Shown here: positions 1 to 40,921 of the stretch, one piece after another
Position numbering within the stretch: position 1 is the stretch's first letter
How the letters are laid out: each line of letters begins with the position of its first letter
Made by a program: the position numbers and the translations under genes
Assembly: GCA_016866785.1 (NCBI GenBank)
Contig: VGLH01000016.1
Location: 1-40,921, forward strand
DNA: 40,921 nt
From: Candidatus Poribacteria bacterium
GTDB taxonomy: Bacteria; Poribacteria; WGA-4E; GCA-2687025
Reading direction: 5' to 3'
The notes under the pieces: generated by a model
Told to the model about the DNA's origin: nothing
Seen by the model: only the letters and a program-made list of their open reading frames with translations
The model's database searches: none

Positions 1-308
1 CGGCAACCAAGACCGGCGTCGTCGGCATCACGAAGAGCCTCGCCATCGAATGGGGCGCGCACGGCATCACCGTCAACTGCATCGCGCCGGGATGGTTCGA
101 GACCGACCTGAATCGGGCCCTCTTCCGGCAGCCAGCCTGGCATTCCGAGCTGATCGACCGGCTCCCGCTCGGTCGCTCCGGCGAGGGTGAGGACCTGGCG
201 GAGGTCGCCGCGTTCCTGGCGTCGGATGCCGCCTCCTACATCACTGGGCAGGTTCTCACCGTGGACGGCGGATTCCTCGCCGGCTGGAAAGCCCGATTGG
301 TTCCCTAA
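1..308 (+). CDS. Short-chain dehydrogenase/reductase, C-terminal part
   Basis: The reading frame starts at base 3 and the 5' part lies outside the window; about 101 residues remain. It contains the SDR C-terminal hallmarks: an alpha helix after the missing catalytic Tyr-Lys ([17 protein letters not shown]), the sequence [15 protein letters not shown] with the PG-x3-T cofactor-binding element, and the family end [21 protein letters not shown] enzymes of this type are cytosolic NAD(P)-dependent oxidoreductases related to 3-oxoacyl-ACP reductase and gluconate 5-dehydrogenase; the substrate cannot be told from this part. The stop is 29 bases before rph, so the genes may be co-transcribed, though the functions are unrelated. 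Confidence 0.9.
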
Positions 309-337
309 CGAGCGACCGGAGACGAAAGGAACGTCGC

Positions 338-1072
338 ATGGCACGCGTGGACGGTCGGCAACCCAACGAGCTCCGACCCGTCAGCATCGTCCGTCGGTTC
401 ACGAAGTTCGCGCCGGGCTCCGTCTTGATCAGCGTCGGCGACACGCAGGTTCTCTGCACGGCGTCCATCGACGACCGCCCGCCGAGGTTCATGGAGGAGC
501 AGAACGTCCGGGGCCGTGGGTGGGTCACCGCCGAGTACTCGATGCTGCCGGGGTCGACGCCGGAGCGTTCGTCGCGCGAGTCGTCGAGGGGACGTGTCGG
601 CGGACGGACGCATGAGATTCAGCGGCTCATCGGACGCGCTTTGCGGAGCGTCACCGACCTGGACGCCCTCGGCGAACGCACGATTTGGCTCGACTGCGAC
701 GTGCTCCAGGCGGACGGCGGCACGCGCACGGCGTCGATCACGGGCGCGTTCGTCGCGCTGATGGACGCCTGCGCCTATCTCGTCGATCAGGAGAAGATCG
801 ACGCGGTCCCGATCAACGCATTCGTCGCGGCGACGAGTGTCGGGATCGTTAACGGCACGCCCGTCCTCGACCTCTGCTACCGCGAGGACTCCGCCGCCGA
901 CGTGGATATGAACGTCGTCATGACGCAGAAGGGCGCGTTCGTCGAGCTCCAGGGTACGGCGGAGCAGGACCCCTTCACGCGCGCCCAGATGGACGAGATG
1001 CTCGCTCTCGCCCAGCACGGCATCACACAGTTGATCGACGTGCAGCAGCGCGCCCTCGGACCGTCCAAGTGA
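338..1072 (+). CDS. rph: Ribonuclease PH
   Basis: This 244-residue protein matches RNase PH in full length. RNase PH is a phosphorolytic 3'-5' exoribonuclease that trims tRNA 3' ends. Visible family segments are the N-terminal RPNELRPV-like stretch (here [21 protein letters not shown]), [14 protein letters not shown], the [16 protein letters not shown] loop that binds phosphate and [14 protein letters not shown], and [20 protein letters not shown] followed by GAFVALMDA. The C-terminal [28 protein letters not shown] is also typical. An AAAGGA Shine-Dalgarno sequence lies just before the ATG. The stop overlaps the next start by four bases, so rph and rdgB are coupled, as in many bacteria. Confidence 0.97.
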
Positions 1073-1686
1073 GACTCGTTCTCGCCACGGGCAACCCTCA
1101 CAAGCTCGGTGAAGTGCGAGCGATCCTGGCTCTCCTGGGGCTCAGCCGGATCGACCTGCGCGCGGCGTCGGACTATCAGCAAGTCGTCATGCCCGAAGAG
1201 ACCGGCGCGACGTTCGCCGAAAACGCGCGCCTCAAGGCGGAAGCCGTCGCCGCCGTCGTCGACGAGTGGGTCATCGCCGACGATTCGGGGCTCGTCGTCG
1301 ATGCGCTGGGCGGCAAGCCGGGGGTTCGCTCGGCGCGATACGCGGGAGAGGGAGCTCCCGATACCGCGCACGTCAGGAAGCTGCTCGACGCGATGTCGGA
1401 CGTCCCGAGGGGCGAACGGAGCGCGCGCTTTGTGTGCGTCGTCGCGTTGGCTCGCCAGGGTGAGGAGACACGGATCGTCGAGGGCTACTGCGAGGGAAGG
1501 ATCGCGCCCTATCCGCGAGGAGCCAGCGGGTTCGGGTACGATCCCGTGTTCGAAATCCCGGGAATCGGTCTGACGATGTCGGAGCTGGGAGCCGTGACCA
1601 AGAACCAGATCAGCCACCGCTCGCAGGCGTTGGCTCGCCTCGCGCCGCTGCTGTCCGAGCTTGCGCCGAATGCCGCACCAGCTTGA
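1069..1686 (+). CDS. rdgB: XTP/dITP pyrophosphatase (RdgB/HAM1 family)
   Basis: This 205-residue enzyme hydrolyses non-canonical purine nucleoside triphosphates (XTP, dITP) and so keeps them out of DNA and RNA. The start is GTG and overlaps the rph stop (GTGA). Motifs seen are the N-terminal [17 protein letters not shown] nucleotide-binding loop, [17 protein letters not shown], the catalytic [24 protein letters not shown] segment, and the C-terminal [12 protein letters not shown], ending with [10 protein letters not shown]. All catalytic residues expected for the family appear present. The last codons overlap the promoter proposed for the following tRNA gene. Confidence 0.97.
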
Positions 1687-1711
1687 ATGCCGTGGAGCGT
1701 GTCGCTACCAT
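1683..1711 (+). promoter_or_regulatory. Sigma-70-like promoter for tRNA-Pro
   Basis: TTGAAT (1683-1688) and TACCAT (1706-1711) are separated by 17 bases, and the tRNA begins ten bases after the -10 element. Each hexamer matches the consensus at four of six positions. The -35 element overlaps the rdgB stop codon. Confidence 0.5.
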
Positions 1712-1720
1712 GTGTGGTGT

Positions 1721-1800
<80 letters not shown>

Positions 1801-1868
1801 CGGGCCCTGGCGGCCGCACGTTGGGTCTTGTGCCGCGCTGGCCGTCCGCTGTCTGTGACCGTCACTGA

Positions 1869-2072
1869 ACGCTCCACATCGGCGGCTATCAGGTCTGCGC
1901 GAAATGGCTCAAAGACCGCAAAGGTCGCTTCCTCTCACCTGAGGATATCGAACACTATCACCGCATCGTCGTCGCTCTCCACGAGACGATTCGCATCATG
2001 AGGGAGATTGATGAGGTGATTGAGGAGCATGGCGGCTGGCCCGGAGCTTTTTCGGGCGGTCACTCAGGATGA
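1869..2072 (+). pseudogene. C-terminal remnant of a type ISP restriction-modification enzyme
   Basis: An open frame after the TGA at 1866 encodes about 67 residues with no start codon near its beginning. The pattern HIGGYQVCAKWLKDRKGR, followed by LSPEDIEHYHRIVVALHETIRIM and an end in GGW, is what I recognise as the extreme C-terminus of single-polypeptide type ISP/type I-like restriction-methyltransferase proteins (target-recognition end). Everything upstream (nuclease, helicase and methylase domains) is missing, so it is a stub. Its stop overlaps the start of the next gene (ATGA), implying both came from one defence operon and that the deletion occurred after arrival. Confidence 0.7.
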
Positions 2073-2716
2073 CGTATGCGATGAAATCCCAAGTGATTCA
2101 TCAACAACTCAATCTTCTTGCATCGCACCTCGATAGCGTTAACGAGATCTTTCGCCTGAAGCTGATCTGGCTATTCGTTATTTCGCCCCAATGCGACAGA
2201 ACATTCTTCTTTGACCCAAACTTCACTGATCCAAACTACAATCCGCCAAAACGCGTGATCGAGATACGAACGACGAACACAGCGTTACGTCCACTTTATG
2301 ACCCCTTTTTGACGGAGATACGCCGTTCATATCTAAACGACCTATATCTAGTTACATCGCGTCAGCTGATCATAGTACGGAATATCCTCGACAATAAAAT
2401 CCCGCCGGAACCGGAATTCAACAATAACACTTACGATGGTGCGATCTGTCTCTTGAATCGATACGTGTCAAAACAAGACGCCGCGTTCTTGAAGTTCTTC
2501 CGTCAGATCCGAAATTCGGTAGTCCACTACGACGGCAATCACAACGCAAGGAACAAACTAGATTTTGTCTATCGCGGGAGGTCATTTGAGACGAGCACCA
2601 ACGACATTGGGTCGCAGATACAGTTCTCGATTTCCGACCTTATCGGGTTCTATGAGGAACTACGCCGAATATTCGATTTCTCGAATCTTTCTCAGAATCC
2701 GGCGTTTCTTCGTTAA
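2069..2716 (+). CDS. HEPN-like hypothetical protein from a restriction locus
   Basis: This 215-residue protein is mostly helical by appearance and has no recognised full-length family. Near residue 150 it has RNSVVH (R-x4-H) followed by YDG, inside FFRQIRNSVVHYDGNHN. This is the form of the catalytic motif of HEPN RNases and of related abortive-infection proteins. An N-terminal stretch (FRLKLIWLFVISP) is hydrophobic but not a clear signal peptide. Its DNA is visibly richer in A+T than the neighbours (many ATA, AAT and TTT codons), which points to transfer. It overlaps the end of the type ISP stub by four bases, so it probably belonged to that operon as an accessory or back-up toxin. Its function is inferred from motif and context only. 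Confidence 0.7.
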   Translation: MTYAMKSQVIHQQLNLLASHLDSVNEIFRLKLIWLFVISPQCDRTFFFDPNFTDPNYNPPKRVIEIRTTNTALRPLYDPFLTEIRRSYLNDLYLVTSRQLIIVRNILDNKIPPEPEFNNNTYDGAICLLNRYVSKQDAAFLKFFRQIRNSVVHYDGNHNARNKLDFVYRGRSFETSTNDIGSQIQFSISDLIGFYEELRRIFDFSNLSQNPAFLR

Positions 2717-2750
2717 GTACCGGATGCCATCCGGGCTCCATACCCGATGT

Positions 2751-2989
2751 GAAACCGCCTGAAACAGACGGAAACGGATAGAAGGCAGAGCGTCCGAAAA
2801 CCCCGATGGCCGTTGAACGGAATGAGCTATCCTGAACCGTCCTGAATCGGTCACTCCTGCTTCGGAGCAGGGGCGGCGAGAGCTGGTGATTCGAACGAGG
2901 ACTGTCAAATGTCTGGTGTCCGTCCGGTGTCCAAACCGCGTGTGAAGCGGGCTGAAATCGGCTGCAACGGACTGGAACCGAACCCGCTG
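2751..2989. repeat. 10-bp-phased GAA unit array before att copy 2
   Basis: GAA trinucleotides (mostly TGAA or GGAA with C/G-rich filling) recur at 2751, 2761, 2771, 2781, again at 2834, 2844, and at 2944, 2954, a CAA variant at 2964, then 2974/2975 and 2989. The exact 10-bp step means the units face one side of the helix. The array lies in the non-coding end of element 1 before the att core, where integrase or excisionase arm sites would be. A CCTGCT-TCGG-AGCAGG hairpin (2856-2871) lies between the blocks. No gene is seen between 2717 and 3047. Confidence 0.55.
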
Positions 2990-3047
2990 AAAACCCGCAT
3001 TGGCACTGGATTTCGTGAACTATACGGAACTGTTGAGAAGTCGCCAC

Positions 3048-3101
<54 letters not shown>

Positions 3102-3103
3102 GT

Positions 3104-3136
3104 AGTCTCCTGCGGATCGTGCCTTAGCAGGACTTT
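3104..3136 (+). terminator. Probable ancestral tRNA-Pro terminator, copy A
   Basis: CCTGC and GCAGG form a stem with outer AGT/ACT pairing, followed by TTT. The same sequence follows att copy 3, so both carry what was probably the original downstream flank of the tRNA gene. Confidence 0.4.
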
Positions 3137-3176
3137 CCGTTCCCGCGAGACTCACACCCAGAGATGCCGTGAGACG

Positions 3177-3380
3177 ATGAGCGACCGAGCCGCCCCCACC
3201 CACGAACAGCAGGCGCGCGAGAAGATCACCGAGATGGTGCGGCGCATCCGCGACGAAATCCGTCCCGACCGCATCATCCTGTTCGGCTCCTACGCCCGGG
3301 GAACCGCCGGACCGGACAGCGACGTCGATCTGCTCGACGATCTCCGGCAGGCGGTCGTCCATGTGCAGGATTCGGCGTAG
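3177..3380 (+). pseudogene. Truncated MNT-type nucleotidyltransferase
   Basis: The frame begins like the intact gene at 8358 (MSDRAAPTHEQQAREKITEM) and keeps the nucleotidyltransferase signature FGSYARGTAGPDSDVDLL. After codon 53 (base 3336) homology ends and the frame runs through antisense ATPase sequence to a stop at 3378. The third catalytic acidic residue and the C-terminal half are lost, so it should be inactive. It is a relic of the duplication described at 3048-3336. Confidence 0.85.
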
Positions 3381-3926
3381 CGCGTCGAGCATCCGGCTTC
3401 GGAACAGCTTGGACGCTAGAAACTGCTTCACGTCGATCAACGACGGCATGCCATTGCCGATCAGCGGCGCGCCGCGAAGGACGGCGTAGAGCACCTGTCG
3501 GAGATAGCGGACTTGTCGGGGCGTCTGCTTGGTCGCGCGCTCTTCGGAGGTGTCGTCTACGATCTGCGAGAGGTCGGCGCACAGACGGTACTCGTCGCGG
3601 TAGATCGAGCCGCTCGTATCGAGCAGATTCAGAGTTTCGGGGGTATCCTTGACACGGATAACACTCAGGCGATGACGTTCATCGTAGGGAATCCTCCGGA
3701 TCAGTTCGGCGGATTCGTCGCCTTTCGTGTCGAAGAAAGCGACACCGCCGTATCGTTGGAAGCCGAGAGCGAGGTTCAGAACGCTCGTGCTCTTGCCGCT
3801 GCCGCTCGCGCCGCCAACCAAGAGATGCTGGTTCAGGATGGAGAGCGGTAGTCCGACGGGATCGGGAACGGAGCGAGAGAAGGTGTAGCCGATCGGGAAG
3901 AAGGGGGTTCCCCTCTCGTTTATCAT
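3337..3926 (-). pseudogene. Conjugation-type (TraD/VirD4-like) ATPase, 3' truncated
   Basis: On the minus strand from the ATG at 3926, about 196 residues are genuine. They include the Walker A motif HLLVGGASGSGKSTSVLNL near residue 40 and the strand VAFFDTKGDESAELI, the form seen in DNA-pumping ATPases of integrative conjugative elements (D-x-KGD after the P-loop). The Walker B and sensor regions should follow, but at base 3337 the gene is cut and the frame continues into antisense of the nucleotidyltransferase relic. It overlaps the preceding minus-strand frame (3923) by four bases. Family members usually carry the sequence of both frames in one chain, so this may be a split or two-subunit form. 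It is probably non-functional. Confidence 0.7.
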
Positions 3927-4234
3927 GGGTGATGCCTCCTCGTGAAGTCGCGTTGGGCGATGAGGTGCGGCAACCGCGCCCGCTCCAAGAGCGAACTGCG
4001 AACTACAGGAGACGGGAAGGAAGCCAAAGCCGCCATTTCATCGGCGTTCAAGAGCAGTCCTTCGCCGCGCGAGCGTCGCCCAAGCCACTCGTCGCGCCCG
4101 ACGGGACGGTGGTTCCACACGAGCCGTTGTTCCCACGTCGGGAACGCTCCGATGAAGGCGTTGTAGAGTCCGCGCACGGTCGCTTCGCCCGAACCGAAGA
4201 CGCGGGCGGACACGACGAACATCTCCGGCGTCAT
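3923..4234 (-). pseudogene. N-terminal domain of a conjugation-type ATPase, probably 5' truncated
   Basis: This frame gives 103 residues from an ATG at 4234, but protein-like sequence continues upstream in frame to about 4320 (LALWRREPGTDIIAPLLPTP), suggesting the true N-terminus is missing. The pattern of a beta-rich part (MFVVSARVFGSGEATVRGL) followed by LLNADEMAALASFPSP is typical of the region before the P-loop in TraD/VirD4-like ATPases of integrative elements. It ends four bases inside the next minus-strand frame, which carries the P-loop. At about 4320-4333 it abuts, head to head and with no room for a promoter, a plus-strand gene that also looks 5' truncated, so a deletion or inversion joint is likely there. 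Confidence 0.55.
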
Positions 4235-4332
4235 CTTCGCCTCGATTTCTGCGGGCGTCGGGAGAAGGGGCGCGATGATGTCCGTTCCGGGTTCCCGCCG
4301 CCAGAGCGCGAGATGCCGTCGGATATGCCGAA

Positions 4333-4554
4333 GTGGACGACGAGAAGATCGGCGTCTGCTTCACGGCGAACCTGCTCGCCGAATACCCCGACATTGAAAA
4401 GCGGGGAGCGTTCATCCGCCAGGGCTTCGCCCTCCTGAACACACCCGACTCGGAAGGCGAAGGCTACCGGAAACTCCGCGTCGTCGAGAAGGACAAGGTC
4501 TGGGTGATCTGGGATGGAGACGGCATCACCTTCCTCCGACCTGATAATTACTGA
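4333..4554 (+). CDS. Small hypothetical protein, possibly 5' truncated
   Basis: A GTG start would give 73 residues; the frame continues upstream (GYAEV before the GTG), so the start is uncertain. The sequence FTANLLAEYPDIEKRGAFIRQ and KVWVIWDGDGITFLRP reads as protein, with an acidic, aromatic-rich C-terminus, but I do not recognise a family. It lies 23 bases upstream of radC and probably belongs to the same transcript as the plus-strand replication and repair genes of element 2. Confidence 0.5.
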   Translation: MDDEKIGVCFTANLLAEYPDIEKRGAFIRQGFALLNTPDSEGEGYRKLRVVEKDKVWVIWDGDGITFLRPDNY

Positions 4555-4577
4555 CGACTCCGCGAAAGGAGCCGCCG

Positions 4578-5087
4578 ATGGAGCAGGACGTTCTCGCGGC
4601 GCTGCGCGAACTGACTGCCAAAGTGGACCGTCTCCTCGCCGAATCCAGACCCGCCTACACCGCGCAGCCGACTCTCTTGAACCTTCCCTTCCCGAAGAAA
4701 TCCCGGCAACTGGACTCTCCAAGAGCCATCTATGAATACGTGCGAAAGGCAATGGAGGATCTGCCGCAGGAACACGGCGTCGTGCTCTGCCTCAACGCCA
4801 AACTCTACGCGGCGCACGTCGAGGTCGTCTCGAAGGGCACGGCGAACGCCACCTTGCTTTATCCTCGCGACGTGTTCCGCGTGGCGGTGCAACAGAACGC
4901 CTCGGCGATCGTGCTCGTCCACTGCCATCCTTCGGGCGACCCGACTCCTTCCGAAGAAGACCTGAAAGCCACCCAGAACCTCTACAAAGCGTCGAGACTC
5001 CTCGACATCCCCATCGTCGACCATCTCGTGGTCGGAAGGGAAGGTTACGTCTCGCTCAAAGAGCAGTGCCCCTATCTGTTTCGTTAG
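4578..5087 (+). CDS. radC: RadC-like JAB-domain protein
   Basis: This 169-residue protein has a short N-terminal helical part (AALRELTAKVDRLLAESRP) instead of the helix-hairpin-helix of chromosomal RadC, then a complete JAB/MPN+ domain. The JAMM metal motif VHCHPSGDPTPSEEDL (H-x-H-P-x7-8-D pattern) is at about residues 113-128. Such shortened RadC proteins are common on phages, plasmids and integrative elements; the family's exact reaction is still unsettled (a zinc hydrolase fold). A GAAAGGAG Shine-Dalgarno sequence lies before the ATG. The sigma-factor gene follows after nine bases. Confidence 0.88.
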   Translation: MEQDVLAALRELTAKVDRLLAESRPAYTAQPTLLNLPFPKKSRQLDSPRAIYEYVRKAMEDLPQEHGVVLCLNAKLYAAHVEVVSKGTANATLLYPRDVFRVAVQQNASAIVLVHCHPSGDPTPSEEDLKATQNLYKASRLLDIPIVDHLVVGREGYVSLKEQCPYLFR

Positions 5088-5096
5088 GAGACCCCC

Positions 5097-5657
5097 ATGA
5101 CACAGGCGGAACTGATCGCCAGAGCCAGAGAAAGCGATGAAGCCGCTTTTGTCTGTCTTTTCCGCTCCGTCGAGGGGCTCGCCGCCGCGATGGCATGGCG
5201 CTACGGCAACGCGGATGAAGGCGACCTTGAAGACACTCTTCAAGAGATGCGCCTGCGGCTGTGGCAGAAACTCCACCTGTGCGACGCGGAAGGTGACGAC
5301 TGGCGGTTCGCCGCCTGGGCCGGAACGGTCTTTCACAACGTCGCCGTGGACGTACGGCGCAGAAAAGCCCGCCGAAATCATCCCGTTCCGTTCGCCGACA
5401 CGATAGATCCGAAGCCGCTTCCCGATGCGGCAGCCATAGCGAACGAGGAGCGCGCGCTTCTTCTCGGACTCATCGGAGCGATTCCTTCGGAGAGGAACCG
5501 TCTCGCCGTGCGGCTTTGCCATCTCGGCGACCTGTCCATCCGCGAACTTGCCCACGCGATGGACTGCAACCCCATCACCGCCAAAGTGCGCGCATTCCGG
5601 GGCGTCGCCGCCATGAAGCGAATGGCGAAGGCGCTCCGCCCGCCCGACGCCCGTTGA
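5097..5657 (+). CDS. Sigma-70 family (ECF-like) sigma factor
   Basis: This 186-residue protein has a region 2-like half with LEDTLQEMRLRLWQKL and DWRFAAWAGTVFHNVAVDVRRRKARR (core binding and -10 recognition). Its region 4-like end is IPSERNRLAVRLCHLGDLSIRELAHAMDC followed by a helix with a basic end (helix-turn-helix for the -35). Family knowledge: such factors redirect RNA polymerase to a small regulon. Lying between radC and a recombination gene, it may control element genes; no anti-sigma gene is next to it. GGAGA precedes the ATG at close distance. Confidence 0.8.
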   Translation: MTQAELIARARESDEAAFVCLFRSVEGLAAAMAWRYGNADEGDLEDTLQEMRLRLWQKLHLCDAEGDDWRFAAWAGTVFHNVAVDVRRRKARRNHPVPFADTIDPKPLPDAAAIANEERALLLGLIGAIPSERNRLAVRLCHLGDLSIRELAHAMDCNPITAKVRAFRGVAAMKRMAKALRPPDAR

Positions 5658-5725
5658 ATCCGCCCTTCGCAGAATCGTCCGAAACCCTCAAAGCAAAACC
5701 GTTCTCACCGAAAGGAGTCCGTACG

Positions 5726-6358
5726 GTGAACATCGAGCTCATCGAAAAACCCTTCGACCGGGATGACCTCCAGCAGAAGCCCGGTTCCTACGGCAAGCTG
5801 CTCACCTACGTGGCGACGCCCGCCTATGTCCGTCGGATGAACGAAGTCTTCGACTACCGCTGGTCGTGTCAGGTCGTGAAACTCGACTTCCATGACGATG
5901 AGGTGATCGCCGTCGTCTCCGTAGCGGCAGATGGCGTCACGAAGACGCAGGCCGGCGGGAAGCGCCTCACCCGCGATAAGGATGGAAACCTCATCCCCCT
6001 CGGAGATGACGCGAAGTCCGCCATCTCGACGGCGTTCAAGAAGGCGTGTCAATTGTTCGGCATCGGCCTCTACCTGTCCGAGATGGACGACGAAGAGAAG
6101 CCGAGCACCGGTAACGATGCACCTGAGCGCGCGACCTCGAAGACGAGCGGCGGCATCTCCGACGCCCAACTGGGTTTCATCCGCAAGCTGCGGACGGAGC
6201 TCGGATGGTCGGCGGATGAGGTGAACGCCCTCTCCCGGAAACTCTTCAAGACGGACGTTCCGAGCCCCAACAAGACGCAGGCGTCCGGGCTCATCGCCGC
6301 CCTGAAGAAGAATGCCGCCTCTGCGGATTCCCCTGAGGAGGACGAAGTCCCGTTCTGA
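5726..6358 (+). CDS. Rad52/Rad22-type single-strand annealing protein
   Basis: The chosen GTG start at 5726 follows AAAGGAG (5711-5717); an open frame extends further upstream but overlaps the sigma gene. The product is 210 residues. The N-terminal 120 residues, with GKLLTYVATPAYVRRMNEVF, then WSCQVVKLDF and a block ending DDAKSAISTAFKKACQLFGIGLYLS, match the Rad52_Rad22 fold found in phages and integrative elements (DNA annealing ring). A low-complexity linker follows, then ISDAQLGFIRKLRTELGWSADEVNALSRKL, a small C-terminal helical domain common in these proteins, and an acidic tip (SPEEDEVPF) typical of SSB-like partners. It probably works with the nuclease next door in recombination of the element. 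Confidence 0.8.
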   Translation: MNIELIEKPFDRDDLQQKPGSYGKLLTYVATPAYVRRMNEVFDYRWSCQVVKLDFHDDEVIAVVSVAADGVTKTQAGGKRLTRDKDGNLIPLGDDAKSAISTAFKKACQLFGIGLYLSEMDDEEKPSTGNDAPERATSKTSGGISDAQLGFIRKLRTELGWSADEVNALSRKLFKTDVPSPNKTQASGLIAALKKNAASADSPEEDEVPF

Positions 6359-6435
6359 CGGCTCGCACGCGGTCAACCACAGACACCACAGGGACGGACG
6401 CTTGTTCGTCCCTTCTTTCGTAAAGGAGTAGACGG

Positions 6436-7208
6436 ATGGAGATCTCCATCAGCCGCCTGCGGACGTATCTCGCATGTCCGCAGTTGTATCGCTACCGCTA
6501 CGTGCTTCTGGAGAAGCCGGAGTTCACGTCGGCGGACATGGCGTTCGGGGAGGCGATGCACTTCGCCATCGCCGAATACCACTGCTCAAAGAACAACCTG
6601 ACCGCAGACCGGATGTTCGCGGAGTGGCAGAGATACTGGGACGCCCTTGTCAAAGACGCCGAGGAGCATCAGCGGGAAGTCCGCTTCAGGTCGCTTGAAG
6701 GGGCGAAACTCGTCGAGAAGGCAAAGGCGCTGTGTGAGGAATACGTCTCGCAGTTCGCAGCAGCCAAGGCCGACGACGTGGAACTCCTGTTTCAGGTGCC
6801 GCTTCTCGACCCGACGACCGGCGCAGGCTCCCTCGACCACACGCTCACCGGTCGGATAGACCTCGTGTCGAACCGATGTCTCTACGAGTTCAAGACCGCC
6901 GGGCGTTCCTACTCGCAAGGCGAAGCCGACATCTCCGTGCAACTCACCGCCTACGCTCTCGCCTACGAGAGTATCTCTACGGCGGGCCTGCGGAGCATCT
7001 GTATCTGGTGACCCTCGTGAAGACGAAGGTTCCGAAGATACAGGTGTTGGAGACGACCCGCTCACTCGCGGACTTCCAGTTCCTGATGGAGATGGCGGAG
7101 GGCATCGTCCGCTCCATCGAGACGGGACTGTTCTTCCGGAACCTGGAATACGTTTACGGCTGCCACAACTGCGAACACTCCCGGAAGTGTCTGGGAGCGC
7201 GGTTCTGA
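6436..7208 (+). pseudogene. Cas4/RecB-type PD-(D/E)XK nuclease, frameshifted
   Basis: The first frame (6436-6969) begins MEISISRLRTYLACPQLYRYRY, the usual start of Cas4/AddB-like nucleases with the first cluster cysteine. It contains TGRIDLVSNRCLYEFKTAG (the D...E-x-K active site) and VQLTAYALAY (motif III Q-x3-Y). The remainder (EYLYGGPAEHLYLVTLV... YGCHNCEHSRKC) is in another frame and carries the last three cysteines of the expected iron-sulfur cluster. The shift lies in GAGAG at 6967-6971: removal of two bases rejoins the halves perfectly. As written, translation stops at 7011 without the cluster cysteines. A dinucleotide expansion or a sequencing error would explain it. It follows the Rad52-type gene after 77 bases with AAAGGAG before the ATG. 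Confidence 0.8.
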
Positions 7209-7229
7209 CTCACCGCACGAAAATACAAC

Positions 7230-7255
7230 GCCCTATGGATCTTCATAGGGCTTTT
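7230..7255. terminator. Bidirectional Rho-independent terminator
   Basis: GCCCTATG and CATAGGGC form a perfect 8-bp stem around GATCTT, followed by TTTT on the plus strand. On the minus strand the stem is preceded by AAAA and followed by GTTGTATTTT. It sits between the convergent nuclease and DUF5615 genes and can serve both. Confidence 0.8.
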
Positions 7256-7638
7256 CACTTGGGGTGGAAATAAGAAACCCCGTCGTTTCCGACGGGTCCG
7301 AGGAACTCCACACAATTGCGCATATCCTCGGCATCGAGGAGCAACGCGTACTCCACGAGACGACGAATGGATTCACCGATGCTGTAGCGACGCGCTGGGG
7401 CGAACAGGATCCCCCAGTGCTCTTTGCCCGATTGCTTCCATTCGCTTGCGAGCCGGAGAAAGTCGGTGTCGTGGGTGAACAGCACCGCCTGTCGGTGCGT
7501 GGCATATGCCAGTTGATCTTCGTCGAGAAGTCCGAGATTACCGGCATCCCTTGCCGACTCCGCATCGATGCCTCGGCGTCTGAGTTGTTCGGCGATCACG
7601 GTTGGAACGTGTTCATCGGTGTAGAGTCGAAGCGGCAC
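7255..7638 (-). CDS. DUF5615 PIN-like toxin
   Basis: This 127-residue protein begins RLYTDEHVPTVIAEQLRRRGIDA and continues VLFTHDTDFLRLA, the DUF5615/Mut7-C-like PIN fold with conserved acidic residues (DEH at residues 8-10; THDTDF near residue 55). PIN-like proteins are metal-dependent RNases. It overlaps the DUF433 gene by 26 bases, and DUF433-DUF5615 pairs are known as toxin-antitoxin modules related to VapBC. Transcribed from the promoter at 8006-8033. Confidence 0.85.
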   Translation of the reverse strand: MPLRLYTDEHVPTVIAEQLRRRGIDAESARDAGNLGLLDEDQLAYATHRQAVLFTHDTDFLRLASEWKQSGKEHWGILFAPARRYSIGESIRRLVEYALLLDAEDMRNCVEFLGPVGNDGVSYFHPK

Positions 7639-7954
7639 GTCGCTTCTCCTCCAGTATCGAGCGCGGATGTTGCTTCTCCATTTCGCGCACGAACACCTCG
7701 TCCTCGCGGATTTCGGCGTTTATCTCCTCCGCGTGGTCGTAGTAATAGGAGAGGGCGTCGTGAACCTGCGCGAGCGTCAGGTGCGAATGCGCAGCGACGA
7801 TCTCGTCCGGCGTCCAGCCCATCAACTCGTATTCGGTAACGATGTGCGACACCTTGATGCGGGTTCCCCGAATGATCGGTTTCCCGCGGCAAACCCCTTT
7901 CTTTCGTGTGATATAGGGATATTTCGTCTTGGATTCGGCGACGGATGTGGACAT
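7613..7954 (-). CDS. DUF433 antitoxin
   Basis: This 113-residue protein has the DUF433 core: YITRKKGVCRGKPIIRGTRI (IxGKPxIxGTRI), VSHIVTEYELMGWTPDEIVAAHSHLTLAQVHDALSYYYDH. The fold is a winged helix-like domain that binds DNA and the paired toxin. The C-terminal tail (EIREDEVFVREMEKQ) is charged and probably wraps the toxin. It is first in the operon with the DUF5615 gene. Two near-identical 12-bp repeats in its promoter region could be its operator. Confidence 0.85.
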   Translation of the reverse strand: MSTSVAESKTKYPYITRKKGVCRGKPIIRGTRIKVSHIVTEYELMGWTPDEIVAAHSHLTLAQVHDALSYYYDHAEEINAEIREDEVFVREMEKQHPRSILEEKRRAASTLHR

Positions 7955-7984
7955 GGCTTGTCCCTTCTACGCAGTGATATCGTG

Positions 7985-8036
7985 GGCGGTCAATGTTCTG
8001 ACAGAAGCATACCACGCGAACGGAGGCAGTCAATGT
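7985..8036 (-). promoter_or_regulatory. Paired 12-bp operator-like repeats of the DUF433/DUF5615 operon
   Basis: On the minus strand ACATTGACTGCC (8036-8025) and ACATTGACCGCC (7996-7985) match at 11 of 12 bases, 40 bp apart (about four helical turns). The first contains the -35 element of the promoter. Toxin-antitoxin operons are usually repressed by their antitoxin, so these are plausible DUF433 binding sites. Confidence 0.45.
8006..8033 (-). promoter_or_regulatory. Promoter of the DUF433/DUF5615 operon
   Basis: Read on the minus strand, TTGACT (8033-8028) and TATGCT (8011-8006) are 16 bases apart and point to the DUF433 start at 7954. The -35 matches consensus at five of six positions. Confidence 0.5.
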
Positions 8037-8110
8037 CGCGAATTCGCCCTTGCGTCATCCAAGTCGATTGATCGCATCCGTTTGCCACGCGATTGTCACA
8101 ACAGCCCGCA

Positions 8111-8226
8111 CGAAACGGGTCGAAATGGCGGGAACGGAATCGAAGTCGCAGTGCCGCGAAACGTAGTCAAGGAGCGGTCTTTGGTCGAATACCCCGAACT
8201 ACGTCGAACGGAATCGAAACGCCGAA
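8111..8226. repeat. 10-bp-phased GAA unit array before att copy 3
   Basis: Four consecutive 10-mers start at 8111, 8121, 8131 and 8141, each with GAA at positions 2-4. A second block has CGAA with its G at 8187, 8196, 8206, 8216 and 8224 and runs straight into the att core. The arrangement copies that before att copy 2, though the sequences are not simple duplicates. There is no gene between 7955 and 8357; the stretch holds this array, the operon promoter and the att core. Confidence 0.6.
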
Positions 8227-8280
<54 letters not shown>

Positions 8281-8282
8281 GT

Positions 8283-8315
8283 AGTCTCCTGCGGATCGTG
8301 CCTTAGCAGGACTTT
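8283..8315 (+). terminator. Probable ancestral tRNA-Pro terminator, copy B
   Basis: Same stem as at 3104-3136 (CCTGC/GCAGG followed by ACTTT). It lies 3 bases past the att core and fits a terminator that once followed the uninterrupted tRNA gene. Confidence 0.4.
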
Positions 8316-8357
8316 CCGTTCCCGCGCGAGGCTCACACCCAGAGACGCCGTGAGACG

Positions 8358-8711
8358 ATGCGCGACCGAGCCGCCCCCACCCACGAACAGCAGGCGCGCG
8401 AGAAGATCACCGAGATGGTGCGGCGCATCCGCGACGAAGTCCGTCCCGACCGCATCATCCTGTTCGGCTCCTACGCCCGGGGAACCGCCGGACCCGACAG
8501 TGACGTCGATCTGCTCGTCATTCTGAGGGATGCGACGCCCAAGCGCCGCAAGACCGCCGAGATCTACCGCCTGCTCGCAGGCAGCGGACTGCCGAAGGAC
8601 ATCATCGTCGCAACCCACGACGAGACGCTGCGCGAGCAGTACATCCCGGGGAGCGTCATCGGCGAGGCGGTCCGAGAAGGCGTGGTGGTCTATGACGCGG
8701 CGGCCTCCTGA
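8358..8711 (+). CDS. MNT-type minimal nucleotidyltransferase (antitoxin-like)
   Basis: This 117-residue protein has a short N-terminal helix, then IILFGSYARGTAGPDSDVDLLVIL, the G-S-x10-D-x-D nucleotidyltransferase signature at about residues 36-52. A third acidic position is plausible in KDIIVATHDE near residue 80. Such proteins paired with HEPN proteins form toxin-antitoxin modules in which the MNT enzyme attaches AMP to the HEPN RNase and silences it. The HEPN gene overlaps its end by 20 bases. The first 53 codons are duplicated at 3177. Confidence 0.9.
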   Translation: MRDRAAPTHEQQAREKITEMVRRIRDEVRPDRIILFGSYARGTAGPDSDVDLLVILRDATPKRRKTAEIYRLLAGSGLPKDIIVATHDETLREQYIPGSVIGEAVREGVVVYDAAAS

Positions 8712-9111
8712 GATCCTCGATGCCGTCCACCGATGGGCCCGGAAGGCAGAACACGATCTCATCACGGCGCAGCATACCTTCTCGTTGGACGACGATGTGT
8801 GCCCGTTCGACACCATCTGCTTCCACGCCCACCAATGCATCGCGAAATACCTGAAGGCTCTGCTGACGTTTGAGGGCACGCGGTTCTACCGATCCCACGA
8901 TCTGACGGAGCTTGCGCCGTTGCTCTCGGACCCGTCCTCCGAAGCCCTTCCTGCCGCCGACTGTGCTGAACTCAACAGCTATGCCGTGGAAGTCCGGTAT
9001 CCCGACGAGCGCCCTGAGCCCACGCGTGACGAGGCGGCGATAGCCCTTGGAGTGGCACAGGAGACACGGGATGCCATCCGGCGATTCCTTCCCGAACGCG
9101 TCCTGGTGTGA
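8692..9111 (+). CDS. HEPN-domain protein (toxin-like partner of MNT)
   Basis: Starting at the ATG inside the nucleotidyltransferase gene, this 139-residue protein matches the HEPN family in full length: VHRWARKAEHDLITAQHTF, then CPFDTICFHAHQCIAKYLKALLTFEG, RSHDLTELAPLL, and the end NSYAVEVRYPDERPEPT. The VRYPD element replaces the R-x4-6-H motif in the PF05168 subgroup, so RNase activity is not certain. The tight overlap with the MNT gene supports a complex of the two proteins. The pair lies just outside the island's right edge. Confidence 0.87.
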   Translation: MTRRPPEILDAVHRWARKAEHDLITAQHTFSLDDDVCPFDTICFHAHQCIAKYLKALLTFEGTRFYRSHDLTELAPLLSDPSSEALPAADCAELNSYAVEVRYPDERPEPTRDEAAIALGVAQETRDAIRRFLPERVLV

Positions 9112-9139
9112 ACCTGGCACTCGTCTGCCAGGCGCCCCA

Positions 9140-9327
9140 TGCAAGCCATGACGGCGACGCGTCCGAAGAATGAGGTCGAACTGCAGGATGCCGTCTGAAA
9201 GGACCTTGCCCTCGTAGAGGTTCCGGTACTTCGCGTCGGGCACGCCGTACTGGACGGCGTGAGCCCCGGGATCGAACGGTTCAACGGCGATCAGTCGGAT
9301 TCGGACGTTCGTGTCTGAGGCAGGCAT
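9140..9327 (-). pseudogene. Gene fragment, possibly DUF5990-like
   Basis: From an ATG at 9327 on the minus strand, about 55 residues read as real protein (VRIRLIAVEPFDPGAHAVQY, then VLSDGILQFDLIL). After that the frame turns into arginine-rich nonsense antisense to the HEPN gene end; a neighbouring frame (GRVAVMACMGRLADE) might continue it. The N-terminal pattern resembles DUF5990 proteins, but I am not sure. It looks like a gene cut or frameshifted at its 3' end. The remaining non-coding stretch to 9586 shows nothing I recognise. Confidence 0.35.
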
Positions 9328-9586
9328 CGTCTTCCCTTGTCGATCTAGCGAGACTCCGCACATCCACTGTATACGCCAGGTAGCCATTCACGTGACAAGC
9401 CCCTGTGCAGGCGGGCCGAGATTGCGGTCGCGGAAGACTTTGCCAACCAGGGGTTGTGCGCTGCGTTGGCGACTGGTACGATCTCACCTGTAACGTTAAA
9501 TCAGCGAGCCGGTGGCGACTCGTCTGTCGCCAGGTGAACGCGGTGAGGCGGTGATACCCGTCCTCACGCTTGAGGAGGTACTTACC

Positions 9587-9994
9587 GTGATTGGCAACCA
9601 GTCCGCCAAGTTCAGCGCAACCATCACAGGTCGTCGCGTCTTGCCGTCCGATCCCGCTGGACCGAAGATCGAGACGTCCGTGGCTGGGGAGGGCATCGTC
9701 GGAGGCGCACCGGCAACCACGATGGGCACTTACTGGAGCATCGTGCGAGCCGACGGAACGATGTACGGCGAGGGCCAAGGCGTCGTCATGACATCGGACG
9801 GCAGTATGGCGACATGGCGAGGCAATGGCGTCGGCAAGTTCACCGACACACGCGGCGCGGTGAGCTTCCGGGGAGCCGTCTACTTCGAGTCGTCTCAGGC
9901 GCCACTGTCGAACCTGAACGGCGTCGCTTGCGTCTACGAATGGGATGTGGACGCCGCCGGCAACGGCACGTGGAACATCTGGGAGTGGAAGTGA
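9587..9994 (+). CDS. Hypothetical beta-rich protein
   Basis: The GTG at 9587 is chosen because GAGGAGG lies eight bases upstream; the frame is open further left. The 135-residue product has alternating beta-strand patterns and glycine turns (KFSATITGRRVLPS, GEGIVGGAPATTMGTYWS, GAVSFRGAVYFES) and ends VYEWDVDAAGNGTWNIWEWK. This looks like a small beta barrel of the lipocalin or allene-oxide-cyclase kind, but I do not recognise a named family. It has no signal peptide, so it is probably cytosolic. No partner gene is evident; a strong hairpin follows. Confidence 0.75.
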   Translation: MIGNQSAKFSATITGRRVLPSDPAGPKIETSVAGEGIVGGAPATTMGTYWSIVRADGTMYGEGQGVVMTSDGSMATWRGNGVGKFTDTRGAVSFRGAVYFESSQAPLSNLNGVACVYEWDVDAAGNGTWNIWEWK

Positions 9995-10004
9995 CAGAGG
10001 CTCT

Positions 10005-10035
10005 CTGGCGGCGGTCCTTCTGGGACCGCTGCCAG
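10005..10035 (+). terminator. Strong GC-rich hairpin after the beta-rich protein gene
   Basis: CTGGCGGCGGTCC pairs with GGACCGCTGCCAG (13 bp, one G-T pair) around the loop TTCTG. It begins 11 bases after the stop at 9994. There is no T-run, so it is a terminator-like or mRNA-stabilising hairpin rather than a classical terminator. Confidence 0.5.
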
Positions 10036-10213
10036 CTCGATCTGGCTCTTCGGAGCTAGTTGCCCTCCCGACGGTCGGCGCACTGGGACGGCGCACCCTC
10101 GGCAACGCGTGCGCCCGACGACAGAGCGCTTGATCCCTGTCTCCCTCGCGGCGACAATGGCGCAACGATCCCTCTCAAGCCGCTGCCACGCCACCGCCGG
10201 TAGAGGAGAGACG

Positions 10214-12853
10214 ATGCTTGCTCGACGCCTGTTCCCCGTCTTGCTCGCTGCCTGCGCCGTCCTGATCGGCTGCGCGGCAAAGTCGCTTCCGACGCCGTCC
10301 GAATCAGCCGCCATCGCCGCGATCCGCTCCCTTCAGCCGTCCGACTTCCTCGAGAGCGCTGTCGTCGGGCCCCAGGGCGACGGGACCTATGTCGTCGCGA
10401 CGACGCAGATCGTCGCGCCCGCCGGAACGACCGTCGAGTTCCCCGGCAGACCGACCGACCTCGCGCTCCATCCGTCGGAGCCGATCCTCGCCGTCAAGAA
10501 CCGGTCGGACGTCGTCTTCTTCGACACGATGACCCACGCGATCGTCCAGACGCTCGCCATCCCCGGCGCGGGAGGCAGCTTCACGGGCATCGAGTGGGAC
10601 CGCGACGGCAAGCGCGTCTGGACGACGGACACGCGCGGCTTCCTCCGCGCCGCCGAGCGGGACGCGTCCGGCGCGTTCGCCTGGACCGTGGATATCCGTC
10701 TGCCGGGACCGTCTGAGACGGACAACCCGGCCGCTGGCGGGTTCGCGTTCGATGGCGGCTACGCCTACGTCGCTCTGAGCCGGAACAACGCCGTCGCGGT
10801 CGTGAACCTGGCGTCGGGCACCGTCGAGGCGCAGATTCCCGTCGGCATCGCGCCCTACGACGTGCTGCGGCTGGGAGACAAGGCGTACGTCACCAACTGG
10901 GGCGGCAGGCGTCCGCAGGAGGGCGACGTCACGGGTCCCACATCCGGGAGCCGCGCCGTCGTCGATCCAGAGACCGGCATCGCCTCGACCGGAACCGTGA
11001 CCGTGCTCGACCTGACGGCTCGCACGGCAACCTCCGAGATCGCCGTCGGGCTCCATCCATGCGGGATGGCGCTGAGCCCCGACGGATCGCGCCTCTACGT
11101 CGCCAACGCGAACAGCCACACGGTCTCCGTCATCGACACCGGCTCCGACGCCGTGCTCGACACGCTGAGCGCCAAGCCGATGGACGTTTTGCCCTTCGGC
11201 AGCGCGCCCAACGCACTCGCCATCTCGCCGGACGGTTCCCGACTCTACGTCGCCATCGGCGGGAACAACGCGCTCGCCGTCATCGACTTGGGTTCCCGCA
11301 AGGTCGTGGGGCTGATCCCGACCGGCTGGTACCCGGGCTCCGTCCTGCTCACGAACGACGCAACCTCCCTCTGCGTCGCCAACACGAAGGGCGTCGGCGG
11401 CAGGAACGCGTCGCGGGAGCACGGGTTGAACTCCCACGACCACATGGGCTCCGTCTCATTCATCCCCGTGCCGACCCGTGAGAAGCTGACCGCGCTGACG
11501 ATCTCGGCGGCGACGAGCATGCGGCTGCCCACGATACTCGTCAACCTCGGCGGCGACCCCGGACCCCAGACCGTTGTGCCGCTGCCAACGAAGCCCGGCG
11601 AGAAGTCCGTCTTCAAGCACGTCCTCTACATCATCAAGGAGAACCGCACCTACGATCAGGTGTTCGGCGACATGCCTCAGGGCAACGGCGATCCGTCGTT
11701 GACTCACTTCGGACGCGAGGTGACTCCGAACCATCACGCGCTCGCGGAGCAGTTCGTCCTACTGGACAACTTCTACTGCAACGGCGTCCTCAGCGCAGAC
11801 GGACACCAATGGACCGACGAGGGCTACGTCACCGACTACATCGAGAAGAGCTTCGGCGGGTTCAACCGGAGCTACCCGTACGACGGCGATGACGCGCTCG
11901 CCTACGCCTCATCCGGGTTCCTGTGGGACAATGTCCTCCGAGCCGGACTTACATTCCGCGACTACGGCGAGTTCGTCAAAGCGCGGATCGAACCGTCGTC
12001 GGCTACGTGGCAGGATATCTACCGCGACTACCTCGACGGCACGAGCAACATCAGCATCCGCGCAACGACGGAGCTCCATACGTTGGAGCCCTACCTCTGT
12101 CCCACCTTCGTCGGGTTCCCCGGCAAGGTCCCCGACGTCTACCGCGCCCGGCAGTTCCTGAACGAGCTTGCGGAGTTCGAGGCAAAGGGCGAGCTCCCCA
12201 ACTTCATGATTATGCTCCTGCCGAACGACCACACCGTCGGAACGCGCGAAGGCTACCCGACGCCGCGCGCCGCCGTCGCCGACAACGACCTCGCCCTGGG
12301 CATGGTCGTCGAGGCGGTCAGCAAGAGCCGGTTCTGGAAGGACACGTGCATCTTCGTCGTCGAGGACGATCCGCAGGCGGGACTCGACCATGTCGACGGT
12401 CGGCGGACCGTCGCGCTGTGCGTCAGTCCCTACACAAAGCGCGGCGAGGTCATCAGCACGCATTACAACCAGAACTCAATGGTCCGATCCATCGAGCTCA
12501 TCTTCGGACTGCCCCCGATGTCCCAACTCGACATGGCGGCGAACCCGATGACGGACTGCTTCCAGGCGGAACCGGACCTGACCCCCTACACGGCAGCGCC
12601 GAATATCATCCCTCTCGATGAACTGAACCCACCGGCGGCGTCGCTTCAAGGGCAAGCGCGGCGCGATGCGGAGATGTCGATGGCGCTGCCGCTGGACGAC
12701 ATCGATCAAGCAGATGAGCAGACGTTCAACGCGATTCTGTGGCGGTCGGTCAAGGGCGTCCATGCGCCGTATCCGATTCTGGCACGCCGACGCGAGGTTG
12801 GACCCGAGACTTGGGGAACTCCAGCCTCGCGACGACCCATCGACCTGGACTGA
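10214..12853 (+). CDS. Beta-propeller/phosphoesterase lipoprotein
   Basis: The ATG at 10214 is chosen because GAGGAG precedes it and it opens a lipoprotein signal peptide (MLARRLFPVLLAACAVLIGC, Cys20); 879 residues. Residues about 70-430 contain YVTN/YncE-like propeller repeats (ALSPDGSRLYVANANSHTVS, AISPDGSRLYVAIGGNNALA). Residues about 465-790 are a phosphoesterase domain of the PF04185 type: YIIKENRTYDQVFGD near 475 with the E-N-R-x2-D motif, SADGHQW, and CIFVVEDDPQAGLDHVDG near 715. Such proteins are envelope-anchored and hydrolyse phosphate esters or phospholipids; the propeller may bind surface ligands. The C-terminal 60 residues are unassigned. It stands alone as a transcription unit. 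Confidence 0.9.
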   Translation: MLARRLFPVLLAACAVLIGCAAKSLPTPSESAAIAAIRSLQPSDFLESAVVGPQGDGTYVVATTQIVAPAGTTVEFPGRPTDLALHPSEPILAVKNRSDVVFFDTMTHAIVQTLAIPGAGGSFTGIEWDRDGKRVWTTDTRGFLRAAERDASGAFAWTVDIRLPGPSETDNPAAGGFAFDGGYAYVALSRNNAVAVVNLASGTVEAQIPVGIAPYDVLRLGDKAYVTNWGGRRPQEGDVTGPTSGSRAVVDPETGIASTGTVTVLDLTARTATSEIAVGLHPCGMALSPDGSRLYVANANSHTVSVIDTGSDAVLDTLSAKPMDVLPFGSAPNALAISPDGSRLYVAIGGNNALAVIDLGSRKVVGLIPTGWYPGSVLLTNDATSLCVANTKGVGGRNASREHGLNSHDHMGSVSFIPVPTREKLTALTISAATSMRLPTILVNLGGDPGPQTVVPLPTKPGEKSVFKHVLYIIKENRTYDQVFGDMPQGNGDPSLTHFGREVTPNHHALAEQFVLLDNFYCNGVLSADGHQWTDEGYVTDYIEKSFGGFNRSYPYDGDDALAYASSGFLWDNVLRAGLTFRDYGEFVKARIEPSSATWQDIYRDYLDGTSNISIRATTELHTLEPYLCPTFVGFPGKVPDVYRARQFLNELAEFEAKGELPNFMIMLLPNDHTVGTREGYPTPRAAVADNDLALGMVVEAVSKSRFWKDTCIFVVEDDPQAGLDHVDGRRTVALCVSPYTKRGEVISTHYNQNSMVRSIELIFGLPPMSQLDMAANPMTDCFQAEPDLTPYTAAPNIIPLDELNPPAASLQGQARRDAEMSMALPLDDIDQADEQTFNAILWRSVKGVHAPYPILARRREVGPETWGTPASRRPIDLD

Positions 12854-13092
12854 TCGCAGCGAATAGACTCTTGCGCTGACCGCGACGATGGGTAGAGTAC
12901 TGTGACCCGTGAGCTTGGAGGCTGCATACCGCTGCGCGGACGCGCACAACAAAATGGCGTGTAGTCCCTAGCCGACGGCTGGAATGACGGCTACGTTTCG
13001 TGTGAGTCGATCGCTGGGTTGGATGCTGCGTCGGTAATACCGCCGACCGTTCACGGAACCGCAACCGTACGACGATCCCAGGGAGGAATGTC
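12854..13092. other. Intergenic stretch before the B12 cluster
   Basis: 239 bases without a gene. I looked for a cobalamin riboswitch, which would make sense here, and could not find the conserved B12 box. A weak TTGCGC-16-TAGAGT pair near its start could be a promoter for the corrinoid cluster. GGGAGGAATG provides the ribosome binding site for the next gene. Confidence 0.4.
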
Positions 13093-13725
13093 ATGAGCCA
13101 GCTTGCGACGCTCGCCGAGCACATCATCAACGGGAAGGCGCCTCTCGCCCTCAAGGCGACCGAGGAGGCTATCGCTGCTGGGACGCCGGCGGCGGACATC
13201 CTCCAGAAGGGCCTGATCGCTGGGATGCAGGTCGTCGGCGAACGGTTCCGCAACAACGAGTTCTATGTTCCTGAGGTGCTGATCGCGGCCCGCGCGATGA
13301 AGATGTCCCTTGAGAAACTCCGTCCGCACCTGATCGATCAGCACGTCGAGCCGGTTGGCAAGGTCGCCATCGGAACCTGTCGCGGCGACCTCCACGACAT
13401 CGGCAAGAACCTCGTCGCCATGATGCTCGAAGGCGCCGGCTTCGAGGTCATGGACCTCGGCATCGACGTCGGGCCCGAGAAGTTCGTGGACGCCGTCAAG
13501 GACGGCGCGCAGATCGTCGCCCTGTCGGCGCTGCTCACGACGACGATGCCCGCGATGCGCGATACCATTCAGGCGCTCAAGGACGCCGGACTCCGCGACA
13601 AAGTCAAGGTCATCATCGGTGGCGCGCCCGTGACGCAGGACTTCGCCGACGACATCGGCGCCGACGCCTACGGGCGTGATGCGGCGACCGGCGCAGACAA
13701 GGCGCGCGAGCTCCTCTCCGCGTAG
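13093..13725 (+). CDS. Corrinoid (methyl-carrier) protein
   Basis: This 210-residue protein has the two-domain architecture of MtbC/MtmC/MetH-type corrinoid proteins. Residues 1-85 are the helical cap domain (GLIAGMQVVGERFRNNEFYVPEVLIAARAMK). Residues 90-205 are the Rossmann-like B12 domain with GTCRGDLHDIGKNLV (D-x-H-x2-G; the cobalt-binding His is about residue 101), ALSALLTTTMPAM (S-x-L) and KVIIGGAPVT (GG). The protein carries a methyl group on cobalt between partner methyltransferases. The gene leads a cluster with its activator and UroD-like methyltransferases. Confidence 0.93.
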   Translation: MSQLATLAEHIINGKAPLALKATEEAIAAGTPAADILQKGLIAGMQVVGERFRNNEFYVPEVLIAARAMKMSLEKLRPHLIDQHVEPVGKVAIGTCRGDLHDIGKNLVAMMLEGAGFEVMDLGIDVGPEKFVDAVKDGAQIVALSALLTTTMPAMRDTIQALKDAGLRDKVKVIIGGAPVTQDFADDIGADAYGRDAATGADKARELLSA

Positions 13726-13779
13726 GCAGAGGGCTCAGTACCGGCTCGGTGGCGGACCGGAGGTGAAGAAGGGACGTCG

Positions 13780-15612
13780 ATGTATCGTGTGCGCGTGGCG
13801 TCGGACGACAAGGAAATCCCGGCGCCCGACGACGTGAGCCTGCTCGATACGCTCGCCAAGCACGGAGTCGCCCTCACCTCGCCCTGTGGAGGTGAGGGCA
13901 CCTGTGGGAAGTGCCGCATTCAAGCGACGGGAGACCTGAACCCACCCACGATTGCGGAGAGGACGCTCCTCGGCGACCTGGTGAGACACGGGTTCCGCCT
14001 CTCCTGTCAGTGCATCCCCCAAGGCGATATCGCCGTCACGATCCCGGACAGTTCGCGCGTGCCGAGCATCCGTATCCTTGCGGGCGGCGCGCGCCGCGAT
14101 GTCCCCTTCTTCCCCAACGTCCGCCGACGATCCTTCACCTGGAAGAAGCTGGAGCTCGACGACACGGGCTCTCAGTTCGACGTTGTCGCGCGCCTGCTGA
14201 ATGCCCGAGCCGATCTGGTCATCGACCTGCCCGAAGTGCGTGAGCTTTCGCGGACACTCAAAGAAGGGCAGACCTACGACGGCACGATCATCGGGAACCG
14301 CCTCGTCGAGGTGGAACCGACCGATCCCGACGCTTCCGTCTTCGGTGTCGCCCTCGACATCGGTACGACGACCGTCGTCGCCCACGTCATCGACTTGAGA
14401 ACCGGCGAGAGCGTCGGAACCGCCAGCGCGCTGAACGACCAGACGCACTACGGCGGCGACGTCATCTCCCGCATCAACCACGCGACGTCGATGGACAACG
14501 GGCTCCAAGAACTCCAGGACGCTGTGCTGACCACCGTCAATCGATGCTTCGATATGGCGCTGGAGCGCAGCGACAAGTCGCTTTCGGACATCTACGAGAT
14601 CTCGGTCGTCGGCAACACGACGATGCTCCACCTGTTCGCGGGGGTCTACCCTCGGTCGCTGGGGCAACTGCCGTACTCGCCGGTCTTCAGCCACGGGCTC
14701 GACGTGCCGCCGAATCTGCTCGGATTGGACACGAACCCGCGAGGCAACGTGCATCTGCTGCCCAGCATCGCCGGCTACGTGGGAGCCGATACCGTCGGGG
14801 CGATGATTGCCGCCAGCTTCGATGAGGACACGGGCAAGACGCGACTGCTCGCCGACATCGGAACCAACTGCGAGCTCGTCCTGCAGCGCGGCGGCGAGCT
14901 GATCGCCTGCTCCACGCCCGCCGGGCCCGCGTTCGAGGGCGCGCGGATGGACTATGGCATGATGGCGGGTCCTGGAGCCATCGAACGCGTCGAGTTCGGC
15001 GAGGACGTTGTCCTCCGCGTCATCGGCGACGCCACGCCCATTGGCATCTGCGGCTCGGGCGTCGTCGATATCGCGGCGGAGCTGTACCGCGCCGGCATCC
15101 TCGACGAGACCGGGCGCATCCAGTCTGCCGACGATCTGGTCGGGATCGTCTCGCCGCTGCTCTGCGGCAGGCTCCATGAGCAGGAGAAGGGAACCGCGTT
15201 CGAGCTGGCGACCAACGACGACGGCGAGCCCATCCTCTTCACACAGAAGGACGTGCGCGAGATTCAGCTCGCGAAGGCGGCGATCCGCAGCGGCATCGAG
15301 ACGCTCCTTGACGTCGCAGGCGTCAAGGCGGACGACCTCAACGAGGTCCTCATCGCGGGCGGCTTCGGTAACTACCTGAACAAGGAGAACGCCAGGTTGC
15401 TCGGCATGATTCCCGACATCCCGCTCGAACGCGTCCGGTTCGTCGGGAACGCCGCGCTCGTCGGGGCCCGTCTGGCGCTGGTCTCGTACGACATGCGGAC
15501 GCGCGCTGCCAAGCTGGCGCACACGATCCGCCACATTCAGATCGCCGGAACCCCGAACTTCAGGATGCGGTTCACGGAAGCCATGCTGTTCGGCGACGGC
15601 TTCCTCATGTAG
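13780..15612 (+). CDS. ASKHA-type reductive activator of corrinoid protein with 2Fe-2S domain
   Basis: This 610-residue protein matches RACo-type activators. The N-terminal ferredoxin domain has SPCGGEGTCGKCRIQ (cysteines at about 36, 42, 45) and a fourth ligand in LSCQC near residue 76. A linker follows, then the ASKHA ATPase-like domain with VALDIGTTTVVAHVIDL (phosphate 1), VVGNTTMLHLFAG, LLADIGTNCELVLQ and GICGSGVVDIAAEL, ending VLIAGGFGNYLN (DUF4445 type). These proteins use ATP to drive one-electron reduction of inactive cob(II)alamin to cob(I)alamin. Placed 54 bases after the corrinoid protein gene, it is almost certainly its repair partner. Confidence 0.92.
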   Translation: MYRVRVASDDKEIPAPDDVSLLDTLAKHGVALTSPCGGEGTCGKCRIQATGDLNPPTIAERTLLGDLVRHGFRLSCQCIPQGDIAVTIPDSSRVPSIRILAGGARRDVPFFPNVRRRSFTWKKLELDDTGSQFDVVARLLNARADLVIDLPEVRELSRTLKEGQTYDGTIIGNRLVEVEPTDPDASVFGVALDIGTTTVVAHVIDLRTGESVGTASALNDQTHYGGDVISRINHATSMDNGLQELQDAVLTTVNRCFDMALERSDKSLSDIYEISVVGNTTMLHLFAGVYPRSLGQLPYSPVFSHGLDVPPNLLGLDTNPRGNVHLLPSIAGYVGADTVGAMIAASFDEDTGKTRLLADIGTNCELVLQRGGELIACSTPAGPAFEGARMDYGMMAGPGAIERVEFGEDVVLRVIGDATPIGICGSGVVDIAAELYRAGILDETGRIQSADDLVGIVSPLLCGRLHEQEKGTAFELATNDDGEPILFTQKDVREIQLAKAAIRSGIETLLDVAGVKADDLNEVLIAGGFGNYLNKENARLLGMIPDIPLERVRFVGNAALVGARLALVSYDMRTRAAKLAHTIRHIQIAGTPNFRMRFTEAMLFGDGFLM

Positions 15613-15676
15613 TGTGCGGACGGGCCCGATCGTGAGGTGACTGAGACGCCCCGCGATCCGGGGCGCGGAGAGGTGT

Positions 15677-16462
15677 ATGCCGACGCTCAACCTGACCGTC
15701 GTCGCGTGCGAGGTGTTCCGCCGCGAGTTCGAGGGAATCGCCGCACAACTTCCGCACCACTACACGTTCGACTTCCAGCCGTTCGGGTTGCACGACACGC
15801 CGGAGAAGCTCGCCGCCCATCTCCAGACCGTCGTTGACGAATGCACGGACACCGAGGCGATCCTGATCGGCTATGGATTGTGCAGTCGCGGCATCGTCGG
15901 TCTTCGCGCCGTCCACGCGCCGCTGGTCGTGCCCAAGGCGCACGACTGCATGACGTTCTTCCTCGGCTCGCGCGAACGCTACATGACCGAGTTCGCCGCC
16001 AATCCGGGGACCTACTACTACTCGGCGGGATGGATCGAGCGGTACAACCCCGACACGACGCAGAGCCAGTACGTCCCGAATACGGCGCTTCAGGAGTCGG
16101 CGCGAGCCCGGAAGTACGCGCAATACGTCGAGCAGTACGGCGAAGACAACGCCCAGTACCTCATGGAGCTCGAAACGCAGTGGCAGGGGCACTACTCTCG
16201 CACGGCGTTCATCGACACCGGCTTCGGAAACAAGAGCTACTACCAGTCCTTCGTGCAGAACCTCGCCCGGTCGAACGGCTGGACCTACGCGGAACTCGAG
16301 GGCGACCATGCTCTGATGCGTCGCCTACTCAACGGTGAGTGGAATGAGGACTTCCTGATCGTACCGCCCGGAGACGCGATCCGGGATACTGCCGATGACG
16401 AGATCATCGCCCTCTCGTCCCTCGGCGACATGACGCGACAGAATGGAGACCACGACCGATGA
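15677..16462 (+). CDS. DUF1638 protein
   Basis: This 261-residue protein fits DUF1638: an opening LTVVACEVFRREFEGIA, then AILIGYGLCSRGIVGL near residue 70 (conserved cysteine) and VPKAHDCMTFFLGSRERYM near residue 97, with YYYSAGWIERYN following. The conserved cysteines and histidine suggest a metal or cofactor site. DUF1638 genes are repeatedly found with corrinoid methyltransferase genes, but I know of no settled function. Its stop overlaps the start of the UroD-like gene by four bases, so they are coupled. Confidence 0.85.
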   Translation: MPTLNLTVVACEVFRREFEGIAAQLPHHYTFDFQPFGLHDTPEKLAAHLQTVVDECTDTEAILIGYGLCSRGIVGLRAVHAPLVVPKAHDCMTFFLGSRERYMTEFAANPGTYYYSAGWIERYNPDTTQSQYVPNTALQESARARKYAQYVEQYGEDNAQYLMELETQWQGHYSRTAFIDTGFGNKSYYQSFVQNLARSNGWTYAELEGDHALMRRLLNGEWNEDFLIVPPGDAIRDTADDEIIALSSLGDMTRQNGDHDR

Positions 16463-17538
16463 GTGCCAAGCGAGAGTGGACCACACGCGAACGCATCACC
16501 GCTGCGCTGAACCACCAGGAGTCTGACCGCATCGCCCTGACCGACGGGCCCTGGGGTACCACCATCGCCCGGTGGCGCAAGGAAGGCTTGCCGGAAGGCG
16601 AGTCCGCACACTCCTACTTCAAGTTCGACCCGATGCCCGGCTACGGCGCGGATTCCAGCTTCCAGTTCAAGCACGAGGTCGTCGAGGAGACCGACACCTA
16701 CCGCATCGACCGGAACGCTAACGGCACGCTCCATCGCAACTGGAAGAACCAGACGTCCACGCCGGAGATGATCGACCATCTCATCAAGACGCCGAACGAC
16801 TGGGAGCAGCACAAACATCGGCTCGAGTGGAACCGCAATCGCGTCAACTGGGACGCCGCCAAGAACTCCAGAGCCGCGCAGGAAGCGGGTCAGTGGACCT
16901 GCTACTCCGGCGTCTGCGGCTACGACAAGACCCAGGGCGTCATCGGTTCCGAGAACCTATTGATCGCCATGCTCGAAGAGCCCGACTGGATCGCCGAAGT
17001 GTTCATGAAGTGGGCGGACATGGTCGTCGAGTCCGCCAGCGCGATGATCGCAGAGGGCTTCGTCTTCGACGGCGCGTTCCTCTACGACGATATGGGCTAC
17101 CGGAACGCATCGCTCTTCTCGCCAGCGCTCTACCGCAAGCTCGCCAAGCCAGCGCATGCGAAGGCGTTCGGGTTCTTCCGGGAGCGCGGGCTGCCCGTCA
17201 TCCTCCATTCCTGCGGCTGCGTCAAGGAGCTGATCCCCGACCTGCTCGACGCAGGTTTGTCCTGCCTTCAGCCGCTTGAAGTGAAAGCCGGCATGGACCT
17301 CATCGAGCTCAAGGGGCTGTACGGCGACCGCCTGTCATTCATGGGCGGCATCGACGTCCGCAAGATGGCAGACCCCAACCCCGCCGCGATCGAGGAAGAA
17401 GTTCGGACGAAGGTCACCTGCGCCAAGAAGGGCGGCGGGTATATCTACCACTCCGACCACTCGGTGCCCGACAACGTGAGTTGGCAGCAATACTGCCGCA
17501 CCATTGAGCTCGTCAAGCAGTACGGCAGCTACGAATAG
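16459..17538 (+). CDS. UroD-like corrinoid methyltransferase
   Basis: This 359-residue protein belongs to the uroporphyrinogen decarboxylase superfamily branch of methylcobamide:CoM and O/N-demethylase methyltransferases (TIM barrel). It begins TTRERITAALNHQESDRIAL, typical of the branch, and keeps the zinc site core VILHSCGCVKELIPDLLDAG near residue 250, followed by LQPLEVKAGMD and a GGIDVR strand. Such enzymes move a methyl group between a substrate and a corrinoid protein. It is close to the UroD-like protein at 32448 (both have PWGTTIARWR and YHSDHSVPD), so the genes are paralogues. The substrate is unknown. Confidence 0.9.
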   Translation: MSAKREWTTRERITAALNHQESDRIALTDGPWGTTIARWRKEGLPEGESAHSYFKFDPMPGYGADSSFQFKHEVVEETDTYRIDRNANGTLHRNWKNQTSTPEMIDHLIKTPNDWEQHKHRLEWNRNRVNWDAAKNSRAAQEAGQWTCYSGVCGYDKTQGVIGSENLLIAMLEEPDWIAEVFMKWADMVVESASAMIAEGFVFDGAFLYDDMGYRNASLFSPALYRKLAKPAHAKAFGFFRERGLPVILHSCGCVKELIPDLLDAGLSCLQPLEVKAGMDLIELKGLYGDRLSFMGGIDVRKMADPNPAAIEEEVRTKVTCAKKGGGYIYHSDHSVPDNVSWQQYCRTIELVKQYGSYE

Positions 17539-17590
17539 TCCGTGTGTTCCGTGGGATGACCCGGCGGGATGACCCGAAGGACGCACCATC

Positions 17591-18541
17591 ATGGCTGAGA
17601 TGACCCCCAAGCAGAAGGCGATCGATGCCCTCGAACTGCGCCAGCCGCCCGGGCTGGTCCCGACGTTCGAGCTCGAGTTCCAACTGACCGAGGAGGCGTT
17701 CGGCAGGAGCTTCCACTCGCACAAGTCGTTTCAGGAAGCGACCGAGAAGGAACGCGACCGCCTCTTCCACGACACCGCCGACCTCTTCATCACCATCGCC
17801 GAGACCTACCGCTGGAACATCGTCATGGACACCCGGTCACCCGGCGATGACGGGTACATCCGCACGGTGAAGACGATGCGCGAGATGGTCGGCGACCAGT
17901 ACCTCTACATCGTCCACGGCGACGGAACCTACGGCATCCCCAACGGCACGAACATGGTTCAGCACGCGCTGGACTTCTTCGAGCGCCCCGACGATATGAA
18001 GCGCAACGCCGACCGGATGGTCGATGGCGCACTAGCTCGCGGGAAGCGGCTCGTCGACAACGGCGTCGACGGCTTCGCGCTCTGCGCCGACTACTGCTTC
18101 AACGACGGGCCCTTCCTATCGCCGTCGATGTTCCGCGAGTTCGTGACGCCGTACCTGACCCGCCTCTGCCACGGGTACAGGGAGATGGGTGCGTACGTCA
18201 TCAAGCACTCTGACGGTGACATCATGCCCATCCTCGACCAGCTCGCTGAAAGTGGGGCGCACGGGCTCCACTCGCTCGACCCGCAGGGCGGCGTCGATAT
18301 GGCAGAGGTGAAGCGTCTCGTCGGTGACCAGATCGCTCTCTGCGGCAACGTCAACTGCGGCTTGATGCAGACAGGCACCGACGAGGAAGTCATCGAGAGC
18401 GCGCGCTACGCCCTGGAAGAAGGGATGCCGGGTGGCGGGTTCGTCTTCGCCATGAGCAATGTCGCCTTCAAGGGCATGCCGCTGGAGCGCTACGAGTTGA
18501 TCCAGAAGGTGCGCGAGCAGTACGGATACTACCCGGAGTAG
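17591..18541 (+). CDS. UroD-like protein with altered zinc motif
   Basis: This 316-residue member of the UroD superfamily starts EMTPKQKAIDALELRQPPG and has the barrel strands and helices in order. At the place of the H-S-C-G zinc motif it reads YVIKHSDGDIMPILDQLAESG, so the cysteine is an aspartate. It later has LCGNVNCGLMQTGTDEEV, a common end of the barrel. It could be a methyltransferase with a different metal ligand set or a protein that lost metal dependence. It lies 52 bases after the previous UroD-like gene and is part of the same run. Confidence 0.85.
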   Translation: MAEMTPKQKAIDALELRQPPGLVPTFELEFQLTEEAFGRSFHSHKSFQEATEKERDRLFHDTADLFITIAETYRWNIVMDTRSPGDDGYIRTVKTMREMVGDQYLYIVHGDGTYGIPNGTNMVQHALDFFERPDDMKRNADRMVDGALARGKRLVDNGVDGFALCADYCFNDGPFLSPSMFREFVTPYLTRLCHGYREMGAYVIKHSDGDIMPILDQLAESGAHGLHSLDPQGGVDMAEVKRLVGDQIALCGNVNCGLMQTGTDEEVIESARYALEEGMPGGGFVFAMSNVAFKGMPLERYELIQKVREQYGYYPE

Positions 18542-18594
18542 ACCGCCAACAGCGTTCGATCACTCGACCGTCGCCCGGTAGTGAGGAAACCGTC

Positions 18595-19770
18595 ATGACC
18601 CATCGCGAGCGGTTCGTACGATGCATGCACTTCCAGCCTGTTGACCACATTCCCGACGAGGAGTTCGGGTTCTGGGACAACACCTTCAGGGTGTGGCACC
18701 CGCAAGGGCTCCCGAAGGAGATCAACAGCAACGGTAACTGCGACGCCTTCTTCGGATTCGCTCCGCGTAGTGGCGTGCCGGCGCATGTCGGGCTGAGCCA
18801 CGGCTTCGAGCCGCAGCTTATCGAGGAGACGGAGAATTACCGGATCGAGCGCGGCGGCGACGGCGTCACCCGCAAGGTTCACAAGAGCGGGCAGGACTCC
18901 ATCCCGCAGTACCTCGACTTTCCGCTCAAGGGACGCAAGGAGTGGGAGGAGCTCTTCAAACCGCGACTCGACATGGATCAGGCGTCGCGCTATCCGGAGA
19001 ATCGTGAGGACTGGGAGAAGATCAAGGAGCGGTTCAACTCGCCGGAGTGGGACAAGCCCGTCGGCATCGGCATCGGTTCTATATACGGCTGGATCCGCGA
19101 CTGGATGGGGTTCGAGCACATCACCGTCATGATGTACGACGACCCCGAGCTGATACACGAGATCGTCCATCACCTGGCGACGCTGACGACGAAGGTCATC
19201 ACGAAGGCTTGCCAGGAGATCAAGATCGACTACGCGGCTGGCTGGGAGGACATGGCGTTCCGCAGCGGACCTATGATCTCGCCGAAGATGTTCCGCGAGT
19301 TCCTGGTTCCCAACTACAAGATGATCTGCGATGTCTGCCACGAGAACGGCATCGACATCATCTACACGGACTGCGACGGACGCGTCATCGAAGCCATCGA
19401 CCCGTGGCTCGAAGCCGGTCTCACGGGCATCTTCCCGTGCGAAGTCGGCGCCGAACGCGACATGACCGACCCCGTCGAAGTGCGCAAGAAGTGGGGCGAC
19501 CGCGTTAAGATTCTCGGCGGCGTCAACAAGCACGCGATGGGCGCCGGGAAGGAAGCGATCAAGGCGGAGATCAAGCGGATCGAGCCGTACGTCAAAGAAG
19601 GCGGCTGGATCCCTCACTGCGACCACCGTTGCCCGCCGACGGTTGCATTCGAGGACTATCTGTACTACCTGGACCTCAAACGCGACACGTTCGGCATGCC
19701 GCGGCCCGAGCACCTCGAAGAGCGACCGGAAATCAAGGCGATCAAGTCGCGGCCCGGCTACTGGGTGTAG
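18595..19770 (+). CDS. UroD-like protein lacking the zinc motif
   Basis: This 391-residue UroD-superfamily protein begins MTHRERFVRCMHFQPVDHIP and has the barrel pattern. The zinc-site strand reads IDIIYTDCDGRVIEAIDPWLEAG, thus T-D-C-D-G instead of H-S-C-G, as in a known subgroup of the superfamily. The end has WIPHCDHRCPPTVAFEDYLYYL, where two cysteines and two histidines could form another metal site. It is preceded by TGAGGAAA. It may accept a different methyl donor from the previous enzymes; the substrate is unknown. Confidence 0.85.
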   Translation: MTHRERFVRCMHFQPVDHIPDEEFGFWDNTFRVWHPQGLPKEINSNGNCDAFFGFAPRSGVPAHVGLSHGFEPQLIEETENYRIERGGDGVTRKVHKSGQDSIPQYLDFPLKGRKEWEELFKPRLDMDQASRYPENREDWEKIKERFNSPEWDKPVGIGIGSIYGWIRDWMGFEHITVMMYDDPELIHEIVHHLATLTTKVITKACQEIKIDYAAGWEDMAFRSGPMISPKMFREFLVPNYKMICDVCHENGIDIIYTDCDGRVIEAIDPWLEAGLTGIFPCEVGAERDMTDPVEVRKKWGDRVKILGGVNKHAMGAGKEAIKAEIKRIEPYVKEGGWIPHCDHRCPPTVAFEDYLYYLDLKRDTFGMPRPEHLEERPEIKAIKSRPGYWV

Positions 19771-19784
19771 GCAGGAGATACGGC

Positions 19785-22283
19785 ATGCGCGCCAGCTTGT
19801 TCCAGCGGGCTCTGGAGTCCGACGATTTCCTCGTGACCGTCGAGCTCCTTACCAGCCCGTCGGACGGGGTAGACAGCTATTTCTCGTTCTTCGACTCGTT
19901 TCGCACGCGGTACGAGCATCGCGAGGGATTTCCTCGCATCGTCGGCGTGACATCCCCGCACTCGCCTGGCGGCGTGCCGACGATCGACCCCTTCTCCGTG
20001 TGGAGCCAGGTCAAGGGAACCATCCCCGACGGTATCGACGCCATCGCGCATGTCACCTGCAAGGACATGAGCCGCAACGGGCTCGAGACACATTTGCGGA
20101 ACCTCCGAAGCGTTGGCGTGCAGAGCATCCTCGCGCTGACCGGTGACTTCCCGCAGGGCTCCGCGCCCGTATTCGAGCTCGACTCGCTAGGACTGCTGCG
20201 GCTCATCGTGGAATTGAACGGGCAGATCGTCGACAAGACGAACCCCGAAGAGCTGGACGACGTGTTCCAGTTCACGGTCGGGGCTGGGATGAACCCGTAC
20301 AAGTACACGCTGCCTTCGGCATGGCAGCAGTACGCGAAGCTGGCGAAGAAGGTGCTCTCCGGGGCGTCGTTCGTCATCACGCAGGTCGGGTACGACGTCG
20401 ACAAGAGCGCGGACCTGATCCACTACGCCAACGTCCATGAGCTCGACGCGCCGATCTTCGGCAACGTCTACCTGCTGACCAAGCGGGCAGCGGAGCGCAT
20501 GAACGCCGGCGAGCTCCCCGGATGCTACGCCTCCGATGGGTTAGTGGAAGCCGTCTCGAAAGAGTGGCGGACGACCGCCAAGGGGCAGGCAGCAGCGATC
20601 GAGCGGATGGCGTACCAAACCGCGCTGTTCCGCCAGCAGGGCTACAGGGGCGTCCATATCGGCGGATGGGGACTCACCTACAACGACGTGATTGCGATCA
20701 TCGACCGCTCGCAGGAGCTCACGCAGGAGGGCTTCGACCCCGACCAGGCGAGGGAGCTCCTCCACTTCCCGGCTCCCAGCGCGGAGCGGTACATCGGCGA
20801 CGACGGCGAGTTCATCCTGCCGTCAACACCCCCGAAGCCGACGCTCACGCAGCGGCGGCTCGAGTTCGTCCACGACCACGTCACGTCGCCGGACTCCTTC
20901 CTCGGCAAGCGGCTCGCCAAGCGGGACGAGGGCGATCCCGACCGCAAGTCGCTCGGATCGCGGATGCTCTACGGCGCGGAACGGCTCTCCAAGTCGTTCC
21001 TGGTTCACTGTCAGGACTGCGGCGACTGCCGACTGCCTGACAACTACTACGCCCTCTGCAACGAAGCCGCGTGCGCGAAGGGGCTCCCAAACCTCCCGTG
21101 CGGCGACAGCGACGCGGTCACTGGCAAGTGCGGCAACGATGACGATCTGATCTGCGCGGGCGAACTCGTCTTCTACGCCGCGTTCGCCCGAGGAAAGCTG
21201 GGTGAGCTCAGCCAGACGGTTCAGCCTAGCAAGATCCCCGATCTGCGCGGTTCGTCCGCTGTGCTCAACTACCTGGCGGGCTTGGACCACCAGGGCAGAA
21301 TCGCCGGGCAGATGCGCAAGGAGAAGACGCTCCCGCTCGTGATCGTCGGCGAGTACGTCCACGCGCAGATCCCACGCGTCTACTGGGCGATCAACGAAGG
21401 GCTCAAATCGGGCAAGCAGAAGGCAGACGGTCCCTTCGCGTACCTGGCGTACGTCATCACGTCGCAGGTGATCGCTGGCGCGGACTTCATCGCCGTGAAT
21501 GTCGATAACTTCCCGCGCGAAGTCCGACCCGAGCTGATGCGGAAGTACGTCGACATGGTGAACTCCCTGGGACAGGGAATCCCCGTCTGTATCGACAGCT
21601 CGGACAACGTCACGAAGGCGGCTGGCATCGAGCAATACTACAAGTCGGCGCGGAACCCCAACGCCATGCCGATGCTCAACTCGATCAACCCGATCTCGCC
21701 GGAGCCCATCCTTGAGCTGCGGCAGAGGCATCCGTTCAAGGTCGTGGCGATGCTCCACGAGCGGCGCGGCGCGGACGGAAAGCCGGAGACCATCGAGTCC
21801 GTCGAAGAGGTCCGCGAACTGGCGCACCATATGCTCGACATGCTCACGAAGGTTGGGTGCAAACGCGAGGACGTGTTCTTCGACACCGCCGTGGCTCCCA
21901 TTGCCGCCGACTTCGAGGCGAAGCACACGCACCAAACGATGGCAGGCATCCGCGCGATCATGGACGATCCCGGGCTCAAGGGCGCGCACACGCTCATCGG
22001 GCTGACCAACTGCTCGCACATGATGCCCAACCGCATGGCGATCAATCGCGCCTACCTGCACTGCGCCATGGAACACGGGCTGAGCGCCGCCGTTCTCGAT
22101 CCGCGTGTCAACTACGGCGAGAAGGAGCCGGGCAAGCAGATACTGTCGATCATCCGCGACCTGGCGGCGAACGACGGCTCCGATCTCATGGCGAGCATGG
22201 AGATCTTCGAGCGCGTCGCGGAGTACAGTCGGCGGTACGGCAACAGGAAGAAGGCTGCGGCGGCTTCGACCGACGACGAGTAG
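19785..22283 (+). CDS. MetF-like / MTHFR_C / pterin-binding methyltransferase fusion
   Basis: The ATG at 19785 follows GCAGGAGATA; 832 residues. Residues about 1-300 form a methylenetetrahydrofolate reductase barrel (RIVGVTSPHSPGG, then DAIAHVTCKDMSRNGLETHL and ILALTGDFPQG). Residues about 400-450 are the MTHFR C-terminal (MetV-like) cysteine domain: CQDCGDCRLPDNYYALCNEA and CGDSDAVTGKCGN. Residues about 505-790 are a pterin-binding TIM barrel of the MeTr/MetH type: VIVGEYVHAQIPRVYW, DFIAVNVDN, IPVCIDSSDN, MPMLNSINPI, LIGLTNCSHMMPNRMAINRA and LSAAVLDPRVN. One chain can thus interconvert methylene- and methyl-THF and exchange the methyl group with a corrinoid protein. I know these as separate polypeptides in acetogens (MetF, MetV, AcsE). 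Confidence 0.88.
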   Translation: MRASLFQRALESDDFLVTVELLTSPSDGVDSYFSFFDSFRTRYEHREGFPRIVGVTSPHSPGGVPTIDPFSVWSQVKGTIPDGIDAIAHVTCKDMSRNGLETHLRNLRSVGVQSILALTGDFPQGSAPVFELDSLGLLRLIVELNGQIVDKTNPEELDDVFQFTVGAGMNPYKYTLPSAWQQYAKLAKKVLSGASFVITQVGYDVDKSADLIHYANVHELDAPIFGNVYLLTKRAAERMNAGELPGCYASDGLVEAVSKEWRTTAKGQAAAIERMAYQTALFRQQGYRGVHIGGWGLTYNDVIAIIDRSQELTQEGFDPDQARELLHFPAPSAERYIGDDGEFILPSTPPKPTLTQRRLEFVHDHVTSPDSFLGKRLAKRDEGDPDRKSLGSRMLYGAERLSKSFLVHCQDCGDCRLPDNYYALCNEAACAKGLPNLPCGDSDAVTGKCGNDDDLICAGELVFYAAFARGKLGELSQTVQPSKIPDLRGSSAVLNYLAGLDHQGRIAGQMRKEKTLPLVIVGEYVHAQIPRVYWAINEGLKSGKQKADGPFAYLAYVITSQVIAGADFIAVNVDNFPREVRPELMRKYVDMVNSLGQGIPVCIDSSDNVTKAAGIEQYYKSARNPNAMPMLNSINPISPEPILELRQRHPFKVVAMLHERRGADGKPETIESVEEVRELAHHMLDMLTKVGCKREDVFFDTAVAPIAADFEAKHTHQTMAGIRAIMDDPGLKGAHTLIGLTNCSHMMPNRMAINRAYLHCAMEHGLSAAVLDPRVNYGEKEPGKQILSIIRDLAANDGSDLMASMEIFERVAEYSRRYGNRKKAAAASTDDE

Positions 22284-22307
22284 TCAGCTCTGGAGAGGAC
22301 ACCAGCC

Positions 22308-23159
22308 ATGTCACGCTTCATAGACCGGCTGAAGTCCGGCGTGGTGATTGCCGACGGCGCGATGGGAACCATGCTCCAGGCTGCCGGACTGCCCGTCGGC
22401 GACGCGCCGGAAGTGTGGAACCTGACGAACCGCGATGCGGTTTCCAACGTCCATCGGGGCTACGTCGATGCTGGCGCGGAGATGGTTCTCTGCAACACGC
22501 TCGGCGCGATGCGACTGACCCTCGAACGGCATGGCTTGGCGGATCGCGTCGCCGAGGTGAACCGGAACGCCATCGAGACGGCTCGCGGCTCCGGCGCGGC
22601 GTTCGTCGGCGTCAGCATCGGGCCCACCGGTGAGATGCTCCCGCCGCTGGGCGAGATGGACCCCGACGACCTGCGTGCCGCCTTCGCCGAACAGATAGCG
22701 GCATGCGACGCCGCCGACTGCATCTGGATCGAGACGATCAGCGACGCCGAGGAGGCGCGCGTCGCCGTCGATGCGGCGCGCGAGGCGAGTTCCCTGCCCG
22801 TCGTCCTGACCTTCACCTTCGACGCCGGAGCGCGCGGTCTGCGGTCGATGATGGGCGTGTCGCCGGACGATGTCGCCGAGCTCTTCGGCGATGTGGACGC
22901 TCTCGGCGTCAACTGCACGACGCCCGACGTGTGCCTCGAAGCCCTCCGCACCTACCGCGAGGCGCTTCCCGACATGCCGCTGGTCGCCCGACCCAACGCC
23001 GGCAGACCGCATGTCTCCGCAGGACGGACCGTGTTCCCCTCCACGCCGACCATGTTCGTCGAGGAAGTGAAGCCGCTCCTGGACTACGTCGCCGTCCTCG
23101 GCGGCTGTTGCGGCACGACGCCAGAGCACATCGCTCTGATCCGCGAGACGCACGGCTAG
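22308..23159 (+). CDS. Homocysteine S-methyltransferase (zinc type)
   Basis: This 283-residue protein is a single homocysteine-binding barrel like the first domain of MetH. It has VVIADGAMGTMLQAAGLP at the start, the substrate loop with LCNTLGA, VGVSIGPTGEMLPP, and zinc ligands in GVNCTTP (about Cys203) and LGGCCGTTPEHI (about Cys267-268). With no pterin or B12 domain of its own, it must take methyl from a partner: the corrinoid protein at 13093 is the natural donor, which would give methionine. It follows the fusion gene by 24 bases. S-methylmethionine as donor, as in other single-domain enzymes, is the alternative. Confidence 0.88.
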   Translation: MSRFIDRLKSGVVIADGAMGTMLQAAGLPVGDAPEVWNLTNRDAVSNVHRGYVDAGAEMVLCNTLGAMRLTLERHGLADRVAEVNRNAIETARGSGAAFVGVSIGPTGEMLPPLGEMDPDDLRAAFAEQIAACDAADCIWIETISDAEEARVAVDAAREASSLPVVLTFTFDAGARGLRSMMGVSPDDVAELFGDVDALGVNCTTPDVCLEALRTYREALPDMPLVARPNAGRPHVSAGRTVFPSTPTMFVEEVKPLLDYVAVLGGCCGTTPEHIALIRETHG

Positions 23160-23204
23160 GCCATCGCTACTCCTGCGTTCGGTGGCTGCCACCCGGAGCC
23201 GTCT

Positions 23205-23232
23205 TTGCATGTCGCCTCTCCATCGGTACACT
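23205..23232 (+). promoter_or_regulatory. Weak promoter candidate before the redoxin pair
   Basis: TTGCAT and TACACT are 16 bases apart, each four of six matches. They lie in the 139-base gap after the homocysteine methyltransferase gene. Confidence 0.35.
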
Positions 23233-23256
23233 AAACCTGGTGAGAGTCGGTGCGGT

Positions 23257-23273
23257 CGAACCAGTATGGTTCG
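23257..23273. promoter_or_regulatory. Inverted repeat in the leader of the redoxin gene
   Basis: CGAACCA-GTA-TGGTTCG is a perfect 7-bp inverted repeat, 24 bases after the candidate -10 element and 25 bases before the start codon. It could be an operator or an mRNA hairpin. Confidence 0.35.
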
Positions 23274-23298
23274 GTCCCCCCAACATGAGGAGTCCTGC

Positions 23299-23949
23299 AT
23301 GTTGCGACGTACGCTTTCCTCTGTCCTTGTCGGTTGCCTGCTTGCCGTGACGGCGATGGCTGCCGAAGGGCCCAAGATCGGCGATGCCATCGACGACTTC
23401 ACGTTGCCCGATGCCCGGACGGGCGACCCGACGGCCCTATCGACGTTCGCGGTCGAGGGGAAGGAGCCGGCCAAGGGCGTTCTCCTTCTGTTCATCGCCA
23501 CACAGTGCCCCGTCTCCAACGACTACAACGAGCGAATGGCTGCCCTCCATACGGCCTATGAGAAGAAGGGCATCCGCGTTCTCGGCATCAACTCGAACAA
23601 GCAGGAGTCGGTGCCCGAGGTCGTCGAGCACGCCAAGAAGAACAAGTTGGCGTTCACCATCGTCAAGGACCCCGACAACAAGATCGCCGACGTCCTCAAC
23701 GCGCGCGTGACGCCCGAAGCCTATCTCCTCGAAGTGAAGGGCGGCGACTCGCCGAAGCTCGTCCTTCGCTACCACGGAGCCATCGACGACAGCCAGAACA
23801 CCTCGAAGATCCAGAGCAAGTACCTCGACACTGCGTTGGACGCCTTCCTCGCAGCGAAGCCCATCGCCAAGACCGAGACCAAAGCGTTCGGCTGTACGAT
23901 CAAGCGCGTCGACAAGCCGTCGAAGGATCGCCCCAGTGCGACCCCGTGA
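23299..23949 (+). CDS. Exported AhpC/TSA-type redoxin
   Basis: The ATG at 23299 follows TGAGGAGT and opens a signal peptide (RRTLSSVLVGCLLAVTAMAAEG, cleavage after AMA likely); 216 residues. The mature part is a thioredoxin-fold domain: GDAIDDFTLPDARTGDP, LLLFIATQCPVSNDYNERM, VLGINSNKQESVPEV, VTPEAYLLE. The active site is CPVS, with one cysteine only, as in many redoxins of this subgroup, so it acts as a one-Cys or scaffold type in the periplasm. A second cysteine in KAFGCTIKRV near the C-terminus may complete a disulfide. The next gene overlaps by 14 bases. Confidence 0.88.
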   Translation: MLRRTLSSVLVGCLLAVTAMAAEGPKIGDAIDDFTLPDARTGDPTALSTFAVEGKEPAKGVLLLFIATQCPVSNDYNERMAALHTAYEKKGIRVLGINSNKQESVPEVVEHAKKNKLAFTIVKDPDNKIADVLNARVTPEAYLLEVKGGDSPKLVLRYHGAIDDSQNTSKIQSKYLDTALDAFLAAKPIAKTETKAFGCTIKRVDKPSKDRPSATP

Positions 23950-24484
23950 CGCTGTCGGTATATGCCTTCTAGCCGCCGCGACGCTTCTGAGCGTCGCGTG
24001 CGGCCGAAGCCAGCCGAAGGAAGCCGCCCCAGCCGCCAGCGTCGCACCCTCGGATACCGTCCCCGTCGTCGGACAGGAAGAAGTCGCCGCAGCCGTCGCT
24101 GCTGCGCGTGGCAGCGTTGTCGTGCTCAACTTCTGGGCGACGTGGTGCGGGCCCTGCGTCGAGGAGATGCCGGAGTTCGCCAAGCTCGCAGACGAGTACG
24201 GCTCCAAGGGGATCAAGTTCATCGCCGTCTCGTTCGACGACGTCGATACGCTGGAGAGCGCCGTCAAGCCGTTCGTGAAGAAGCACGCGTACCCGTTCCA
24301 GTTCGCGATCAAGGAGCAGACGAACGGCAACGCGTTCGAGGCGTTCGTCAACGCGGTGGACCCGGAGTGGGGCGGCGGCGTGCCCGCAACGTTCGTCTAC
24401 GACCGCGAAGGCACGCTGCGCCATTCGTTCTATGAGCAGCAGTCGTACGACGACATGCTCGCCGCTGTGACCCCCTACCTCTGA
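23936..24484 (+). CDS. TlpA/ResA-type thioredoxin lipoprotein
   Basis: From a GTG start overlapping the previous gene, 182 residues begin with a lipoprotein signal (GICLLAAATLLSVACG, lipid cysteine at about 22). A thioredoxin fold follows with VVVLNFWATWCGPCVEEMPE (WCGPC active site), KFIAVSFDDVDTLESAV and GGGVPATFVYDREG (cis-proline). TlpA/ResA proteins are membrane-anchored periplasmic reductases, often for cytochrome c assembly or copper delivery. Paired with the one-Cys redoxin before it, it may supply its electrons. Confidence 0.92.
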   Translation: MRPRDAVGICLLAAATLLSVACGRSQPKEAAPAASVAPSDTVPVVGQEEVAAAVAAARGSVVVLNFWATWCGPCVEEMPEFAKLADEYGSKGIKFIAVSFDDVDTLESAVKPFVKKHAYPFQFAIKEQTNGNAFEAFVNAVDPEWGGGVPATFVYDREGTLRHSFYEQQSYDDMLAAVTPYL

Positions 24485-24495
24485 TCGGGACCCCA

Positions 24496-25440
24496 TTGGC
24501 TCAGCAGCATGCCGCGTCTGCGCCGCTGGAAGTCATCGTCGCACGAAGCGCGGGAACCTGCTTCGGCGTCGAAGCTGCCATCAGACTCGCCGAGCACGAG
24601 AAGAAGCCCATTCTGGGGCCCCTCGTGCACAATCCGAAGATCGTCGGCGACCTCGCCTCCCACGGTATCCCCATCCTGGAGCGGTACGCCGACCTCGAAA
24701 CGCTCGACGGTGTCTCCGAGGTGATCATCACCGCGCACGGCTACCCGCGCACCCTCAAGGAGGCGCTCCGCGAGCGCGGCATTGTCTACCACGACGCGAC
24801 ATGCCCCGTGCTCCTCAAATGGGTCTACCGCAAGATTCAGAGCTTCGAGCGCGACGGCTACTACGTCTTGCTCGTTGGGAACCCCCACCACGCGGAGATC
24901 ATCGCCAGCCGCAGCTACGGGTCGCGCATCAGCGTCGTCTACAGCACGGAAGCCGTCGACGCGCTGCCGAACGACCTCGGCAAGACAGTCGCCATCTGCC
25001 AGACGACGATCACGCGCGAGAAGTTCCACGACCTCGTCGAGTACATCCGACGGACGAAGTACCCCGAATGCCGCGCCGTCGATACGCGCTGCAAGCCCGT
25101 TAAGAACCAGCAGGAAGCGGTTCAGGCGCTTGCCGAATGGGTCGATGCGATGATCATCGTCGGCGGGTACGACTCCAGTAATACGACGAACCTCGCCCGC
25201 ATCGCCGCCAAACGCCTCCCCGACACGACCTACCACATTGATGCCAAGGAGCTCGTTCGGAAGGAATGGCTCCGGGGCATCCGCCACCTCGGGATTGGAG
25301 CCGGCACGAGCACACCCAAAGAGCAGATCGACGAGGTTCAGCAGCGCATCGCCGACCTCTATGACGGGCCCGTGCTCTTCCGCCGTGACGGCGACGAGTC
25401 CGCTGAAGAACTCATCGACATCGACGGTTCCGAGCTCTGA
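24496..25440 (+). CDS. ispH: 4-hydroxy-3-methylbut-2-enyl diphosphate reductase
   Basis: From a TTG start, 314 residues match IspH/LytB in full length. The enzyme catalyses the last step of the methylerythritol phosphate pathway, making IPP and DMAPP with a 4Fe-4S cluster. The three cluster cysteines are in AGTCFGVEAAI (about 22), DATCPVLLKW (about 102) and DTRCKPVKNQQ (about 199). Conserved histidines occur in LVHNP, AHGYP and NPHHAEI, and the substrate-binding run VGGYDSSNTTNLARIA and GAGTSTPKEQI follow. It lies 11 bases after the thioredoxin gene, with no SD of note before the TTG. Confidence 0.94.
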   Translation: MAQQHAASAPLEVIVARSAGTCFGVEAAIRLAEHEKKPILGPLVHNPKIVGDLASHGIPILERYADLETLDGVSEVIITAHGYPRTLKEALRERGIVYHDATCPVLLKWVYRKIQSFERDGYYVLLVGNPHHAEIIASRSYGSRISVVYSTEAVDALPNDLGKTVAICQTTITREKFHDLVEYIRRTKYPECRAVDTRCKPVKNQQEAVQALAEWVDAMIIVGGYDSSNTTNLARIAAKRLPDTTYHIDAKELVRKEWLRGIRHLGIGAGTSTPKEQIDEVQQRIADLYDGPVLFRRDGDESAEELIDIDGSEL

Positions 25441-25453
25441 CGCCGTGCGTGGC

Positions 25454-25483
25454 TTGCCCGCGGTTCCTCCCCATCGCTATAAT
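25454..25483 (+). promoter_or_regulatory. Sigma-70 promoter of the glutamine-synthetase-like gene set
   Basis: TTGCCC (25454-25459) and a perfect TATAAT (25478-25483) are 18 bases apart, 50 bases before the ATG at 25534. One of the best promoter matches in the window. Confidence 0.65.
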
Positions 25484-25533
25484 CGCGCCCGTCCCATCCG
25501 CAACGTGACGTCTGATCAAACGACGGAGAACCC

Positions 25534-26886
25534 ATGAGCGTGCGCGGGACGCTGACGCTGGACGAACTGCGCGAGCGTGTCGGCGCGGGAACCATCACGC
25601 AGGTCCTGTCTGTCTTCCCCGACTGCTATGGCAGGCTCGTCGGCAAGCGCATCGACGCCGAGTTCTTCGTCGAGCACGTCGCCGAGCACGGCATGCACGC
25701 CTGCGACTACCTGCTCGCCGTGGACATGGAGATGGACCCGGTTCCCGGCTACGAGCTGACGAGTTGGGAGACGGGCTACGGGGACTTCCTCGCGGCTCCC
25801 GACTGGCGGACGCTTCGCGTCGCGTCGTGGCTCGAACGGACGGCGATCGTCCTCTGCGACCTCGTGGACGAGAAGCGCGACCAACCGGTGTCGGTGGCTC
25901 CCAGGAGCATCCTTCGAGCGCAGCTCGAACGCGCCGCGCAGATCGGAATCGAAGCCGTCGGTGGCTCGGAGCTCGAGTTCTACCTGTTCGACGAGACCTA
26001 CCGCGACGCCCGCGCGAAGCGGTACGAGGGCATCGAGCGCGCCGGGTGGTACATCGAGGACTACCACATCTTCCAGGGAACCAAGGAAGACGATGTCATC
26101 GGCGCGATCCGCGAGCATCTGAGCCGATCCGGCATCCCCGTCGAGTTCAGCAAGGGCGAGTGGGGTCCCGGTCAGCAGGAGATCAACGTCCGCTACGCCG
26201 AGATGCTCGAGATGGCAGACCGCCACTCCCTCTACAAGCACATCGCGCGGGAAGTCGCGTGGCAACGCGGCAAGTCAGTCACCTTCATGGCGAAGTGGAG
26301 CGCCCAAGAGGCGGGCAGCAGTTGCCACATGCACCTGAGCCTGTGGCGCGACGGCGTGAACCTGTTCGCGGACGGCTCCGACGCGTTCCGCGCGTTCGTC
26401 GGGGGCCTGCTGGAACACGCCGCCGAGATGACGCTCTTCCTGGCGCCGACCGTCAACTCCTACAAGCGCTACCAGCCGGGAACGTTCGCTCCGACGGCGA
26501 TCACCTGGGCGAGCGACAACCGGACGGCGGCGTTTCGCGTCGTGGGCTATGGGGCGAGCCAGCGAATCGAGTGCCGCCTACCAGGCGCGGATGTGAACCC
26601 CTATCTTGCCTACGCCGCTCTTCTCGCGGCTGGGCTCGATGGCATGGCTCGCGGGCTCGATCCGGGCGAGCTCTTCGTCGGCGATGCCTACCGCGCCGAG
26701 AGCCTTCCGCGCGTCCCGACCTCCTTGCGCGACGCGATCGCTCTCGCGGAACGGAGCGGCTTCTTCCGACAAGCCCTTGGCGACGACGTGATGAACCACT
26801 ACCTCCACTTCGCCCGGGTCGAGCAGCAGGCTTACGACAGAGCCGTCACGGATTGGGAACGCATCCGCTACTTCGAGCGGATCTAG
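25534..26886 (+). CDS. Glutamine-synthetase-like amine ligase (PuuA-like)
   Basis: This 450-residue protein is a complete glutamine synthetase fold. The N-terminal beta-grasp half has VFPDCYGRLVGKRIDAEFF. The catalytic barrel has GGSELEFYLFDETYRDA, GPGQQEINVRYAEMLEMADR, GSSCHMHLSLWRDGVNLF, VNSYKRYQPGTFAPTAITWA and NRTAAFRVVGYGASQRIECR. Together these form the metal and ATP sites. The form resembles gamma-glutamylpolyamine synthetases rather than the nitrogen-assimilating enzyme. A PuuD-like hydrolase is two genes on, which supports ligation of glutamate to an amine followed by later release. The actual amine is unknown. Confidence 0.88.
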   Translation: MSVRGTLTLDELRERVGAGTITQVLSVFPDCYGRLVGKRIDAEFFVEHVAEHGMHACDYLLAVDMEMDPVPGYELTSWETGYGDFLAAPDWRTLRVASWLERTAIVLCDLVDEKRDQPVSVAPRSILRAQLERAAQIGIEAVGGSELEFYLFDETYRDARAKRYEGIERAGWYIEDYHIFQGTKEDDVIGAIREHLSRSGIPVEFSKGEWGPGQQEINVRYAEMLEMADRHSLYKHIAREVAWQRGKSVTFMAKWSAQEAGSSCHMHLSLWRDGVNLFADGSDAFRAFVGGLLEHAAEMTLFLAPTVNSYKRYQPGTFAPTAITWASDNRTAAFRVVGYGASQRIECRLPGADVNPYLAYAALLAAGLDGMARGLDPGELFVGDAYRAESLPRVPTSLRDAIALAERSGFFRQALGDDVMNHYLHFARVEQQAYDRAVTDWERIRYFERI

Positions 26887-26903
26887 CACCGAAGAGGTCG
26901 CGC

Positions 26904-27671
26904 ATGGACATCACCTTCCTCGGCACGGCATCCGTCGTCCCGGGTGCGGGTCACGACACGGCGAGCGCCGTCATCAACGGCAAGTACTTGATCGACACCG
27001 GCTGGTACGCCGCCATCAAGATGCGGAACTACGGGTTCAGCCCGATGGACTTGTCGGCGGTGTTCCTGACACACTGCCACCACGACCACTACATCGGGCT
27101 TCCCCAGGTGCTGTTCTACCTGTCGATGCGCCGCCGGGAGCGACCCGACCGTCCGCCTCTCAAGATCGTCGGGCCCGCCGACGACCTGGCGACGGTCGTC
27201 GAGCTCGCCCGCGCGCTCCTTCAGCCGGGCAGGTTCCCCGACGTCGATCCGCCGGTCGAGCTCTTCCCGCTGGAGCCCGGCGACGCGTTCGAGGACGACA
27301 CGCTGAGTGTTGCGACGACGACATCGAAGCACCCGGTCGCTGGGCTCTGCTACCGGTTCACCGAGAGGGAATCGGGCGCGACATGCGCGTTCACGGGCGA
27401 CACGGCATTCCTGCCCTCCATCGCGGAACATGTGCGGGGCGTCGATCTGCTCGTCCACGAGGCGTCCTTCGGCGGCAAGCCGGCTCCCGCCGACAACGGG
27501 TCGTTGCACGCCGGAGCGCCTGAAGCCGCCGAGATCGCGCGATTGGGCGGCGTGAAGCGGCTCGTCCTGACCCACTCGACCGAGGATCAGCAGGAACCGT
27601 CACTCGAGGCGGCGCGCGCCATCTTCCCTAACACCTTCTGGCCCCGCGACGGCGAGACCGTCTCCCTATGA
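26904..27671 (+). CDS. Metallo-beta-lactamase fold hydrolase
   Basis: The ATG at 26904 follows GAAGAGG; 255 residues. It opens MDITFLGTASVVPGAGHDTAS and has the metal motif VFLTHCHHDHYIGLPQ (H-x-H-x-D-H) near residue 60, then AFTGDTAFLP, LLVHEASFGG and LVLTHSTEDQQ, in the order of RNase Z-like MBL enzymes. No tRNA-specific exosite insertion is obvious. Position between two gamma-glutamylamine-type genes suggests a small-molecule hydrolase in the same pathway. The stop overlaps the next start by four bases. Confidence 0.87.
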   Translation: MDITFLGTASVVPGAGHDTASAVINGKYLIDTGWYAAIKMRNYGFSPMDLSAVFLTHCHHDHYIGLPQVLFYLSMRRRERPDRPPLKIVGPADDLATVVELARALLQPGRFPDVDPPVELFPLEPGDAFEDDTLSVATTTSKHPVAGLCYRFTERESGATCAFTGDTAFLPSIAEHVRGVDLLVHEASFGGKPAPADNGSLHAGAPEAAEIARLGGVKRLVLTHSTEDQQEPSLEAARAIFPNTFWPRDGETVSL

Positions 27672-28405
27672 GGAGAGCCGCCAAGCCGGAGCCGCTCATC
27701 GGCATCACGACCTACGCGCGGGAACCCCACGACAACCGCGCGAAGGTCCTCGAAGTCTTCCGAAGCCCTTCTGCCTACTCGGACGCTGTGACCCGTGGCG
27801 GGGGCGTGCCGCTGCTCATCTCGCCGGCGATCCGAAACGTCCAGCGGCTCGCCCAGGCGCTCGACGGCATCCTGCTCGTCGGCGGCGGAGACATCAACCC
27901 GTCGCGCTACGGCGCTCAGCGGCATCCGTCCGTCTACTCGACCGACGACGAGCGCGATGAGCTCGAAGTCTCGCTGACGCGCGCCTTCATCGACGCCGGC
28001 AAGCCGATCCTCGGCATCTGCCGGGGCATCCAGATGCTCAACGTCGCGCTGCATGGCGACCTGATCCAGCACCTGCCCGATGTCCGCGTGCAGGACATCG
28101 ATCACGCGGGGTTCCCATCGCCTCCCGGTTGGCACGCGGTCACGCTGGAGCCCGACTCGCTGGCGGCGAAGGTGTTCCAGCAGGCCGCGTTCGACGTGAC
28201 GACGTGGCACCACCAGGCGGTCGGCAAGCTGGGCGACGGCTTGCGCGTCGTCGGCGCGGCTCCTGACGGCATCGTCGAAGCGGTCGAGCTGCCGGATCAT
28301 CCGTGGTGCCTCGGCGTCCAATGGCATCCCGAGATCGACGCCGGGGTCGATCCGACGCAGCAGCGTCTCTTCACGCGCTTCGTGGCCGCCGCGCGCCCGT
28401 CTTAG
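27668..28405 (+). CDS. Gamma-glutamyl-gamma-aminobutyrate hydrolase-like (PuuD, peptidase C26)
   Basis: This 245-residue class I glutamine-amidotransferase-fold enzyme has LIGITTYAREP at the start, DGILLVGGGDINPSRYG, the nucleophile elbow PILGICRGIQMLNVAL (Cys near residue 118), TTWHHQAV and CLGVQWHPEID (His-Glu of the triad). Enzymes of this type release the amine product from gamma-glutamyl compounds. Together with the PuuA-like ligase it suggests a gamma-glutamylation route for catabolising an amine, with the oxidation enzymes located elsewhere. Confidence 0.9.
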   Translation: MRRAAKPEPLIGITTYAREPHDNRAKVLEVFRSPSAYSDAVTRGGGVPLLISPAIRNVQRLAQALDGILLVGGGDINPSRYGAQRHPSVYSTDDERDELEVSLTRAFIDAGKPILGICRGIQMLNVALHGDLIQHLPDVRVQDIDHAGFPSPPGWHAVTLEPDSLAAKVFQQAAFDVTTWHHQAVGKLGDGLRVVGAAPDGIVEAVELPDHPWCLGVQWHPEIDAGVDPTQQRLFTRFVAAARPS

Positions 28406-28459
28406 CTAATCCCGACCGAAAGTGCATCCGCACCCAGGCAGTACCGAGGGCTCCGCCGT

Positions 28460-29032
28460 ATGGAGACGCGCCCTTTGCGCCGCGAGATCGAGTTCCAAGC
28501 GACGGTTCGGGGCATAGCGCTCAGGTTCCAGTCGACTTGGGGCTTGTTCTCACCGAGGGAGATCGACGCGGGATCGCGGTTGCTGATCGAGAACGTGGAC
28601 GTTCGCCCGGATGACGTCTGCCTCGACCTCGGTTGCGGCTACGGAGCCATCGGCGTTCCGCTGGCGAAAACCGCGAGCGGCGGCTCCGTGACGATGGTCG
28701 ACAAAGACTTCGTCGCTGTCGATTACGCGAGGCGGAACGCGCGCCTGAACGGATGCGCCAACGCCGCGTCGGTGCTCAGCAACGGCTTCTCGGCGCTGGC
28801 GGATCGGCGATTCAGCCTCGTCGTCTCAAATCTGCCGGCGAACGTCGGCAAGGAGATGCTCACGATCCTGTTGGAGGACGCCCGGACGCACCTGGAGCCG
28901 GGCGGTCGGCTCGTCGTCGTGACCATTGCGGGGCTGCGCGAGTTCGTCCGGCGGAGCTTCCTGGAGTCGTTCGGGAACTACGAGAAGGTCAAACAGGGAA
29001 GAGCCCACACCGTCGCGCTCGCCGTGCGGTAG
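28460..29032 (+). CDS. RsmC-like SAM-dependent methyltransferase
   Basis: This 190-residue protein is a single class I methyltransferase domain: GLFSPREIDAGSRLLIENV, motif I CLDLGCGYGAIGVPLA near residue 55, motif II TMVDKDFVAVDYARRNARLN, and motif IV SLVVSNLPANVGKE (NLPA in the place of NPPY/NPPF). Length and the LFSPREIDAGS lead match small RsmC/RlmG-type 16S/23S rRNA methyltransferases found without the duplicated N-domain. Substitution of the second proline-aromatic pair is a little unusual. It lies between the puuD-like gene and rsgA. Confidence 0.82.
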   Translation: METRPLRREIEFQATVRGIALRFQSTWGLFSPREIDAGSRLLIENVDVRPDDVCLDLGCGYGAIGVPLAKTASGGSVTMVDKDFVAVDYARRNARLNGCANAASVLSNGFSALADRRFSLVVSNLPANVGKEMLTILLEDARTHLEPGGRLVVVTIAGLREFVRRSFLESFGNYEKVKQGRAHTVALAVR

Positions 29033-29062
29033 AGCGCCGACACGAGAAGGAGAACCCCATGC

Positions 29063-30094
29063 ATGTGGCACGCATCACCGCAGCGACCGACCTATCGCCA
29101 CCGTGGATCGACGGAGACCCTACCCTTGACCGATACCCCGAGTCCGCGCACTGGAACCGTCTACGCGAAGTCACTCGGCAGCTACACCGTTCGCGACGGC
29201 AACGCGACTGTCATCTGCTCGATCACATCTCTCCTGCGACGGCAGCTCGTCTACCCGATCGCGTCTCCCCAGTCCGTTCGTCGCCGTGTCGTGGACACCC
29301 TCGACATCCGCGAAGTGGACCCCATCGCCGTCGGCGACGAGGTCGAGTACGACCTAGCTCCGGACGGCTTCGGTGTCATCCGCCACGTCTTGCCGCGTCG
29401 GACGCGGTTCTCTCGGCTCACCTCTGGAACCAAGCCGCTCGAACAGGTGATCGTCGCCAACGCCGATCTGATCGTTCCCGTCGTCTCAGGAGCCCAACCC
29501 CCGCCGAACTGGGCGCTGCTCGACCGCCATCTCGTCGCGGCGGAATCGTTCGGTATCGCGCCCCTCATCGGCGTGACGAAGCTCGACCTCGCCGACGAGC
29601 CCACGCTCCGACGAGACCTCGAAGTCTACTCGCGGATCGGCTACCCACACGTCCTCACCAGCGCCATGGACGGTCGAGGGATCGACCAGCTGCGCCAGCT
29701 TCTGCGCAGCAAGACGGCGGTGTTCGTCGGGAAGTCTGGCGTGGGCAAGTCGTCGCTCCTGAACGCACTCGTGCCGGGGCTGGACATCCGCACGAACGAC
29801 ATGAGCGGCAGCACGGGCAAGGGCAAGCACACGACGACGACGCTGGAGATGCACGACCTCCCCGACGGCGGACGCGTCGTCGATACGCCAGGGATGCGGG
29901 AGTTTGGGATGTGGGCGCTGAATGGGACGGACGTCGCCGCTCTGTTCCCGGAGATGCGACGCTATCTGGGAACGTGCCGCTTCGGCGCGGGATGCCGACA
30001 TCGGCAGGAACCGGGCTGTGCAATCCTCGAAGCCGTGCGCTCTGGCGCTATCGAGCGGAGCCGTCACGCGAGCTATCTGAAGCTGAGCGTGTAG
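29063..30094 (+). CDS. rsgA: Ribosome small subunit-dependent GTPase A
   Basis: This 343-residue protein is a circularly permuted GTPase that acts in late 30S subunit maturation. An OB-fold domain comes first (about residues 30-115). The G motifs run in permuted order: G4 IGVTKLDLAD near 170, G1 VFVGKSGVGKSSLLNAL near 220, G2 GKGKHTTT, G3 VDTPGMREFGM near 275. The zinc domain follows with CRFGAGCRHRQEPGC (C-x5-C-x-H-x5-C). The first about 25 residues are unlike the family; a TTG start at 29126 would remove them, but AAGGAG (about 10 bases before) favours the ATG at 29063. Confidence 0.94.
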   Translation: MWHASPQRPTYRHRGSTETLPLTDTPSPRTGTVYAKSLGSYTVRDGNATVICSITSLLRRQLVYPIASPQSVRRRVVDTLDIREVDPIAVGDEVEYDLAPDGFGVIRHVLPRRTRFSRLTSGTKPLEQVIVANADLIVPVVSGAQPPPNWALLDRHLVAAESFGIAPLIGVTKLDLADEPTLRRDLEVYSRIGYPHVLTSAMDGRGIDQLRQLLRSKTAVFVGKSGVGKSSLLNALVPGLDIRTNDMSGSTGKGKHTTTTLEMHDLPDGGRVVDTPGMREFGMWALNGTDVAALFPEMRRYLGTCRFGAGCRHRQEPGCAILEAVRSGAIERSRHASYLKLSV

Positions 30095-30113
30095 CGACAG
30101 GTGGGCGAGTCGA

Positions 30114-31079
30114 TCAGGGCAACGGATCGTACGCGAGGCGCAACGTCGCTTCGAGCGCGGCACACGCCGATCGGAACTGGCGTTCCATGGGCGTGGGCTC
30201 GCCGGTCGGATCGTAGCGGTTGTTGCGGACCTCGGAGCCGAGAACCTGCATCTCTGGGCACCGCCCCGCCCAGAACTCGAGGAACAGCGCCTGCCGGGGT
30301 CCGCCGCGATACGGGACGCTCGCCTTGGGTCTCGGCTTCACTCCCATCGCCCGCCAGGCAGCGATCAGCCTGCTCGACCAGGCTTCGAGCTCGTCCTGCG
30401 TCCGCGAGTCGAGCGAATCGAACGCGGCGGGCAGCAGCGCGCACTCGTCCCATTCGTGCTGGTGCATGTCGAGCATGTGCGTGTAGCGGTATCGCTCGAA
30501 CAAGGCGTCCATCGCGTGCGCATGCGTCGAACGCCGGCACGTGTTCGGCTCCACCCAGAGGTCGTCGGCGATCTGCTCGTAGACGACGCCGATCTGGCGC
30601 GGCTCATGTTCCGATTGCCGCCACTCCGGGTATCTGCCAAACCGCTTGCCGTCGGCGGCGATGCCGAAGGCGTGCTTCCAGAACGTCTCGTTGTCGCAGG
30701 CGGTTCCATCCCAGCAGCGATACGGACTGCGCGCTCTGCCCTGGGGGTTGGAGTCCGGCACGAACGTGAGCAGGCTTTGTTCGAGGATTGCGTTAACGGG
30801 AAGGCTGGTCGGTGTCTCGTCGAGGAAGGAGCCTCGCAGGAGCTGCGACGCCGCGTTGACGATGGCGGCAGTCGGCGCCGGTTCGTGCCCGTGGGGAACC
30901 ATCACGAGGAGCCTGAACGCCGGTTCCTGAGCCGGAAGGAGGGTCAGCGCTAGGAGTTGCCCGCCGCCGAACTGCTCGAACGCGTCGAGCGCCGTCCGGC
31001 TGCGGAACGCCGCGTGCAGCTCGCGGAACAGCGGCTGCCACTCGTCGGGATGGCTGACCCAGCAGCGTTCGATGTCCAT
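30114..31079 (-). CDS. Peptidase M14-like (zinc carboxypeptidase) family protein
   Basis: This 321-residue protein has LLVMVPHGHEPAPTAAIVNAASQLL near residue 60 (H-x2-E zinc ligands of M14) and THMLDMHQHEWDECALLP near residue 190 (third ligand His). It has an aromatic-rich C-terminal half and lacks a signal peptide, so it is cytosolic. In M14 relatives of this kind (succinylglutamate desuccinylase type) the substrate is a small amide. It is the last gene of the minus-strand operon, following the sulfatase-like gene by 12 bases. The active-site glutamate near the C-terminus is not certain from sequence alone. Confidence 0.72.
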   Translation of the reverse strand: MDIERCWVSHPDEWQPLFRELHAAFRSRTALDAFEQFGGGQLLALTLLPAQEPAFRLLVMVPHGHEPAPTAAIVNAASQLLRGSFLDETPTSLPVNAILEQSLLTFVPDSNPQGRARSPYRCWDGTACDNETFWKHAFGIAADGKRFGRYPEWRQSEHEPRQIGVVYEQIADDLWVEPNTCRRSTHAHAMDALFERYRYTHMLDMHQHEWDECALLPAAFDSLDSRTQDELEAWSSRLIAAWRAMGVKPRPKASVPYRGGPRQALFLEFWAGRCPEMQVLGSEVRNNRYDPTGEPTPMERQFRSACAALEATLRLAYDPLP

Positions 31080-31091
31080 CGCCCGCTCCTG

Positions 31092-32405
31092 CTAGGCGGA
31101 GCCCCAGCGCCGCGCGAACTTCTCGACCCCCTGCTCCGCGACGGGATCGCCCGTGCGGTTCAGACGGCTTACTTCGCTCGCGATCCAGTCTTCGAGCTCC
31201 GCTTCGAGCTCGGCGGCGATCTCCGGTTTGTCCTCGGCGATGTTCCGAAGCTCCAGGGGATCGGAGCGGCGGTCGTAGAGCTCGCGCGGCGGCGAGCCGT
31301 AGTAGTCGACGGATCGCGCGAGGATGAACTTCCAGTCCTCCGTGCGGAGCGCCCACTTCGCCTGCCAGGTGCATTCGGGCGTGATGACCCGCTTCAGCGG
31401 CTCTATCGGCTCTCCGTTCGCCATCGGCGCGAGGCTTCGTCCCTCCATCGTCTCGGGCGTCTGGACGCCAGCGAGATCGAGGATCGTCGGCGCGATGTCC
31501 ATCGTCTGAACTGTTTGCGGGATCCGCACGCCAGCGGGCAGATTCCCAGGGAACCTGAGAATGAACGGCACGTGGACGTTCTCCTCGTAGAGCCCGTGAT
31601 GGTCGTACCAGACGCCGTGCTCGCCGAGGCACTCCCCGTGGTCGCCCATCAGGACGACCAGCGTGTCGTTCGCGCGCCCCGTCTCGTCGAGGGCAGTCAG
31701 CAACGCACCGATGCCGTCGTCCACATACCGGATGCTGCCGTCGTAGAGCCCCCGCACGTACTCGGCGTCCGTGATGTTCCCGCCCAGCGCCCGGAACCAG
31801 GTGTCGCGCCATGCCTTGCCCAGCGGATGGCGCCACAGGGCGTCGAGCGACCGATTCGCCGGGTCAGACGCGGTCCTCGCGTCGCCGTCGTAGAACATCG
31901 TCCGATAGCGCTCGGGCGGCAGATAGGGCGTGTGCGGGTCCCAATAGTGGATGAACAGGAAAAACTGCTCGCCGCCGTACTTCCGCAGGAACTCGACCGC
32001 GCGGATGTTCTGCTGCTCGCACGTCACCATGAGTCCCAGCGACCTTCGCTGTGACGGGTCGATGTAGAACTCGTAGCCGCGCAGGAACCAGTCGCGGGCA
32101 GTCGCCAGATTGTCCACGGCGCAGGTCGTCCAACCGTTCCTCAGAAGCGTCGAAGCGAGGAGTGGCGTCTTGCGCGCCAGGTCGATGTCACCCTCATGGG
32201 CGACGACGCCATGCGTCATCGGGTGCTGGCCCGTGTAGAGCGTCGTGAACGACGGATGTGTAGGGATCGCCGAGGCGATCATCTCCTCGAAGAGCACGCC
32301 TTCGCGCGCGAGCGCGTCGATGGCGGGGCTGGTGGGTCGTCCGTACCCGTAGCAGGACAACTGCTGGGCACGGAGCGTGTCCACGGCGATCAGAAGGATG
32401 TTCAT
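31092..32405 (-). CDS. Sulfatase-family hydrolase with threonine nucleophile position
   Basis: This 437-residue protein is of the alkaline-phosphatase superfamily: NILLIAVDTLRAQQLSCYGY at the start (first Asp metal ligand), ASAIPTHPSFTTLYTGQHP near residue 50, HYWDPHTPY, VVLMGDHGECLGEH and YDHHGLYEENVHVPFI. The usual sulfatase signature C/S-x-P-S-R is here T-H-P-S-F, so formylglycine cannot be made at that site and the arginine is missing. A threonine nucleophile would fit a phosphodiesterase- or phosphonate-type hydrolase rather than a sulfatase. It has no signal peptide. It follows the UroD-like gene in the operon. Confidence 0.87.
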   Translation of the reverse strand: MNILLIAVDTLRAQQLSCYGYGRPTSPAIDALAREGVLFEEMIASAIPTHPSFTTLYTGQHPMTHGVVAHEGDIDLARKTPLLASTLLRNGWTTCAVDNLATARDWFLRGYEFYIDPSQRRSLGLMVTCEQQNIRAVEFLRKYGGEQFFLFIHYWDPHTPYLPPERYRTMFYDGDARTASDPANRSLDALWRHPLGKAWRDTWFRALGGNITDAEYVRGLYDGSIRYVDDGIGALLTALDETGRANDTLVVLMGDHGECLGEHGVWYDHHGLYEENVHVPFILRFPGNLPAGVRIPQTVQTMDIAPTILDLAGVQTPETMEGRSLAPMANGEPIEPLKRVITPECTWQAKWALRTEDWKFILARSVDYYGSPPRELYDRRSDPLELRNIAEDKPEIAAELEAELEDWIASEVSRLNRTGDPVAEQGVEKFARRWGSA

Positions 32406-32447
32406 CGGGTCGGGGTTCCGGCTTGGATGGGCGTCACGCGAGCGGAT

Positions 32448-33515
32448 TCACTTCCCGTAATGCTTCACCAGAGCGATCACGCGGCAGTAGTCGGAGAAGC
32501 TTACGTCATCCGGCACTGAATGGTCCGAGTGGTAGACGTAGCCGCCCGACTCCTTGGCAGCGGTGACCTTCGTACGGATCTCCTCCTCTATTTTATCCGC
32601 CTGGGACATCGCCCGGACGTCGATTCCGCCCTGGAGCACGAGCCGGTCGCCGAACTCCCGCTTGATAGCGAGCACGTCCATTCCCGCCTTCTGTTCGAGG
32701 GGGTTGAGCCCGTCGATCCCCGCGTCGATCAGGTCGGGGAGCAGTGCTGTGACGTTCCCGCACGAGTGGAGCATGACCTTCGCGCCTCGGTCGTGCGCCC
32801 AGTCGCAGATGCGACGATGGATCGGCTTGACGACGCTCCGATATGTGCCCGGCGAAAAGAAGAGCCCGTTCCGATGCCCCAGGTCGTCGGCGAAGCTCAG
32901 GCAGTCGAAGTGGTAGCCGCGATCCCACGCCATCGAGAGGAGCTTCAGGTTCACGTCCGTGGCGTGCTCGAACATGTCACGGCACCAGTCGGGGTCTTCG
33001 ACCATGGCGATGAGCATGCGCTCCGTCCCGACGATCCAGCTCGCGAAGGCGTCGTAGCTGAACCAGCCGCCGGCTTCGATCCAGCACCCCGACGCGCGCC
33101 ATCCGACGTGGTGGCGTTCCAGCGATGCCCAATCGACGCGATCCTCCGAAGCGGTCATCCGCTCCCGCGCGTCCGCCCACGACTCCCGATCGACGATCTT
33201 GAAGTCGATGAACTCGGGCGTGGACGTCGTGTGCTTCCAGTTGCGGAGCGTTGTTCCCCAGGGAGTCGTCGAGGTCGTGTAGCTGGGAGTGTCGTCCACG
33301 ACGCGCGTCGGATAGCGGGGGCTGTTGTCCACGCCGAAGCCGGCGACCTTCTCAAAGCCGAAGAGCTCGCCGACGCCTACGTGCGCCGGGAGCCCTTCGC
33401 GGCGCCAACGGGCGATTGTCGTGCCCCATGGCGCATCGCGCAGCGGAACGCGATCCGGCGGCTCGTGCGCGTAGACTCGGAGCATCCGCTCGTGGGATGT
33501 CAGTGCATCCGGCAT
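32448..33515 (-). CDS. UroD-like corrinoid methyltransferase, catabolic operon paralogue
   Basis: The ATG at 33515 is chosen because the preceding gene ends at 33518 and GGGAG precedes the ATG; the 355-residue product starts MPDALTSHERMLRVYAHEPP. It has the complete methyltransferase pattern, including the zinc motif KVMLHSCGNVTALLPDLIDAG near residue 250, NPLEQKAGMD and GGIDVRAMS, and the end YHSDHSVPDDVSFSDYC. It is a paralogue of the protein at 16459. In an operon with an oxidoreductase and hydrolases it probably demethylates a substrate released by the others. Confidence 0.9.
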   Translation of the reverse strand: MPDALTSHERMLRVYAHEPPDRVPLRDAPWGTTIARWRREGLPAHVGVGELFGFEKVAGFGVDNSPRYPTRVVDDTPSYTTSTTPWGTTLRNWKHTTSTPEFIDFKIVDRESWADARERMTASEDRVDWASLERHHVGWRASGCWIEAGGWFSYDAFASWIVGTERMLIAMVEDPDWCRDMFEHATDVNLKLLSMAWDRGYHFDCLSFADDLGHRNGLFFSPGTYRSVVKPIHRRICDWAHDRGAKVMLHSCGNVTALLPDLIDAGIDGLNPLEQKAGMDVLAIKREFGDRLVLQGGIDVRAMSQADKIEEEIRTKVTAAKESGGYVYHSDHSVPDDVSFSDYCRVIALVKHYGK

Positions 33516-33517
33516 CG

Positions 33518-34534
33518 TCAGTTGCGCTCCCAGTGGTAGAGGAACATCTCCGCCGCGTGCCACGAATGGGGCTCGCACCGACGCCGATCCACGTACTCCG
33601 GCGCCACGATCCCCATCTTCGAGTAGTTCGCCTGACTTGCATGCGCCTCCCATGTCAGCGGGTAGCCTGAGTCCTCGACCACCACCGGGATGTGATGGAA
33701 ATGCGCCTCCGCCCAGGCGAGGTAGGGGTAGTTCCGCCGCGTCGCCGGTCCGAACCCCGGCGACTCGACGTGAGCGTCGCGGTAGTCCATCCAGAAGATC
33801 GCCGAGTACGAATCCTCGACGGCGGGTATCTCGAACGGATCGTCCAGGCGCATGCGCCGCAAGCCGTACTTCAGCCACTTCGTCTGGTAGACGGGATGCT
33901 CGCCGAAGTCGGTCAGCCCGGTGATGTGGTTCCCCCGCCGGAAGTCGGGAACCATTCGCAGGATCGTCGCGACGAGGGGATGGAACTGGTCGCTGACGCA
34001 CGAGATCATCGTCAGGAGCTGACCCAGGTTGTCGGGCTCCGGGGTGCCCGCGTTGTTGCGGTCGAACGGGTCGCGGAGCATGGCGATCCAGTCGGCGACC
34101 AAGCCAATATCGCCCGTTCGCTCCAAGCAGAGGACAACCATGGCGGCGTCGCGATACCAAGGCCTCGGATAGACGAACAGGTTGGGAACCGGCTTGCCGT
34201 CCACGATGTTGATGAGGAGCTCATGGTAGAGCCGCCGCATCAGCGCGGGGTTCCGCCGATCCTCGAAGCGATGCAGTCGCATCGGGATCGTGTCGAGGCA
34301 CTCGCGGTCTGTGCCATCATCGAGCCACACGCCGTCGCCGTCCTCGGACAGGACGACGCGCAAGCCGTCAGCGATCTCCAGCGAAACGCGGTACTCCGCC
34401 GGGTCGATGTGTTCTTCGACGACCTCCCACGAGCGGAGCATCGCGCCGGTGAGAGCGTCCAGGAGCTCGCCGCCGCGATAGAGCAACTTCGTGCGGCGTC
34501 CCATCCCCAGCAGATAGAACGGGCGCAGCGGCAT
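33518..34534 (-). CDS. Hypothetical protein, possible alpha/alpha-toroid sugar hydrolase
   Basis: This 338-residue protein has an N-terminal beta-rich part (LLYRGGELLDAL... EIADGLRVVLSEDG) and a long helical part with NLFVYPRPWYRDAAMVVLCL, TGDIGLVADWIAMLRDPFDRN and GLTDFGEHPVYQTKWLKYGL, then WMDYRDAHVESPGFGP and AHASQANYSKM. The pattern of YRD and WLKYGL-type repeats hints at a six-hairpin glycosidase fold, but I do not recognise a named family. It is the second gene of the minus-strand operon, after the Gfo/Idh/MocA gene, and ends two bases before the start of the UroD-like gene. Function unknown, context suggests carbohydrate degradation. Confidence 0.7.
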   Translation of the reverse strand: MPLRPFYLLGMGRRTKLLYRGGELLDALTGAMLRSWEVVEEHIDPAEYRVSLEIADGLRVVLSEDGDGVWLDDGTDRECLDTIPMRLHRFEDRRNPALMRRLYHELLINIVDGKPVPNLFVYPRPWYRDAAMVVLCLERTGDIGLVADWIAMLRDPFDRNNAGTPEPDNLGQLLTMISCVSDQFHPLVATILRMVPDFRRGNHITGLTDFGEHPVYQTKWLKYGLRRMRLDDPFEIPAVEDSYSAIFWMDYRDAHVESPGFGPATRRNYPYLAWAEAHFHHIPVVVEDSGYPLTWEAHASQANYSKMGIVAPEYVDRRRCEPHSWHAAEMFLYHWERN

Positions 34535-34550
34535 GCGTTTCGGCTCCCTG

Positions 34551-35534
34551 CTAGCCCTTGAAGGACGTCTCCAAGATCGTGCGCTTCTGCGCTGCTTCGT
34601 AGGCGAGAACCGAGGCTTCGAGCGTCTTGACTGCAGCCGCGTACGGCGCGCGGATCTTCGATGTGTTCTTTGACTTCACGGCGTCGATGAAGACGCGATC
34701 CTCGGCTTCGACCATGTTCACCTCGGTCTTGAACTCCTCGGTCGCGTCGGGCGTGCGCACCTTCAGCTTCCCGTAGTCGAACTCGAGGATGAAGTCCTTA
34801 GCGAACAGGTCGATGCCCGGCGTCTTGAACCCCTGTGACAGCATGCACGCCGATGTGATGGTCCCGACACAGCCATTCTCGTAGTAGAGGAACACGATGC
34901 TGGCGTTGTCTACGTCCGCCGTCTCGTCGACGGGCGTCCGGGTCACGAATCCGCCGCCGACGGCCGCGACGTCGCCCACGACGTAGAGCGCCAGGTCGAG
35001 GATGTGCGTCGTCTGCTCAATGAGCTGCCCGCCGGACTTGTTCCGCTGACGCCACCAGTGCCCGGGTCCGCCCGGCATCCCGCCCATATAGTGACCGTTG
35101 GCGACTTCCAGCTTCCTGTCCTTCACTCGGTCGAGCATGGTATCGACCGTGTTCAGGTAGCGGACGCAGTACCCGACGGCGTTGACGACGCCCGCCTTCC
35201 TGATCGCCTCATACTTCCGCAGCGCGTCCTCCATCCGCAGGCAGACGGGCTTCTCGGAGAAGACCGCGCAGCCCTTCGCGGCGACGTGCTCTTCGATGTC
35301 GGCGTGCGCGAACGGCGGCACGCAGACGTACACGACGTCCAGGTCCTCCGAGTCCAGCATCCGTCGGTAGTCAGCATAGGTCTTGGATACCGAGTTCTCC
35401 TGAGCGCGCCGAGCGAGGATGTCCGGGTTGATGTCGCACAGGGCGACCAGCTCGACGTCTTCGAACTTCCGCAGCGTGCCCAGATGCGCGCCCGCCATGC
35501 CGCCCACGCCCACGAATCCGACTCGAACGCTCAT
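34551..35534 (-). CDS. Gfo/Idh/MocA family oxidoreductase
   Basis: The ATG at 35534 follows GAAGGAGAC; 327 residues. The NAD(P)-binding Rossmann half starts MSVRVGFVGVGGMAGAHLGT and continues LVALCDINPD and VYVCVPPFAHADIEEHVAAKG, with the conserved SEKPVCLRMEDALR (E-K-P). The C-terminal alpha/beta half has GHYMGGMPGGPGHWWR and GGQLIEQTTHILDLALYVVG (catalytic His in H-x3-D). These enzymes oxidise sugar-like or inositol-like hydroxyls. It is first in the five-gene operon and likely handles the sugar moiety. Confidence 0.9.
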   Translation of the reverse strand: MSVRVGFVGVGGMAGAHLGTLRKFEDVELVALCDINPDILARRAQENSVSKTYADYRRMLDSEDLDVVYVCVPPFAHADIEEHVAAKGCAVFSEKPVCLRMEDALRKYEAIRKAGVVNAVGYCVRYLNTVDTMLDRVKDRKLEVANGHYMGGMPGGPGHWWRQRNKSGGQLIEQTTHILDLALYVVGDVAAVGGGFVTRTPVDETADVDNASIVFLYYENGCVGTITSACMLSQGFKTPGIDLFAKDFILEFDYGKLKVRTPDATEEFKTEVNMVEAEDRVFIDAVKSKNTSKIRAPYAAAVKTLEASVLAYEAAQKRTILETSFKG

Positions 35535-35624
35535 CGCCGTCTCCTTCGGGTGCTCGCTGCCCTTCCGCCGTCGGAACGCGCCCACTATACGGAGCGCGCC
35601 GCGAGGTGTCAACCGAACGCGCGG

Positions 35625-36983
35625 CTATGCGGCGCTCGTGGGCGGCGTGAAGGTTCTGCCGCGCTCGAACGTGCCGAACGCTCGATGGCGCAGTCGATAC
35701 CCCAGGTTCAGGGGCGCGATCGCCCGCAGGACCACCGATGGCGGCAGGTAGCCGAACGCCCGCACCAGGCGGCGAGCCACCCGCCGACGGGAATAGAACT
35801 GGCTCGAAACCCAATCCATGCCCGTCTTGAGCGTCTCCGGACTCATATGAACCGGGTCGAACACGACGTGTCCGAAATCATAATGACCCCAATCCTTGTC
35901 AACGATCCGACCGGCGCGATCCATCTCGTCGAACAACGGCGTTCCAGGGAAGGGCGTCAAGATGGTCGCCTGAAGCGCGTCGACGCGCGCCGTGTCGAGG
36001 AACTCCAGCGTCTGGCGGAACACGTCTGGCGTGTCCCAGTCCATTCCGAACACGACGCCCGTGTAGACGCCGATGCCCGCCTGATGGATCTGCTCGATGG
36101 CGCGGACGTAGTCCTTCGCCCGATTCACGTGCTTGTTCCAGGCGGTCAGGTTGTCCTGCGACAGCGACTCGATTCCGATGAAGATGCCGCAGCATCCGCT
36201 CGCGGACGCCAGCCGCAGTAGTTCCGCGTCGGACGCCAGTCGGATGCTGCACTGGCTGAGCCACCGCTTCTTCAGCGGGATCATCGCCGCGAAGAGCTCC
36301 TTCGCGTAGTCCGGCTCACCGATGATGTTGTCGTCCATGAAGAGGACGTTCCCGCCCAACCCCCGCAGTTCGTCGACCACCTCGTCGACGGGACGCTTGC
36401 GGAACGTGTACCGGCTGAACGCCGCGACGGAGCAGAAGGTGCATCGGTACGGGCAGCCGCGCGTCGCCTGCATCACGTCCGGAGTGATGTAGCTCGATCG
36501 GCGGATCAGGTTCCGGTCGGGAACGGGCAAGCCGGAAAGGTCGGCGGGACCTCCGTCGTAGAACGGCTGGAGCCGTCCCGCCGCGAAGTCCTCCATCATC
36601 TTGGGGACGTTGCTCTCAGCCTCGCCGATGCACACCGAGTCTGCGTGCTGGATCGCCTCTTCGGGCAGGAACGAGGGATGGAACCCGCCGAAGATGACCG
36701 GGATGCCCTTCGCTCGGAACCGATCCCCGATCTCGTAGGCGCGCGGCGCGTTGAACGTCATGAACGATACGCCGACGAGGTCCGCCTCGATGTCGTAGTC
36801 GATGGGCTCGACGTCCTCGTCGATGATGCGCGTCTGGACGTACGGCGGCATCGACGCAGCGACGTAGAGGCTCGGCAGCATCGAGAAGCGGAAGGCTCGC
36901 GCCCCGCGATGCTTGCCGGCTTTGGTCGTGCGCCAGTAGGGAGAGGTTGGACAGATGAGCACAAACCGAACCTCGCGTGCCAT
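35625..36983 (-). CDS. B12-binding radical SAM protein
   Basis: The ATG at 36983 follows GAGGGAGC; the frame is open further upstream. 452 residues. The N-terminal B12-binding domain (about 1-150) has VRFVLICPTSPYW and DLVGVSFMTFNAPRAYEIG and PVIFGGFHPSFLPEEA. The radical SAM domain (about 180-400) has ATRGCPYRCTFCSVAAFSRY (C-x3-C-x2-C) and a GIFIGIESLSQDN strand, ending in the helical GYRLRHRAFGTFERG. Relatives are methylases or ring-forming enzymes for lipids and antibiotics (BchE/hopanoid type). The gap to the next minus-strand gene is 90 bases, so it may have its own promoter. Confidence 0.9.
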   Translation of the reverse strand: MAREVRFVLICPTSPYWRTTKAGKHRGARAFRFSMLPSLYVAASMPPYVQTRIIDEDVEPIDYDIEADLVGVSFMTFNAPRAYEIGDRFRAKGIPVIFGGFHPSFLPEEAIQHADSVCIGEAESNVPKMMEDFAAGRLQPFYDGGPADLSGLPVPDRNLIRRSSYITPDVMQATRGCPYRCTFCSVAAFSRYTFRKRPVDEVVDELRGLGGNVLFMDDNIIGEPDYAKELFAAMIPLKKRWLSQCSIRLASDAELLRLASASGCCGIFIGIESLSQDNLTAWNKHVNRAKDYVRAIEQIHQAGIGVYTGVVFGMDWDTPDVFRQTLEFLDTARVDALQATILTPFPGTPLFDEMDRAGRIVDKDWGHYDFGHVVFDPVHMSPETLKTGMDWVSSQFYSRRRVARRLVRAFGYLPPSVVLRAIAPLNLGYRLRHRAFGTFERGRTFTPPTSAA

Positions 36984-37446
36984 GGTGGGCTCCCTCGGAA
37001 CGGCGTTCAACGGACACGAAGGGCTTCGACGCAGGTGCTCAGTACCGTAGCGCGAATCGGCACGTGTCGTAAGATATCCGCGATGCCGGCAGGCGCGCCG
37101 AGCGCGTCAGCAAGCTCCAATGCGCCATGGTTGGTGCATGCGTGTCCCGTCGGCTCCGCCTCGTGGGCAGACGAGCAGAACGAGATTGGCCTGCTGTCAA
37201 CTGCGCCGGCACCCGCAACGTAGAATGCTACGGCTGACAGCGGCGGCGCCCCCGAGCCATGGACGTGCGAGCACCCGAAGCGTCCAGCATCGACCGTGTT
37301 CTCCCGGTTGACGATGTGTCAGAGCGGTGCTCCGGACTCCCCCACGAGGCATGGCACTTCCCGCGGCCGGGAGCACGGAGCTAGGGCGCGGACCCAAATA
37401 GCAGCACTGACGGCAATGCTCACGCAGTATCTAAGGAGAGCGAGAC
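36984..37446. other. Divergent intergenic region
   Basis: 463 bases between the radical SAM gene (minus) and the WD40-like gene (plus). I see no coding sequence. A hairpin GTAG-AATG-CTAC (37223-37234) and CTGTCA/TGACAG repeats (about 37193-37241) could belong to a regulatory site; AAGGAG near 37433 is the ribosome binding site of the next gene. Confidence 0.4.
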
Positions 37447-38373
37447 GTGGGCCATACCGCAAAACGCCTTGTGGTCTTGGGTTTGCTGGCGATGGCTGGC
37501 CTTGCCGCCGGCCAGCAGATCGCGTTCTCCTCCGACCGCGGCGGCAACGCGGACATCTTTGTCATGGCATCGGATGGAGCAGACCAGAAGCCTCTAACAA
37601 ACCACGTTGCGGGTGACTGGCGCCCGTCTTGGTCGCCGGACGGACGGAGGATCGCCTTCGACTCTATGCGCGACGGGAACTACGAGATCTATCTCATGGA
37701 CGCGGACGGCACCAACCTGAAGCGCCTGACGACCGACCCCGCCCGGGACTATGCACCATCCTGGTCGCCGAACGGCGGCAAGATTGCCTTCACGTCCGAC
37801 CGTGACGGGAACGAGGAAGTCTACGTCATGAACGCGGACGGCACAGCCCAAACCAATCTGACGAACAACCCGGCGCCGGATTTCGGTCCGGCTTGGTCGC
37901 CTGATGCACGGCACATCGCTTTCACTTCGCGACGCCATGGGAATCTGGACATCTATACCATGAACGCGGAGGGAGCGCGTCTGACACGCCTGACGGACGA
38001 ACCCGCATGGGACTATTCGCCATCCTGGTCACCAGATGGACGGCAAATCGCGTTTACCTCGGAACGCGACACGAACGGCGAGATCTATGTCATGGACTCG
38101 GACGGAGCAGGACAGACGCGTCTGACGAACGATCCGGCCTGGGATAGAACCCCGTCTTGGTCACCGAATGGGCGACAGATCGCCTTCTCCTCCGCCCGCG
38201 ACGGGAACTGGAACTACGAGATCTACGTCATGGACGCGGACGGGGCGGGACAGGTACGTCTGACCCACAACCCCGCCAACGATTCATCGCCTGACTGGGG
38301 CCCGCCGGGCCTTGCTGTACCTCGCCGCGAAACGGCAACGTCGTTGTGGGCTCGCATCAAGACCTCCACCTGA
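37447..38373 (+). CDS. Exported TolB/WD40-like (PD40) repeat protein
   Basis: From a GTG start with AAGGAG upstream, 308 residues begin with a signal peptide (KRLVVLGLLAMAGLAAGQQ; no lipobox). The rest is at least six nearly identical PD40 units of about 42 residues: IAFSSDRGGNADIFVMASDG, WRPSWSPDGRRIAF, then DSMRDGNYEIYLMDADG and so on, with WSPDGRQIAFTSERD. The number of repeats gives a single six-bladed propeller. It resembles the TolB propeller without its N-terminal domain; it is probably a periplasmic binding scaffold. The high similarity between the units suggests recent expansion. The C-terminus (PRRETATSLWARIKTST) is not propeller sequence. Confidence 0.88.
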   Translation: MGHTAKRLVVLGLLAMAGLAAGQQIAFSSDRGGNADIFVMASDGADQKPLTNHVAGDWRPSWSPDGRRIAFDSMRDGNYEIYLMDADGTNLKRLTTDPARDYAPSWSPNGGKIAFTSDRDGNEEVYVMNADGTAQTNLTNNPAPDFGPAWSPDARHIAFTSRRHGNLDIYTMNAEGARLTRLTDEPAWDYSPSWSPDGRQIAFTSERDTNGEIYVMDSDGAGQTRLTNDPAWDRTPSWSPNGRQIAFSSARDGNWNYEIYVMDADGAGQVRLTHNPANDSSPDWGPPGLAVPRRETATSLWARIKTST

Positions 38374-38513
38374 CTGGCGTGACGACCGATGCGCTCCCAT
38401 CAGCGACAACGCACGCGAGAAGTCTGGTAGACTGTCACGCCCACGCGCGGGCGATCCGAGTCGCTGGATGCCTTCGCGCCGCCCGGCGAGCACGATGGGC
38501 ATTCCGCCTCCCT

Positions 38514-38933
38514 TCAGGCAGGACGGAACTGGCTAGCAAGGAGCTCCGGCAGTCGGCTTTCGAGTTCGTCCCGGACCGCGCGGAAGGCGTCGCGCGACGC
38601 CTGTGGCGATTCCGTCACCCGGGCGGGATCGGACAGCGGCATGTGAACGTGTCGGATACCGGGTGGCAACGGGGGACACACTTCCTCGGCGCACAGCGTC
38701 ACGACGAGGCAAACTCGATCCAGTGGAACCGCATCGAGCCCTTTCGCATGCTGCCACGAGGCGTCCAGCCCGATCTCAGCGAGGACTTCGATGGCGACCG
38801 GGTTGATGCGAGACGGATCGCTCCCAGCGCTGTAGACGGTTGTTCCGGGCGGTAGCAGGCTGCGGGCGATCGCCTCCGCCATCTGGCTGCGGGCCGAGTT
38901 CGCGACGCAGAGGAACAGCACGCCGCGCCTCAT
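38514..38933 (-). CDS. Low-molecular-weight phosphatase, ArsC-like
   Basis: The ATG at 38933 overlaps the coaE stop by four bases; 139 residues. It starts MRRGVLFLCVANSARSQMAEAIA with the C-x5-R-S phosphate loop, then VYSAGSDPSRINPVAIEVLAEIG and VVTLCAEEVCPPLPPG. The two cysteines (C-x4-C) take the place of the redox pair of thioredoxin-coupled arsenate reductases, where the spacing is usually C-x6-C. It is an arsenate reductase or a protein-tyrosine phosphatase of the same fold; the extra cysteines favour the former. There is no arsenite pump nearby. Confidence 0.85.
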   Translation of the reverse strand: MRRGVLFLCVANSARSQMAEAIARSLLPPGTTVYSAGSDPSRINPVAIEVLAEIGLDASWQHAKGLDAVPLDRVCLVVTLCAEEVCPPLPPGIRHVHMPLSDPARVTESPQASRDAFRAVRDELESRLPELLASQFRPA

Positions 38934-39559
38934 CGAGTCATCTCCCACCACAGCGCGCGGGCTCGCGCGTTGAGCTCGTCCAGCGTGCCGTCGTTCTCGA
39001 TGACGTAGGTGGCTCGTTGGCGCTTCTCGTCGAGCGGCATCTGGAGCGCGATGCGGCGCTCCGCCTCGTCGCGCGTCAGCGGTTTCCCTTCGCGTCGGGC
39101 CCTCGCCATCGCCCGTTCGATTTGCGCATCGTGAGGAGCCGCGACGACGACCGCCGCGTCCATGTGGCGATCGAGCCCCGACTCGAACAGCAACGGCGAA
39201 TCGACAACCACGACGCCGTCGGGATGCTCCGACAGGTACGCGTCTGCCAAGGCGGTATGCCGCGCAATCGTCCGGGGATGGAGGATCGCCATCAGTCGCT
39301 GTCGGGCTGGTTCGTCGTGAAAGACGACGCGCCCCAGGGCAGCGCGGTCGATGGCTCCTGCGGCGTCGAACACGCCCTGACCGAACGCTTCGCGCACCTC
39401 GCGCTGGACGCTGGCGTCCATGGCGAGCAGCTCGTGGACGGTGGCATCTGACGACAACACGTGCGCTCCGAGCTCCCGCCACACGGCTGCGACGGTGCTC
39501 TTGCCGCACGCCATGCCGCCCGTCAACCCGATGCGTCGAATGGGGGCTGCGTTTGGCAT
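38930..39559 (-). CDS. coaE: Dephospho-CoA kinase
   Basis: This 209-residue protein catalyses the last step of CoA synthesis. It has the P-loop IGLTGGMACGKSTVAAVWRE at the start, VLSSDATVHELL (the usual D-A-D-x2-H-x-L region), LGRVVFHDEPARQRLMAILHP, GVVVVDSPLLFESGLDRHMD and the lid MARARREGKPLTRDEAERR. Fully conserved and of normal length. It overlaps the ArsC-like gene by four bases and is preceded by an intergenic hairpin. Confidence 0.95.
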   Translation of the reverse strand: MPNAAPIRRIGLTGGMACGKSTVAAVWRELGAHVLSSDATVHELLAMDASVQREVREAFGQGVFDAAGAIDRAALGRVVFHDEPARQRLMAILHPRTIARHTALADAYLSEHPDGVVVVDSPLLFESGLDRHMDAAVVVAAPHDAQIERAMARARREGKPLTRDEAERRIALQMPLDEKRQRATYVIENDGTLDELNARARALWWEMTR

Positions 39560-39605
39560 TTCGGAGTGCCGGTTTCCTTAGCCTCTTGCCGAGTAGAGAC
39601 ACGAC

Positions 39606-39636
39606 GACCCTCCCCTTGTCGCCAAGGAGGAGGGTC
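39606..39636. terminator. Long hairpin downstream of the Sm-like gene
   Basis: GACCCTCC-CCTTG pairs with CAAGG-(A)-GGAGGGTC around TCGC: 13 base pairs with one bulged A. It lies 27 bases after the stop of the minus-strand gene ending at 39663 and before coaE. Without a T-run it is a terminator-like hairpin. Confidence 0.5.
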
Positions 39637-39662
39637 CGGGTGGGAGTTCCTTGCACGAGCGC

Positions 39663-40517
39663 TTAGGACTCGCGTCGTTTGTAGCTGTGGACGGGTCTGG
39701 GTCCGGACGGCCGGCGGCCGCGATCCTGCGGACCCCGTCGGTGATCGTCGCGCCGCGTCAGTTCGCTCAGGGGCGGAGCGCCGATCACTTCGTAGCTGTG
39801 CGCCGCGTGGCGGAACACGACGACGGAGCCCTCGTCCGTCCCCAGGCTCATCTTGATCTCGAAGTGGCTGTACCAGTCGATGTTGCCCGTGAAGGACTCG
39901 CCTCCGCGCAGCACGATCTTGAGGGGCAGCTTCTTCTGTCGGGCGACGGCGAGATGGCGCGTGTCGATCTGGAACCGCTCTTTGCGCGGCTTGATCGCCG
40001 TCAGCCCCTGGCTCCTGACTCCCTCGTCGTAGGTGAGGTGCTTCTGAACAACCTCAACGTCAGGGGCTTTGTAGCAGTACTTGATCTGGAGCTTGTTGAT
40101 CCGCGTCTTCTCGCCGTTGGTGTTGACGTCGAGATCGTAGACCAGTCGCTTATGGAGAGTTCCTTCGACCGCCCCGTCGTACGTGACGAAGACCATCGGC
40201 GTCTTCTCGCGAAGCTGCTTCTCCATGTACAGACGACCGAAGCCTTCGCGTTTCTCGCGGCGCTCCTGCGGCGACATCCGTGTGCGGCTGCCGCCTCCGC
40301 GAGGTCCGCGTCGGGGTCCTCCGCGTTGCGCGTCCCCTCGACCGGGGCCACCAGGTCGAGCCCCGGGAGCGCGATGAGCGCCATCGCGAGAGCCCGGCGC
40401 GTGGTCGCCCTCTGGCGGTCTGGGACGACTCGCGCCGCCGCTGGGAACCGGGCGCACTCCCCCGCTGGGAGTCCACACGCGGGTGTGGGGAGTGGAACCT
40501 TTGGGTTTGTCCTTCAT
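39663..40517 (-). CDS. RG-rich protein with two Sm/Hfq-like units
   Basis: The ATG at 40517 is preferred; an in-frame ATG at 40568 would add 17 residues. The 284-residue product has a disordered, Arg-Gly-Pro-rich N-terminus to about residue 80 (PGGPGRGDAQRGGPRRGPRG), as in RNA-binding proteins. Residues about 105-150 (TPMVFVTYDGAVEGTLHKRL, VYDLDVNT, INKLQIKYCYK) and about 195-246 (LPLKIVLRGGESFTGNIDWY, SHFEIKMSL, VVVFRHAAHSYE) both have the Sm1-Sm2 pattern of Hfq, the second clearly (FRHA in place of YKHA). A basic tail follows. I infer an RNA chaperone with a doubled Hfq-like fold, in place of or beside normal Hfq. The gene stands alone under its own promoter. Confidence 0.75.
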   Translation of the reverse strand: MKDKPKGSTPHTRVWTPSGGVRPVPSGGASRPRPPEGDHAPGSRDGAHRAPGARPGGPGRGDAQRGGPRRGPRGGGSRTRMSPQERREKREGFGRLYMEKQLREKTPMVFVTYDGAVEGTLHKRLVYDLDVNTNGEKTRINKLQIKYCYKAPDVEVVQKHLTYDEGVRSQGLTAIKPRKERFQIDTRHLAVARQKKLPLKIVLRGGESFTGNIDWYSHFEIKMSLGTDEGSVVVFRHAAHSYEVIGAPPLSELTRRDDHRRGPQDRGRRPSGPRPVHSYKRRES

Positions 40518-40606
40518 GGTGTCATTGACAGCGCGCGGCTGTTCTCCCCCTCTCTCAGTATGGAGCATCGGCAGCGCGCTAAGCGGGCAGCCGACTCTTG
40601 TCGCTT

Positions 40607-40635
40607 ACTATAAACCAATCTTAGCCGCATGGCAA
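40607..40635 (-). promoter_or_regulatory. Strong sigma-70-like promoter of the Sm-like gene
   Basis: On the minus strand TTGCCA (40635-40630) and TATAGT (40612-40607) are 17 bases apart, each five of six matches. The predicted transcript starts at about 40600 and would include either proposed start codon. Confidence 0.7.
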
Positions 40636-40755
40636 AGGCTCTGGTCAGGCTTCAAGCAGATGCTCGGATGCGCCGCGTTCCCGGTCGGCGTATGATCCAA
40701 GCGAGAACGCCGTCGCGGGCGTGCCCGACCGCACAGCGAAAAGGAGAGCGCGACC

Positions 40756-40921
40756 ATGAACTCCCGCGAGCGCTTCCACGCGACCTTCACCTACGGACAA
40801 CCCGACCGCGTGTTCCTCTTTCCTCAATGGACATTCCACGACACCCGTCAGCGATGGCTCCGCGAGGGGATGCCCTGGGACGACCACTTCAACACCTACT
40901 TCGGCTTCGACCGGCTCGAAA
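40756..40921 (+). CDS. UroD-like methyltransferase, N-terminal part
   Basis: A clear ATG with AAGGAG starts MNSRERFHATFTYGQPDRVFLFPQW, followed by RQRWLREGMPWDDHFNTYFGFDR, the usual N-terminus of the UroD-like methyltransferases in this window (compare 18595). The gene runs off the end, 55 residues being visible. It may belong to another C1 or demethylation gene set outside the window. Confidence 0.87.
   Translation, partial: MNSRERFHATFTYGQPDRVFLFPQWTFHDTRQRWLREGMPWDDHFNTYFGFDRLE

Follow-up and report, generated by a model that had tools for sequence, protein, structure and literature searches.

A tandem Hfq-like protein with two predicted Sm domains in the phylum Candidatus Poribacteria

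Analysis of a stretch of 40,921 nucleotides from a Candidatus Poribacteria genome (the window) revealed a minus-strand gene whose product is, with high confidence, a doubled Sm/Hfq protein. Two Sm folds are predicted in the single chain by computation, and sequence comparison relates both halves to single-domain Hfq-related proteins of Acidobacteriota. The tandem architecture is phylum-wide and is often combined with an N-terminal cold-shock domain, which the window copy lacks. The fold and the ancestry of the protein are well supported; we infer its oligomeric state, its RNA binding and its chaperone function. The gene and its product have the following features.

39663..40517, minus strand: coding sequence of the tandem Hfq-like protein (284 amino acids, stop included in the coordinates; start set by conservation with the related loci L074 and L075)
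40607..40635, minus strand: sigma-70-type promoter-like site, TTGCCA-17-TATAGT (10/12 matches; some 90 bases upstream of the start codon)
40528..40556, minus strand: leader with a purine-rich Shine-Dalgarno-like stretch, then a 5-bp hairpin directly before the start codon
40278..40517, minus strand: N-terminal Gly/Arg/Pro-rich basic tail, residues 1-80 (from composition; predicted to be mostly disordered)
40068..40271, minus strand: Sm/Hfq-like segment 1, residues 83-150 (helix and five strands; Y-x-x-K-Q helix motif, TPMVF, ending in IKYCYK)
40086..40097, minus strand: NKLQ, the segment 1 counterpart of YKHA (Lys kept, His lost)
39966..40067, minus strand: linker with helices between the segments, residues 151-184 (from the core model)
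39786..39962, minus strand: Sm/Hfq-like segment 2, residues 186-244 (PF17209 E=0.0056 and TIGR02383 E=0.0016, both under the curated cut-offs)
39804..39815, minus strand: FRHA, residues 235-238, at the YKHA position (from the alignment with E. coli Hfq)
39666..39767, minus strand: C-terminal basic tail, residues 251-284 (from composition and pLDDT)

The tandem gene, its leader and its neighbours

The open frame of the tandem protein extends from 40568 to 39663 on the minus strand and encodes 301 amino acids. Its two nearest relatives, L074 and L075, open at an ATG matching residue 18 of this frame, followed by a block that ends in TRVWTP. Because this block is common to both relatives, residue M18 (window position 40517) is likely to be the start codon, and the resulting protein probably has 284 amino acids (39663-40517). 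The upstream ATG at 40568 was ruled out as the start because the later ATG is common to the two relatives.

The initial annotation had assigned the gene a promoter of its own and had placed it among the best in the window. The TTGCCA-17-TATAGT site at 40635-40607 on the minus strand is real as a pattern, and the ranking is fair, with one site higher and one equal among the four promoter-like sites of the whole window. The best of these (TTGACA-17-TATAGT, 35584-35612, minus strand) scores 11/12, and another scores 10/12 as well. In the 2-kb stretch that holds the TTGCCA-17-TATAGT site, one promoter-like site was found versus 0.2 expected. The Shine-Dalgarno-like stretch lies about 25 bases ahead of the start codon with the small hairpin in between, and a similar layout was seen in L074 and L075. 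The sequence of the hairpin stem differs among these three loci, and the layout was absent from the other loci looked at.

Two genes follow downstream on the minus strand, one for dephospho-CoA kinase (coaE; 38930-39559; PF01121, E 9.7e-45) and one for a member of the low-molecular-weight phosphotyrosine phosphatase family (38514-38933; PF01451, E 1.2e-16). The plus strand carries a gene for a protein of WD40-like PD40 repeats (37447-38373; PF07676, E 3.2e-66). A family search with the upstream 55-amino-acid fragment gave no match. In the loci compared, coaE, the phosphatase gene and the upstream frame were unmatched near relatives of the tandem gene, and the PD40 repeat protein was the sole neighbor matched, through its common repeats. 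No conserved hfq-type neighbor of the tandem gene was seen in these loci. In E. coli, hfq is flanked by miaA and hflX, whereas the tandem gene is beside neither of these and is instead followed by coaE and the phosphatase gene. The section on Hfq clades in PMC11607428 distinguishes a classic prokaryotic clade near miaA/hflX from a mobile clade to which the cyanobacterial form belongs, and that section mentions no tandem proteins.

Both ends of the protein are basic; the initial annotation had described an Arg-Gly-rich tail of 80 residues and a basic end. The N-terminal tail of 80 residues contains 19 G, 14 P and 14 R, with 4 RG and 2 RGG motifs and a net charge of +12; the last 34 residues are Arg-rich with a net charge of +6. 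Disorder of the tails is predicted by pLDDT values below 50 at residues 1 to 33, 35 to 77 and 277 to 284. The RG character is present in L074 but absent from L075, the next relative, which has a basic tail without it; the RG tail therefore marks a lineage and does not define the protein.

Predicted fold and relationship of the two segments to Hfq

A model of the core was generated by AlphaFold2 from the window sequence and 20 relatives. It reached a mean pLDDT of 90.5 and a pTM of 0.84 and showed a helix followed by five strands, twice. The model thus places two Sm folds in one chain, each with the N-terminal helix and the five-stranded barrel of the Sm/Hfq superfamily, and the pTM of 0.84 indicates that the two predicted domains have a defined placement. 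In the structural comparison by VIA-align, Hfq structures gave the best alignments for both copies. Segment 1 (core residues 12-79) matched Hfq chains at Z of about 7 (E. coli Hfq, 4qvc, Z 7.0, rmsd 1.1 over 62) and segment 2 (core residues 111-181) at Z of about 8 (Bacillus subtilis Hfq, 3hsb, Z 8.5, rmsd 1.6 over 66), Z values of 7 to 8 lying in a range that may reflect a common arrangement. Hfq accounted for 48 of the best 50 VIA-align rows, with spliceosomal Sm/LSm structures at ranks 49 and 50 (Z 6.4). Among 1106 Foldseek matches, each of the 50 that were listed is an Hfq entry. The initial annotation had proposed two successive segments with the Sm1-Sm2 pattern, a reading that would be contradicted if neither segment were predicted to be Sm-like; both segments are Sm-like in the model (Z about 7 for segment 1 and about 8 for segment 2).

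The relationship of segment 2 to Hfq was detected by direct family searches. PF17209 matches residues 205 to 255 of the 301-amino-acid frame with 16.7 bits against a cut-off of 27, and TIGR02383, the NCBIfam Hfq family, matches residues 203 to 257 of this frame with 18.2 against a cut-off of 61.7. A profile of 28 relatives, whose cores were selected from 70 that had been fetched (alignment A1), retrieved Hfq-like structures at E=1e-5, all on segment 2, besides weak NusA rows (E 0.24-0.38). Alignment of segment 2 by hhalign with the acidobacterial single domain gave a probability of 98.0 and a score of 65.6 (best of 100 column shuffles, 16.3). The earlier observation that FRHA takes the place of YKHA was borne out, residues 235 to 238 lying where E. 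coli Hfq has YKHA. Filing the tandem protein as a strict Hfq was ruled out, since the curated cut-offs are missed and there are two Sm domains per chain. The cold-shock domain PF00313 was not found in the window protein by the Pfam search.

Segment 1 was named by no curated family in the Pfam search. When segment 1 alone was compared with the PDB, Hfq was not significant (best Hfq E=0.76), and two FliS rows ranked above it. A profile of close relatives retrieved 20 loci from Poribacteria and 22 from Acidobacteriota. Alignment of segment 1 by hhalign with the acidobacterial single domain gave a probability of 98.6 and a score of 75.5, versus 19.0 for the best of 100 column shuffles. Between the two segments themselves, direct similarity is weak (probability 56), with a score of 24.1 that exceeds the best of 100 shuffles (18.2). 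As a control, a cold-shock profile, which also represents a small beta barrel, scored 9.6. These alignments indicate that segment 1 is nearer to the Hfq-related protein of Acidobacteriota than to classical Hfq. Descent from Hfq-type proteins was thus found at the sequence level, for segment 1 by way of acidobacterial Hfq_1 proteins. The core model, this acidobacterial connection and the direct comparison of the halves are three lines of evidence that mark segment 1 as Sm/Hfq too.

Comparison with known families places the protein as follows. Both halves share the Sm fold of a helix and five strands with classical Hfq (E. coli, B. subtilis; PF17209, TIGR02383), and segment 2 also shares the K/R-H-A motif and the aromatic residue at position 42. 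The tandem protein differs from classical Hfq in having two non-identical Sm domains per chain, the first of which has no His57. The closest sequence relatives of segment 1 are the Hfq_1 or Hfq-related proteins (PF21979, NF047718), including the acidobacterial single-domain proteins, with which it has Y-x-x-K-Q, TPMVF and IKYMYK in common. Segment 2 is clearly related to these proteins as well (GE, G-x-I-x-W, K). The 22 acidobacterial proteins examined have a single domain, whereas the tandem protein has two. Among long Hfq-type proteins, PMC7074383 describes, in the part that concerns Burkholderia Hfq2, a protein of 175 to 216 amino acids with a disordered Gly-rich extension. Hfq2 thus resembles the tandem protein as a long Hfq-type protein, but the same part describes one structured N-terminal region and an unstructured C-terminus rather than a further Sm domain.

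Distribution and history of the tandem proteins

A relative of the tandem protein was found in 78 of the 84 poribacterial genomes. Of the 55 genomes with a completeness of 90% or more and a contamination of 5% or less, 54 have one. Reading of the open frames of the fetched loci revealed a tandem of the window's type in 75 of the 84 genomes; three further genomes have a divergent third type alone. According to a profile made in this analysis, the tandem is joined to an N-terminal cold-shock domain in 68 of the 84 genomes; the plain tandem occurs in 16, and both forms occur in 9. In the relative at L018, PF00313 was recognized (E 1.2e-19) ahead of the tandem core; other fusions of this kind are present at, e.g., L014, L017-L031 and L133-L169. 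The divergent third type was seen at L052, L054, L063 and L066. In genomes G063, G046, G040 and G055 its match lies within open frames of about 890 to 1250 amino acids; at L054, L063 and L066 the frames have 888 to 996 amino acids, and L066 has an extra cold-shock-like unit behind.

Three of the six genomes of the window's own family gave a match, all of them plain tandems; the other three are 61 to 79% complete. The initial annotation had proposed to check whether the genome also has a standard hfq. None was found in the 95% complete assembly, in which both PF17209 and the protein itself pointed to a single Hfq-like place, the tandem gene, and PF21979 (Hfq_1, cut-off 27 bits) gave no match at E 0.01. 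Among all 84 genomes, 29 have some place over the PF17209 cut-off (best, 43.5 bits), and 22 have places over the PF21979 cut-off. Single-domain forms were also observed in the phylum. Genome G002, outside the class of the window, encodes a 96-amino-acid protein of the acidobacterial type. Small single-domain Hfq-like proteins of 119 and 135 amino acids, with different N-terminal parts and over the PF21979 cut-off, were seen at L121/L126 (G016) and L117 (G002). At L119 (G005), a protein of 195 amino acids consists of a cold-shock domain and then a single Sm-like unit; it is possibly an intermediate between the single and tandem forms.

The search of 199 Acidobacteriota genomes gave matches in 134, only 7 of which extended across both halves. 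The 22 acidobacterial proteins are single-domain frames of 87 to 186 amino acids. All seven that were tried pass the PF21979 Hfq_1 cut-off, and a profile of these proteins finds Hfq in the PDB at E=3e-8. Together, the sequence comparisons give good support to a shared origin of segment 1, segment 2 and the acidobacterial single-domain proteins related to Hfq. Searches of genome contigs with the single sequence, of viral contigs with the profile and of plasmids with the protein gave nothing useful.

A tree of the domains was calculated from 77 of 87 domain rows and 62 columns. The rows of L010, L017, L027, L045 and L049 (two each, thinned) and the divergent third type were left out, and classical Hfq is represented by E. 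coli alone, on a long branch. The first segments all grouped together (95/88), those from acidobacterial tandems included, as did all second segments (99/94), in a tree in which long branches meet. This topology favors a single duplication, preceding the spread of the tandem, over repeated fusion events. Six of the seven acidobacterial tandems were fetched as loci (L127-L132), and three are in the tree, where their halves group with the poribacterial halves. This grouping suggests transfer or older common descent.

Literature searches, in which subscription journals were poorly covered, gave no paper on a tandem Hfq or tandem-Sm Hfq. The combination of Poribacteria and Hfq gave only the FlgV paper, which names Poribacteria for FlgV and not for Hfq, and a search for Hfq in fusions of cold-shock and Sm domains led to a single review on dinoflagellates. 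Further word searches on Hfq, with the same poor coverage of subscription journals, gave no description of the tandem protein. Sun, Zhulin and Wartell reportedly noted in 2002 a double-length hfq of Novosphingobium aromaticivorans with two Hfq units in tandem. We know of no claim for that gene of phylum conservation, diverged halves or a cold-shock fusion. The Hfq-derived tandem would therefore be of a kind already known, with phylum-wide conservation, diverged halves and a frequent cold-shock domain as its particular features.

Division between the halves, a proposed ring and its alternatives

Conservation was counted in 23 aligned sequences per half, with the numbering of E. coli Hfq. Phe42, Lys56 and His57 of this protein are residues which we take to form the proximal site. 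At position 57, His is present in 20 of 23 second segments, and the commonest residues of the first segments are Leu, Thr and Ile. At position 56, Lys or Arg was counted 22 times among the 23 first segments and 20 times among the 23 second segments. Position 42 holds Tyr in 18 of the first segments and either Tyr or Phe in 20 of the second ones. In the window protein, the residues at 42, 56 and 57 are F, R and H in segment 2 and Y, K and L in segment 1. Several of the classical RNA contacts (Gln8, Tyr25, Lys31, Asp40) are changed in both halves. The conserved residues of the single-domain relative are kept unequally: at a fraction of 0.45 in segment 1 versus 0.14 in segment 2 for the helix and first strand, 0.20 versus 0.41 for the strand 2-3 region, and 0.37 versus 0.04 for the last strands. 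The last region of segment 2 keeps the general Hfq motif instead. From these alignments, the halves have retained different parts of the single-domain relative, with the Hfq histidine in the second half only.

Hfq rings consist of six Sm units joined edge to edge. Because a chain with two Sm units and a structured linker needs three copies for a six-unit ring, three chains of the tandem protein may form a closed ring of six Sm domains that alternate between the two kinds. Segment 2, with FRHA and the aromatic residue in place of Phe42, would contribute pockets of the uridine type on the side that is proximal in Hfq, and segment 1, with its Y-x-x-K-Q helix and KYCYK strand and without the His, would supply three different sites. 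RNA may be captured by the basic tails or, in most relatives, by the cold-shock domain. The whole ring would do the job of Hfq, i.e., hold and anneal regulatory RNAs and mRNAs; a global chaperone role is suggested because the tandem gene is the sole Hfq-like gene found in its genome. We consider this mechanism as a whole, a ring with Hfq-like work, to be probable.

Segment 1 might instead be a decayed structural spacer, with segment 2 alone binding RNA at three working sites and no second specificity. Segment 1 has neither His57 nor the Gly29/Glu30 loop, and on its own it was found by no Pfam or PDB search, which would fit such a spacer. However, eight residues, including Y, K, Q, T, M and K, are invariant in the 12 aligned segment 1 sequences, and segment 1 is more like the single-domain relative than segment 2 is in the helix and in the last strands. 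Decay would not preserve these invariant residues and this likeness and is therefore unlikely. The protein might also serve as a dedicated regulator of one or a few transcripts, or as a ribosome- or polymerase-linked factor, the cold-shock relatives holding the global role. The nine genomes with both a cold-shock tandem and a plain tandem, which belong to other families of the phylum, and the weak profile matches to NusA are consistent with such a division of work. However, the tandem protein is the sole member found in its own genome, and likewise in the two other genomes of the family with a match, which makes a dedicated role improbable.

The chance is slim that the tandem protein forms no ring at all and that its domains pair within the chain to give a monomeric or dimeric RNA-binding adaptor, the tails making most of the RNA contact. 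In favor of this, the edge strands of two domains fused through a structured linker could satisfy each other, the G-E and G-x-I-x-W features have disappeared from the strand 2-3 region of segment 1, and the tails are long and basic. However, after one pairing within the chain the Sm dimer would still have an open edge on either side, a state that Sm proteins normally resolve by ring closure, and both halves are conserved across the phylum. It is exceedingly improbable that the frame is spurious in high-GC DNA and that the real gene is the 320-amino-acid frame on the opposite strand (39651-40613). This reading is refuted by the conservation of the minus-strand protein throughout the phylum and is further contradicted by the pattern of differences from the nearest relative, L074 (55/34/79 at codon positions 1/2/3 over 179 codons) and by the confident predicted fold of the minus-strand product.

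The alternating ring can be extended to the phylum as a whole. We regard it as evenly balanced whether Poribacteria have replaced homohexameric Hfq with an obligate ring of two subunit types by intragenic duplication. The halves would then have divided the ancestral features: the helix and last strand would have gone to segment 1, and the loop of strands 2-3 together with the histidine motif to segment 2. Each ring would thus have two alternating RNA sites and, in most genomes, three cold-shock domains. Rings of non-identical Sm subunits are known from eukaryotic Sm/LSm proteins. There the subunits come from separate genes, whereas the tandem protein fuses two kinds in one chain. If true, bacteria would have arrived by a route of their own at the uneven Sm ring, for which eukaryotes use separate genes.

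The Hfq ring is regarded as symmetric, with the same task for each subunit. A phylum-wide Hfq that occurs in nature with two fused, divergent halves would put to the test whether all six sites must be equal, and a three-fold ring would allow asking which site does the annealing. The cold-shock fusion unites two of the main bacterial RNA chaperone folds in one protein. For Poribacteria, the tandem protein would be a candidate global RNA regulator.
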